From: Bacteroidales bacterium
GTDB taxonomy: Bacteria; Bacteroidota; Bacteroidia; Bacteroidales; F082
Reading direction: 5' to 3'
NCBI GenBank assembly: GCA_017530365.1
Contig: JAFXMK010000021.1
Coordinates: forward strand, 1-47,341
DNA length: 47,341 nt
Below the pieces are notes generated by a model. The model ran no database searches and was not told the DNA's origin. It saw only the letters and a program-made list of their open reading frames with translations. This document shows positions 1 through 47,341 of this stretch, one piece after another. The first letter of the stretch is position 1; the number at the start of each line of letters is the position of its first letter. The position numbers and the translations under genes were made by a program.

Positions 1-471
1 CGGTTCATCCTTATCTTCAAAGATCTTCTTCATCTTCGAGTAAATCGACCCACAAGCCACCAAGTTGATCTTGCTGGCAGCCTTGTTGTCATCCCATACA
101 TCCTGTATATCGGAAAAAATCGACTCATTGGCGTATTTGAAGTTTTGAAACTCATCCAAAACCAACGTAAAATTGATTCTCTTCGACAGCCCCATGATTA
201 CCGCAAACAATCTCTTGAAGGAAGTGAAGTCGCCCACATCCTCGTTCAAGGTCTCACGGACAACCCCACTCAGTTCCTCACATAACAAGGCCTCGCTCTT
301 CTTCCCTACAAAGAAATACAGAAAGGGTATTTCCGTAAAAGCCCGCTTAATCAACGTGGTTTTACCGATCCGTCGTCTTCCTGTCATCACGATAAACTGT
401 GCATGACTGGACGACAGCTTTTCATACTTTCTTAATGCCGCTAATTCTTTTTCCCTATCGTAGAACCTCAT
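1..471 (-). CDS. AAA ATPase of the archaeal-ATPase / DUF234 type (3' end outside window)
   Basis: The frame is open from the ATG at 471 to the window edge (157 codons), so only the N-terminal part is present. It starts MRFYDREKELAAL. A P-loop follows (GRRRIGKTTLI, about residues 31-41), then a Walker B with a catalytic acidic pair (TLVLDEFQNF, about residues 101-110). This is the pattern of the pfam01637 archaeal-type ATPase family, whose members often carry a C-terminal DUF234 nuclease-like domain that would lie beyond the edge. Cellular role is unknown; the family is scattered and accessory in Bacteroidetes. It lies 85 bases downstream of the polysaccharide permease, where an export ATPase would be expected, but the P-loop surroundings are not those of an ABC ATPase. 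Two palindromes lie just upstream of its start. Confidence 0.8.
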   Translation of the reverse strand, partial: MRFYDREKELAALRKYEKLSSSHAQFIVMTGRRRIGKTTLIKRAFTEIPFLYFFVGKKSEALLCEELSGVVRETLNEDVGDFTSFKRLFAVIMGLSKRINFTLVLDEFQNFKYANESIFSDIQDVWDDNKAASKINLVACGSIYSKMKKIFEDKDEP

Positions 472-488
472 TTTGTTCTATTATTTTT

Positions 489-517
489 GTAACCGCCGTT
501 ACTGTAACCACCGTTAC
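489..517. repeat. Tandem pair of 14-bp palindromes GTAAC-N4-GTTAC
   Basis: Two copies of GTAAC-N4-GTTAC (489-502 and 504-517) are separated by one base, a 15-base period. The spacers are CGCC and CACC. They lie 18-46 bases upstream of the ATPase start on the minus strand. The layout would fit an operator for a dimeric regulator, or a small hairpin pair; which one cannot be told from sequence. Confidence 0.6.
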
Positions 518-523
518 AAATAC

Positions 524-553
524 TTACTTCTGTCTTCTGTCTTCTGTCTTCTT
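524..553 (-). repeat. Short tandem array, unit AGAAGAC/AGAAGTA (minus strand)
   Basis: On the minus strand the 7-base unit AGAAGNN is repeated about four times (AGAAGAC three times, then AGAAGTA), just after the stop codon of the polysaccharide permease. The same unit recurs between argS and rsmE at 21391-21425. Confidence 0.7.
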
Positions 554-556
554 AAA

Positions 557-1432
557 CTAAACCGTATCCATAAAGCTCTTCTGAACTTTATTAAACACCA
601 CCACGCCTAATCCGAGCAACACCCACATGAACACAAAGCTGTAAATCAACCAACGCCAACCCACGAATTCACCAGCGCCCAAGAAGCCGTACTTGAAGGT
701 TTCGATCACCGGGGTCACAGGATTCAAGCACATCAGCTTGTGCACCGGAATGCCCATCCAGAACATGCTCTTGGTCTGCGACAAAGGATAAACGATAGGT
801 GTGGCGTACATCCACAACTGCACGATGAAGGAAAACAGCACCTGCAAATCGCGGTACTTGGTGGTCATCGAGGAAATCAAAATGCCGAAACCCAAAGCCA
901 AACCTGCCATCATGATGACCAAAAAAGGGAACAGCAAAGCGTACCAATTGAGATGTGCCCCCGAGTCGCCGATGATGGCATAAATGGCATAGACAAGGAT
1001 GAAGAAACCGAACTGAATGCCAAAACGCAACAGATTAGACAGCACGTCAGCAATAGGCATAGAGAGACGAGGGAAATAGACCTTTCCAAAGATGCTCGAG
1101 TTGGTCACGAAGGTATTGGAAGTCTTCGTCAAACACTCGGAGAAATAGTTCCACATACAAGTACCCGCCAGATAAAACAACGGCCTCGGCACACCGTCCG
1201 TGGGGATGCCGGCAATGCCACCGAACACGATCATGTACATGATGACCGTCAAGGCAGGCTGTACCACAAACCACAAGGGACCCAAGATGGTCTGTTTGTA
1301 TTGGGTGATGATGTTTCGCTTGATAAACAGGGAAATCAAATCCCGATAGTCCCACAACTCTCGTAAATTCACCTCAAAAAGCTTGTTTCGAGGCTTGATC
1401 ACGGTGGTCCACTGCTCTTCAGTCTGACTCAT
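557..1432 (-). CDS. ABC-2 type polysaccharide (O-antigen/capsule) export permease, Wzm/TagG-like
   Basis: Inner-membrane subunit that exports a lipid-linked polysaccharide. The 291-residue protein has the ABC-2 layout: an N-terminal amphipathic stretch (LRELWDYRDLISLFIKR), the family motif YKQTILGPLWF, and about six hydrophobic segments, the last near the C-terminus (WLIYSFVFMWVLLGLGVVVF). I start it at the ATG at 1432 (MSQTEEQW) because homology-like sequence begins there; the frame stays open to 1573, but that stretch looks like a structured leader. The partner ATPase (Wzt) is normally adjacent, but the downstream gene is an unrelated AAA ATPase and the upstream gene is a sugar transferase. 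Wzt must be elsewhere or lost. Confidence 0.88.
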   Translation of the reverse strand: MSQTEEQWTTVIKPRNKLFEVNLRELWDYRDLISLFIKRNIITQYKQTILGPLWFVVQPALTVIMYMIVFGGIAGIPTDGVPRPLFYLAGTCMWNYFSECLTKTSNTFVTNSSIFGKVYFPRLSMPIADVLSNLLRFGIQFGFFILVYAIYAIIGDSGAHLNWYALLFPFLVIMMAGLALGFGILISSMTTKYRDLQVLFSFIVQLWMYATPIVYPLSQTKSMFWMGIPVHKLMCLNPVTPVIETFKYGFLGAGEFVGWRWLIYSFVFMWVLLGLGVVVFNKVQKSFMDTV

Positions 1433-1487
1433 AAACACATATAATTGGGGTTCCGTTACTACACAGCTTCGCCACTTGAGTCCCATA

Positions 1488-1559
1488 GCCATTTCATAAT
1501 ATATTGAAACACTATGAAATGCGACTGTAAAACCCAAATGGCAGCCCTTCAAAAAGGGC
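1488..1559 (-). promoter_or_regulatory. Structured 5' leader of the permease gene
   Basis: Between the predicted transcription start (near 1568) and the start codon at 1432 lie three pairings. One is a 6-bp hairpin, 1544-1549 with 1554-1559 (GCCCTT/AAGGGC). The second is a 9-bp hairpin, 1490-1498 with 1513-1521 (CATTTCATA/TATGAAATG). The third is a 7-bp pairing, 1488-1494 with 1536-1542 (GCCATTT/AAATGGC), which shares bases with the second and so excludes it. No known riboswitch class was recognised. Confidence 0.45.
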
Positions 1560-1574
1560 CTCAATAAAAGCATA

Positions 1575-1605
1575 CAAAAATACTAAAGTATTTTTACATA
1601 TACAA
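1575..1605 (-). promoter_or_regulatory. Bacteroidetes-type promoter for the permease
   Basis: On the minus strand TTG (1605-1603), a 20-base spacer and TATTTTTG (1582-1575) match the Bacteroidetes consensus of a TTG-containing -33 and a TAnnTTTG -7. It lies in the 192-base gap between the sugar transferase stop and the permease start, implying a leader of about 135 bases. Confidence 0.6.
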
Positions 1606-1624
1606 GAAAAATCAAGGGAAGTGA

Positions 1625-2737
1625 TCAATTTGACGTTTTCCTCTTGATAACGATGTTTTTCATGATTTTTCCAAAATAACCGAGTTGGGTTCTCAAAGGA
1701 TGCTTTTCGTACGCCTCGCAATAGCGCAATTCGCTCTCCTGGATCTCATCCAAGGTCTCAGGCATATCGGCATAAAACGGCGGCAACAGGCCTGGCTTGT
1801 GCTTGATACGAAGCTGCTGAACCTCAGGGCGATACAAGTTGAAATACTGTTCACTGAGCGGTCGCACACCTATCAATTTCATCTGGCATTTTAGAATGTT
1901 GAAAAACATCGGCCACTCATCCATCCAGAGTTTGCGCATGATCCTGCCCCAGGTCGTAATGCGGTAATCGTCCTTGAACTTACCACCTGTCTGCAAACTA
2001 TTGTTCTCATAAACGTAGGTCTGCAGGTACTCCGAGTAGGCATACATCGTCCGGAACTTATACACGTTGAACAGCTTGCCGCCCTTCCCCACCCTGGGCA
2101 GCTTGACAATCAAGCCGTAGTCGTGATGCTCTGGATCCGGAGAACGGCGTTTCTGGGCAATGACACAATAGCGGTCGTGGATGTATTGCTCCGAAACCAC
2201 ATCATAGCCGCAATAATATAACCTCCCCAATATCTCCGGTCGCGGAAACACCTTCCTCACCTTGCTGGTGCAGAAATAGTAGAAACGCCGCGTCAATAGC
2301 AACCGAGGGCACACCCTATGCCAAATGAAATCGAAAAAATACAAGAAACCTGCGATAAACTTCGGGTACTTGCTATAGAACTGCAAGCGCCGCTTGGCGG
2401 CAGTATCAAACGACACCACCAAGAACCCATCCTGTTTCAACTTCTCGTTCGCCTTCCTGAGGTAACGGTTTACATAACGGATGGCGTTGAGGTGGTCCTC
2501 CGCAAGCAGCAACTCAGCCTCACCGTCAGGAATCTCCCAGCATTGCTTTACAAAATCGTTCAGCCACTTCGACCGTTCCTCACTACGGGGCATATATGCC
2601 ATCTGCATCAACTCCTGCAACGCCACTGGAGCATTCACCAAGTCGAACTTGGGCGCATGCTTGGTCTCAGAGCTGACGAGATATTCCAGCGCTGCCTCGT
2701 AGTTTTCCCGATAGGTCAGTTTCTTGAAGAGCGACAC
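1625..2737 (-). CDS. Sugar-phosphate transferase (bacterial sugar transferase family) with a methyltransferase-like N-terminus
   Basis: Likely transfers a sugar phosphate to undecaprenyl phosphate to start a surface polysaccharide. Residues about 210-320 hold the pfam02397 signatures: RVGKGGKLF then YKFRTM (226-231), MDEWPMFFNILK with the Asp-Glu pair (273-274), LIGVRP (288-293) and KHKPGLLPP. The usual reentrant membrane helix that opens this domain is not visible before RVGKGGKLF. Instead residues 80-200 resemble the C-terminal half of a class I methyltransferase (LNAIRYVNRYLRKANEKL, DGFLVVSFDT, GRLYYCGYDVVSEQ), with a hydrophobic patch at about 126-150 that may contact the membrane. Starts with GTG at 2737; an in-frame stop lies five codons upstream. 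Similar fused proteins probably occur in other Bacteroidales (recollection, not checked). Confidence 0.8.
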   Translation of the reverse strand: MSLFKKLTYRENYEAALEYLVSSETKHAPKFDLVNAPVALQELMQMAYMPRSEERSKWLNDFVKQCWEIPDGEAELLLAEDHLNAIRYVNRYLRKANEKLKQDGFLVVSFDTAAKRRLQFYSKYPKFIAGFLYFFDFIWHRVCPRLLLTRRFYYFCTSKVRKVFPRPEILGRLYYCGYDVVSEQYIHDRYCVIAQKRRSPDPEHHDYGLIVKLPRVGKGGKLFNVYKFRTMYAYSEYLQTYVYENNSLQTGGKFKDDYRITTWGRIMRKLWMDEWPMFFNILKCQMKLIGVRPLSEQYFNLYRPEVQQLRIKHKPGLLPPFYADMPETLDEIQESELRYCEAYEKHPLRTQLGYFGKIMKNIVIKRKTSN

Positions 2738-2740
2738 GAC

Positions 2741-2778
2741 AGTTGTTCAGTTGGGAGTTGTTCAGTTGTTCAGTTGGG
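2741..2778 (-). repeat. Short tandem array, unit ACTGAACA (minus strand)
   Basis: About four to five copies of an 8-base unit, ACTGAACA on the minus strand, with one divergent copy. The array supplies the last codons and the stop of the aminotransferase gene (stop at 2762-2764) and fills the spacer to the sugar transferase. The identical unit recurs upstream of dapA at 12811-12843. Confidence 0.75.
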
Positions 2779-3892
2779 TTATGATGATATCACAAATCAA
2801 ATCCTGGTCTTCTTCGGAGAGGTAAGGATGGATGGGCAGGGAAAGCACTGTATCGGCCAAATAGTCGGACACAGGACATTGGTTGACGGCAGGATCCAGA
2901 TAGTTGAACGCTGTCTGGCGGTGCATCGGGATCGGGTAATAGATAGCAGTGGGGATATCCTTGGCTTTCAAAGCTTCCTGGAGTTTTTCCCTACATTCTT
3001 TATTGGGCAATTGGATGGTATATTGTGCCCAGCTGGAATAAAAGCCTTGTGGCACCACGGGCGTTTTGACAACACCCTTGAGCTTCTCAGTATAGCGATC
3101 TGCAACCTTGTTGACATTCACCAGCTCATGCTCCTTGAACGCCTTCAGCTTCACCAACAAGATGGCCGCCTGCAGGCTGTCAATGCGGGAGTTCATGCCA
3201 ATACGGACATTGTCGTAACGATCACTGCCCTTGCCGTGAATATGGTAGGACTCGATCAGCGCCGCCCACTCGTCGTTATTGGTAAACACAGCACCTCCGT
3301 CGCCATAGCATCCCACTGGTTTAGCCGGGAAGAAAGAAGTCGTTGAGATATCGCCAAAAGTGCAAGCTTTCTGTTCGCCAATGCGGCCTCCAAAGCCTTG
3401 GGCAGCATCTTCCAAAACATAAAGATGATACCTGTCGGCAATAGCACGAATTATTTTGAAATCAGCGGGAAGACCAAACAAATCGACGGCAATGATGACC
3501 CTGGGGGTCAGCCTGCCTCCCTTGATCGTATGCTCTATCTTATACAACAAGTCACGAATGTCAAGGTTGAAAGTCTCGGAATCCACATCCACAAACACTG
3601 GGGTAGCACCTTGCATGGCGATAACCTCGGCAGAGGCGAAAAACGTGAAACTGGGCACGAAAACAGCATCACCAGGCTTCACATCCCACGCCTTCAAAGC
3701 CAGCAGCAGGGCGTCGGTGCCGCTGTTGCAAGCAATACAATGCTTCACGCCTACATAGTCGGCGAAAGCTGTTTCCATCTCTTTGATTTTCGGACCCATC
3801 ACGTAGGCGCTCGAAGCCACCACCTCCATGATCGCTTGGTCCATCTCGTCCTTCAGGACGCTATATTGTTTCTTTAAGTCTCGAAATTGCAT
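2762..3892 (-). CDS. DegT/DnrJ/EryC1/StrS-family PLP aminotransferase, WbpE-like
   Basis: PLP-dependent aminotransferase that makes an amino sugar nucleotide from a keto sugar. The 376 residues show the family motifs: HCIACNSGTDALLLAL (51-66), VPSFTFFASAEVI, FVDVDSETFNLD, YVLEDAAQGFGG (158-169), and SFFPAKPVGCYGDGGA with the PLP lysine at about 191. The next gene upstream encodes a WbpD-type N-acetyltransferase. That pairing is the one known for 3-amino/3-acetamido sugar synthesis (WbpE then WbpD on UDP-GlcNAc3NA). A WbpA/WbpB-type dehydrogenase and oxidase pair is not in the window. Substrate is inferred from the pairing, not seen. Confidence 0.88.
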   Translation of the reverse strand: MQFRDLKKQYSVLKDEMDQAIMEVVASSAYVMGPKIKEMETAFADYVGVKHCIACNSGTDALLLALKAWDVKPGDAVFVPSFTFFASAEVIAMQGATPVFVDVDSETFNLDIRDLLYKIEHTIKGGRLTPRVIIAVDLFGLPADFKIIRAIADRYHLYVLEDAAQGFGGRIGEQKACTFGDISTTSFFPAKPVGCYGDGGAVFTNNDEWAALIESYHIHGKGSDRYDNVRIGMNSRIDSLQAAILLVKLKAFKEHELVNVNKVADRYTEKLKGVVKTPVVPQGFYSSWAQYTIQLPNKECREKLQEALKAKDIPTAIYYPIPMHRQTAFNYLDPAVNQCPVSDYLADTVLSLPIHPYLSEEDQDLICDIIITQLNN

Positions 3893-3897
3893 TTTTT

Positions 3898-3932
3898 AGA
3901 AGTTTAGGAGTTAGAAGCAAGGAGAAAGAAGG
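3898..3932. repeat. AGAAG-type imperfect array at the acetyltransferase 3' end
   Basis: On the plus strand AGAAGTT, TAGGAGTT, AGAAGCA, AGGAGAA and AGAAGG follow each other. The array covers the spacer between the aminotransferase start (3892) and the acetyltransferase stop (3911), and it also encodes the last residues of the acetyltransferase. Confidence 0.5.
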
Positions 3933-4468
3933 CCTCCGGATTCTTTATACTTTCGTCCACATTCACACTGAAGGGAGGCATCAAGGCGTTTGCCGCATTC
4001 GCAAACCCAACCGATGCGGCGGGCGGGAACACCAGCCATCAAGGCATAATCGGGCACATCCTTGGTAACCACGGCACCAGCGGCGATCAAGGCAGACTTA
4101 CCGACGGTATGGCCACACACCACTGTACAATTGGCTCCCAACGAGGCGCCTTCGCGAATCAAAGTCTTGGCATAGACACCGTGGACTGGGAAATGAGCCC
4201 TCGGCGTAGTCACATTGGTAAACACGCAGCTCGGACCGCAAAACACGTTGTCCTCTATCTCAACACCCTCATACACCGAGACGTTGTTTTGGATACGGAC
4301 GCCATTGCCGATCCTAACGTTGTTGCCAATATTGACATTTTGTCCAAACGAGCAACGCTCTCCTATCACAGCACCCGACTGAACATGGCAGAAATGCCAT
4401 ATCTTGGTGCCTTTGCCGATGGTAACGTTGTCATCTATATAGCTACTTTCGTGTACAAAATAATCCAT
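3911..4468 (-). CDS. Left-handed beta-helix N-acetyltransferase, WbpD-like
   Basis: Predicted to acetylate the 3-amino group of a sugar nucleotide using acetyl-CoA. The 185 residues open with MDYFVHESSYIDDNVTIGKG and consist mostly of hexapeptide repeats (for example IGKGTKIWHF, IGERCSFGQNVNIGNNVRIG, ALIAAGAVVTKDVPDYA). After GVPARRIGW comes a small CxCGKRL...CxCGRKY cysteine pair arrangement typical of WbpD/WlbB-type proteins. It sits directly upstream of the DegT-type aminotransferase, supporting an aminotransferase-acetyltransferase pair. The extreme C-terminus (GGLLSPCF) is encoded by a low-complexity repeat and may not be conserved. Confidence 0.87.
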   Translation of the reverse strand: MDYFVHESSYIDDNVTIGKGTKIWHFCHVQSGAVIGERCSFGQNVNIGNNVRIGNGVRIQNNVSVYEGVEIEDNVFCGPSCVFTNVTTPRAHFPVHGVYAKTLIREGASLGANCTVVCGHTVGKSALIAAGAVVTKDVPDYALMAGVPARRIGWVCECGKRLDASLQCECGRKYKESGGLLSPCF

Positions 4469-4486
4469 TCAATAATTATTTAAATT

Positions 4487-5203
4487 TCAAAAATTGGCTA
4501 GGATGTCGGCGATATGAATCACCTGAATGGGCAGTCCATTCGCGTTAATATAACTCTTTTGGTGCATCAGGCATGACATGTCGGTGGAGACAATGTACTC
4601 GGCACCCGTATTCAAGGCATTGCGCACCTTATGACTGGCCATGGCCACCGAGACCTCCTCATGATTCATAGCCATGGTGAATTCACCGCCACAACACACG
4701 TCACGCTGCTTCATCTCAACCAGCTCAAGCCCTTTTACTTTGGAAAGCAGCTGGCGGGCCTCCTGGCCGATGCCCAAGCCGCGCAAGCCGCTACAGCTAT
4801 CATGGAAAGTCACCTTATGGGGGAATTCAGCATCAAAATCATCAAAATGCAGCACATTGACCAAAAAATCGGTCAATTCATATACATTTTTCTCCAATCG
4901 TTTGAAATTCAAATGATTGGCGGTATTGAAAAACAATTCAGGAAAACGTTTCTTGATATAAGCGATGCAAGATGCCGAAGGTGAGACCACTGGACGGTCG
5001 TCACAAAACTCCGACAAGAACTTGTCGCCCAACACTTTGGCCTCCTCAACAAAGCCAGCATTATAGGCAAAACGCCCGCAGCAAGTCTGATCGGGATTGT
5101 AGTTTACCTCGACCCCAGCTTTTTCCAATACCTTTACCGTATTCATCGCAGTTTCAGGATAAAACTGGTCAATGGAACACGGGATAAAAAGATCAATAGT
5201 CAT
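4487..5203 (-). CDS. CCG-domain (Fe-S)-binding protein, LutA/YkgE-like
   Basis: Cysteine-rich redox protein of the family that includes LutA, a subunit of the lactate-utilisation complex, and the glycolate oxidase / heterodisulfide reductase CCG proteins. Two CCG modules are visible: CCGRFAYNAG near residue 43 and HDSCSGLRGLG followed by CCGGEFTMAM. The start is placed at the ATG at 5203 (MTIDLFIPCSIDQFYPE), because the family begins with such a strand and CxxD; 27 more in-frame bases lie upstream. LutB and LutC partners are absent here, so the physiological electron partner is unknown. A -7 element lies 25 bases upstream of the start. Confidence 0.85.
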   Translation of the reverse strand: MTIDLFIPCSIDQFYPETAMNTVKVLEKAGVEVNYNPDQTCCGRFAYNAGFVEEAKVLGDKFLSEFCDDRPVVSPSASCIAYIKKRFPELFFNTANHLNFKRLEKNVYELTDFLVNVLHFDDFDAEFPHKVTFHDSCSGLRGLGIGQEARQLLSKVKGLELVEMKQRDVCCGGEFTMAMNHEEVSVAMASHKVRNALNTGAEYIVSTDMSCLMHQKSYINANGLPIQVIHIADILANF

Positions 5204-5227
5204 AAAAAAATTTAAATAAAGCAACTG

Positions 5228-5235
5228 CAAAGATA
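5228..5235 (-). promoter_or_regulatory. -7 element for the LutA-like gene
   Basis: TATCTTTG on the minus strand (consensus TAnnTTTG), 25 bases before the ATG at 5203 and within the 71-base gap after the aroA stop. No clear TTTG is seen at the usual distance upstream. Confidence 0.45.
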
Positions 5236-5274
5236 GACTATTTCCCCGAAATGAGCATTATAATTAATATAAAA

Positions 5275-6522
5275 TTACAAAATATTCGACATTTCGTCCC
5301 AAAACGTTGGATATGACTTAGATACAACTTCGGGGCGATCTATAATGACAGATCCGAGCACCAAAGACAATCCTGAGAGCGCCATCGCCACCCTGTGATC
5401 ATCAAATGTTCTAAAAACAATTCTATTATGGAAATTATTCTGATTCACTAATATTGATGAATCTATAATAATTTCATTATGATTAATAGTATATTTAAAA
5501 CTATATATTTTCGATAGTTCAGTTATAAGAACACTTGCTCTATCAGATTCTTTAAGCGCCAAGTTTTGAATGCCTCTAAAAACGGCAGGACAATGAAGTG
5601 CGACACAGGTGACAAATACCGCAGGGAAAAGATCGGGCTTCATGCTGAAGTCAAGCTCCAAAGGCTTTTCGGGTAATGGCACAGTGGTCTTGGTAAGGTG
5701 GACACCTCTCGGTTCACAAGACGTTTGAACACCGAACGATTGATACAATTCTACCACCTCCGAATCACCCTGCAGGGGATCCAGCTTCAGGCCTTCCAAC
5801 ATCAAGTCGCAGTCTTCACTTAAGGCTGCCATCTCATACCAATAGGAAGCCGCGCTCCAATCGGCAGAGACCATGTATTTCTTGGACTGATAAGCGCCTG
5901 GAAGAACCACTATCTCAGAGTCATGGCGCTCAACAACAGCTCCGAAGTGACGCATGGTTGACACCGTCATGTCAACGTAAGGTAGGGAAACCGCTCCTTC
6001 TTTAAGTCGCAGCCGCAGCCCTTTCTCCCAAGTCGGGGCAGCCAAAAGCAACGATGAGACGAACTGGCTGCTTTTAGAAGCATCAATCTCCACTCTCCCG
6101 CCGAGAATTCGCGTTCCTTTTATCTTGACCGGAAGTTTACCCTCCGCATCCAGACACTTGATATCTGCACCCAATTGGCGCAATGTCTCAATCAAAGGTG
6201 CCATGGGACGCTGCTGCATCCTCGACGTGCCTTTCAACACCCAAGTTCCCGGCAGGCAGGCAAGATAAGTCATCAAGAAACGCGATGCCGTCCCAGCATC
6301 TTCGCAGTCCACAACTATTTCCTCAGCGGAGTGCCCCGATACATTAGGTGTCGTTCGCAATGACGTTTGCTTCAACAAAGCCTTCAGCAGCACCGTATCG
6401 TGCGCCTCAGACAGTTCTCCGTTTTCCGTTTCAAGTGAAAAACCACCATACGCGGCAATCATTAGCACGCGATTGCTCTCGCTCTTGCTAATTGGCAAAC
6501 AAACGCTACCGTTCAGTTTCAT
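5275..6522 (-). CDS. aroA: 3-phosphoshikimate 1-carboxyvinyltransferase (EPSP synthase)
   Basis: Sixth step of the shikimate pathway: joins phosphoenolpyruvate and shikimate 3-phosphate. The 415 residues show the two-domain enolpyruvyl transferase signatures: SKSESNRVLMIAAYGG near the N-terminus, DAGTASRFLMTYLA, RPMAPLIETLRQLGADI, DASKSSQFVSSLLLAAP, KPDLFPAVFVTCVALH, LKESDRASVL and FDDHRVAMALSGLSL. Its ATG overlaps the aroB stop by four bases (ATGA), indicating translational coupling. The part encoding about residues 335-374 is strikingly AT-rich although the flanking motifs are intact. Function is considered retained. Confidence 0.95.
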   Translation of the reverse strand: MKLNGSVCLPISKSESNRVLMIAAYGGFSLETENGELSEAHDTVLLKALLKQTSLRTTPNVSGHSAEEIVVDCEDAGTASRFLMTYLACLPGTWVLKGTSRMQQRPMAPLIETLRQLGADIKCLDAEGKLPVKIKGTRILGGRVEIDASKSSQFVSSLLLAAPTWEKGLRLRLKEGAVSLPYVDMTVSTMRHFGAVVERHDSEIVVLPGAYQSKKYMVSADWSAASYWYEMAALSEDCDLMLEGLKLDPLQGDSEVVELYQSFGVQTSCEPRGVHLTKTTVPLPEKPLELDFSMKPDLFPAVFVTCVALHCPAVFRGIQNLALKESDRASVLITELSKIYSFKYTINHNEIIIDSSILVNQNNFHNRIVFRTFDDHRVAMALSGLSLVLGSVIIDRPEVVSKSYPTFWDEMSNIL

Positions 6523-7526
6523 CTTATACTAGCTTTATCTAAGATGTACTCCAATGCCTCCTCTATCCGAGCCAGCTTCACTTCCACATCCCATACAGGA
6601 CTGCCCACCCTATCTAGCAGGACGAATCTCGTCTGCCCGTTTTTGTTCTTCTTGTCTTGAGATAAATACTTTAAAATAGGCTTTACATCCGTTTCAGCAG
6701 GCAAACCATCCACACCAGAAAGCAACACGGTGAGCTGTTTCATGTATGACTGCAACACCTCTACATCCAGTCCTCTTTCCTTTACAGACAGCCACAACGC
6801 CGCACCCATACCCAATGCGACCGCCTCACCGTGCAACAATGGCTGTTTTGTCGTAAGGCTATAGCTCTCGATAGCATGGCCAAAGGTATGCCCAAAATTC
6901 AGCACCTTGCGTGATCCCTCGTCAAAAGGATCGTTTTTCACGACCATACGTTTGATTTCTCCCGCTCTCAAGATATAGTCCTGATAGTTGTCTTTGTTGA
7001 CCTTCAACAAATTGGGATCATGGGTAAAGCCATATTTCATCATCTCGGACAATCCTGACAGCAATTCTCTTTCGGGCAAGGTGCTGAGATAGATAGGGCT
7101 GATGACCACATCTAAAGGCTCTGCAAAGGTGCCCAACTGGTTTTTGAACCCATCGAAGTCGATACCCGTCTTACCTCCTATCGCTGCATCGACCATACCG
7201 AGCAAGGTCGTCGGGACGTTGATGAAAGGGATGCCTCGCTTATAGGTAGATGCCGCAAAGCCACCCAGGTCGGTGATCACGCCACCACCAAGATTGATCA
7301 GCAAGGCACTGCGATCGGCCTGGTGTTGGGTCAATGTTCTCCAGATCTTTTGAGTGTTCTTCAGGTTTTTCTGCTGCTCGCCTGGCGCAATCACGATATC
7401 AACCGACGACTTGCATCCCAGCCAATGCAACGTTTCGGACAGCCATAACGGCGCCACATTCTCGTCCGTCAAGACGAAAACCTGGGACGCTTCAGCTACC
7501 TTTTGATGGAGTTCTTCAAGCCTCAT
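6519..7526 (-). CDS. aroB: 3-dehydroquinate synthase
   Basis: Second step of the shikimate pathway: NAD-dependent cyclisation of DAHP to 3-dehydroquinate. Visible motifs are VFVLTDENVAPLW, the phosphate-binding and NAD region INLGGGVITDLGGFAASTYKRGIPFINVPTTLLGMVDA (in pieces: NLGGGVITDLGGF, PTTLLGMVDAAIGGKTG), LSEMMKYGF, and the zinc ligands in LNFGHTFGHAIES and LLHGEAVALGM. I choose the ATG at 7526 (MRLEELHQK, 335 residues), overlapping the tsaE stop by 11 bases. In-frame starts at 7553 and 7565 are possible. Encoded between tsaE and aroA in one tight run. Confidence 0.94.
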   Translation of the reverse strand: MRLEELHQKVAEASQVFVLTDENVAPLWLSETLHWLGCKSSVDIVIAPGEQQKNLKNTQKIWRTLTQHQADRSALLINLGGGVITDLGGFAASTYKRGIPFINVPTTLLGMVDAAIGGKTGIDFDGFKNQLGTFAEPLDVVISPIYLSTLPERELLSGLSEMMKYGFTHDPNLLKVNKDNYQDYILRAGEIKRMVVKNDPFDEGSRKVLNFGHTFGHAIESYSLTTKQPLLHGEAVALGMGAALWLSVKERGLDVEVLQSYMKQLTVLLSGVDGLPAETDVKPILKYLSQDKKNKNGQTRFVLLDRVGSPVWDVEVKLARIEEALEYILDKASIR

Positions 7527-7956
7527 TTCCAATAATCGTAACAGTTCTCTCATCGTCCGTGGCACCCAAGGCGATCTCTACGCGGACATAACGGTCGGGA
7601 AGCAGCGGCTCTATCAACTCAGGCCATTCAATCAGGCAGAGATGGCCACTATAGAAATAGTTCTCGTAACCGATATCATAGGCTTCTTCCAGTTTTTTGA
7701 TCCTATAGAAATCGAAATGATAAACCGGTTCCCCTTCGTCGGTAATGTATTCATTGACGATGGCGAAGGTAGGGCTGTTCACTTCGTCGGTGACACCCAT
7801 GCGATGGCACAGGTCCTTGATCAAGGTGGTCTTTCCGGCACCCATCGAGCCATAGAAGGCGATCACATCCGCCTCATCGCGCAGCGACATGAGATAATCG
7901 GAAACCTCCCTGAGGCCATCGACGTTCTTTACATGAAACACTTTATCTTTCATCAT
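7516..7956 (-). CDS. tsaE: tRNA threonylcarbamoyladenosine biosynthesis ATPase TsaE
   Basis: P-loop ATPase that works with TsaB and TsaD to put the t6A modification on A37 of ANN-decoding tRNAs in the cytoplasm. The 146 residues carry the P-loop GSMGAGKTTLIKDLC, the family motif VNSPTFAIVNEY, HFDFYRI and CLIEWPE. Length fits the family (about 140-160). It follows porX with a one-base gap and overlaps aroB, so the run porX-tsaE-aroB-aroA is probably cotranscribed. Start could be either of two adjacent ATG codons. Confidence 0.95.
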   Translation of the reverse strand: MMKDKVFHVKNVDGLREVSDYLMSLRDEADVIAFYGSMGAGKTTLIKDLCHRMGVTDEVNSPTFAIVNEYITDEGEPVYHFDFYRIKKLEEAYDIGYENYFYSGHLCLIEWPELIEPLLPDRYVRVEIALGATDDERTVTIIGNEA

Positions 7957-7957
7957 A

Positions 7958-9514
7958 TCATCGTTTGGAGGCGAGCGTGATCACCGGAATCAGCATTTCG
8001 CTCATGGAGATGCCGCCGTGTTGGAAGGTGTTGCGGTAATAGCTCACGTAATAGTTGTAGTTGTTGGGGTAAGCAAAGAAGTCACCCGATCCTGCAAACA
8101 CGTAAGAGGTACTAAGATTGATACGGGGAAGGAAAATCTTTTCAGGATCCTTCACCTCAAAGACCTCCTTTGGATTGTACTTGAGGTTCTTCCCGTACTT
8201 GTAACGCAGGTTAGTATTCACCTCGCGGTCGCCCAAGATCTTCACTGGATTCTTGACGTATGTGGAGCCGTGGTCGGTGGTGACAATCATGTCGCAGTGC
8301 TTATCGGCAATGAAACGCATCATGTCGAGCAGGCTTGAGTGCTCAAACCAGGAGTACATCAAAGAGCGGTAGGCCTCCTCGTCGTCGGCCAGTTCCCTGA
8401 TGATCTCCATCTCGGTGCGTGCATGCGAGAGCATGTCAACAAAATTATAAACGATGACGTTGATCTTGTTCTGCATCAGGTTCGACATCTGCTCATAAAG
8501 CTTTTTCCCTGCTTGCAGGTTGAGCACCTTATTATATGAATATTTGATATTCTTGCCAAAGCGTTTCAGCTGTTCACCGAAAAGCTCACTTTCGAACTGA
8601 TTCTTGGTACGTTCATCTTCCTCATCGACCCACCATTTCGGATAGCGGCGGCGGATCTCAAGCGGCATCAGCCCAGCGAACAGCGAATTGCGGGCGTATT
8701 GTGTAGAGGTAGGCAGGATGCTGTAATACACGTCATCGGAAACCACCCTGAAGTAGTTCTCCAGAATCGGCTGAATGGCTTTCCACTGGTCATAACGAAG
8801 GTTGTCTATCACGATGAAAAACAGCGGCTTATTGTCGTCAGTAAGCTTAGGCAACACCTTGTCGCGCACCAAGGTGTGCGACATCACCGGTTTATCTTTG
8901 CGGCCTTGGATCCAGTCGATATAGTTGCGTTCCACAAAACGGGTGAAGTTGGCATCGGCCTCCTGCTTTTGGTCAGCCAAGATCTGCTTGATGCCGTCAT
9001 CGGAAGACTTCTCCAGTTCCAGTTCCCAACGCACCAGCTTCTTGTAGAGTTCAATCCACTCGTCGTAATTCTGGTTGTTGTTCAGATCCATGGCAATCTG
9101 CCGGAATTCCTGCTGATAGCTCATGGTTGACTTTTCGTCACGGAGCTTGCGGTTCTCCAAGTTGCGCTTCAGTGAAAGCAGGATCTGGTTCGGGTTGACC
9201 GGCTTGATCAGGTAGTCGGCGATGTCGGAACCGATGGCGTCTTCCATGATACGCTCCTCTTCGCTCTTGGTGATCATCACGACAGGGAGGTTGGGATATT
9301 CACGCTTGATCACCTCTAAGGCCTCAATACCACTGACACCTGGCATTTGCTCATCGAGGAACACAATGTCGAAGTGGCGTTCTTTGACCAGATCGATGGC
9401 ATCAGAGCCACTGTTGGCGGTCACTACCTCGTAACCTTTCTGTTCCAAAAACATGATGTGGGGTTTCAACAAGTCAATTTCATCATCTGCCCACAGTATG
9501 GTTGTTTTGTCCAT
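7958..9514 (-). CDS. porX: PorX, response regulator with PglZ domain controlling type IX secretion
   Basis: Response regulator known from Porphyromonas to be phosphorylated by the PorY kinase and to be required for type IX secretion. The 518 residues match the family length. Residues 1-120 are a receiver: acidic pair D10-D11, phospho-acceptor D54 (DIVFLDEQMPG), and K104 in YLIKPVNP. After a helical linker, residues about 205-518 form a PglZ alkaline-phosphatase-like domain: VIDNLRYDQW (D237), PTSTQYARNS with T271 at the position of the catalytic threonine, NFVDMLSHAR, TTDHGSTYV and FQHGGISMSEMLIPV. All metal-binding motifs appear intact. PorY and the secretion genes are not in the window. Confidence 0.95.
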   Translation of the reverse strand: MDKTTILWADDEIDLLKPHIMFLEQKGYEVVTANSGSDAIDLVKERHFDIVFLDEQMPGVSGIEALEVIKREYPNLPVVMITKSEEERIMEDAIGSDIADYLIKPVNPNQILLSLKRNLENRKLRDEKSTMSYQQEFRQIAMDLNNNQNYDEWIELYKKLVRWELELEKSSDDGIKQILADQKQEADANFTRFVERNYIDWIQGRKDKPVMSHTLVRDKVLPKLTDDNKPLFFIVIDNLRYDQWKAIQPILENYFRVVSDDVYYSILPTSTQYARNSLFAGLMPLEIRRRYPKWWVDEEDERTKNQFESELFGEQLKRFGKNIKYSYNKVLNLQAGKKLYEQMSNLMQNKINVIVYNFVDMLSHARTEMEIIRELADDEEAYRSLMYSWFEHSSLLDMMRFIADKHCDMIVTTDHGSTYVKNPVKILGDREVNTNLRYKYGKNLKYNPKEVFEVKDPEKIFLPRINLSTSYVFAGSGDFFAYPNNYNYYVSYYRNTFQHGGISMSEMLIPVITLASKR

Positions 9515-9517
9515 ATT

Positions 9518-9552
9518 TCAAGATTTAAAGATTCAAAGATTTAAAGATTCAT
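9518..9552 (+). repeat. Short tandem array, unit AAAGATTY
   Basis: About four copies of an 8-base unit (AAGATTT, AAAGATTC, AAAGATTT, AAAGATTC) fill the spacer between the divergent porX and HD-domain genes, directly upstream of porX. Confidence 0.7.
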
Positions 9553-9582
9553 TGAATTCTAAACGCAATATTACTAATTTTG
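9552..9582 (+). promoter_or_regulatory. Bacteroidetes-type promoter for the HD-domain gene
   Basis: TTG (9552-9554), a 20-base spacer and TAATTTTG (9575-9582) match the TTG / TAnnTTTG consensus. It lies about 50 bases upstream of the GTG start at 9634. Confidence 0.55.
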
Positions 9583-9595
9583 TTGCGAAATAACC

Positions 9596-9627
9596 TTTCA
9601 TTTTTCAATTTTCAACTTTCAATTTTT
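9596..9627 (+). repeat. TTTTCAA-type imperfect array in the HD-gene leader
   Basis: Three imperfect copies of about 8 bases (TTTTTCAA, TTTTCAAC, TTTCAATT) in the untranslated region ahead of the HD-domain gene. Pyrimidine-rich and without coding character. Confidence 0.5.
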
Positions 9628-9633
9628 AAAAAG

Positions 9634-10875
9634 GTGGAAACGAACAAGAAGAAAATCGTCAACGATCCGATCTACGGATTTGTCAGCATCCCCGACGAAT
9701 TACATTTTGACATCATCGAGCACCCTTGTTTTCAAAGGCTTCGGCGCATCAAGCAGGTCAGTCTGACCAACTTGGTCTTCCCCAGTGCGCTCCACACCCG
9801 TTTTGCCCACAGTTTGGGCGCCATGCATTTGATGCGCCGCGCCATACACTTGCTGCGAGGCAAAGGCTACGACATCACGGCCGAGGAGCTGGAAGCCGCC
9901 TCTTTGGCTATCCTGCTGCACGACAGCGGGCACGGTCCTTTTTCCCACACTTTGGAGAGTAGTATCGTCAAGGGCATCTCCCATGAGGACCTCTCCTTGA
10001 TGATCATGAAGAAGTTCAACGAGCTCCACGACGGCCGTCTCGACATGGCCATCCGCATCTTTACCGGAGACTACGAAAAAGGCTTCCTCAGCAAGTTAAT
10101 CTCCAGCCAGCTAGATGTCGATCGCATCGACTATCTGAAGCGCGACAGCTTCTTTACCGGTGTCGCCGAGGGCAACGTGAACGCCGAGCGTCTGCTCGAC
10201 ATGATGGAGGTGGTTGATAACGAGCTGGCCATTGAGGCGAAAGGCATTTATTCGGTGGAGAGTTTCCTGGTATCGCGACGCATCATGTATTGGCAAGTCT
10301 ATATGCACAAGACCGTGCTGAGTGCCGAGTACATGCTGAGGGAGATCCTGAAACGTGCCCGTCTTATCAGTCAAGTCCGGCCGCTGCCAGCCACCCCTGC
10401 CCTGTCGTTTTTCCTCAAGCACGAAGGCAGCTTTGACGGCACCGGAGACCAGAACGAATTGCTGGAACAGTTCAGCAAGCTCGACGACTACGACGTGATG
10501 ACGGCCGTGAAGATGTGGTGCGACGATCCAGACTTCGTGCTAAGCACCCTATGTCAACGCTTGGTCAACCGCCATCTTTTCAAGATCGAGATCGCCAAAG
10601 AGCCGTTTGATCCCAACTATGTTGACGACATCCTCCACCGAATCGCAGCAATGTACGGCATCAGTCTTTACGATGCCAGTTTCATGCTGCTGCAGGGCAT
10701 ATCTTCCAACCACGCCTATCATCCCAAGAAGCCGGCCATCAACATCTTGTACAAGGACGGCAGCATCAAGGACATTAGCGAGGCATCCGACCAGCTGAAC
10801 ATCTCGGTACTCTCGCAGCCTGTCGTAAAGCATTTCATCTGCTACCCCAAGGAACTTGAAATGAGCGGAAAATAA
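9634..10875 (+). CDS. HD-domain phosphohydrolase (dGTPase/YdhJ-like)
   Basis: Metal-dependent phosphohydrolase, probably acting on nucleotides; the substrate is not known. From a GTG start the 413-residue protein has DPIYGFVSIPDELHFDIIEH, then the HD-family metal ligands: HTRFAHSLGAMHL (54-66), LLHDSGHGPFSHTLE (95-109) and LDVDRIDYLKRDSFFTGV. The domain order matches dNTP triphosphohydrolase-like proteins such as the one near SAMHD1-type enzymes. I prefer GTG at 9634 (VETNKKKIVNDPIYGF) over an earlier TTG at 9580, because the intervening bases are a low-complexity array and lie close to the predicted promoter. Single-gene unit, divergent from porX. Confidence 0.88.
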   Translation: METNKKKIVNDPIYGFVSIPDELHFDIIEHPCFQRLRRIKQVSLTNLVFPSALHTRFAHSLGAMHLMRRAIHLLRGKGYDITAEELEAASLAILLHDSGHGPFSHTLESSIVKGISHEDLSLMIMKKFNELHDGRLDMAIRIFTGDYEKGFLSKLISSQLDVDRIDYLKRDSFFTGVAEGNVNAERLLDMMEVVDNELAIEAKGIYSVESFLVSRRIMYWQVYMHKTVLSAEYMLREILKRARLISQVRPLPATPALSFFLKHEGSFDGTGDQNELLEQFSKLDDYDVMTAVKMWCDDPDFVLSTLCQRLVNRHLFKIEIAKEPFDPNYVDDILHRIAAMYGISLYDASFMLLQGISSNHAYHPKKPAINILYKDGSIKDISEASDQLNISVLSQPVVKHFICYPKELEMSGK

Positions 10876-10945
10876 TTTTTTTCATTTCGAGTGTAACTTT
10901 TTAAATAATGCGCTACTTAAGGGTGCCGTCTATCATGAAAAAATG

Positions 10946-10975
10946 ACTGGATGGTGCATCACTGCAGCATCCAGT
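10946..10975 (-). terminator. Hairpin with downstream T-run, probable terminator of the HTH gene
   Basis: Perfect 8-bp stem ACTGGATG / CATCCAGT with a 14-base loop. On the minus strand it is followed within two bases by six T residues (10938-10943 region), as in an intrinsic terminator for the minus-strand gene ending at 11067. Confidence 0.45.
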
Positions 10976-10997
10976 CGGTCGAGATACAAATGAACCA

Positions 10998-11013
10998 TTA
11001 GTTATGCAACTAA
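10998..11013. other. Small hairpin in the intergenic region
   Basis: Perfect 6-bp stem TTAGTT / AACTAA closing an ATGC loop. It lies in the 190-base gene-free stretch 10876-11066, which otherwise holds the hairpin at 10946 and no convincing reading frame. Confidence 0.4.
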
Positions 11014-11066
11014 CGCTGTTGAAAAACCCAATTGCAAAATAATGAAATAAAAAGCAAAGTGGTGAA

Positions 11067-11333
11067 CTAAAATTGTTGATTGTTTGGAATCGTTTTTGTT
11101 GACTTTTTGGAATCATTCATCATGAGTTTCTTGGAGATGTCTTCAAAAAAGTCATGATCCAGCACCTGGCTGATCCGCACAAGTAGCTTAATATCAATAT
11201 TGTCGCGTTCAAAGATTTTATAGATTCCACTGCGTTCGTGACAGATTGTTCGGGACAACCATACGACCGACCTTCCTTGGCTTCGGAGTTCATGTTTGAT
11301 CATGTTTCCGATATGAATAGCTTTTCTTTCCAT
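11067..11333 (-). CDS. Small XRE-like helix-turn-helix protein
   Basis: 88-residue protein beginning MERKAIHIGNMIKHELRSQG. The stretch SVVWLSRTICHERSGIYKIFERDNIDIKLLVRISQVL (about residues 22-58, quoted only in part elsewhere) has the spacing of a five-helix XRE/lambda-repressor domain: a helix with VVWLSR, a turn, and a recognition helix with SGIYKIF. The tail after residue 65 is polar and lysine-rich (SKKLMMNDSKKSTK). Such short proteins are common in Bacteroidales; their targets are unknown. It has its own consensus promoter and a likely terminator, so it is a single-gene unit. Confidence 0.72.
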   Translation of the reverse strand: MERKAIHIGNMIKHELRSQGRSVVWLSRTICHERSGIYKIFERDNIDIKLLVRISQVLDHDFFEDISKKLMMNDSKKSTKTIPNNQQF

Positions 11334-11358
11334 CTTTGCATCATTTCAATTGATGACA

Positions 11359-11388
11359 CAAAAATAGCAAAATTTTCAATATTACAAA
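11359..11388 (-). promoter_or_regulatory. Consensus Bacteroidetes promoter for the HTH gene
   Basis: On the minus strand TTTG (11388-11385), an 18-base spacer and TATTTTTG (11366-11359). Both elements match consensus. The -7 ends 26 bases before the ATG at 11333. Confidence 0.65.
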
Positions 11389-11420
11389 TTAATTATTAAA
11401 AATAATTCTAAATATTATAT

Positions 11421-12191
11421 TCAAGCATTAATAACAAAACTCAAGCCATCATACGCAAGCATCATATTATCAGGCAGTTCGGCATTCACATCCACAGCTT
11501 TGCCCATGCTGTGACTACAATGGGTAAACCATGCTTTTTTGACACCAAGCTGTGTGGCGATCTGAACCGCTTGATCCAGATTGATATGGGAATAGTGCTT
11601 ATGACGAGCCAAAGCCTCAATAACAAGATATTCAACACCTTCAAGACGCTTAAGCGCCTTCTTCGAGATCTCGTGAAAATCGGTGACGTAGGCAAACTTT
11701 CCGAAACGGAAAGCGTAGCATGTGAGCGTGTAATGCTTGAGCTTGATGGGTTCCACATACAGATCCCCGAAAACAAACGGTGTCTCGTCGATGAGATGCA
11801 CCTCGAAAGTAGGCGACCCGGGATACAAATGTTCCTTGAAAGCATACGAAAATTCCCGTTTGACCTCGGGAAGTGCCGTCTTGTCAATAAACAACGGCAT
11901 GGGTTTGTTGTCCTGCTTGAAAATGAACGGCCTGACATCGTCCAAGCCGCCGATATGGTCCTTGTGCTCATGAGTGATAAACACCGCATCAAGATGGTCA
12001 ATACCCTCACGCAACATCTGCTGTCGAAAATCAGGACCCGCATCAATGGCCACGGTGACCTGCTCCGTACGGATCAACAACGAGGTGCGCGTCCGCTTGT
12101 CACGAGGGTCTTTTGACTGACACACAGGGCATTGACAGCCAATGACTGGCACCCCTTGCGATGTACCGCTTCCTAATACCGTGATCTGCAT
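11421..12191 (-). CDS. MBL-fold metallo-hydrolase, PhnP-like
   Basis: Metallo-beta-lactamase-fold phosphodiesterase related to PhnP (cyclic phosphate hydrolysis) and RNase Z-like proteins. From the ATG at 12191 (MQITVLGSGTSQGVP) the protein has 256 residues. Motifs: a zinc-binding cysteine cluster CQCPVCQSKDPRDKRTRTS, the MBL signature THEHKDHIGGLDD, VTDFHEIS and FTHCSHSMG. PhnP proteins carry such an extra cysteine cluster. No phosphonate genes are nearby, so the natural substrate is unknown. An in-frame start farther upstream is less likely because a -7 element is close. Confidence 0.85.
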   Translation of the reverse strand: MQITVLGSGTSQGVPVIGCQCPVCQSKDPRDKRTRTSLLIRTEQVTVAIDAGPDFRQQMLREGIDHLDAVFITHEHKDHIGGLDDVRPFIFKQDNKPMPLFIDKTALPEVKREFSYAFKEHLYPGSPTFEVHLIDETPFVFGDLYVEPIKLKHYTLTCYAFRFGKFAYVTDFHEISKKALKRLEGVEYLVIEALARHKHYSHINLDQAVQIATQLGVKKAWFTHCSHSMGKAVDVNAELPDNMMLAYDGLSFVINA

Positions 12192-12206
12192 AGCTAAATT
12201 TTTGCG

Positions 12207-12214
12207 CAAAAATA
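12207..12214 (-). promoter_or_regulatory. -7 element for the MBL-fold gene
   Basis: TATTTTTG on the minus strand, 15 bases before the ATG at 12191. It is paired with a divergent plus-strand TATTTTTG at 12237-12244. Confidence 0.45.
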
Positions 12215-12236
12215 ATATTAAATGACGGGAAATCGT

Positions 12237-12244
12237 TATTTTTG
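12237..12244 (+). promoter_or_regulatory. -7 element for the DUF6913-like gene
   Basis: TATTTTTG on the plus strand, 38 bases before the ATG at 12283. No clear -33 TTTG is seen. Confidence 0.45.
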
Positions 12245-12282
12245 CAAAATTAATTATGTGTGTAGCACATCAACATTGAATC

Positions 12283-12816
12283 ATGTTCGAGAAACTAAGA
12301 TATAAACTACTTAACCGCACCGTCATGCAGTTCATCGCGGAAAAGAACGGATGCAGGATGCCCGATTTCGGGAAACTCTCCTCCGTCATCATCATCCTCG
12401 AGGATCTTGACAAACAAACTGTGCGCACCATCGAAGACTGCGTCAGAAACGCCTTCGGTATTTCTAGGATCAGACTCATCATCATCAGCGAGAAAGCTGC
12501 AGACGACATCCTTCTCAGCGACCAGTACTGCGAGGTAACCACTAAGGATTTCGGTTACATGAAGGTACTTAAAGCCGAGAAGCAAGAAGAGATCCGCAAA
12601 TTACCGATGACTCACATGCTCATCAACATGGCCAAGAATCATATCGCCATCAGCGATTATCTCGCCACCTTGCCCCACGCCAGCTTCCGCGTCAGCTTCA
12701 CCCAAAGCGACTACAGCGGCATCTACGACATGATCATCGACAACGGGAAAAACTCATCTCCCACCTCCGACATCAAAGTGCTTCATGATTACCTCTTAGC
12801 ACTATCCGGCAACTGA
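12283..12816 (+). CDS. Conserved Bacteroidetes protein, probably DUF6913
   Basis: 177 residues, beginning MFEKLRYKLLNRTVMQFIAE, with no signal peptide or membrane segment. Its layout (a basic N-terminal helix, alternating strands and helices such as SVIIILEDLDKQTVRTIEDC and RLIIISEKAADD, a C-terminal HDYLLALSGN) recalls the DUF6913 family that lies next to dapA in other Bacteroidetes; I give that name from memory. No catalytic motif is visible. It precedes dapA by 29 bases and is likely cotranscribed with it. Confidence 0.7.
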   Translation: MFEKLRYKLLNRTVMQFIAEKNGCRMPDFGKLSSVIIILEDLDKQTVRTIEDCVRNAFGISRIRLIIISEKAADDILLSDQYCEVTTKDFGYMKVLKAEKQEEIRKLPMTHMLINMAKNHIAISDYLATLPHASFRVSFTQSDYSGIYDMIIDNGKNSSPTSDIKVLHDYLLALSGN

Positions 12817-12843
12817 ACAACTGATTAACTGAACAACTGAAAA
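12811..12843 (+). repeat. Short tandem array, unit ACTGAACA
   Basis: Four copies of an 8-base unit (ACTGAACA, ACTGATTA, ACTGAACA, ACTGAAAA). The first unit contains the stop codon of the DUF6913-like gene, and the array fills the spacer to dapA. Same unit as at 2741-2778, again in coding-strand orientation. Confidence 0.75.
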
Positions 12844-12845
12844 CT

Positions 12846-13724
12846 ATGAATAAATTCAAAGGTACCGGCATTGCGCTGATCACGCCATTCAACGAGGACA
12901 AAACCATTGACTTCGTTGCGCTGGAACGCATCGTTAACCATGTCATCGAAGGGGGTGCCGACTTCCTTGTCGCCCTGGGCACCACCTCTGAGGCTCCGAC
13001 CCTCTCCGCCGAAGAAAAAACACAAGTCGTTAATACCATCTTAAAAACCAACGCCAAGCGACTTCCCGTTTTGCTCGGCATGGGCGGCAACAACACCCAA
13101 AATGTCATTGAGCAAATCCAGAGGCAAGACTTTACGGGCATTGACGGCATTCTTTCCGTCGTTCCCTACTATAACAAGCCAAACCAGCGTGGTATGAAGG
13201 CTCATTTCACCGCCATCGCCGACGCCAGTCCCGTGCCAGTGATCCTCTACAACGTACCAGGCCGTGTAGGCGTCAACCTGCAAGCTGCCACTTGTGTGGA
13301 ACTGGCCAAACACCCGAACATCATCGCCGTCAAGGAGGCTTCAGGCAACCTGATGCAGATCATGGAAATCTTACGCGACAAGCCTGCCGATTTCGATGTG
13401 ATCTCCGGTGACGACGGCATCACCCAACCCATGATGGCATTGGGAGCACAAGGTGTCATCTCGGTTGCCGCCAACGCTTATATCAAGCCGTTCGCCCAGA
13501 TGATGAAAGCCATGAGGGAAGGCCGACACGAAGAGGCCTTGCGCCTACACTACACCATGCTGCGCATGAACCAACTCATTTTCGCAGACGGCAATCCCGC
13601 CGGCATCAAATGCCTGATGAGCATCATGGGACTCTGCAAAAACGTGCTGCGTCTGCCCCTCGTCCCAGCCTCCGAAACAGTACAAAATGAGATCGAAAAC
13701 GAATACAATAACCATTTAAAATAA
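12846..13724 (+). CDS. dapA: 4-hydroxy-tetrahydrodipicolinate synthase
   Basis: First committed step of the diaminopimelate/lysine pathway: condenses pyruvate with aspartate semialdehyde. The 292-residue TIM barrel shows GTTSEAPTLSAEEK (45-58), VVPYYNKPNQRGM, the proton-relay tyrosine in YNVPGRVGVN (Y135), the Schiff-base lysine in AVKEASGN (K163), and SGDDGITQPMMALGAQGVISVAAN. Length is typical. It is followed after 12 bases by the secreted carboxypeptidase gene. Confidence 0.96.
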   Translation: MNKFKGTGIALITPFNEDKTIDFVALERIVNHVIEGGADFLVALGTTSEAPTLSAEEKTQVVNTILKTNAKRLPVLLGMGGNNTQNVIEQIQRQDFTGIDGILSVVPYYNKPNQRGMKAHFTAIADASPVPVILYNVPGRVGVNLQAATCVELAKHPNIIAVKEASGNLMQIMEILRDKPADFDVISGDDGITQPMMALGAQGVISVAANAYIKPFAQMMKAMREGRHEEALRLHYTMLRMNQLIFADGNPAGIKCLMSIMGLCKNVLRLPLVPASETVQNEIENEYNNHLK

Positions 13725-13736
13725 TAATTTGTCAGG

Positions 13737-16259
13737 ATGAAAACAAGATTTTTACTGGTTCTATTGACGCTGATTTCCTTCGGAATCAATGCACAGGAGA
13801 CCAATCTCAACAAGCTCATGCAGCAACGCAATGAGTACTATTTTTCTTTCAACTTGAACGGCAACGATGATCTGTACGCCATCGCACACACCATTTCAGT
13901 GGACCATGTTGACGGCAACACTGTCATCGCATACGCCAACAACGATGAATTCAACAGATTCCAAAAACTCGGATACGATGTCACGCTGCTAACGCCACCC
14001 TCCATGGTGGAGAAGGCAGTCATGTGGGACGGCAGTAATCGCGCCGAATATGACTGGGACACCTACCCAACCTATCAGGCATACGAAGACATGATGTTCC
14101 AATTTGCCACCGACCATCCCGACAAATGTGAGATCATCACTCTCGGCACCCTGCCCAGCAATCGTAAGATCATGATTGCCCATATCAACAACGGCACTGC
14201 CCAAGGAAAGCCTAAGTTCTTGTACACTTCAACCATCCATGGTGATGAGACCACGGGATGGATCCTGATGCTCCGCCTCATCGATTATCTCCTCGAGAAC
14301 CCAACGCTCCCCGAATGCCAAAACGTGCTGAACAACATCGATCTTTACATTTGCCCCAACGCCAACCCTGACGGAACCTATCACGGCGGCAACAACAACG
14401 TGAACGGTGCCACCCGCGCCAATGCCAACGGCATCGACATGAACCGCAACTACGCCGATCCTCATGAGGGGCCACACCCCGACGGCTACGCCTATCAACT
14501 TGAAACACAATGGTTCATGCAGTTCGCCCAGGAAAACCATTTTGTAATGGGAGCCAACTACCATGGAGGCGCCGAGGTAATGAACTATCCTTGGGACAAC
14601 ACCCATACCCTCCACGCCGACGATGCTTGGTATCAGCTCATCAGTCATGAGTATGCCGACCTCACCCATCAGGTGAGTTCCAGTTACATGACGGACTATA
14701 ACAACGGCATTACCAACGGCGCATCATGGTATATGATCGGCGGCGGCCGTCAGGATTACATGAACGGCTACGCACAATGTCGTGAACTCACTATCGAATG
14801 CTCCAACACCAAGTTGCCCAGTGCCAGCCAATTGCCCTCTTTCTGGAACATCAACAAGAACTCCATCTTTGCTTTCATGAACCAGTGCCTCAATGGCATC
14901 TATGGTACCGTGACCGATTTAGGAACTGGGCTTCCCATTGAGGCCACCATCACCCTGGTAGATCATGATGACGAATACTCGATTGTCTCCACACAATTGC
15001 CCGGTGGCGACTACCACCGCCCCGTCAAAGCTGGAACCTATAATGCCAGATTCACCGCTAACGGCTATCAATCCTACGAAACCTCCGTTACTGTTGCCGA
15101 CAACAACAATGTCGAGCTCAATGTTCAACTGGCACAATTGGAAGGCCTGACTGCCGATTTCACCTCCAATACGACAGCAGTTTCCGTCGGTGGCACCGTC
15201 CAATTCACCGACGCCTCCTGGGGCGCCCAAATCAACAGCTGGGCATGGGAATTTGAAGGTGGCACCCCGGCAACATCAACGGAGCGCAATCCATCCGTTA
15301 CCTATAATGAAGAAGGCAGCTATGGCGTACGCCTCACGGTGACCAAAGCCACAGGTGAAACCGACACCAAATACGTCCCATCCTACATCTCTGTTGTCGA
15401 GGCTTATAACATGCAAAGCACTACCATTACTACCTGCGACGCGATGTTCTACGATGACGGAGGTCCTGATTCCGACTACAGTCACAACCAGAACTCAACC
15501 ATGACCTTCCGGCCCGCTACTGAAGGAGCGATGTTGGAAGTCACTTTTAATGAATTCAACACGGAGAACAACTGGGACAAGCTGTACATTTATGATGGAG
15601 CCGATGCGACTTCCACCTTGATTGGAGAATTCACTGGACATAACGGTCCAGGCACCGTAACTGCCACCAATGCTCAAGGTGCCTTGACCTTCCGCTTCAA
15701 CTCCGATTCTTCTGTAGCAAATTCTGGTTGGAAAGCACATGTCTATTGCACCGGCATTTCGTACGACCCGCTCGAGGTAACAGCAGAAGCGGATCCAGCG
15801 GTCATCAACGAAGGCGAAGTCAGCCGTCTATTGGCCACTGCCACTGGCGGCACAGGTATCTATACCTATAGCTGGGTGCCTGCCGAGAGCCTTGACAATC
15901 CTTACATTGCCAATCCAGTCGCATCGCCCGAACAACCCACAGAATACATTGTCACCGTTACGGACAGCGAAGGCAACTCCGCCGAAGCCACTGTCTTTGT
16001 CGATATCCGCAATGTCAACACTAGCGAGTATGGTTTGGGCCTCGTGAAGGTTTATCCAAATCCGTCTGATGGCCATTTCCGTGTCGAAGGACTTCAGGGC
16101 AGCACCACCTACTCTATTATGAACAGCCTCGGACAAGTAGTGCTTGAAGGACAATGCCACGGCAATCTCGACCTGAATACCGACCTTCCCAAAGGCGTTT
16201 ATTTCCTGAGACTCGACAGCGCTTCCAATACCACAACGTTGAAAATCGCCGTTAAATAA
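13737..16259 (+). CDS. Secreted M14 zinc carboxypeptidase with type IX secretion sorting domain
   Basis: 840-residue multidomain exoprotein. It has a signal peptide (MKTRFLLVLLTLISFGINAQ), then a peptidase M14 domain (about 80-395): zinc ligands H168 and E171 in STIHGDETTG, H276 in NYHGGAEVMNYPW, RNY substrate-binding region in GIDMNRNY, and catalytic E354 in ELTIECSNT. Next are a carboxypeptidase-regulatory-like fold (GIYGTVTDLGTGLPIEATI), a PKD domain (FTDASWGAQINSWAWEF), a CUB-like domain (CDAMFYDDGGPDSDYS to AHVYC) and an Ig/PKD-like repeat. The C-terminus from about 766 (VKVYPNPSDGHFRVEG to KGVYFLRL) is a type IX sorting domain. Substrate protein unknown. A ribosome-site-like AGGATG overlaps the start. 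Confidence 0.93.
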   Translation: MKTRFLLVLLTLISFGINAQETNLNKLMQQRNEYYFSFNLNGNDDLYAIAHTISVDHVDGNTVIAYANNDEFNRFQKLGYDVTLLTPPSMVEKAVMWDGSNRAEYDWDTYPTYQAYEDMMFQFATDHPDKCEIITLGTLPSNRKIMIAHINNGTAQGKPKFLYTSTIHGDETTGWILMLRLIDYLLENPTLPECQNVLNNIDLYICPNANPDGTYHGGNNNVNGATRANANGIDMNRNYADPHEGPHPDGYAYQLETQWFMQFAQENHFVMGANYHGGAEVMNYPWDNTHTLHADDAWYQLISHEYADLTHQVSSSYMTDYNNGITNGASWYMIGGGRQDYMNGYAQCRELTIECSNTKLPSASQLPSFWNINKNSIFAFMNQCLNGIYGTVTDLGTGLPIEATITLVDHDDEYSIVSTQLPGGDYHRPVKAGTYNARFTANGYQSYETSVTVADNNNVELNVQLAQLEGLTADFTSNTTAVSVGGTVQFTDASWGAQINSWAWEFEGGTPATSTERNPSVTYNEEGSYGVRLTVTKATGETDTKYVPSYISVVEAYNMQSTTITTCDAMFYDDGGPDSDYSHNQNSTMTFRPATEGAMLEVTFNEFNTENNWDKLYIYDGADATSTLIGEFTGHNGPGTVTATNAQGALTFRFNSDSSVANSGWKAHVYCTGISYDPLEVTAEADPAVINEGEVSRLLATATGGTGIYTYSWVPAESLDNPYIANPVASPEQPTEYIVTVTDSEGNSAEATVFVDIRNVNTSEYGLGLVKVYPNPSDGHFRVEGLQGSTTYSIMNSLGQVVLEGQCHGNLDLNTDLPKGVYFLRLDSASNTTTLKIAVK

Positions 16260-16292
16260 CAATTCAACAGCCAAACCGCCAACAATTCAACA
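16258..16292 (+). repeat. Direct repeat AACAATTCAACA
   Basis: Two perfect 12-base copies (16258-16269 and 16281-16292), separated by 11 bases, immediately after the carboxypeptidase stop codon and before bamD. Confidence 0.7.
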
Positions 16293-16300
16293 AAAAACGT

Positions 16301-16308
16301 TATTTTTG
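16301..16308 (+). promoter_or_regulatory. -7 element immediately upstream of bamD
   Basis: TATTTTTG ends only four bases before the bamD ATG at 16313. If used, transcription would start at or one to two bases before the start codon. No clear -33 TTTG is visible. Confidence 0.45.
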
Positions 16309-16312
16309 CCGC

Positions 16313-17116
16313 ATGATTTATCGTAGGCTAATATTAGTATTTCTCTGCTGCTTGACCATCTGCTGTACCTCGTGCAGCGAGTTCAGCCGCATCCTGAAGA
16401 GCACCGACAACGACATGAAGTACGAAGTGGCCATGGACTATTATGACCGCAAGGACTACAACAAAGCGCTGCAGCTCTTCGACCTGCTTCAGAACTCGTT
16501 CCGCAGCACCCCAAAAGGCGAGATGATCACTTTCCGCACTGCCATGTGCTATTATCTGACCCATGATTACGAGGTGGCCGCCTATTACTTCAACAAGTTT
16601 GTCACCGCCTATCCCTTCTCGCCTGACGCCGAGACGGCTGCTTTCATGAATGCTTATTGCACTTACATGACATCACCCAACTCCACCCTCGACCAGAAAA
16701 ACACCCACACTGCAATTTCGCAATTCAAATCCTACATTGAACGGTATCCACAAAGCGACAGTATTGCACGTGCCCAAGAACTGATGGCTGATCTCAACAA
16801 CAAGCTTGAAGAGAAAGACTACAACATCTGCATGTTGTATTACAAGATGGAAAACTACAATGCGTCCATAACCTGTTTCGAGAACCTGTTGAAGAATTAT
16901 CCCAACACCAGCCATCGCGAAGAGATTCTATGCAACATGGCCAAGACATATTACGAATATGCCGAGAACAGCGTTCCAGAAAAGCAGAAAGAACGTTACG
17001 AATCCTGCATTGAACGGTACAACACACTCAGTTATCTTTTCCCTGACAGTCCCTATCTGAAAGAAGTGGAACCTGTCGTCAACAAAGCAAGAAAAAAAAT
17101 AGAAAACATACATTAA
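16313..17116 (+). CDS. bamD: Outer-membrane assembly lipoprotein BamD
   Basis: Essential lipoprotein of the BAM complex that inserts beta-barrel proteins into the outer membrane. The 267 residues begin with a lipoprotein signal (MIYRRLILVFLCCLTICCTSC, lipobox near CTSC). They continue with tetratricopeptide-like repeats: YEVAMDYYDRKDYNKALQLF, SPDAETAAFMNAYC, YNASITCFENLLKNYPNTSHREE and YESCIERYNTLSYLFPDSPY. Start of a four-gene run with rpoZ, DUF4835 and recN, an order conserved in Bacteroidetes. Confidence 0.93.
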   Translation: MIYRRLILVFLCCLTICCTSCSEFSRILKSTDNDMKYEVAMDYYDRKDYNKALQLFDLLQNSFRSTPKGEMITFRTAMCYYLTHDYEVAAYYFNKFVTAYPFSPDAETAAFMNAYCTYMTSPNSTLDQKNTHTAISQFKSYIERYPQSDSIARAQELMADLNNKLEEKDYNICMLYYKMENYNASITCFENLLKNYPNTSHREEILCNMAKTYYEYAENSVPEKQKERYESCIERYNTLSYLFPDSPYLKEVEPVVNKARKKIENIH

Positions 17117-17121
17117 ACACC

Positions 17122-17457
17122 ATGGATTTCAAAAAAATCAGAACCGAAACGACGGTAGTCACCCGTCAAAAAGACCAGTTTTACAAAGGCACAGGCAACA
17201 TCTACGAGACCGTAGCTATCCTGACCAAACGCGCCAATCAGATCGCTTCAGAGATGAAGGAAGAACTCAACAAGAAAATTGAAGAGTTCGCCACTAATAA
17301 CGACAGTTTGGAGGAGGTATTCGAAAACCGCGAACAGATTGAGATCGCCAAGTTCTATGAACGTTTGCCCAAGCCCACGCTGATCGCCATTCACGAATTC
17401 CTTAATGACGAAATCTACTTCCGCAATCCCAGAAAGGAAGTCCAGGACGAATTCTAA
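17122..17457 (+). CDS. rpoZ: RNA polymerase omega subunit, Bacteroidetes type
   Basis: Small subunit that helps assemble RNA polymerase around beta-prime. The 111 residues contain the omega-like helix GNIYETVAILTKRANQIASEM and a charged tail ending KEVQDEF. The Bacteroidetes version differs much from E. coli RpoZ and is recognised mainly by this motif and its place between bamD and DUF4835. Five bases separate it from bamD and two from the next gene. Confidence 0.85.
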   Translation: MDFKKIRTETTVVTRQKDQFYKGTGNIYETVAILTKRANQIASEMKEELNKKIEEFATNNDSLEEVFENREQIEIAKFYERLPKPTLIAIHEFLNDEIYFRNPRKEVQDEF

Positions 17458-17459
17458 CC

Positions 17460-18380
17460 ATGAAAAGACCCTTAGTTTCCGTCGTCATAGCCATCTGCAT
17501 GTTCTTCACGAACATCTTGTCCGCCCAAGAGTTGAAATGTGACATTCGTATCAACTCCAATCAAGTGGCAGGCACCGACAAGACTGTTTTCGAGAACCTG
17601 CAGACGGCCCTCTATGAGTTCATTAACAACACGAAGTGGACCAACCTCAACTTCAAAAATTCTGAAAAGATCGAATGCTCCATCGCTATCACCATCAAAG
17701 AGCGAAAGGATTCCGACTCTTTCTCCGGTGAACTCAACATGGCGCTACGCCGCCCTTGCTACAAAGCCAGCTACACCACTCCTGTCCTCAACTATGTGGA
17801 TCAGAGATTTTCTTTCAGCTACATGGACGGCCAACCTTTGGATTTCAGTGCCAACACCCACATGTCGGACCTGACTTCCACCATCGCCTTTTATGTCTAT
17901 ACCTTCCTTGGACTTGACTTCGACTCCTTCTCACTAAATGGAGGAAAACCGTTCTTTGAAGCAGCACAACAGATCGTCAACAACGCTCAAAGCTCCTCTC
18001 AAGTTGGATGGAAAGCCATGGATGGCAACAAAAACCGTTATTGGATGGCGGAAAACATGACCAATAATAGCTACGCTCCCTTACATCAATTCATGTATGA
18101 ATACCATCGTCTGGGTCTTGACGTGATGTCGGAAAAACCAGAAGAAGGACGCGCAGCCATCCTGAAATCACTTGATTATCTCCAGAACGTTTACAGCACG
18201 TATCCCACCTGCTTCTTCCTGCAACTTATTGTTGAAGCCAAGCGCGACGAGATCATCAATGTATTTAGCGAAGGATCACAGCAGGAAAAGACCAAAGCAG
18301 CCAACATCATGAAACAGATCGACCCTTCGAAAGCGTCGCAATATGATGCCATACTGCAAGGCGGCATGAGAAAGGGCTAA
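17460..18380 (+). CDS. DUF4835 periplasmic protein
   Basis: 306-residue exported protein with a signal peptide (MKRPLVSVVIAICMFFTNILSAQ). It belongs by sequence and context to DUF4835, a Bacteroidetes family always found near recN. Characteristic stretches are LKCDIRINSNQVAGTDKTVF, YVYTFLGLDFDSFSLNGG and CFFLQLIVEAKRDEIINVF. Biochemical function is not established. In other Bacteroidetes coaBC usually lies between the omega gene and this one; here the two are only two bases apart. Confidence 0.85.
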   Translation: MKRPLVSVVIAICMFFTNILSAQELKCDIRINSNQVAGTDKTVFENLQTALYEFINNTKWTNLNFKNSEKIECSIAITIKERKDSDSFSGELNMALRRPCYKASYTTPVLNYVDQRFSFSYMDGQPLDFSANTHMSDLTSTIAFYVYTFLGLDFDSFSLNGGKPFFEAAQQIVNNAQSSSQVGWKAMDGNKNRYWMAENMTNNSYAPLHQFMYEYHRLGLDVMSEKPEEGRAAILKSLDYLQNVYSTYPTCFFLQLIVEAKRDEIINVFSEGSQQEKTKAANIMKQIDPSKASQYDAILQGGMRKG

Positions 18381-18391
18381 TCCAACAGGCC

Positions 18392-20062
18392 ATGCTGCAT
18401 CATCTCCACATTCAAAACTTCGCTCTCATCGAAGACCTTTTTATCGATTTTAGCGAAGGCTTCAGCGTCATCACTGGTGAGACTGGTGCAGGAAAATCCA
18501 TCCTTCTCGGAGCTCTCGGCTTTGTCCTTGGTGACCGAGCTGACACTGGAGTGCTACTCGACAAGAACCGGAAGTGCATCGTGGAAGCGGTGTTTTCATT
18601 CGACAACGACCGGCTGAAAACAGCATTCGAAACTAACGACTTGGACTTTGATCCCAACGAATGCATCTTCCGCAGGGAACTCAACCCTCAGAAAAAAAGC
18701 CGTGCCTTCATCAACGACACGCCTGTCACACTGCAAACCCTTAAAGCGATCGGATGCCAACTGGTCGACATCCATTCACAGCACGATTCGCTGTTACTGA
18801 CCGATACGGATTTCCAACTGCAGCTGTTGGATGAAATTGCTCAAAACAACATGCTACTTTCGGCATACCGGAAGGAATTTGCGCAATACAACACACTCTG
18901 CCGCCAACTAAAGGACCTCAAGACGATGGCAGAGAAAAACCTCAGCGAGAACGACTATCTCAAGTTTCAATTGGACGAGCTCCAGAAAGCCCAGCTGAAA
19001 GAGGGCGAATACGTTGAAATTGAAAACAGTCTGAATGTGATGGAAAACGCCGAGGAAATCAAGTCGCTGCTGTTCAGCGCCAACGGCTTGCTGGGAAACT
19101 CCGAAAGCGCCATCCTGCCCCAACTGAACGAGTTGTCTTCTTTGCTCCAAAGGATCAAACAACTCATCCCCAATGCCGAGGGACTGAAAGAACGTATCGA
19201 CAACGCCCAGATAGAACTGAAGGATATCGCCTACGACCTTGAACGTCTGGAAGACGGCACCCAATTCGACGAAGAGAAGTTGCAAGAGCTTCAAGAGCGC
19301 TTCGACCTGCTCAACCGCCTGATGATGAAGCATCACATCAATGAATTCGATGCCATGATCCAGCTACGAGATGAGCTTGAAAGCAAGGTGAACGCTTTTG
19401 AAAACATCGACCAAGAGATTGAAAAGGCAGAGAAAGCACTGAAGGAACAGACCCAACTACTGAAGCAACTTGCCCTGCAGCTCCGCAGCCAACGCCAAAA
19501 GGCCTCCAAGACCTTCAGCGAGAACGTTACCGGACTTGCCCGACAGCTGGCCATGCCGCACGCAGCGTTCCAAATCAGCTTGGAACCCCTCCAAGACCTT
19601 ACCTCTACTGGGCTGGATCAAGTGCGTTTCCTGTTCTCCGCCAACAAAGGCGTCGAGGTTGCAGACATCAGCAAGGTGGCATCGGGAGGTGAGCTCTCGA
19701 GGGTGATGCTTTCTGTCAAGAGTGCCGTATCGCAACACAACTACATCCCCACCCTTATCTTTGACGAGATCGATGCTGGTGTTTCCGGAGAAGTGGCAGC
19801 CAAAATCGGAGATATCATGCAGGAGATGGGCAGCAGCTTACAGCTGATCGCCATCACCCACTTGCCTCAAGTGGCCAGCAAGGCAGCACATCATTTCTTC
19901 ATATACAAAGACAATGAAGGTGAGCGCACACAGTCTCATATCAAGCTATTGTCAGCTAAGGAGCGCATCACAGAGATTGCCAAGATGCTCAGCAATGACA
20001 AGATCACACCAGAAGCAATGAAAGCCGCTGAAGTCCTCCTCAATTCTCAAACACGTACCTAA
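18392..20062 (+). CDS. recN: DNA repair ATPase RecN
   Basis: SMC-like protein acting early in double-strand break repair. The 556 residues have an N-terminal P-loop (ITGETGAGKSILLGALGFVLGDRAD, in part ETGAGKSILL at 28-37), a long coiled-coil middle (about 160-390, rich in leucine heptads and glutamate/lysine), and a C-terminal ABC signature (VASGGELSRVMLSVKSAV) with Walker B LIFDEIDAGVSGEVA and the H-loop AITHLPQVAS. Length is typical. Last gene of the bamD run; its 3' end overlaps the convergent DUF4159 gene by 23 bases. Confidence 0.96.
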   Translation: MLHHLHIQNFALIEDLFIDFSEGFSVITGETGAGKSILLGALGFVLGDRADTGVLLDKNRKCIVEAVFSFDNDRLKTAFETNDLDFDPNECIFRRELNPQKKSRAFINDTPVTLQTLKAIGCQLVDIHSQHDSLLLTDTDFQLQLLDEIAQNNMLLSAYRKEFAQYNTLCRQLKDLKTMAEKNLSENDYLKFQLDELQKAQLKEGEYVEIENSLNVMENAEEIKSLLFSANGLLGNSESAILPQLNELSSLLQRIKQLIPNAEGLKERIDNAQIELKDIAYDLERLEDGTQFDEEKLQELQERFDLLNRLMMKHHINEFDAMIQLRDELESKVNAFENIDQEIEKAEKALKEQTQLLKQLALQLRSQRQKASKTFSENVTGLARQLAMPHAAFQISLEPLQDLTSTGLDQVRFLFSANKGVEVADISKVASGGELSRVMLSVKSAVSQHNYIPTLIFDEIDAGVSGEVAAKIGDIMQEMGSSLQLIAITHLPQVASKAAHHFFIYKDNEGERTQSHIKLLSAKERITEIAKMLSNDKITPEAMKAAEVLLNSQTRT

Positions 20063-20687
20063 GGATATTCGCTCCCATTCGCAAGGCCTTCTCACGGGTC
20101 TCCTGCGAGTCGTGGTGGACACGTTGGTCTTCCCAGCCGTCGCCCAAATCGCATTCGTAGGTAAAGATACACACAATACGGCCTTCATAAATCAAAGCAA
20201 AGAGCTGCGGCGGTTTGTTGTCGTGTTCATGGATCTTGGGCAGGCCATTGGGGAAAGGATAAGGTTTTTTGAAGATGTCATGCGAATAAGGCAGTTCCAC
20301 GAAATCCAGTTCAGGAAACACCTTTTTCATCTGAGGCTCGATGTATTGACGGATGCCATAGTTGTCATCGATATGCAGGAAGCCACCAGCCAACATGTAA
20401 TTGCGAAGGTTCTGTGCTTCCACAGCATCGAATACCACGTTGCCATGTCCCGTCATATAAACGTACGGATAGTTGAAGATATCCGGGCTGGAAGGCTCGA
20501 CTGTAGGAACATCAGGATTGATATCTGTGCCGATTTCCTTATTGCAGAAACGCACCAGGTTTGGCAATGAAGTCGGGTTGCCGTACCAGTCGCCACCGCC
20601 ACGGTATTTCAGCAAAGCGATGTTCAGCTGCTGCGCTGTGACGAGCAACGGGAACGAAAGCATTATGGCAACCAACAGCTTTTTCAT
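20040..20687 (-). CDS. DUF4159 exported protein
   Basis: 215-residue protein with a signal peptide (MKKLLVAIMLSFPLLVTAQ). It then matches the DUF4159 pattern: IALLKYRGGGDWYGNP, YPYVYMTGHGNVVFD, LRNYMLAGGFLHIDDNYGI and HDIFKKPYPFPNGLP. DUF4159 proteins have a class I glutamine-amidotransferase-like fold without the usual catalytic set; role unknown. The ATG at 20687 overlaps the rsmE stop by four bases, so translation is probably coupled. Confidence 0.87.
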   Translation of the reverse strand: MKKLLVAIMLSFPLLVTAQQLNIALLKYRGGGDWYGNPTSLPNLVRFCNKEIGTDINPDVPTVEPSSPDIFNYPYVYMTGHGNVVFDAVEAQNLRNYMLAGGFLHIDDNYGIRQYIEPQMKKVFPELDFVELPYSHDIFKKPYPFPNGLPKIHEHDNKPPQLFALIYEGRIVCIFTYECDLGDGWEDQRVHHDSQETREKALRMGANILRYVFEN

Positions 20688-21391
20688 TTCATCTGATTGA
20701 TCAATTGCACCGTATGGCAAGCCACTATGGCAGCCGTTTCCGTTCTTAATCGAGCGTCACCCAGACTGCAAGGCACGAAACCGTTTTCCTTGGCCAATGC
20801 CACCTCCTCGGGGCTGAAGTCCCCTTCCGGACCGATCAGCACCAAGGCATTTTCACCTTTATGATATAGGTCGCAAAGACAGTCTTTCACGTTATCGTCG
20901 ATCCAAGCGATGAACTTCTGTCCATCAAAAGGCTGCTTTACCAGTTTATCGAATGGTATTAAATCGTCGATGATAGGTAACCTGGATTTAATGGACTGCT
21001 TCATGGCCGCGACCATCACCTTTTGGAAACGTTCCACGTTGGCGGCTCGGCGCTCTGAATGAAATGAGGCAAACAGCTTCACGCGATCGATGCCTATCTC
21101 GGTGGCTTTCTCCAAGAACCATTCCGTGCGCTCGTTGAGTTTGGTCGGAGCGATGGCTATCTCAAGTTTGAAGCCCCAATGGTCATAACCTGGCCGCTTG
21201 TTCGTCAAGTTGACGGTAGCATGTTTGGGCAAAGCTTCCACCAGCTCCGCATCATAAAGGGAGCCTTCCCCATCGGTCACGCAAAAGCGCTCCCCTTCGG
21301 TCATCCGAAGCACTTTCACGCAGTGTTTGGATTCCTCTTCGGGCATCATGTTTAGCCCTTCCTTCGCCCCTTTAAGATAAAACACGTTCAC
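20684..21391 (-). CDS. rsmE: 16S rRNA m3U1498 methyltransferase
   Basis: SPOUT-class methyltransferase that methylates N3 of U1498 in 16S rRNA. The 235 residues show the N-terminal PUA-like part (MPEEESKHCVKVLRMTEG) and the knotted C-terminal domain: EWFLEKATEIGIDRV, LVLIGPEGDFSPEEV and SLGDARLRTETAAIVACH. Starts with GTG at 21391 (second GTG two codons on). Lies between argS and DUF4159 on the same strand. Confidence 0.95.
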   Translation of the reverse strand: MNVFYLKGAKEGLNMMPEEESKHCVKVLRMTEGERFCVTDGEGSLYDAELVEALPKHATVNLTNKRPGYDHWGFKLEIAIAPTKLNERTEWFLEKATEIGIDRVKLFASFHSERRAANVERFQKVMVAAMKQSIKSRLPIIDDLIPFDKLVKQPFDGQKFIAWIDDNVKDCLCDLYHKGENALVLIGPEGDFSPEEVALAKENGFVPCSLGDARLRTETAAIVACHTVQLINQMK

Positions 21392-21425
21392 CTTCTTACT
21401 TCTATCTTCTGACTTCTTACTTCTA
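21391..21425 (-). repeat. Short tandem array, unit AGAAGNN (minus strand)
   Basis: Five copies of a 7-base unit (AGAAGTA, AGAAGTC, AGAAGAT, AGAAGTA, AGAAG) on the minus strand between the argS stop and the rsmE start. The same unit follows the permease gene at 524-553. Confidence 0.75.
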
Positions 21426-21430
21426 TAAAA

Positions 21431-23242
21431 TCACATCCTCTCTGGCATTCCGATGCCCAACAATCCAGAAGCATTCCTCAACAAGGCGGCAACCATATCA
21501 CAGACTTGCAGACGGAACATACGACGGTTGGCGTCTTCCTCCTTAAGGATGCTGCATTCCTGATAGAACTGGTTGAACTCCTTCGCAAGGTCAAAGATGA
21601 AGTTGGCTATCATCGCTGGGCTGCGACCCTCAGCGGCTTGGTTCAGCACCGTCGGCCAGCCGTACATCATCACGATGATCTCTTTTTCCTTCGGTTGAAG
21701 GTCGGCGACTTTCACTTCATTTTCCAGCTTGAGGCCTTGCTCAGCGGCCTTGCGGAGCACCGAGCAGATACGGGCGTGGGTGTATTGCACAAACGGGCCC
21801 GTGTTGCCATTGAAGTCGATGGATTCCTCGGGGTTGAACAACATGGTCTTCTTGGGATCGACACGAAGGATGAAGTATTTCAAAGCGCCCAAGCCGATGG
21901 TGTGATATAGCTTGTCGGCATCTTCGGGCGAGAGGTCCTTGGCCTTGCCCAATTCCTCTGAGACGGCCTTGGCAGTGGCCACCATCTCGTCCATGAGATC
22001 ATCGGCATCGACTACGGTGCCTTCGCGCGACTTCATCTTGCCGTTGGGCAGTTCCACCATGCCGTATGAAAGGTGCTCGATGTCCTTGCCCCATTCACGG
22101 CCCAAACGCACCAGCACGCGTTTCAGCACATCGAAGTGGTATATCTGCTCGTTGCCCACCACATAGATGAGCTTCTCTGGGTCATATTCCTCCACACGAA
22201 GTTGGGCAGTACCCAAGTCTTGGGTCATATACACCGAGGTGCCGTCACGGCGGAGCAGCAGTTTCTCGTCGAGGCCCTCATCGCGGAGGTCACACCACAC
22301 TGAGTTGTCGTCGCGGCGGTAGAGCACACCCTTCTCGAGGCCTTCTTGCACCAGCGACTTGCCCAGCAGGTAGGTTTGTGATTCATAGTAGATCTTATCG
22401 AAACTCACGCCGAGGCGTTTGTAAGTCACATCGAAGCCGTCATACACCCACTGGTTCATCATCTCCCAGAGCTGGCGCACTTCAGGGTCGTTGGCTTCCC
22501 ACTTGCGTAGCATTTCGCGGGCTTCCTGCATCAACGTGGATTCGGCTTCGGCCTTGGCTTTGGCTTCTTCCTGAGCTTTCTCGTCCAAACTATCAAAATC
22601 AGCTGGCAGCAAAGTCTTTAATTCCTTTTTGTATTCCTTATCAAATAGCACATAGAAGTCGCCAATGAGGTGATCACCTTTCTTGCCGGTGGATTCAGGT
22701 GTACAACCGTTGCCCCATTTCTTCCAGGCGAGCATGCTCTTACAGATGTGGATGCCACGGTCGTTGACCAGATTCACCCGCACCACATTCTTGCCGCTGG
22801 CTTTCAGAATTTCGCACACGCTCCAGCCAAGCAAGTTGTTACGGATATGGCCGAGATGCAAGGGCTTGTTGGTATTCGGCGAGGAGTACTCGACCACCAC
22901 CGGTTTGCCAGACACCTCTTTTCTTCCGAAATTCTCTTTTTGGTGGTTCTCACGGAAGAAGTCCAGCCAGAAACTATCGGAAATGAGGATATTAAGGAAG
23001 CCTTTCACCACGTTGAACTTGGCGATCATGGAGGATTCCTTCATCATTTCGGCACCCATCTCGTTGGCCAATTGCTCGGGATTGCGGCCGGCGAGTTTAC
23101 CGAATGGAAACACCACTACGGTAAGGTCGCCCTCAAACTCAGGCCTAGTTTTCTGAAAATTGACTTGTTGCGCAGGCGGCTCTTGCCCGTATAAGGTCTT
23201 GAACGACTTGATAAAGAGTTGTTTAAGGATTTCTTCTAACAT
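21431..23242 (-). CDS. argS: Arginyl-tRNA synthetase
   Basis: Class I aminoacyl-tRNA synthetase charging tRNA-Arg. The 603 residues have the ArgS N-terminal domain, the HIGH-type signature in SSPNTNKPLHLGHIRNN (HLGH), a modified KMSKS loop (GKMKSREGT, as is normal for ArgS), the DALR-type anticodon-binding end (PFVQYTHARICSVLRKA), and the C-terminal LLRNASGLLGIGMPERM. Full length. A -7 element lies 24 bases upstream of the ATG. Confidence 0.97.
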   Translation of the reverse strand: MLEEILKQLFIKSFKTLYGQEPPAQQVNFQKTRPEFEGDLTVVVFPFGKLAGRNPEQLANEMGAEMMKESSMIAKFNVVKGFLNILISDSFWLDFFRENHQKENFGRKEVSGKPVVVEYSSPNTNKPLHLGHIRNNLLGWSVCEILKASGKNVVRVNLVNDRGIHICKSMLAWKKWGNGCTPESTGKKGDHLIGDFYVLFDKEYKKELKTLLPADFDSLDEKAQEEAKAKAEAESTLMQEAREMLRKWEANDPEVRQLWEMMNQWVYDGFDVTYKRLGVSFDKIYYESQTYLLGKSLVQEGLEKGVLYRRDDNSVWCDLRDEGLDEKLLLRRDGTSVYMTQDLGTAQLRVEEYDPEKLIYVVGNEQIYHFDVLKRVLVRLGREWGKDIEHLSYGMVELPNGKMKSREGTVVDADDLMDEMVATAKAVSEELGKAKDLSPEDADKLYHTIGLGALKYFILRVDPKKTMLFNPEESIDFNGNTGPFVQYTHARICSVLRKAAEQGLKLENEVKVADLQPKEKEIIVMMYGWPTVLNQAAEGRSPAMIANFIFDLAKEFNQFYQECSILKEEDANRRMFRLQVCDMVAALLRNASGLLGIGMPERM

Positions 23243-23248
23243 AATCAG

Positions 23249-23275
23249 ATATCTTTGTTAATGGTGCAAAGATAT
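23249..23275. promoter_or_regulatory. Facing -7 elements forming an inverted repeat
   Basis: ATATCTTTG (23249-23257) and CAAAGATAT (23267-23275) are perfect 9-base inverted repeats around a 9-base spacer. Each half is a TAnnTTTG -7 element: TATCTTTG on the plus strand (23250-23257), and on the minus strand (23274-23267) for argS. Confidence 0.55.
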
Positions 23276-23295
23276 GGATTTTTGATGTTTTTTTG

Positions 23296-23303
23296 TATTT
23301 TTG
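23296..23303 (+). promoter_or_regulatory. -7 element for the lipoprotein esterase gene
   Basis: TATTTTTG on the plus strand, 24 bases before the preferred ATG at 23328. A second candidate for the same gene is the plus-strand half of the inverted repeat at 23250. Confidence 0.4.
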
Positions 23304-23327
23304 CCATGTTTATTTAACTGGGACTAC

Positions 23328-24794
23328 ATGCGCCGCTTCTTTACTACTTCTATCTTTATCCTACTTGTTTCCACTTTGTTTGCCTGCTCAACCAGCAAAG
23401 AAAAAAGAAAACCTTTTTGGAAAGTCGCTTTTCCCATGATTGAGACACCTGTCACCTTCACCGGTTCCATCGACGACAAGGATTATCTTTTTTTCATCGA
23501 GCACAGCGACAGCCTGTACGTCACAGGTCATTATATGGCATTGGGGGAAACCATGACGGACACGCTTCCGTTTCAGCTGGAAGCCCGTGGCCGCAATGCC
23601 AGGCTTTATTACAACGGCAAGAAAGAAACTTTCCGTCCGCGTGTCAAATCGATGGATGAACGACATGCTGAGGGATACGCCCGCTTGAGCGTGCTTGGGA
23701 CAGCCTTTTTCCATATTCAAATCCACGAGACGCCTGTTTTCCGGGATGTAGAGAACAAACGCTACCAGGACACCTTATTCGCTGTAGAGGAAACCAGCGA
23801 CATCTGTTATGCAAACGTTCCAGGATTTTGGTCAGCATTGGGCGATGAGACCGATGTCACCGACAAGATTTTCCGGATGACCGAAGCCATCAGCGAGACC
23901 CCCTTGGATCTCCATTTCGACATTTTCCGACCACAAAACGACACCTTGGAAAAGCATCCGTTGGTCATGCTGGTTCATGGTGGAGCGTTCTATTTCGGTT
24001 CAAAAGACGACAAGTCGATAACCCGTTGGTGCCAGCACCTTGCCTCGTTGGGCTATGTGACGGCTTCCATCGACTATCGGATAGGCTTTTTGCCCTCCAT
24101 GGGCAGTATTGGCCGTGCAGGCTACCGCGCCGTGCAGGATGCCCATGCCGCCATGAGGTTTTTAGTTTCACATCAGGAGGAATATGGCATCGACACCTCG
24201 ATGATTTTCGTGGGCGGTGCCAGTGCTGGTGCGATTACCGTTCTCAACCTCGCCTTCATGACCAATGAGACTCGTCCCGAATACACCCATAGCGGCTTAC
24301 TTCGCCCTGATCTCGGTGACATCGACACCTATGGCAACGCCATCAAAGCCGATTTCCGCATCAAGGGCATCATTGACATGTGGGGAGCCATGCCCGACAC
24401 CACCCTGCTCCATGGGCACAACATCCCGATTCTCGCCTTCCATGGCGATGCCGACAACATCGTTCCCTACAGCCACGACTATCCTTTCAGCATCGCTGGT
24501 CCGTTGAAAACACTGTTGGTCGAACCGATGTTCGGTTCATCTTGTATCGTGGATCGTGCGACCAAATTAGGATACGACGCGCAGCTAGTCACCTTTGTGG
24601 GATACAAGCACTCACCTCATGTGAATCCCGAAACCCTATCGGCAAGTTGGAAAGTCAAAGGGGGTGTAATCCTCTCTTCCGACAACAACTCCGTGAATGT
24701 GGCTTGGATTCGAAACGCACCCCAACACAGTATCACGGTATCAGCAGCGATGCCTTACGGCGTTGGTCTTACCGAAACGAAAAACTATCAATGA
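23328..24794 (+). CDS. Lipoprotein alpha/beta-hydrolase (esterase/lipase-like)
   Basis: 488-residue exported enzyme with a lipoprotein signal (MRRFFTTSIFILLVSTLFAC, lipobox LFAC). Residues about 25-165 form a beta-rich domain of no recognised family. The alpha/beta-hydrolase part follows: oxyanion-hole HGGAF, nucleophile elbow GGASAGA (catalytic Ser), acid in HGDADNIVPY and a histidine in GYKHSPH. The pattern resembles carboxylesterase/lipase-type and peptidase S9-like hydrolases; substrate unknown. I reject the upstream TTG at 23301 as start because the signal peptide begins at 23328. Its stop overlaps an in-frame ATG of the next gene. Confidence 0.83.
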   Translation: MRRFFTTSIFILLVSTLFACSTSKEKRKPFWKVAFPMIETPVTFTGSIDDKDYLFFIEHSDSLYVTGHYMALGETMTDTLPFQLEARGRNARLYYNGKKETFRPRVKSMDERHAEGYARLSVLGTAFFHIQIHETPVFRDVENKRYQDTLFAVEETSDICYANVPGFWSALGDETDVTDKIFRMTEAISETPLDLHFDIFRPQNDTLEKHPLVMLVHGGAFYFGSKDDKSITRWCQHLASLGYVTASIDYRIGFLPSMGSIGRAGYRAVQDAHAAMRFLVSHQEEYGIDTSMIFVGGASAGAITVLNLAFMTNETRPEYTHSGLLRPDLGDIDTYGNAIKADFRIKGIIDMWGAMPDTTLLHGHNIPILAFHGDADNIVPYSHDYPFSIAGPLKTLLVEPMFGSSCIVDRATKLGYDAQLVTFVGYKHSPHVNPETLSASWKVKGGVILSSDNNSVNVAWIRNAPQHSITVSAAMPYGVGLTETKNYQ

Positions 24795-24814
24795 ATTATC
24801 AAACACCTATCAAT

Positions 24815-27139
24815 ATGAAAAAAACCTGTTTGTTGATTCTAATCATGATTGCTTTTGTGTCTTTGCCGGCACAAACCACAACAAATCAGCAGCGCCCCAA
24901 AGTCGGCGTTGTACTTGGTGGCGGCGGTGCCAAAGGCGCATCACACATTGGAGCGTTAAAATATTTGGAAGAGATTGGAATTCCGATAGATTATGTGGCG
25001 GGCACCAGCATGGGTTCCATCATCGGTGGACTATATGCCATGGGCTATTCGCCTGATGAGCTCACCCGGCTTATCGCGAGCATGAATTGGTCGGAATACA
25101 TCGGCAACAAGATCAACCGACCTGTAATGTCGGAAGAGACAAGATGGCGCAACAGCAATCTCCAACTCGAGATTCCTTTCAGCCTTGAAAGTTTATTTGA
25201 CAAAGACCCCAACGCTACTTTTATCAGCCAGTTACCAAGCGCCTACGTCAACAACAGCTCGCTGATCAATTTATTCAACGACCTATGCGTTGGCTATCAA
25301 GAGGAGATGGATTTCAACAACTTACCCATCCCGTTTGCTTGCGTGGCGACTAATATTGCCACTGGTGAGGAGGTTGTGCTCCGAAGCGGCAGCGTACCCA
25401 CTGCAATGCGAGCCAGCATGGCGATTCCTGGGGTGTTTTCACCAGTCTCCATCGGCGATATGGTGCTCGTTGACGGAGGCCTGGCGAACAATTTCCCCGC
25501 AGATGTACTTCGTGATATGGGTGCCGACATCATCATCGGTGTAGAAGTCACCTCGGAAAAAAAGATCACCAAGAAGGACATCCAGTCGTTGCCACAACTG
25601 CTAGGACGCCTGGTCGTCAATGGTACCAGCGCCAAGCGTAAGGAGAATCGGGAATTGTGCGACGTTCGAATCGTCCCTGACATCTCTGGTTTCGGAATGC
25701 TCAGCTTCACACCAGCTGCTATCGACACACTCGTCGGCAGAGGCTACAAAAAGGCCGCTGAATACCACGAACAACTGTTAGCCATTAAACAACTCATTGA
25801 CAAAACAGCAGGCGCCCCCATCAAAAAGGAACTGCATGCCCCGAAGTCAGTAAACATATTGGAGCATCCCGTTCTAATAAGCAACATCAGCATTGACGGG
25901 GTAACCGACAAACAAAGCCGATGGCTAATGCGAAAGAGTGGGCTGAAAACCGGAGAAACCTATACAAAAGACGGCCTCGAACGTGCCATAAACATCTATC
26001 GCGGCACAGGTTGTTTCGATGAAGTCACTTATAATGTTAAAGAGCATGATTCCATTCACGGTAAAGACCTGCTATCGGAATCCTACAACTTGAACATTCA
26101 CATGAAGCCAGCCCAGCCCCATGTCTTCGGCGTAGGACTTCACTATGACACCGAAGAAGGAGCAGGGATCCTGATCCATCTTGGATTGAACGAAAAACAA
26201 TTTGGAGGGTCGAAGTTCAACCTAAACGCCAAACTCAGCTACAACCCCCGTATCAACCTTACCTACACCTACTCAAGACCCTCATTGGCCAACTTCAACC
26301 TTGCGTACCACTATAAGAACGACCATTTTAACATGTTGTTTGAAGGAAGAAGGTCGCTCAACCTACGGTATCAGCAACAAAGAGTGAGTGGATCCATCTC
26401 TCAATTTCACCTGACCAATTTCAGCACCAGTGTCGGTTTGGCCTTTACCAGCACGACCTTCGACAGGTTCACCATGGATGAAGGGATTGACACGACCACG
26501 TTTGCATCCTCCCAGATCATCGAACCTTTTGTCAATGTGAAATACGACTGTCTCGATGACGCCTATTTCGCCAAACACGGATTCAACGTCCGTCTGAACG
26601 CCATGTATCATTTTGACACGAAGAAGCATTATTACGGCGATTTTGAAGAAGACGACCCGTACCTTCCTTCTGGCAAAAACTTGGATCTCTACTATGCCTT
26701 CCAGTCCTATCTCACCCCGAACGACGGGAAGTTCACCATCATCCCCCAACTGTACGGACGCTACTTATCCGGCAATACCGAGTATTACCACCTGTGGAAC
26801 AAATTCGGCGGAGAGGTGGAAGGAAGGCATTTTGACCATCAGCTGCCCTTCATCGGATATGCCTCCGTGGAAGGAACGGACCACCATGCTGCGGTGCTGC
26901 GATGCGACCTCCGTTACAACCTCTTCGGAAATCATTATCTGACTGCCATGTACAACTACCTCGTCAACATCACCTGCACGGAATCGTTCGACACGCTGAA
27001 ATACTACGGCATTCATGGAGCTGGAGTGAAGTATTCCTACAACAGTCTCTTAGGTCCGATCTCCTTGACCGTCCATTGGGCAAGGAGGTACCAGGAGAAC
27101 CACTTCGGCGCCTATTTCTCATTCGGATACACTTTTTAA
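24815..27139 (+). CDS. Patatin-like phospholipase fused to an outer-membrane beta-barrel (PlpD type)
   Basis: 774-residue protein with a signal peptide (MKKTCLLILIMIAFVSLPAQ). The patatin domain (about 28-320) has the glycine-rich oxyanion loop GVVLGGGGAKG, the nucleophile in GTSMGS (S65), and the catalytic aspartate in VDGGLANNF (D220). A POTRA-like domain follows (ISNISIDGVTDKQSRWLMRK, about 350-430). The rest is a 16-strand-like barrel resembling BamA/TamA (aromatic-ended strands, final FSFGYTF). This is the type Vd / PlpD layout, in which the lipase sits on or is released from the cell surface. An in-frame ATG at 24791 overlaps the preceding stop; the ATG at 24815 gives the cleaner signal peptide. 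Confidence 0.9.
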   Translation: MKKTCLLILIMIAFVSLPAQTTTNQQRPKVGVVLGGGGAKGASHIGALKYLEEIGIPIDYVAGTSMGSIIGGLYAMGYSPDELTRLIASMNWSEYIGNKINRPVMSEETRWRNSNLQLEIPFSLESLFDKDPNATFISQLPSAYVNNSSLINLFNDLCVGYQEEMDFNNLPIPFACVATNIATGEEVVLRSGSVPTAMRASMAIPGVFSPVSIGDMVLVDGGLANNFPADVLRDMGADIIIGVEVTSEKKITKKDIQSLPQLLGRLVVNGTSAKRKENRELCDVRIVPDISGFGMLSFTPAAIDTLVGRGYKKAAEYHEQLLAIKQLIDKTAGAPIKKELHAPKSVNILEHPVLISNISIDGVTDKQSRWLMRKSGLKTGETYTKDGLERAINIYRGTGCFDEVTYNVKEHDSIHGKDLLSESYNLNIHMKPAQPHVFGVGLHYDTEEGAGILIHLGLNEKQFGGSKFNLNAKLSYNPRINLTYTYSRPSLANFNLAYHYKNDHFNMLFEGRRSLNLRYQQQRVSGSISQFHLTNFSTSVGLAFTSTTFDRFTMDEGIDTTTFASSQIIEPFVNVKYDCLDDAYFAKHGFNVRLNAMYHFDTKKHYYGDFEEDDPYLPSGKNLDLYYAFQSYLTPNDGKFTIIPQLYGRYLSGNTEYYHLWNKFGGEVEGRHFDHQLPFIGYASVEGTDHHAAVLRCDLRYNLFGNHYLTAMYNYLVNITCTESFDTLKYYGIHGAGVKYSYNSLLGPISLTVHWARRYQENHFGAYFSFGYTF

Positions 27140-27169
27140 TAAAAAAAACCTGTAGAAGAAAAAAATTTG

Positions 27170-27177
27170 TATATTTG
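27170..27177 (+). promoter_or_regulatory. -7 element for the pyrBI leader
   Basis: TATATTTG (consensus TAnnTTTG) in the gap after the patatin gene. The predicted start of transcription is about 27181, so a 108-base leader would precede pyrB. No TTTG is seen at the -33 distance, so the assignment is moderate. Confidence 0.5.
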
Positions 27178-27184
27178 CATTCCG

Positions 27185-27286
27185 ATGAGGTACGAAAAAG
27201 TATCACCGGTAATCTTAATAAAAGGAATCGAGACGGTTGCTATGAAGCAGCCGTCTTTTTTTTGCAATCAACAAACTAAACTATAG
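27185..27286 (+). CDS. Putative pyrBI leader peptide (33 residues)
   Basis: ATG at 27185 opens a 33-codon frame beginning MRYEKVSPV and ending CNQQTKL, with TAG at 27284-27286, three bases before the pyrB ATG. The frame runs through the whole terminator hairpin and its T-run (which encodes Ser-Phe-Phe). It starts within about five bases of the predicted transcription start and has no ribosome site. In enterobacteria a 44-codon pyrBI leader likewise crosses the attenuator and stops just before pyrB. Expression is unproven; a chance open frame of this length is possible. Confidence 0.4.
   Translation: MRYEKVSPVILIKGIETVAMKQPSFFCNQQTKL
27232..27263 (+). terminator. Intrinsic terminator in the pyrBI leader (probable attenuator)
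   Basis: Ten-base stem GACGGTTGCT / AGCAGCCGTC with one G-U pair and an ATGA loop, followed by eight T residues (27256-27263). It lies between the predicted promoter and pyrB, so pyrB transcription from that promoter must read through. It could also end transcription from the patatin gene. Confidence 0.8.
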
Positions 27287-27289
27287 ATT

Positions 27290-28210
27290 ATGTCCATCTC
27301 ACTGAAAAACCGCAGCTTGATCTCCATCAGCGACTACTCGCCAGAGGAGATCTGCCATGTCCTTGACATCGCCGAGGATTTCGAAAAGAATCCACATCAG
27401 AACTTGCTCAACGGTCGTATCATCGCCTCGTTGTTCTTCGAGCCTTCTACCCGCACCCGTCTGAGCTTCGAGACGGCCATCCAACTTTTGGGCGGTAACG
27501 TCATCGGATTCAGCAGCACCTCAGGTACCAGCGTGCAGAAAGGCGAATCATTAGCCGACACCATCACCATGGTAGCAAGCTATGCCGACCTCATCGTCAT
27601 GCGCAACCCTATCGACGGCTCCGCCCGTCTCGCCTCCGAGGTCTCCAAAGTACCGATCATCAATGCCGGTGACGGTTCCAACCAGCACCCGACCCAGTGC
27701 ATGCTCGACCTCTATTCCATCCGCAAGACCCAAGGCACCCTCGAAAACCTTGAGATTACCTTGGTCGGTGACTTGAAATACGGACGCACCGTACACAGCT
27801 TGGTGGAGGCCATGAGCCACTTCAACGCCAAGTTCAACTTGGTATCCCCTGTCGAGCTCAAGCTCCCCAGAACCGTGAAGCAGCACATCAAGGACGCCCA
27901 TCTGGAATACGAGCAGTTCACCGAGCTGGAGGAAGTCATCCCCCACTCCGACATCATCTACATGACCCGAGTGCAGCGCGAGCGCTTCCCCGATCCACTG
28001 GAATATGAGAAAGTGAAGAACTCCTACGTGCTGCGTAATGCCATGCTGGCCAACGCCAAGCCCAACTGCCGCATCCTGCACCCGCTGCCGCGTGTCAACG
28101 AGATCCATGTGGATGTTGACGCCAACCCGAAGGCTTACTACTTCCAACAGGCTCAGAATGGCGTATATGCACGACAGGCGCTGATTGCGGCTATTCTTGG
28201 GTTAAAATAA
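27290..28210 (+). CDS. pyrB: Aspartate carbamoyltransferase catalytic subunit
   Basis: Second step of de novo pyrimidine synthesis: carbamoyl phosphate plus aspartate to carbamoyl aspartate. The 306 residues carry the carbamoyl-phosphate loop [26 protein letters not shown], the 80s-loop region [30 protein letters not shown] and HPLPRVNEI. Followed by the regulatory subunit gene, so the enzyme is probably the class B dodecamer. It lies behind a terminator hairpin that suggests attenuation by pyrimidine supply. Confidence 0.97.
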
Positions 28211-28240
28211 AGATAAAAGATAAGAGATAAAAGATAATAG
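28211..28240 (+). repeat. Short tandem array, unit AGATAAN
   Basis: Four copies of a 7-base unit (AGATAAA, AGATAAG, AGATAAA, AGATAAT) fill exactly the spacer between the pyrB stop and the pyrI start codon at 28243. Confidence 0.75.
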
Positions 28241-28242
28241 TT

Positions 28243-28707
28243 ATGGAAAAAAGAAAAGAACTGATCGTTTCAGCCATTGAGAATGGCACGGTCATCGACC
28301 ATATTCCCGCCGACAAAGTGTATCAAGTCGTCAAGATCTTGGGTTTGGACAAGGCAACCCATCCAGTATATCTCGGCATCAACGTAGAGAGCAAGAAGTT
28401 CGGCACCAAAGGCTTCATCAAGGCCGCTGACAAATACTTCGCCCCGGAAGACGTGAACAAGATCGCGCTGGTAGCCCCCACTGCCTCCATCATCGAAATC
28501 AAGGGGTACGAGGTAGTCAACAAGATGACAGTACAGATCCCCGAACGGATTGAGAAGATCGTCAAGTGCTTCAACCCGAACTGTGTCACCAACAAGGAAC
28601 ACGACATCGCTACGAAGTTCCGCGTGAAATATGTGGATGGCAAGCTCCGTCTGGTATGCCACTACTGCGAGAAATACACCTCGGAAGAGAACATCGAATT
28701 CATCTAA
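28243..28707 (+). CDS. pyrI: Aspartate carbamoyltransferase regulatory subunit
   Basis: Binds CTP/ATP allosterically and couples PyrB trimers. The 154 residues show the allosteric domain with GTVIDHIPADKVYQVVKILG and the zinc domain with four cysteines: C109 and C114 (CFNPNC) and C139 and C142 (CHYC). Length matches E. coli PyrI (153). It presumably gives the Bacteroidetes enzyme end-product control in addition to the leader. Confidence 0.96.
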   Translation: MEKRKELIVSAIENGTVIDHIPADKVYQVVKILGLDKATHPVYLGINVESKKFGTKGFIKAADKYFAPEDVNKIALVAPTASIIEIKGYEVVNKMTVQIPERIEKIVKCFNPNCVTNKEHDIATKFRVKYVDGKLRLVCHYCEKYTSEENIEFI

Positions 28708-28719
28708 GCATCGGCTGCC

Positions 28720-29268
28720 ATGAAAAAAACACTCTGGCTGTTATTGTGCATCGTGGCCATCATTGTATTATGGGGTGTTTCCAAATACAACGGCTTCGTT
28801 AAGACAGAGGAAAAGATGACCCAGGCTTGGTCGCAGGTAGAGAACGTCTATCAGCGAAGGATGGACTTGATTCCCAACCTCGTTGCGGTTGTAAGGTCCT
28901 ACACCGATTATGAGAATAAGACGCTGGTTGATATCGTGGAAGCCAGAGCCCAGCAAGCGACTGCCACAAAGATCGACCCCGAGTCCGTGACACAAGAACA
29001 GCTGTCGGGCTTTGAAAACGCCCAACAGCTGCTCGGTGATGCTGTCAACGATGTCATCGTTTCGATAGAGAACTATCCCGACTTGAAGGCTGTTGAATCC
29101 TACCAGACCTTCTTGGCCCAATATGAAGGGTCGGAGAACCGTATCCTCATAGAACGCAAGCGTTACAACGAGATGGTTCAGGACTACAACAAGTCCGTCC
29201 GCAGTTTCCCTGGCAACCTCATAGCCGGATGGTTCGGCTTTGAGCCGAAACCCTATTTTAAAGGTTAG
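28720..29268 (+). CDS. LemA family protein
   Basis: 182 residues with one N-terminal membrane anchor (MKKTLWLLLCIVAIIVLWGV). It continues with the LemA-type helical domain: MTQAWSQVENVYQRRMDLIPNLVAVVRSY, NAQQLLGDAVNDVIVSIENYPDL, and the end FPGNLIAGWFGFEPKPYF. Function of LemA proteins is poorly known; they often neighbour a TPM-domain gene, which is absent here. Twelve bases after pyrI on the same strand; possibly transcribed with pyrBI. Confidence 0.9.
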   Translation: MKKTLWLLLCIVAIIVLWGVSKYNGFVKTEEKMTQAWSQVENVYQRRMDLIPNLVAVVRSYTDYENKTLVDIVEARAQQATATKIDPESVTQEQLSGFENAQQLLGDAVNDVIVSIENYPDLKAVESYQTFLAQYEGSENRILIERKRYNEMVQDYNKSVRSFPGNLIAGWFGFEPKPYFKG

Positions 29269-29277
29269 AGGTCCTCA

Positions 29278-29586
29278 TCAAGCCTGTGCCTTCGGTCCCA
29301 TCGTGAAAGGAGGCAACATCTCGTTGTTCACCTCTTTAATGGTGCCGAAATTGGATTCGTATTTGCTCAGGTTGTCGGCCAAGGCTTTATAAAGGCGTTT
29401 GGCATGCTGGGGAGTCATCACGATTCTTGACTTGACTTTGGCTTTCGGAGCACCTGGCATCAGACTCACAAAGTCGAGCACGAACTCCGTCGGAGAATGG
29501 GTAATGATGGCCAAGTTGGAATAGATACCGCCCGCCACTTCTTCAGTCAATTCGATATTGATCTGGTTTTTCTGTTTTTCGTCCAT
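29278..29586 (-). CDS. DUF3467 protein
   Basis: 102-residue soluble protein matching DUF3467: NQINIELTEEVAGGIYSNLA, ITHSPTEFVLDFVSLMPG, AKVKSRIVMTPQHAKRLYKAL and NEMLPPFTMGPKAQA. Families of this kind occur widely in bacteria, and in Bacteroidetes the gene lies just after rpoC. Function unknown. Separated from rpoC by a strong hairpin with a T-run. Confidence 0.87.
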   Translation of the reverse strand: MDEKQKNQINIELTEEVAGGIYSNLAIITHSPTEFVLDFVSLMPGAPKAKVKSRIVMTPQHAKRLYKALADNLSKYESNFGTIKEVNNEMLPPFTMGPKAQA

Positions 29587-29606
29587 GATATTGTTTTTAT
29601 TTGGTT

Positions 29607-29641
29607 AAAAAAAGTAGAGACGGTGCACACACCGTCTCTAC
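29607..29641 (-). terminator. Intrinsic terminator after rpoC
   Basis: Perfect 12-bp stem GTAGAGACGGTG / CACCGTCTCTAC (29614-29625 with 29630-29641) and a 4-base loop. On the minus strand seven T residues follow (29613-29607). It closes the rpoBC unit, 18 bases after the rpoC stop. Confidence 0.85.
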
Positions 29642-29658
29642 ATTGTTGAATGATAGGA

Positions 29659-32600
29659 TCAATCAGCAAGCGTTGCTCCTTGAGCCTTCAGTGCCTCGTA
29701 TTCTTCGCGTGAGGCAACGATCAAGTCGTCATACTCACGGAGACCGGTTCCAGCAGGAATCTTATGGCCTACGATGACATTCTCCTTCATGCCAAGCAGA
29801 TAGTCCGTCTTAGCGCTGATGGCGGCATTCGTAAGGACCTTGGTGGTTTCCTGGAAGGATGCGGCCGACATGAAGCTGTCGGTTTGCAGAGCGGCACGCG
29901 TGATACCTTGAAGTATCTGGCTTGCGGTAGCAGGCTCGGCGGGACGGGTCTCGACGAGCTTGAGATCCTTACGTTTCAGCAGGGAGTTCTCATCACGCAG
30001 CTTCATGGCTGAGATGATCTGACCAGCGGAAAGCGTCTCGGAATCACCTGGATCGGTGACCACCATCTTGCCATAGATCTCATCGTTTTCCTCTTGGAAA
30101 GCCAGTTTGCTGACCAGCTCGCCTTCAAGGAAGCGGGTATCACCAGGTTCAATAATCTCGACCTTACGCATCATCTGACGTACGATGACCTCGAAGTGCT
30201 TGTCGTTGATCGTCACACCTTGTGAACGATACACGCTTTGGACTTCATTGACGATGTACTCCTGTACCTTCATCGGTCCCATGATGGCGAGGATGCTGGC
30301 AGGTGTGATGGCACCGTCAGACAACGGCTGACCAGCCTTCACATAGTCGTTCTCCTGAGCCAGGATCTGCTTGGAGGTAGGCACGAGGTAACGTTTTTGG
30401 TCACCCGTCTTGGAGGTAATCACAATCTCACGGTTGCCACGCTTGAGCTTCTTCTCCAGATGCACAGTGCCGTCGATTTCGGACACTACAGCCGGATCGG
30501 AAGGATTACGAGCCTCAAAGAGCTCGGTCACACGCGGCAGACCGCCAGTGATATCACCACCACCGGACACGTTACGTGGGATACGGACCAGTTGGTCACC
30601 AGCCTTGATGGCGTCGTTCTCTTCAACGACCACGTGAGCGTCAACAGGAAGGTCATAGACAGCCAGCACCTCGTCGTTATCGTCAACGATCTCGATCTGA
30701 GGATTCTTGGTGCCTCTCTTACCTTCGATGATCACGCGCTCGCTAAATCCGGTCTCAGCGATGGTCTCGCTGTGATAGGTAACACCTTCGACCACATTGA
30801 CGAAACGCACCTTACCGGTGAATTCTGAAACGATTGTAGCGTTGTAGGGGTCCCATTCAAAGATCTTGTCACCTTTGCTGACCTCAGCGCCATTATCGAA
30901 ATACAGTTTGGCACCATAAGGGATATTGACTGTCATCAACACGACACCGGTATTCTTGTCGTGAAGCTTCATTTCAGCGGAACGACCGATGACGATCTGG
31001 CATTTCACGCCTTCGCGTTCTGCATCGACGGAACGGAGTTCATCGATTTCGAGGACACCGTCGTACTTCGCTTCAGTGCTGTTGACCACAACACCCTTCG
31101 AAGCCTTACCACCTTGGTGGAAGGTACGCAGGGTCAGCTGGGTACCAGGCTCACCGATGGACTGAGCGGCGATGACACCCACAGCCTCACCTTTCTGAAC
31201 CAGTTTACCTGAAGCCAGGTTACGACCGTAGCAGTTGGCGCACACACCGTGTTTGGCTTCGCAAGTCAACACGGAACGGATCTCAACGCTATCCAGCGGC
31301 GATTCGTCGATGGCTTCTGCCAACTCTTCATTGATTTCTTCGCCACCGGCAACGATCAGTTCGCCTGTGAGAGGACTGAAGATGTCATGCAAAGCCACAC
31401 GACCGAGGATGCGGTCATACAGCAATGAGTGCTTGCCTTTTTCCTTGATTTCTTCACCGCGCGAGACTGTCAAGCCACGGAGGGTACCGCAGTCCTTGCT
31501 GGTGATGATGACATCGTGAGCGACGTCCACCAGACGACGGGTGAGGTAACCAGCGTCAGCGGTCTTCAGAGCGGTATCGGCCAAACCCTTACGGGCACCG
31601 TGGGTGGAGATGAAGTACTCCAACACGGAAAGGCCTTCCTGGAAGTTCGAAAGAATCGGGTTCTCGATGATTTCAGCACCACCAGAACCAGCTTTCATAG
31701 GCTTGGCCATCAGACCTCTCATACCGCAGAGCTGTGAGACCTGAGCCTCAGAACCACGAGCGCCAGAGTGCAGCATCATATAGACAGGGTTGAAGCCCTG
31801 GTCGTCGGATGACAGCAGATCCATCACTTCCTTGGTCAGCTTGGTATTGACATCGGTCCAAAGGTCAACGATCTGGTTGTAACGCTCGTTGGGGCCCATG
31901 AAACCCATCTTTTCGTATTCACGGATCTCAGCAGCCTTGGCATTGGCCTCGCTGATGAGTGTTTCCTTTGCGGCAGGAACAAGGACGTTGCCGAGGTTGA
32001 ACGACAAGCCGCCTTTGTAAGCCATGTAATAACCCATGTTCTTGATGTCATCAAGGAACTTGGTTGTAACGGCTGTTCCAAGCAGACGCACCATCTCACC
32101 AACGATGCTACGGAACGACTTCTTGGTCAACAGTTGGTTGATGTAGCCATAACCTTCAGGAACCACTTGGTTGAAGATGACACGGCCAACGGTAGTCTCG
32201 ATCTTCTTGGTGACGATCTCGCCGTTTTCGCGCACCTTGACACGGCAGTAGATGATGGCATGCATGTCAACGCGTTTCTCGTTGTGAGCAATGATGACCT
32301 CTTCGGGAGAGTAGAAGGACATGCCTTCACCCTTCACGATATGATCGGGAGTGCTTTTACGAGGCTTGGTGATGTAGTACAGACCAAGAACCATGTCCTG
32401 TGAAGGCAGGGTGATAGGCGCACCGTTGGAAGGATTCAGGATGTTGTGCGATGCCAGCATCAGGATTTGAGCCTCCAATACGGCGGCGTTGCCCAGTGGT
32501 ACGTGGACAGCCATCTGGTCACCGTCGAAGTCGGCGTTGAATGCCGTACATACCAACGGGTGCAGACGGATTGCCTTACCTTCGACCAACTTGGGTTGGA

Positions 32601-33969
32601 AGGCCTGGATACCCAGACGGTGCAGTGTAGGAGCACGGTTCAGAAGGATCGGGTGACCCTTCAGGATGTTCTCCAGGATATCCCACACGACGGGCTCCTT
32701 ACGATCCACAATCTTCTTGGCGGACTTGACGGTCTTCACGATGCCGCGTTCAATCATCTTACGGATGACAAACGGCTTGAAGAGCTCGGCAGCCATATCC
32801 TTGGGAAGACCGCATTCGTTCATGTTCAGATCCGGACCGACAACAATGACGGAACGGCCTGAATAGTCAACACGCTTACCCAAGAGGTTCTGACGGAAAC
32901 GACCTTGCTTACCTTTCAAACTATCGCTCAAAGATTTCAGCGGACGGTTCGAATCGGTCTTGACAGCGCTCGACTTACGTGAGTTGTCAAACAGGGAATC
33001 CACGGCTTCCTGCAACATACGCTTTTCGTTACGCATGATGACATCAGGAGCGTTGATTTCAATGAGTCGTTTCAGACGGTTGTTACGGATGATGACACGA
33101 CGATAGAGGTCGTTGAGGTCGGAAGTGGCGAAACGTCCGCCATCCAACGGGACGAGAGGTCTCAGCTCCGGAGGAATGACGGGGACGATCTTCACGATCA
33201 TCCACTCGGGACGGTTCTCCATGTGTTTGTTGGCCTCACGGAAAGCCTCGAAAACCTGCAGACGCTTCAAGGCCTCCTGCTTACGCTGCTGGGCAGTCTC
33301 GGAGTTGGCCTTGTCGCGAAGCATGTACGACTCCTTGTCCAGATCCAGTCTGGAGAGCAGGTCGTAGATAGCTTCGGCACCCATCTTGGCGATGAACTTG
33401 TTGGGATCGTCGTCAGGGAGATATTGGTTTTCGATCGGCAGCGATTCCAGCAAATCGAGGTATTCCTCTTCGGTGAGGAACTCCATCTTCTGGACCTTGC
33501 GGCCTTCGGTATCGTTCGGGATGTCTTTTCCTTCAAGAGCACCGGCTTGGATCACCACATAACGTTCGTAGTAGATGATCGAATCCAGTTTCTTGGAGGG
33601 GATGCCCAACAGGGCACCGATCTTGTTCGGAAGGGAACGGAAGTACCAGATGTGAGCTACCGGGACGACCAATTGGATGTGGCCCATGCGTTCACGACGG
33701 ACTTTCTTCTCAGTCACCTCGACACCGCAGTGGTCGCAGATCGTTCCTCTGTAACGGATACGTTTATATTTGCCGCAGTGGCATTCCCAGTCCTTCACGG
33801 GACCGAAGATACGCTCGCAGAACAAACCGTCGCGTTCCGGCTTATAGGTACGGTAGTTGATGGTTTCCGGTTTCAAGACCTCGCCGTGCGAACGGGCAAG
33901 GATAGATTCCGGAGAGGCAAGACTTACCGTAATACTGGCAAAGTTGCTATTGATTGTGTTATTGACCAT
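29659..33969 (-). CDS. rpoC: RNA polymerase beta-prime subunit
   Basis: Largest RNA polymerase subunit, 1436 residues. Visible: the N-terminal zinc site [20 protein letters not shown], the clamp and bridge regions, the active-site [15 protein letters not shown] with the three magnesium-binding aspartates, the second zinc site ([16 protein letters not shown]), and the trigger-loop region [15 protein letters not shown]. Full length and intact. Starts 37 bases after the rpoB stop. Confidence 0.98.
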
Positions 33970-34006
33970 ATTCTTTCCTATAATTATTTACAAAACCTAG
34001 TTCACA

Positions 34007-37849
<3,843 letters not shown>

Positions 37850-37935
37850 GGTATTTAGATTTTAGGTGTGTGAAAGAAATAAAAGAACGAACGAAAAAAA
37901 ATGGAACGAATTCCTTAGAGCGAAAAAACGGCACA

Positions 37936-37971
37936 AACCTCAGTCCCTAAAATCTGCTTGGGACTGAGGTT
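37936..37971 (-). promoter_or_regulatory. Large hairpin between rplL and rpoB
   Basis: Perfect 12-bp stem AACCTCAGTCCC / GGGACTGAGGTT with a 12-base loop, in the 156-base gap between rplL and rpoB. No T-run follows on the minus strand, so it may be an attenuator or processing site rather than a full terminator. Confidence 0.6.
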
Positions 37972-38005
37972 GAATGCCACAATTTTTGCAGGAAATAAAT
38001 CCTTC

Positions 38006-38383
38006 TTATTTAATTTCGACCTCTGCACCTGCTTCTTCGAGTTGGGCTTTAAGTGCATTGGCTTCGTCTTTGCTCACACCTTCCTTGATGGCTTTAGGAG
38101 CTGCGTCAACGAGTTCCTTAGCTTCCTTCAGACCGAGGCTGGTGAGTTCCTTCACCAGTTTCACAACGCCCAACTTAGCGGCGCCGGCTGATTTCAGGAT
38201 AACATCGAAAGAAGTCTTCTCTTCAGCAGCGGCGGCGGCACCACCAGCAGCAGGAGCGGCGACTGCAACAGCAGCAGCAGCGGGTTCAATACCGTATTCT
38301 TCTTTCAAAATGGTAGCGAGTTCATTTACTTCCTTAACAGTAAGATTCACTAATTGTTCAGCAAAAGCTTTAAGATCTGCCAT
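38006..38383 (-). CDS. rplL: 50S ribosomal protein L7/L12
   Basis: Stalk protein that recruits translation GTPases. 125 residues from the ATG at 38383 ([14 protein letters not shown]): N-terminal dimer helix, alanine-rich hinge ([20 protein letters not shown]) and the C-terminal domain [20 protein letters not shown]. The frame extends upstream to 38446, but family comparison fixes the start here. Confidence 0.97.
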
Positions 38384-38454
38384 TTTTAATTTATTTTTTA
38401 AAGTTATACAATTAAATACTTTGTTATTACGAATGTTTACATTCAATGATTTTT

Positions 38455-38979
38455 TTATTCTGCCTTTTCTGACAACGTCTCAAGAATACCGGAGAGCTTG
38501 TGACCACCGGATTGGAGACCGCTGATGATGTTCTTCATCGGTGATTGCAGCAGAGCGATGATGTCGGCGATGAGGTCGTTCTTCGACTTGATGTTGCAGA
38601 GGGTGTCAAGCATGTTGTCACCGATATAGCAGCATTCTTCGATATAGGCGCCCTTCAGGATAGGACGATCGTTCTTCTGGCGGAAATTCTTGATCAGTTT
38701 GGCGGGGGCATTACCCGTCTCGCACAGCATCACAGCCGTTGAGCCCTTCATGACTTCGTAAAGATCATTGTAATCCTTACCTTCCATCTGCACCATAGCT
38801 TTGTGCAGCAGGGCGTTTTTGACAACGAGCATCTTGATGCCACTATTGAAGCACTGTCTTCTAAGCTGGCTGGTCTTCTCGGCGTTGAGGTCGGAGACGT
38901 CGGTCAGATAGAAATTAGGACAAGCCTGCAGTTCAGCGAGTATGGAGTCGATAATGACTTGTTTGTCTTCTTTTCTCAT
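38455..38979 (-). CDS. rplJ: 50S ribosomal protein L10
   Basis: Anchors L7/L12 dimers to 23S rRNA and can autoregulate its operon. 174 residues with [40 protein letters not shown], and the C-terminal helix that binds L12 ([20 protein letters not shown]). Lies between rplA and rplL with short gaps. Confidence 0.96.
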
Positions 38980-38999
38980 TTCAATAGTTCCTTTCCAAT

Positions 39000-39695
39000 T
39001 TAGATTGCTACTGATTTAATATCGATCTGCACACCCGGGCTCATGGTACTGGAAATGTAAACACTCTTCATGTAAGTACCCTTAGCAGCTGCTGGTTTCA
39101 GTTTGATAACGGTGGTGATAAGTTCCTTGGCGTTATCAAAGATCTTCTCTGGAGTGAAACTGACTTTTGCGACTGCAGCATTGATGATGCCGTACTTATC
39201 GACTTTGAAGTCGATCTTACCGGCCTTTACTTCTTGAACAGCCTTTCCCACTTCCATGGTCACCGTACCAGTCTTCGGGTTCGGCATCAATCCACGGGGA
39301 CCGAGGATACGACCCAAAGCACCGACTTTAGGCATGATGTTGGGAGTGGTGATGATCACGTCAATATCAGTCCAACCATCCTTAATCTTCTGGATGTATT
39401 CATCCAGTCCGACATAGTCGGCACCAGCATCCAAAGCTTCTTGTGCCTTGTCAGGGTTGCAGAGAACCAAGACGCGGACAACCTTACCTGTTCCGTGAGG
39501 GAGGGTGACGGAACCGCGGACCATTTGATTGGCCTTACGGGGGTCAACGCCCAGACGGATGTTAAGATCCACTGAAGCATCAAACTTGGTGTAAGTGATC
39601 TGTTTAACGATATTAACCGCTTCAATCAAGGAGTAACTCTTGCTTTTGTCGAACTTAGCCAAAGCTTCTTTCCGTTGTTTAGTAACTTTTGACAT
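39000..39695 (-). CDS. rplA: 50S ribosomal protein L1
   Basis: Part of the L1 stalk, involved in E-site tRNA release, and a known translational repressor of rplK-rplA in other bacteria. 231 residues with [21 protein letters not shown], the L1 signature [19 protein letters not shown] and [20 protein letters not shown]. Forty bases downstream of rplK. Confidence 0.97.
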
Positions 39696-39735
39696 TTAAC
39701 TTAAGTTTTTTTTGTTCTACAAATGCATTAAAGAC

Positions 39736-40182
39736 TTAGTCTTTCTTTAAAGGTGATTCGCCTGTAACCTTCACTCCCATACTACGGGCCGTACCAGCCA
39801 CCATTGACATGGCTGATTCGATGGTGAAGCAATTCATATCCTTCATCTTGTTGGTTGCTATTTCACGCACTTGGTCCCAAGTCAGAGAACCGACTTTCGT
39901 ACGGTTAGGTTCCTTGGATCCGCCTTTGATCTTAGCTGTTTCGATGATGGAGACTGCCACTGGGGAAGCCTTCACGATGAAATCGAAAGACTTGTCCTTG
40001 TACACAGTAATGATGACGGGCAAAACCTTGCCGGCCTGATCCTGTGTACGGGCATTGAACTGCTTGCAGAACTCCATAATGTTCACACCCTTGGAACCCA
40101 AGGCGGGACCAACGGGCGGAGCGGGGTTCGCGGCTCCTCCTTTAATTTGCAGTTTAATCAATCCGCTTACTTCTTTTGCCAT
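39736..40182 (-). CDS. rplK: 50S ribosomal protein L11
   Basis: Binds the GTPase-associated centre of 23S rRNA. 148 residues with the N-terminal [36 protein letters not shown] and the C-terminal rRNA-binding [20 protein letters not shown]. First of the rplKAJL group, 54 bases after nusG. Confidence 0.97.
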
Positions 40183-40236
40183 TTTCTTAATCCTTCATTA
40201 AAATGATGAGGAAACTGTCAATTCACATATAGGTTA

Positions 40237-40782
40237 TCATTCCAACTTCACTTGGAAGTAGCTCAGCTCCAGAGGAGTCTTGCGGCCGAAAATCTTGACG
40301 CTGACTTTGAGCTTTTTCTTCTCATCGTTAACTTCTTCGATAATGCCGCTGAAACTCTTGAACGGTCCTTCGTTGACAATGACGGACTGTCCGACCATGA
40401 ACGAGATGTCGCTGCCTTCACCCATCTCCTGAAGCTCATCGATCTTACCTAAGATACGGTTCACTTCGGCGGGACGCAGCGGATCAGGCTCACCTTTGGT
40501 TCCCAGGAAACCGAGCACATTCGGGACGTTCCGAATGACATGAACGACTTCACCTTCCAAAATAGCCTCAACGAGGACATAGCCCGGAAGATAGTTTCTC
40601 TCTTTGGAGACTTTCTTGCCGTTTCTGACCTCGAAGTACTTTTCGGTAGGTATCAAAACCTGAAAAATACGGTCCTGATAATTAAGGCGCTTGATTTCGG
40701 ATTCAAGGTATTCCTTAACCTTTTTCTCCTTACCACTGATCGCCTTGATCACATACCATCTCTTTTCGTTTGTAGCGTTCAT
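40237..40782 (-). CDS. nusG: Transcription elongation factor NusG
   Basis: Binds RNA polymerase and couples transcription to ribosomes and Rho. 181 residues: NGN domain (KRWYVIKAISGKEKKVKEYL, YLPGYVLVEAILEGEV, VIRNVPNVLGFLG) and a C-terminal KOW domain (VGQSVIVNEGPFKSFSGIIEEV). This is the housekeeping copy, beside secE, rather than a capsule-specific UpxY-type paralogue. Confidence 0.97.
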   Translation of the reverse strand: MNATNEKRWYVIKAISGKEKKVKEYLESEIKRLNYQDRIFQVLIPTEKYFEVRNGKKVSKERNYLPGYVLVEAILEGEVVHVIRNVPNVLGFLGTKGEPDPLRPAEVNRILGKIDELQEMGEGSDISFMVGQSVIVNEGPFKSFSGIIEEVNDEKKKLKVSVKIFGRKTPLELSYFQVKLE

Positions 40783-40840
40783 CTTCCCTGTGAGATTGAT
40801 CTGTTAACCCAAAAATGCTAATTAGATTCAATAAACACAA

Positions 40841-41035
40841 TTAGAAATGTACGTGTTGATAGAACAATTCCAAGAGGTTTTTAAAAGAGATATCCATCAA
40901 GAATACCGCCAGGGCGATAATTAGGGAAGCAATGGATACAACAATAACGCTAGAACGTAACTCTTTCCAAGTTGGCCAAGAAACTTTCTCTCTCAACTCG
41001 GTATAGCTTTCCTTAACGTAGTCAACTATTTTCAT
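40841..41035 (-). CDS. secE: Preprotein translocase subunit SecE
   Basis: Inner-membrane SecYEG subunit. 64 residues from the ATG at 41035: a cytoplasmic helix with the conserved SWPTWKELRSS and one transmembrane helix (VIVVSIASLIIALAVFLMDI). A longer frame reaches 41089, but that part overlaps the end of tRNA-Trp and is not coding. Located between tRNA-Trp and nusG as in most Bacteroidetes. Confidence 0.95.
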   Translation of the reverse strand: MKIVDYVKESYTELREKVSWPTWKELRSSVIVVSIASLIIALAVFLMDISFKNLLELFYQHVHF

Positions 41036-41059
41036 CTTACTTGAATCTTTTATACAAAG

Positions 41060-41132
41060 CACGGGCGGAAAGGCTCGAACTCTCGACACTCGGTTTTGGA
41101 GACCGATGCTCTACCAACTGAGCTACGCCCGT
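41060..41132 (-). tRNA. tRNA-Trp (CCA anticodon)
   Basis: Cloverleaf on the minus strand with acceptor ACGGGCG / CGCCCGT, D-arm GCTCAGTTGGTAGAGC, anticodon loop CTCCAAA (anticodon CCA) and T-arm with GTTCGAG. The CCA tail is not encoded. Lies between tuf and secE. Confidence 0.95.
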
Positions 41133-41184
41133 AGATAAGGGAGGCCCTTTCAGACCTCCCTTGTAATTTGATCAACGTTTTTGA

Positions 41185-42375
<1,191 letters not shown>

Positions 42376-42424
42376 TTTATTTCAAATTTATTTAAGGTTA
42401 CTGATTCCTATAAACACTAAAGTG

Positions 42425-42496
42425 AGCCGATGGGGAGAATTGAACTCCCGACCCCTTCCTTACCAAGGAAGTGCTCTACCGCTGAGCTACATCGGC
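42425..42496 (-). tRNA. tRNA-Thr (GGT anticodon)
   Basis: Minus-strand cloverleaf: acceptor GCCGATG / CATCGGC, D-arm GCTCAGCGGTAGAGC, anticodon stem-loop CTTCCTTGGTAAGGAAG with anticodon GGT, T-loop GTTCAATTC. Last of the four tRNAs before tuf. Confidence 0.95.
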
Positions 42497-42511
42497 TTTT
42501 GTCTTTTTCAG

Positions 42512-42584
42512 AGCGGAAGACGGGGCTCGAACCCGCCACCTAAAGCTTGGAAGGCTTTCGCTCTGCCAAATGAGCTACTTCCGC
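42512..42584 (-). tRNA. tRNA-Gly (TCC anticodon)
   Basis: Minus-strand cloverleaf: acceptor GCGGAAG / CTTCCGC, D-arm GCTCATTTGGCAGAGC, anticodon loop CTTCCAA with anticodon TCC, T-loop GTTCGAG. Confidence 0.95.
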
Positions 42585-42591
42585 GTGACTG

Positions 42592-42673
42592 TGGGGGAGG
42601 GTGGACTCGAACCACCGAACTCATCCGAGGACAGATTTACAGTCTGTTGCAATTGCCACTATGCGACTCCCCC
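42592..42673 (-). tRNA. tRNA-Tyr (GTA anticodon)
   Basis: Minus-strand class II tRNA with a long variable arm. Acceptor GGGGGAG / CTCCCCC, anticodon stem-loop CAGACTGTAAATCTG with anticodon GTA, T-loop GTTCGAG. Confidence 0.95.
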
Positions 42674-42690
42674 GTGTTTGGTCAACTCTG

Positions 42691-42763
42691 AGCCGGTAGA
42701 CGGACTCGAACCGCCGACAGGCTGATTACAAATCAGCTACTCTACCAACTGAGTTATACCGGC
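42691..42763 (-). tRNA. tRNA-Thr (TGT anticodon)
   Basis: Minus-strand cloverleaf: acceptor GCCGGTA / TACCGGC, D-arm ACTCAGTTGGTAGAGT, anticodon loop TTTGTAA with anticodon TGT, T-loop GTTCGAG. First gene of the tRNA-tuf transcript. Confidence 0.95.
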
Positions 42764-42798
42764 ACTCTTTCTAAGAACACTTGGCTCCCTTTCAGAAG

Positions 42799-42824
42799 CA
42801 CACCCTCTCTTTCGAAAGGGTGTG
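42799..42824 (-). promoter_or_regulatory. Hairpin at the 5' end of the tRNA-tuf transcript
   Basis: Stem CACACCCT / AGGGTGTG around a CTTTCGAA-containing core, beginning at about the predicted transcription start. It may protect or process the precursor 5' end. Confidence 0.45.
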
Positions 42825-42854
42825 CAAAAGTACATGTTTTTTTGATACCGACAA
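42825..42854 (-). promoter_or_regulatory. Consensus promoter of the tRNA-tuf operon
   Basis: On the minus strand TTG (42854-42852), a 19-base spacer and TACTTTTG (42832-42825), matching the Bacteroidetes consensus. It is 62 bases upstream of the first tRNA and drives the tRNA-tuf block. Confidence 0.7.
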
Positions 42855-42923
42855 TATTTTTCATCCTTTTTTTTCAAAAAAAATTCTAGAAAAAATACAT
42901 GTCATTGTGTATCAGATGTTTAT

Positions 42924-43220
42924 CTATTTAACAAATTTGCCCTTATATTTCTCCAACTGCTTCTTCAAGGCATCCACAGCCAAATCCGTGGCCTCCTCGA
43001 AGCTCTTGCATTGTTTACTGGCATACAAATCATCGCCTTTCAGCATCAGCCGGATATCGGCAATCTTGTTCTCCGGGGTATCCGTGTTTTCCAACTTCAG
43101 ATTCACCTCGGCACCGATGACTTCGCTGTACTTGCTGCAGACCTTCTCCACCTTTTGGGTGATGAATCCTTCAAGGTCACTGCTGGCCTTGAAATGCACT
43201 GAATTGATCATTACTTTCAT
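42924..43220 (-). CDS. hpf: Ribosome hibernation promoting factor (short HPF/RaiA)
   Basis: 98-residue member of the HPF/YfiA family that binds the 30S decoding region in stationary phase. Shows INSVHFKASSDLEGFITQKV, EVNLKLENTDTPENKIADI and the lysine-rich C-terminal helix VDALKKQLEKYKGKFVK. The short form lacks the long C-terminal dimerisation domain. It lies between the Xer recombinase and the tRNA group, as in other Bacteroidales. Confidence 0.9.
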   Translation of the reverse strand: MKVMINSVHFKASSDLEGFITQKVEKVCSKYSEVIGAEVNLKLENTDTPENKIADIRLMLKGDDLYASKQCKSFEEATDLAVDALKKQLEKYKGKFVK

Positions 43221-43280
43221 AATTTCTCCTTTCTTTTGTTCCCTTTCGGGAGTGTGTTTCTTAATATCCCCTTTTCGGGT

Positions 43281-44162
43281 TTACCCACCCTTGGGATGGG
43301 CTTGTTGATGTATCTTCTTCAATTGTTCGATCGTGTTGTGCGCATAGACCTGGGTCGTCGCCAGATCGGTATGGCCCAACAGTTTTTGTATGGCAACCAG
43401 ACTCGCTCCCTCGTCCAACAGATGCGTGGCAAACGTGTGCCGTAGCACGTGCGGGCTTTTCTGCCTGAGGCTCGTCACCCCTTCCAGCATGCGATGCACC
43501 TTATTATATACAAAGTATGGCGTCATCTCCTCCCCTTTGTCGTTCAACAGCAGTCTGTCTGCGTGCACCTCGAAACGCCCATCACGTAAGGTTTGGTAAT
43601 GGCCGATCATCGCAAGCAGGTCGCGGCCAACCGGAATATAGCGCTCCTTGTCACGCTTCCCCAGCACCTTTATCCTCATCTCCAGCTGGTCAACGTCCCG
43701 ATCCTTCAAGCCGATCAGCTCCGCTTTTCGGATGCCCGTCTGGTACAATATCTCAAACAACAATTCGTCCCTTTTTATTGTATATTCATCCAAATTTTCG
43801 AACGACACCTTATTAATATCGTTTTCCGGGACGAACTTCACCAAATTTTTGGGCTGTTTGAGGTTTTTTATCCCAACCATCGGCGACGTCTCCGTCAGAC
43901 CTTCCCGCATGCAATACTTATAAAAGGTCTTCAAAGTGGAGATCATGCGGTTGATGCTGCGGTTCGACAGGCCTTCTTCCTTCAGTGACACCAAAAAGGA
44001 CTTGATCATCGGGGTGGACACTTTACAGAGATTCTCCACGCCGTAAGCAGCCGCCATATAGTCACCATAACGCTCCAAATCACGCAGATACGATTTTACC
44101 GTCAAAGGTGAGTAGCGACGTTCCGCCTGGATATACGATGTAAACTGCTTGATGATCTTCAT
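43281..44162 (-). CDS. Tyrosine recombinase, XerC/XerD family
   Basis: 293-residue recombinase from the ATG at 44162 (MKIIKQFTSYIQAERRYSPLTVKSY), of the size of XerC/XerD that resolve chromosome dimers. The N-terminal SAM-like core-binding domain precedes a catalytic domain with Arg in YQTGIRKAELIGL, Lys in VLGKRDKERYIPV, HVLRHTFATHLLDEGA (His-x-x-Arg), LLGHTDLATTQVYAH with the second His and the nucleophile Tyr in VYAH. Its fixed place between rpsU and hpf argues for a housekeeping role rather than a mobile integrase. Whether it acts as XerC or XerD is not decidable here. Confidence 0.92.
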   Translation of the reverse strand: MKIIKQFTSYIQAERRYSPLTVKSYLRDLERYGDYMAAAYGVENLCKVSTPMIKSFLVSLKEEGLSNRSINRMISTLKTFYKYCMREGLTETSPMVGIKNLKQPKNLVKFVPENDINKVSFENLDEYTIKRDELLFEILYQTGIRKAELIGLKDRDVDQLEMRIKVLGKRDKERYIPVGRDLLAMIGHYQTLRDGRFEVHADRLLLNDKGEEMTPYFVYNKVHRMLEGVTSLRQKSPHVLRHTFATHLLDEGASLVAIQKLLGHTDLATTQVYAHNTIEQLKKIHQQAHPKGG

Positions 44163-44181
44163 CGCAAAAGGACAATAAAAA

Positions 44182-44225
44182 AACTTCGTTGTAAAAATAA
44201 GCAAAAAAGCTTATACAACGAAGTT
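44182..44225 (-). terminator. Terminator between rpsU and the Xer gene
   Basis: Outer stem AACTTCGTTGT / ACAACGAAGTT (11 bp) and inner stem ATAAGC / GCTTAT. On the minus strand it is followed by a T-run reading toward the Xer gene start. A few T residues also follow on the plus strand. Confidence 0.75.
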
Positions 44226-44261
44226 TTTGTTCAAAAAAATTATTTTCCCTACGGGCAGAGA

Positions 44262-44459
44262 TTACATATTCTCTTCAGCTTGACGGAGTTGCTGCACATA
44301 GATAGCCTTCAGACGCTGAGCGCGCTTGATGACGGAGGGCTTGGTGAACTTTTGGCGTTCACGGAGTTCCTTCACGACGCCGGTCTTCTCATACTTTCTC
44401 TTGTAGCGCTTCAAAGCTCTGTCGATGCTTTCGCCTTCTTTAACAGGAATAATAATCAT
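44262..44459 (-). CDS. rpsU: 30S ribosomal protein S21
   Basis: 65 residues, basic: MIIIPVKEGESIDRALKRYK, KRKYEKTGVVKELRERQKFT and KPSVIKRAQRLKAIYVQQL. In Bacteroidetes S21 is implicated in hiding the anti-Shine-Dalgarno sequence. Monocistronic: own -7 element upstream and terminator downstream. Confidence 0.95.
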   Translation of the reverse strand: MIIIPVKEGESIDRALKRYKRKYEKTGVVKELRERQKFTKPSVIKRAQRLKAIYVQQLRQAEENM

Positions 44460-44515
44460 TTTAAAACACTTCCTTCTTTTAAATGGTTAATAATAAAAAA
44501 CGTTTTTTGAGGGCG

Positions 44516-44523
44516 CAAAGATA
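44516..44523 (-). promoter_or_regulatory. -7 element for rpsU
   Basis: TATCTTTG on the minus strand, 56 bases before the ATG at 44459. No clear -33 TTTG is visible. Confidence 0.45.
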
Positions 44524-44601
44524 CAACTTTTTTGATTCCCAGGAACATTTTTGATAAAAAAACCTTAAGAACCAGGGCTTAATGAAGTACGCCAAACAAG
44601 G

Positions 44602-45621
44602 TTAATCCCGAGATGGGATGCATACAGCCCGCACAGAAGCACCGGATTGGCGACTCTGGTGACCAGTGACAACTCCACTCTGGAAGCCAAAGGCGAATGC
44701 ACAAGACGGGAGCTCGGGGTCAATTGAATTCGACCAGAATAAGCTAAGCCGGCCAACGCTATGGTTTCCATCATTATTGTAAAAGCCAGCGTTTGGCAGG
44801 AACAGGCTGTTGCCATTACTTGCAGTAAACAGGAAGCCTTTCACACCATTTTGCGTTATCGTGTCATGGGTTGTGTAATCAATCAACTCCTGCCATTGTT
44901 CCACAGAAGGAAGATACCAGCCTCCGCTCCAATTGACACTGACAGCATCGTCTTCTGGCAGCAACGCGTTCAATTCATCGATAAAACCATTGTAGCCGAA
45001 AGCAGGGTTGTTGCAATACTTGGTGAGACTATTGGCATCGCCGTTGCAGTACTTGTAGGTGCTCCAGTCGTAGGTGGCTTTGGGGAAGATCTCTCCCCAA
45101 GCAAAGTAAGAGCCATAATCCTCAGGAGCATTGGCGCCCATGTTGCAGGCGGCCCAATAGGTGCCGCTCGGCAGGCCGAGGTCAACGTAAGCATGGCCAT
45201 TATAGGTGCCACCACCGCCACCGCCGTTGCCTTCCTCTGTGGTGAAGCTCTTGTCATCGCCGTAATAATACTCCAAGCCGCACAATGCGTAGGCTCGCAC
45301 ATGATACTCAGTGCTGGGCTCAAGATCCGTGATAGTAAAAATGAACGGCTCACTCCAATTCGTAGTGGAACGGTGTGCGTCTTCAACCGTTGGATTGCTC
45401 TCCGTGCTCCAGCACACGCCAAGTTCGCTCAGCGACATTCCTTGGGGGACAATGGCATCTCCTCCGCAAACGGCAGAGGTTGAGGTGATGTCCTGTGGCA
45501 TGTAAGTGGTCACTTTCACCTCTGAATCATCTGTATCATTGTTCTCAGAGTGGCATCCAAAGGTGAACGCTACCACTGTCATTAGCATAATGGCTGCTAA
45601 AGCCTTGAAATATCTACTCAT
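44602..45621 (-). CDS. Lipoprotein with FN3-like and FISUMP/DUF1566-like domains
   Basis: 339-residue surface or periplasmic lipoprotein: signal MSRYFKALAAIMLMTVVAFTFGC with a lipobox at FGC, then a fibronectin-III-like domain (VTTYMPQDITSTSAVCGGDA to EYYYGDDKSFTTEE). A glycine linker follows (GNGGGGGG), then a domain opening YVDLGLPSGTYWAACNMGAN and PEDYGSYFAWGE and closing RAVCIPS. That second part resembles the major paralogous domain of Fibrobacter and related Bacteroidales lipoproteins. Ligand unknown. It begins 22 bases after the radical SAM gene and may share its transcript. Confidence 0.82.
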   Translation of the reverse strand: MSRYFKALAAIMLMTVVAFTFGCHSENNDTDDSEVKVTTYMPQDITSTSAVCGGDAIVPQGMSLSELGVCWSTESNPTVEDAHRSTTNWSEPFIFTITDLEPSTEYHVRAYALCGLEYYYGDDKSFTTEEGNGGGGGGTYNGHAYVDLGLPSGTYWAACNMGANAPEDYGSYFAWGEIFPKATYDWSTYKYCNGDANSLTKYCNNPAFGYNGFIDELNALLPEDDAVSVNWSGGWYLPSVEQWQELIDYTTHDTITQNGVKGFLFTASNGNSLFLPNAGFYNNDGNHSVGRLSLFWSNSIDPELPSCAFAFGFQSGVVTGHQSRQSGASVRAVCIPSRD

Positions 45622-45643
45622 AATCTCTTATTTAATTGGTTGA

Positions 45644-46399
45644 TTACCCTTTTATTTGAAGATTGAATCCTTCCTCGATCAATGGTTTCAGAAACGTCCT
45701 CATCTCCTCCACCGTGAACTTCTGCAAACCTTCTTCGGGCGTGGGTCGGTCAATGGTGTAGGCCATCACCTCGCGTGGCTTCAGCAGCCTGACGATATCC
45801 ATCCAGCCATCCAAGACCTCGGGCGAGGACGAATCAAAGTCCTTGCTCTTCAAAAACATGGTCTGAAGAATGAAATCGCCGTGGAACTGCTTCAAAGCCT
45901 CCACTACCCTATTGACGTCATAACCCGGCGCCGGATGGTTGATCTTCTCCACCAGTTCGTTGGTCGGGGCGTCGATCTTCATGATGGGATTGTCAACCTT
46001 TTTCAAAGCCTTGAAAATCTCAGGACGATGCACCTGGGTGGCGTTGGAAAGCACCGAGACCTTAGCCGATGGATAATATTTGTCCCTCAACGCCAATGTA
46101 TCGTCGATAATCTGTGGAAAATCGGGATTGATGGTCGATTCGCCGTCACCCGAGAAGGTGATGGAATCTACCGGAACACCATCGGCCACCAGCTGCTGCA
46201 GCTTTGCTTCAAGGGCCTCTCGAACCTCGGCAGCCTTGGGCAGACGGGAGTCACCACGACCATCTCTATTCCAACCGCATTCGCAATAGATGCAATCGAA
46301 GGTGCATATCTTGCCGTTTACAGGCAGCAGGTTGATACCCAAGGAGCTACCCAACCGCCGACTGAAGATCGGCCCGAAAACAGTTTCTTCCCTGATCAT
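45644..46399 (-). CDS. Radical SAM protein of the COG0731 type
   Basis: 251-residue iron-sulfur enzyme from the ATG at 46399 (MIREETVFGPIFSRRLGSSLG). The radical SAM cluster motif CTFDCIYC (CxxxCxxC) is followed by ECGW. GDGESTINPDF matches the SAM-binding GGE-type region, and SNATQVHRPEIFKAL and MKIDAPTNELVEKIN follow. This is the pattern of COG0731 Fe-S oxidoreductases related to TYW1; the substrate is unknown. It begins 5 bases downstream of the DPP IV stop. Confidence 0.85.
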   Translation of the reverse strand: MIREETVFGPIFSRRLGSSLGINLLPVNGKICTFDCIYCECGWNRDGRGDSRLPKAAEVREALEAKLQQLVADGVPVDSITFSGDGESTINPDFPQIIDDTLALRDKYYPSAKVSVLSNATQVHRPEIFKALKKVDNPIMKIDAPTNELVEKINHPAPGYDVNRVVEALKQFHGDFILQTMFLKSKDFDSSSPEVLDGWMDIVRLLKPREVMAYTIDRPTPEEGLQKFTVEEMRTFLKPLIEEGFNLQIKG

Positions 46400-46404
46400 G
46401 ATGC

Positions 46405-47341
46405 TTACTCTCCCAGCAGATGCTTGAATAGGAAGTTGTCGATCTTGGTAAAGAGATGCATGCGGCATTCGCCGTCGCCGTACTCATAACCACCATAGAT
46501 ACCGTGGTTCTTGTTGGGATAGATCATCAGGTCGAACTGCTTGCCATTGCTGATCATGGCCTTGATGAGCTCCATGGCGTTCTGGTAGTGAACGTTGTCA
46601 TCGCCGCTACCGTGGCAAAGCAGGTAGTTGCCCTTGATCAACTCAGTGTTATGCACCGGCGAGTTCTTGTCATAACCATCGGGATTCTCCTGTGGGGTAC
46701 GCATGAAGCGCTCGGTATAAACATTGTCGTAATAGCGCCAGTTGGTCACAGGGGCCACCGAAACGGCAGTGCTGATAACGTCAGCGCCCTTGGTGATGCC
46801 GTTGGCCGCCATGAAGCCGCCGTAGCTCCAGCCATAGATGCCGATACGATCAGCATCCACGTATGGCTGCTTGGCCATGTACTTGGCCAGGGTGATCATA
46901 TCCTCGGTCTCGTATTTGCCAAGCTGCAGGTATGTCATCTTCTTGAACACCTCTCCCTGAGCACCGCTACCTCTGTTGTTGATGGACACGCTGATGATGC
47001 CATGCTGCGCCAGAAGTTGCATCCAGAAATAGTCGCTGTCCGCCCATGAGTTGTTCACCGTCTGATGGCCAGGGCCGCCATACACATAGATCAACACAGG
47101 GTATTTCTTGTTGGGATCGAAGTCGGGAGGCAGGATCTGCCAAGCGTCCACATCCACCTGGGTGCCGTCGGGCAAAGTGAAAGCGGGGTCGCTGATCTTC
47201 AGAAGTTTCTTCTCACCGAGGTTGAAGGTCTTGAGTTTCTCGGCAAACTCGTGATTGTCCTCGAGTACACGCACCAGCTTGCCCTTATTGGTGTAAAGCT
47301 CATACTGACGAGGCTGGCTGATGGAGCTGTTAATATTTATA
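46405..47341 (-). CDS. Dipeptidyl peptidase IV-type S9 peptidase (N-terminus outside window)
   Basis: The frame is open to the right edge, so the N-terminal beta-propeller is cut; about 312 residues remain. The catalytic domain is complete: YPVLIYVYGGPG, SVSINNRGSGAQG, nucleophile GWSYGGFM, acid in GSGDDNVHYQNAME and the histidine in PNKNHGIYGG. Bacteroidales DPP IV enzymes cut X-Pro dipeptides in the periplasm. The order Ser-Asp-His and spacing fit family S9B; exact specificity is inferred. Confidence 0.9.
   Translation of the reverse strand, partial: ININSSISQPRQYELYTNKGKLVRVLEDNHEFAEKLKTFNLGEKKLLKISDPAFTLPDGTQVDVDAWQILPPDFDPNKKYPVLIYVYGGPGHQTVNNSWADSDYFWMQLLAQHGIISVSINNRGSGAQGEVFKKMTYLQLGKYETEDMITLAKYMAKQPYVDADRIGIYGWSYGGFMAANGITKGADVISTAVSVAPVTNWRYYDNVYTERFMRTPQENPDGYDKNSPVHNTELIKGNYLLCHGSGDDNVHYQNAMELIKAMISNGKQFDLMIYPNKNHGIYGGYEYGDGECRMHLFTKIDNFLFKHLLGE

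Follow-up and report, generated by a model that had tools for sequence, protein, structure and literature searches.

The pyrBI genes of the Bacteroidales genome studied here are preceded by a short leader reading frame that runs through an intrinsic transcription terminator and ends just ahead of pyrB. With a probability of roughly 0.7, comparison with related genomes and with the E. coli pyrL/pyrBI system suggests that this is a pyrBI-type translation-coupled transcription attenuator working in the same manner, and from that analogy we infer translation of the leader, its coupling to transcription and UTP as the signal. The features recognized in the window (i.e. the whole 47,341-nt stretch of DNA that was analysed) are:

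27170-27177 (+), promoter -7 box TATATTTG (TAnnTTTG type), read from the sequence
27182-27185 (+), predicted transcription start zone (C, C, G, A), giving a 5' UTR of 0-3 nt, based on published Flavobacterium and B. thetaiotaomicron data
27182-27209 (+), 5'-terminal hairpin P1 (arms 27182-27188 and 27203-27209) with the leader start codon inside, from a 57-sequence alignment
27189-27204 (+), GGTAC/GTATC hairpin (arms 27189-27193 and 27200-27204), an alternative register within P1, not conserved, from the fold and the alignment
27185-27286 (+), leader reading frame of 33 codons plus TAG, crossing the terminator, from the sequence and its openness in relatives
27224-27229 (+), GGAATC, seemingly what is left of the 5' arm of a second stem (P2), from the alignment, T fraction and tree
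27231-27263 (+), intrinsic terminator, a 10-bp hairpin (27231-27256) with T8 (27256-27263), from the sequence and the fold
27290-28210 (+), pyrB, aspartate carbamoyltransferase catalytic subunit (TIGR00670, 367.4 bits, cut-off 236.95)
28243-28707 (+), pyrI, aspartate carbamoyltransferase regulatory subunit (TIGR00240, 154.5 bits, cut-off 148.55)

The leader ATG (27185-27187) is situated 7 bases 3' of the box and opens a frame of 33 sense codons (MRYEKVSPVILIKGIETVAMKQPSFFCNQQTKL) closed by TAG (27284-27286), which leaves 3 bases (27287-27289) before the pyrB ATG at 27290. The terminator stem comprises 10 bp (27231-27240 paired with 27247-27256), and the fold of the 120-nt region 27181-27300 (z = -3.24) was equalled in stability by 0 of 200 shuffles. 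The elements named in an earlier sequence-only reading of this DNA, i.e. the box, the 10-bp hairpin with T8, pyrB downstream, and a 33-codon frame passing through hairpin and T-run to a stop 3 bases before the pyrB ATG, were all found as claimed, and both PyrB and PyrI scored above their NCBIfam cut-offs. In the window's genome, the start motif TANNTTTGNNNYYCGATG has a single occurrence, at the pyrB leader; the spacing from box to ATG is not unique by itself, as TANNTTTGN7ATG has 38 matches (vs 12 for a reversed control pattern).

The product of the gene upstream (24380-27139, +), 919 aa long, gave a patatin-like phospholipase match that stays under the curated cut-off; 30 nt separate the end of this gene from the pyrB promoter box. 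The gene 3' of pyrI (28720-29268, +) matches the MamQ model below its cut-off, and its product is presumably a LemA-type protein. Five tRNA genes are clustered at 41060-42763 (-).

Proposed mechanism and comparison with E. coli pyrL

In the model established for E. coli pyrBI, low UTP pauses RNA polymerase, which lets the ribosome close the gap and leads to pyrBI expression. At the leader described here, RNA polymerase would start a few bases 5' of the leader ATG; a ribosome following closely on the leader would cover the 5' arm of the terminator and permit read-through into pyrBI, and with a lagging ribosome the hairpin would form and transcription would end at T8. The full form of the leader, seen in relatives outside the window's own clade (a group of ten leaders), has in addition P2 and a pyrimidine-rich tract 21-32 nt before the terminator. 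If these relatives behave like E. coli, low UTP would make their polymerase pause, giving the ribosome time to catch up and allowing expression of pyrBI.

The pyrL frame of E. coli K-12 (44 codons) likewise crosses a terminator with T8, has the same 3-nt gap between its stop and pyrB as the window copy, and is followed by pyrB and pyrI. Its ATG lies 89 nt from the hairpin (own count), vs 87 nt in 13 of 19 type A and 90 nt in all 11 type B full-form relatives, and its terminator is preceded by a hairpin and a pyrimidine-rich tract, an arrangement shared with the full-form relatives. The differences are: (i) the predicted 5' UTR of 0-3 nt and a leader ATG that sits within a 5' hairpin, (ii) a peptide unlike pyrL by eye, and (iii) the lack, in the window copy, of the upstream hairpin, of the U-rich tract and of UUU among the first transcribed bases. 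For pyrL, tight coupling across the leader was reported to be required to prevent terminator formation (PMC5021804), pausing is described as coupling ribosome and polymerase (PMC4824070), and a U-run at the transcription start permits reiterative transcription as a second control of pyrBI (PMC6245113). Such a U-run is not present at the transcription start in the window, where the predicted first bases are CCGAUGA.

The leader frame in related genomes

An order-level search gave a pyrB match in 187 of 197 genomes, and upstream DNA was compared for the best 150 of these 187 (the window's own, 29 and 120 loci); the first relative set contained 80 named loci. With identical regions counted once, 223 distinct upstream regions were scored (not including L065 and L190, which were masked or not long enough). 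A terminator reached the threshold in 138 and was not found in 85 (L092, just under the threshold, has one by eye). A TAnnTTTG box lay upstream of the terminator in 82 of the 138, the other 56 being without it, and in 79 of these 82 an ATG frame reached the hairpin or ended at most 12 nt before it. The wider clade of the window comprises 68 loci including the window itself, of which 63 are distinct and assessable once truncated (L048, L065, L081) and duplicate (L039, L097) loci are set aside. The layout of box, 7 bases, ATG and terminator is present in 57 of the 63, and these 57 leaders, chosen by that layout, were used in the analyses below. The remaining six are L034 (terminator, no box) and L036, L043, L045, L054 and L074 (no pyrB attenuator). 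In other orders of the phylum, a match at 1e-40 was found in 22 of 137 genomes, always with at most 43% identity.

The leader frame remains without a stop as far as the hairpin in 56 of the 57 leaders, vs 16 and 30 for the other two frames and 16.8 expected from dinucleotide shuffles, and through the T-run in 49 (other frames 10 and 13, expectation 12.8), these counts not being independent, as the leaders share ancestry. Among the eight frames that fall short of the T-run end, seven stop within the hairpin and one (L035) before it. Since 56 open frames compare with 16.8 expected, the layout goes beyond chance, and the leader observation is real. Loss of the frame with the hairpin kept, which the sequence-only reading had named as evidence that would speak against it, is not the pattern seen, in view of these 56 of 57 leaders and of 22 of 25 from other families (see below). 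In line with that reading, relatives conserve a leader frame that crosses the terminator in front of pyrBI, and the transcript bearing it is predicted to be nearly leaderless.

These figures bear on the view that the leader yields an ordinary 5'-derived small RNA, or is an unregulated partial terminator, and that openness follows from base composition. Small RNAs with their own start and terminator, some of them from 5' UTRs, have been described in B. thetaiotaomicron (PMC7366714), and in the window's own clade the frame is loosely kept (it reaches the T-run in 5 of 10 leaders). However, dinucleotide shuffles and the other two frames are open far less often, and the layout recurs in other families with different peptides, so that this view is very unlikely.

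In two groups of equal-length leaders, sequences bearing a stop numbered 0 of 14 and 0 of 11, vs column-shuffle means of 5.0 and 3.1; this test is inflated by shared ancestry, since frames +1 and +2 were also poorer in stops than their column shuffles (P 0.02-0.044). Substitutions at the three codon positions amounted to 155/261/212 (type A), 204/221/233 (type B) and 4/12/12 (type C), with no excess of third-position changes over position 2. As codon position 3 is no freer than the other two, openness has been kept and the peptide has not: selection appears to act on translatability and not on the peptide sequence. A functional leader peptide was rejected, the codon-position signal being absent. 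In the length-shifted relative L064, the terminator is still crossed, in another frame.

The comparison of pyrB upstream regions across Bacteroidales that the sequence-only reading had proposed confirmed retention of the hairpin and the open frame, but the stop position relative to pyrB proved not to be fixed, with a range that extends from L035, where it falls immediately 5' of the hairpin, to 28 nt into pyrB. The same range, together with openness to the hairpin, weighs against re-initiation, in which the leader frame would serve pyrB translation and the terminator would act as a brake, either constant or under a control of its own. For leader genes, re-initiation has been put forward in the literature as a hypothesis (PMC4833913), and the stop precedes pyrB by 3 nt in the window and by 4 nt in 11 of 19 type A relatives; on balance, we regard it as a distinctly unlikely explanation.

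A trp-type attenuator, in which stalling at particular codons would switch antiterminator and terminator hairpins, could draw on the leader peptide, the terminator and the extra hairpins that exist here, and the amino-acid attenuators (trp, his, ilv) have a leader ORF and a terminator in common with the present system. In the latter, however, the ORF enters or crosses the terminator, with the stop mostly within or beyond the hairpin, whereas amino-acid leaders are reported to end more than 20 nt before their terminators (PMC4824070). Furthermore, upstream pairing of the terminator arm gains at most 3.6 kcal (median 0.8; the hairpin itself has a median energy of -12.1 kcal; n = 57 leaders), and codon positions give no sign of a conserved peptide. 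The trp-type antiterminator was rejected, as none of the 57 leaders has a strong one, and this mode of control has hardly any chance of being the correct one.

Stems of the leader and the shortened form in the window

P1 is formed by alignment columns 1-7 and 22-28 (CCGATGA paired with TCAYCGG, in the window TCACCGG). In the 57 sequences, 89.0% of its cells are paired, with changes on both sides of pairs 1-28 (2 sequences) and 2-27 (7 sequences), while pairs 4-25 and 7-22 are broken in 15 and 23 sequences, respectively; for the 7-bp core of the terminator helix the proportion is 96.0%. When P1 and the terminator are taken jointly, sliding the partners lowers pairing from 92.5% to 14-59%. Percentage paired, cells changed on both sides and covariation score exceed the shuffles (0/500), and the numbers of altered pairs and of kinds of pair are not above them (381/500 and 392/500 reach the observed values). 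P1 is strong where the 5' arm starts with CC (43/44 at P < 0.05) and weak where it starts with TT (5/13), and a CC/TT swap has little effect on the TT arms (mean score 10.8 vs 11.5). The 5-bp GGTAC/GTATC hairpin pointed out in the sequence-only reading is present in the window, but the pair is not kept in relatives (by eye on the alignment), which conserve P1 instead.

In Flavobacterium, TAnnTTTG is found at -12 to -5 (PMC9723704), which would place the start in the window at C27182, and the predominance of A (45%) and G (41%) among transcription start sites of B. thetaiotaomicron (PMC7366714) would favour G27184 or A27185. Either way, the predicted 5' UTR of the leader is 0-3 nt, i.e. the transcript would be nearly leaderless. 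A nearly leaderless leader ORF and a start codon inside the 5'-terminal hairpin are the two predicted unusual features of this clade.

The energy of P1 varies with the first transcribed base in the eight leaders computed (in L046, -6.9 kcal from the first C and 0.0 from A); in the window the shift is small (-6.4 to -4.8 kcal), because GGTAC/GTATC forms instead. In E. coli pyrC-type control, start sites are selected in a nucleotide-sensitive manner and a hairpin at the 5' end can hide the start codon of the enzyme gene. The leaders described here resemble it in having an extreme 5' hairpin whose strength depends on a start at C or later (L046), and differ in that the hairpin would hide the start codon of the leader and not that of the enzyme gene, in the small energy shift of the window copy and in that the start sites are predicted only. 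Start-site choice and UTP pausing might act together on a single, nearly leaderless transcript and make it a double nucleotide sensor, which is a speculative and rather unlikely extension of the attenuator. CTP (UTP in the TT clades) would set whether transcription starts on the two pyrimidines before the ATG: a pyrimidine start would complete P1 and hide the leader ATG, so that no ribosome would follow and the terminator would form, and a start 1-3 bases later would leave P1 weak, the leader translated and pyrBI read through. UTP-dependent pausing at the U-rich tract would be a second layer in full-form relatives, and the window's own clade would use the start-site layer alone.

P2, a second stem ending 21-32 nt before the terminator, was recognized by eye in 46 of the 47 leaders outside the window's own clade (not in L095). 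As a best stem is by construction reported for each of the 47 leaders and P2 is individually significant in 21 of 47 (P <= 0.05; P <= 0.01 in 8 of 47), its support comes from place and recurrence, judged by eye. The stem sequence varies by group (e.g. GGAATC/GGTTCC, GGAA/TTCC, GATTTAC/GTAAATC and GGTTTAC/GTAAACC). The tract after P2 has a mean T fraction of 0.48 in the 47 leaders, over which T reaches 0.53-0.59 in the 20 nt before the hairpin.

The hairpin and the U-rich pause tract before the terminator, present in relatives, are absent in the window and its own clade, where of P2 only GGAATC is left, directly before the terminator, and T is 0.10-0.33 (n = 10). In the pyrB tree, this clade is grouped with L034, L036, L039 and L043 (support 1.0) and nested in full-layout lineages, and the loss of P2 and the U-rich tract therefore looks derived. 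Judged by its sequence, the window copy is a shortened, reduced member of the attenuator type, and it probably still attenuates. UTP sensing is doubtful in the window, since its clade is without the second hairpin and the U-rich tract, and UTP control of this copy is given somewhat less than even odds. Of the UTP-sensing layout proposed in the sequence-only reading, the crossing leader of pyrBI type stands, but UTP sensing by a copy with P2 and the U-rich tract deleted is weakly founded.

In L036 and L043, the promoter and a P1-like hairpin are kept and the terminator is missing, so that the old leader ATG is now 37 nt before the pyrB ATG, in another frame. The two loci are on separate branches of the pyrB tree within the clade, which hints that the terminator may have been lost twice separately. 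In L045, L054 and L074, the promoter stands directly ahead of pyrB, with no leader ATG and no attenuator, in a group that otherwise has the full layout.

Conservation of P1 pairing and recurrence of P2 at one place would also suit an RNA ligand or a protein (a riboswitch or a PyrR-like regulator) acting via P1 or P2, the open frame being incidental. This alternative, which leaves frame openness unexplained, has a very small chance: P2 differs in sequence among groups and is missing from the window's own clade, and neither an Rfam match at gathering score nor a PyrR above cut-off in 30 genomes was found. At gathering score, Rfam gave only the five tRNAs in the window and nothing in nine related loci; the best match below threshold at the leader stretch was L20_leader (23 bits, cut-off 58.7). 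PyrR control was rejected, as the NF003549 cut-off was passed in 0 of 30 genomes (weak matches below it occurred in 22). The PyrR attenuators of Gram-positive bacteria share with the present system a terminator ahead of a pyrimidine gene; here, PyrR does not reach the cut-off in the 30 genomes and strong antiterminator pairing is absent.

Other families, other pyrimidine genes and earlier descriptions

Outside the genus-type set, a crossing ORF was found in 22 of 25 pyrB leaders having a box and a terminator, vs 5.3 expected, and the peptides of these other families differ. Among the non-crossing leaders, L109 has a mis-assigned box (its ORF was found in separate region scoring) and in L131 the box lies within a frame open from the region start. 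Of the 22 crossing leaders, (i) L098, L234 and L247 have the box in a frame open from the region start, possibly an upstream gene, (ii) L215 and L249 have short ORFs (12 and 11 codons, respectively), and (iii) ten (L101, L205, L215, L224, L227, L236, L241, L247, L249 and L256) have a T fraction of only 0.12-0.32 before the hairpin. In view of these box-frame doubts, short ORFs and low T, the crossing leaders of other families may not all act alike. Hairpins at the 5' end are patchy in these families (z <= -1.5 in five of the 19 examined, i.e. L099, L101, L102, L136 and L205). A control with other box-terminator pairs in related loci gave five pairs, three of which are themselves pyrB leaders (L260-L262); one of the remaining two has a crossing ORF.

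In many of the boxless terminator regions that were read, the upstream gene ends just before the terminator, which may therefore merely serve that gene. By eye, the genes preceding pyrB in L113, L118, L122, L134, L135 and comparable loci resemble one another, with ends that are ...DFVKKHNLK-like or Cys-rich, and are followed by a terminator whose stem resembles GGCGACT/AGTCGCC.

The attenuator layout is not shared by pyrE, which by eye has a plain promoter and no terminator in the seven loci inspected. A regulon was rejected as an explanation: the start motif is unique in the genome, pyrE is without the layout in those seven loci and carA is below cut-off in 10 genus genomes.

For Bacteroidetes, the open-access literature yielded no earlier account of a leader or attenuator ahead of pyrB or pyrBI, and the statement in the sequence-only reading that none was known agrees with this. 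As far as that literature was searched, a pyrBI-type translation-coupled attenuator would be new for Bacteroidales. Related observations are the sORFs in long 5' UTRs of B. thetaiotaomicron, described as "reminiscent of leader peptides" (e.g. BT_4401; PMC7366714), and leader-peptide attenuation of amino-acid operons in Flavobacterium (PMC9723704). If the proposed mechanism is correct, a mode of control known from enterobacteria is found again in Bacteroidales, where the peptides are different, the transcripts seem to have their first base at or very near the start codon, and Shine-Dalgarno sequences are said to be lacking from the phylum (PMC9723704). Ribosome-polymerase coupling in Bacteroidota, on which no paper was found by title among those that the open-access search gave, would then become directly testable with one reporter, and pyrBI would have a candidate pyrimidine control where PyrR is not above cut-off.

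Not only carA (TIGR01368) but also carB (TIGR01369) is below cut-off in all 10 genus genomes (G000 and nine others; completeness 62-100%), and both genes were found in 3 of 5 other genomes of the order. Finally, pyrB is present on two contigs of G020 (C13 and C14) and on two contigs of isolate RGIG7248 (L038 and L039, with identical leaders), these pairs being either an assembly duplication or a real second copy.
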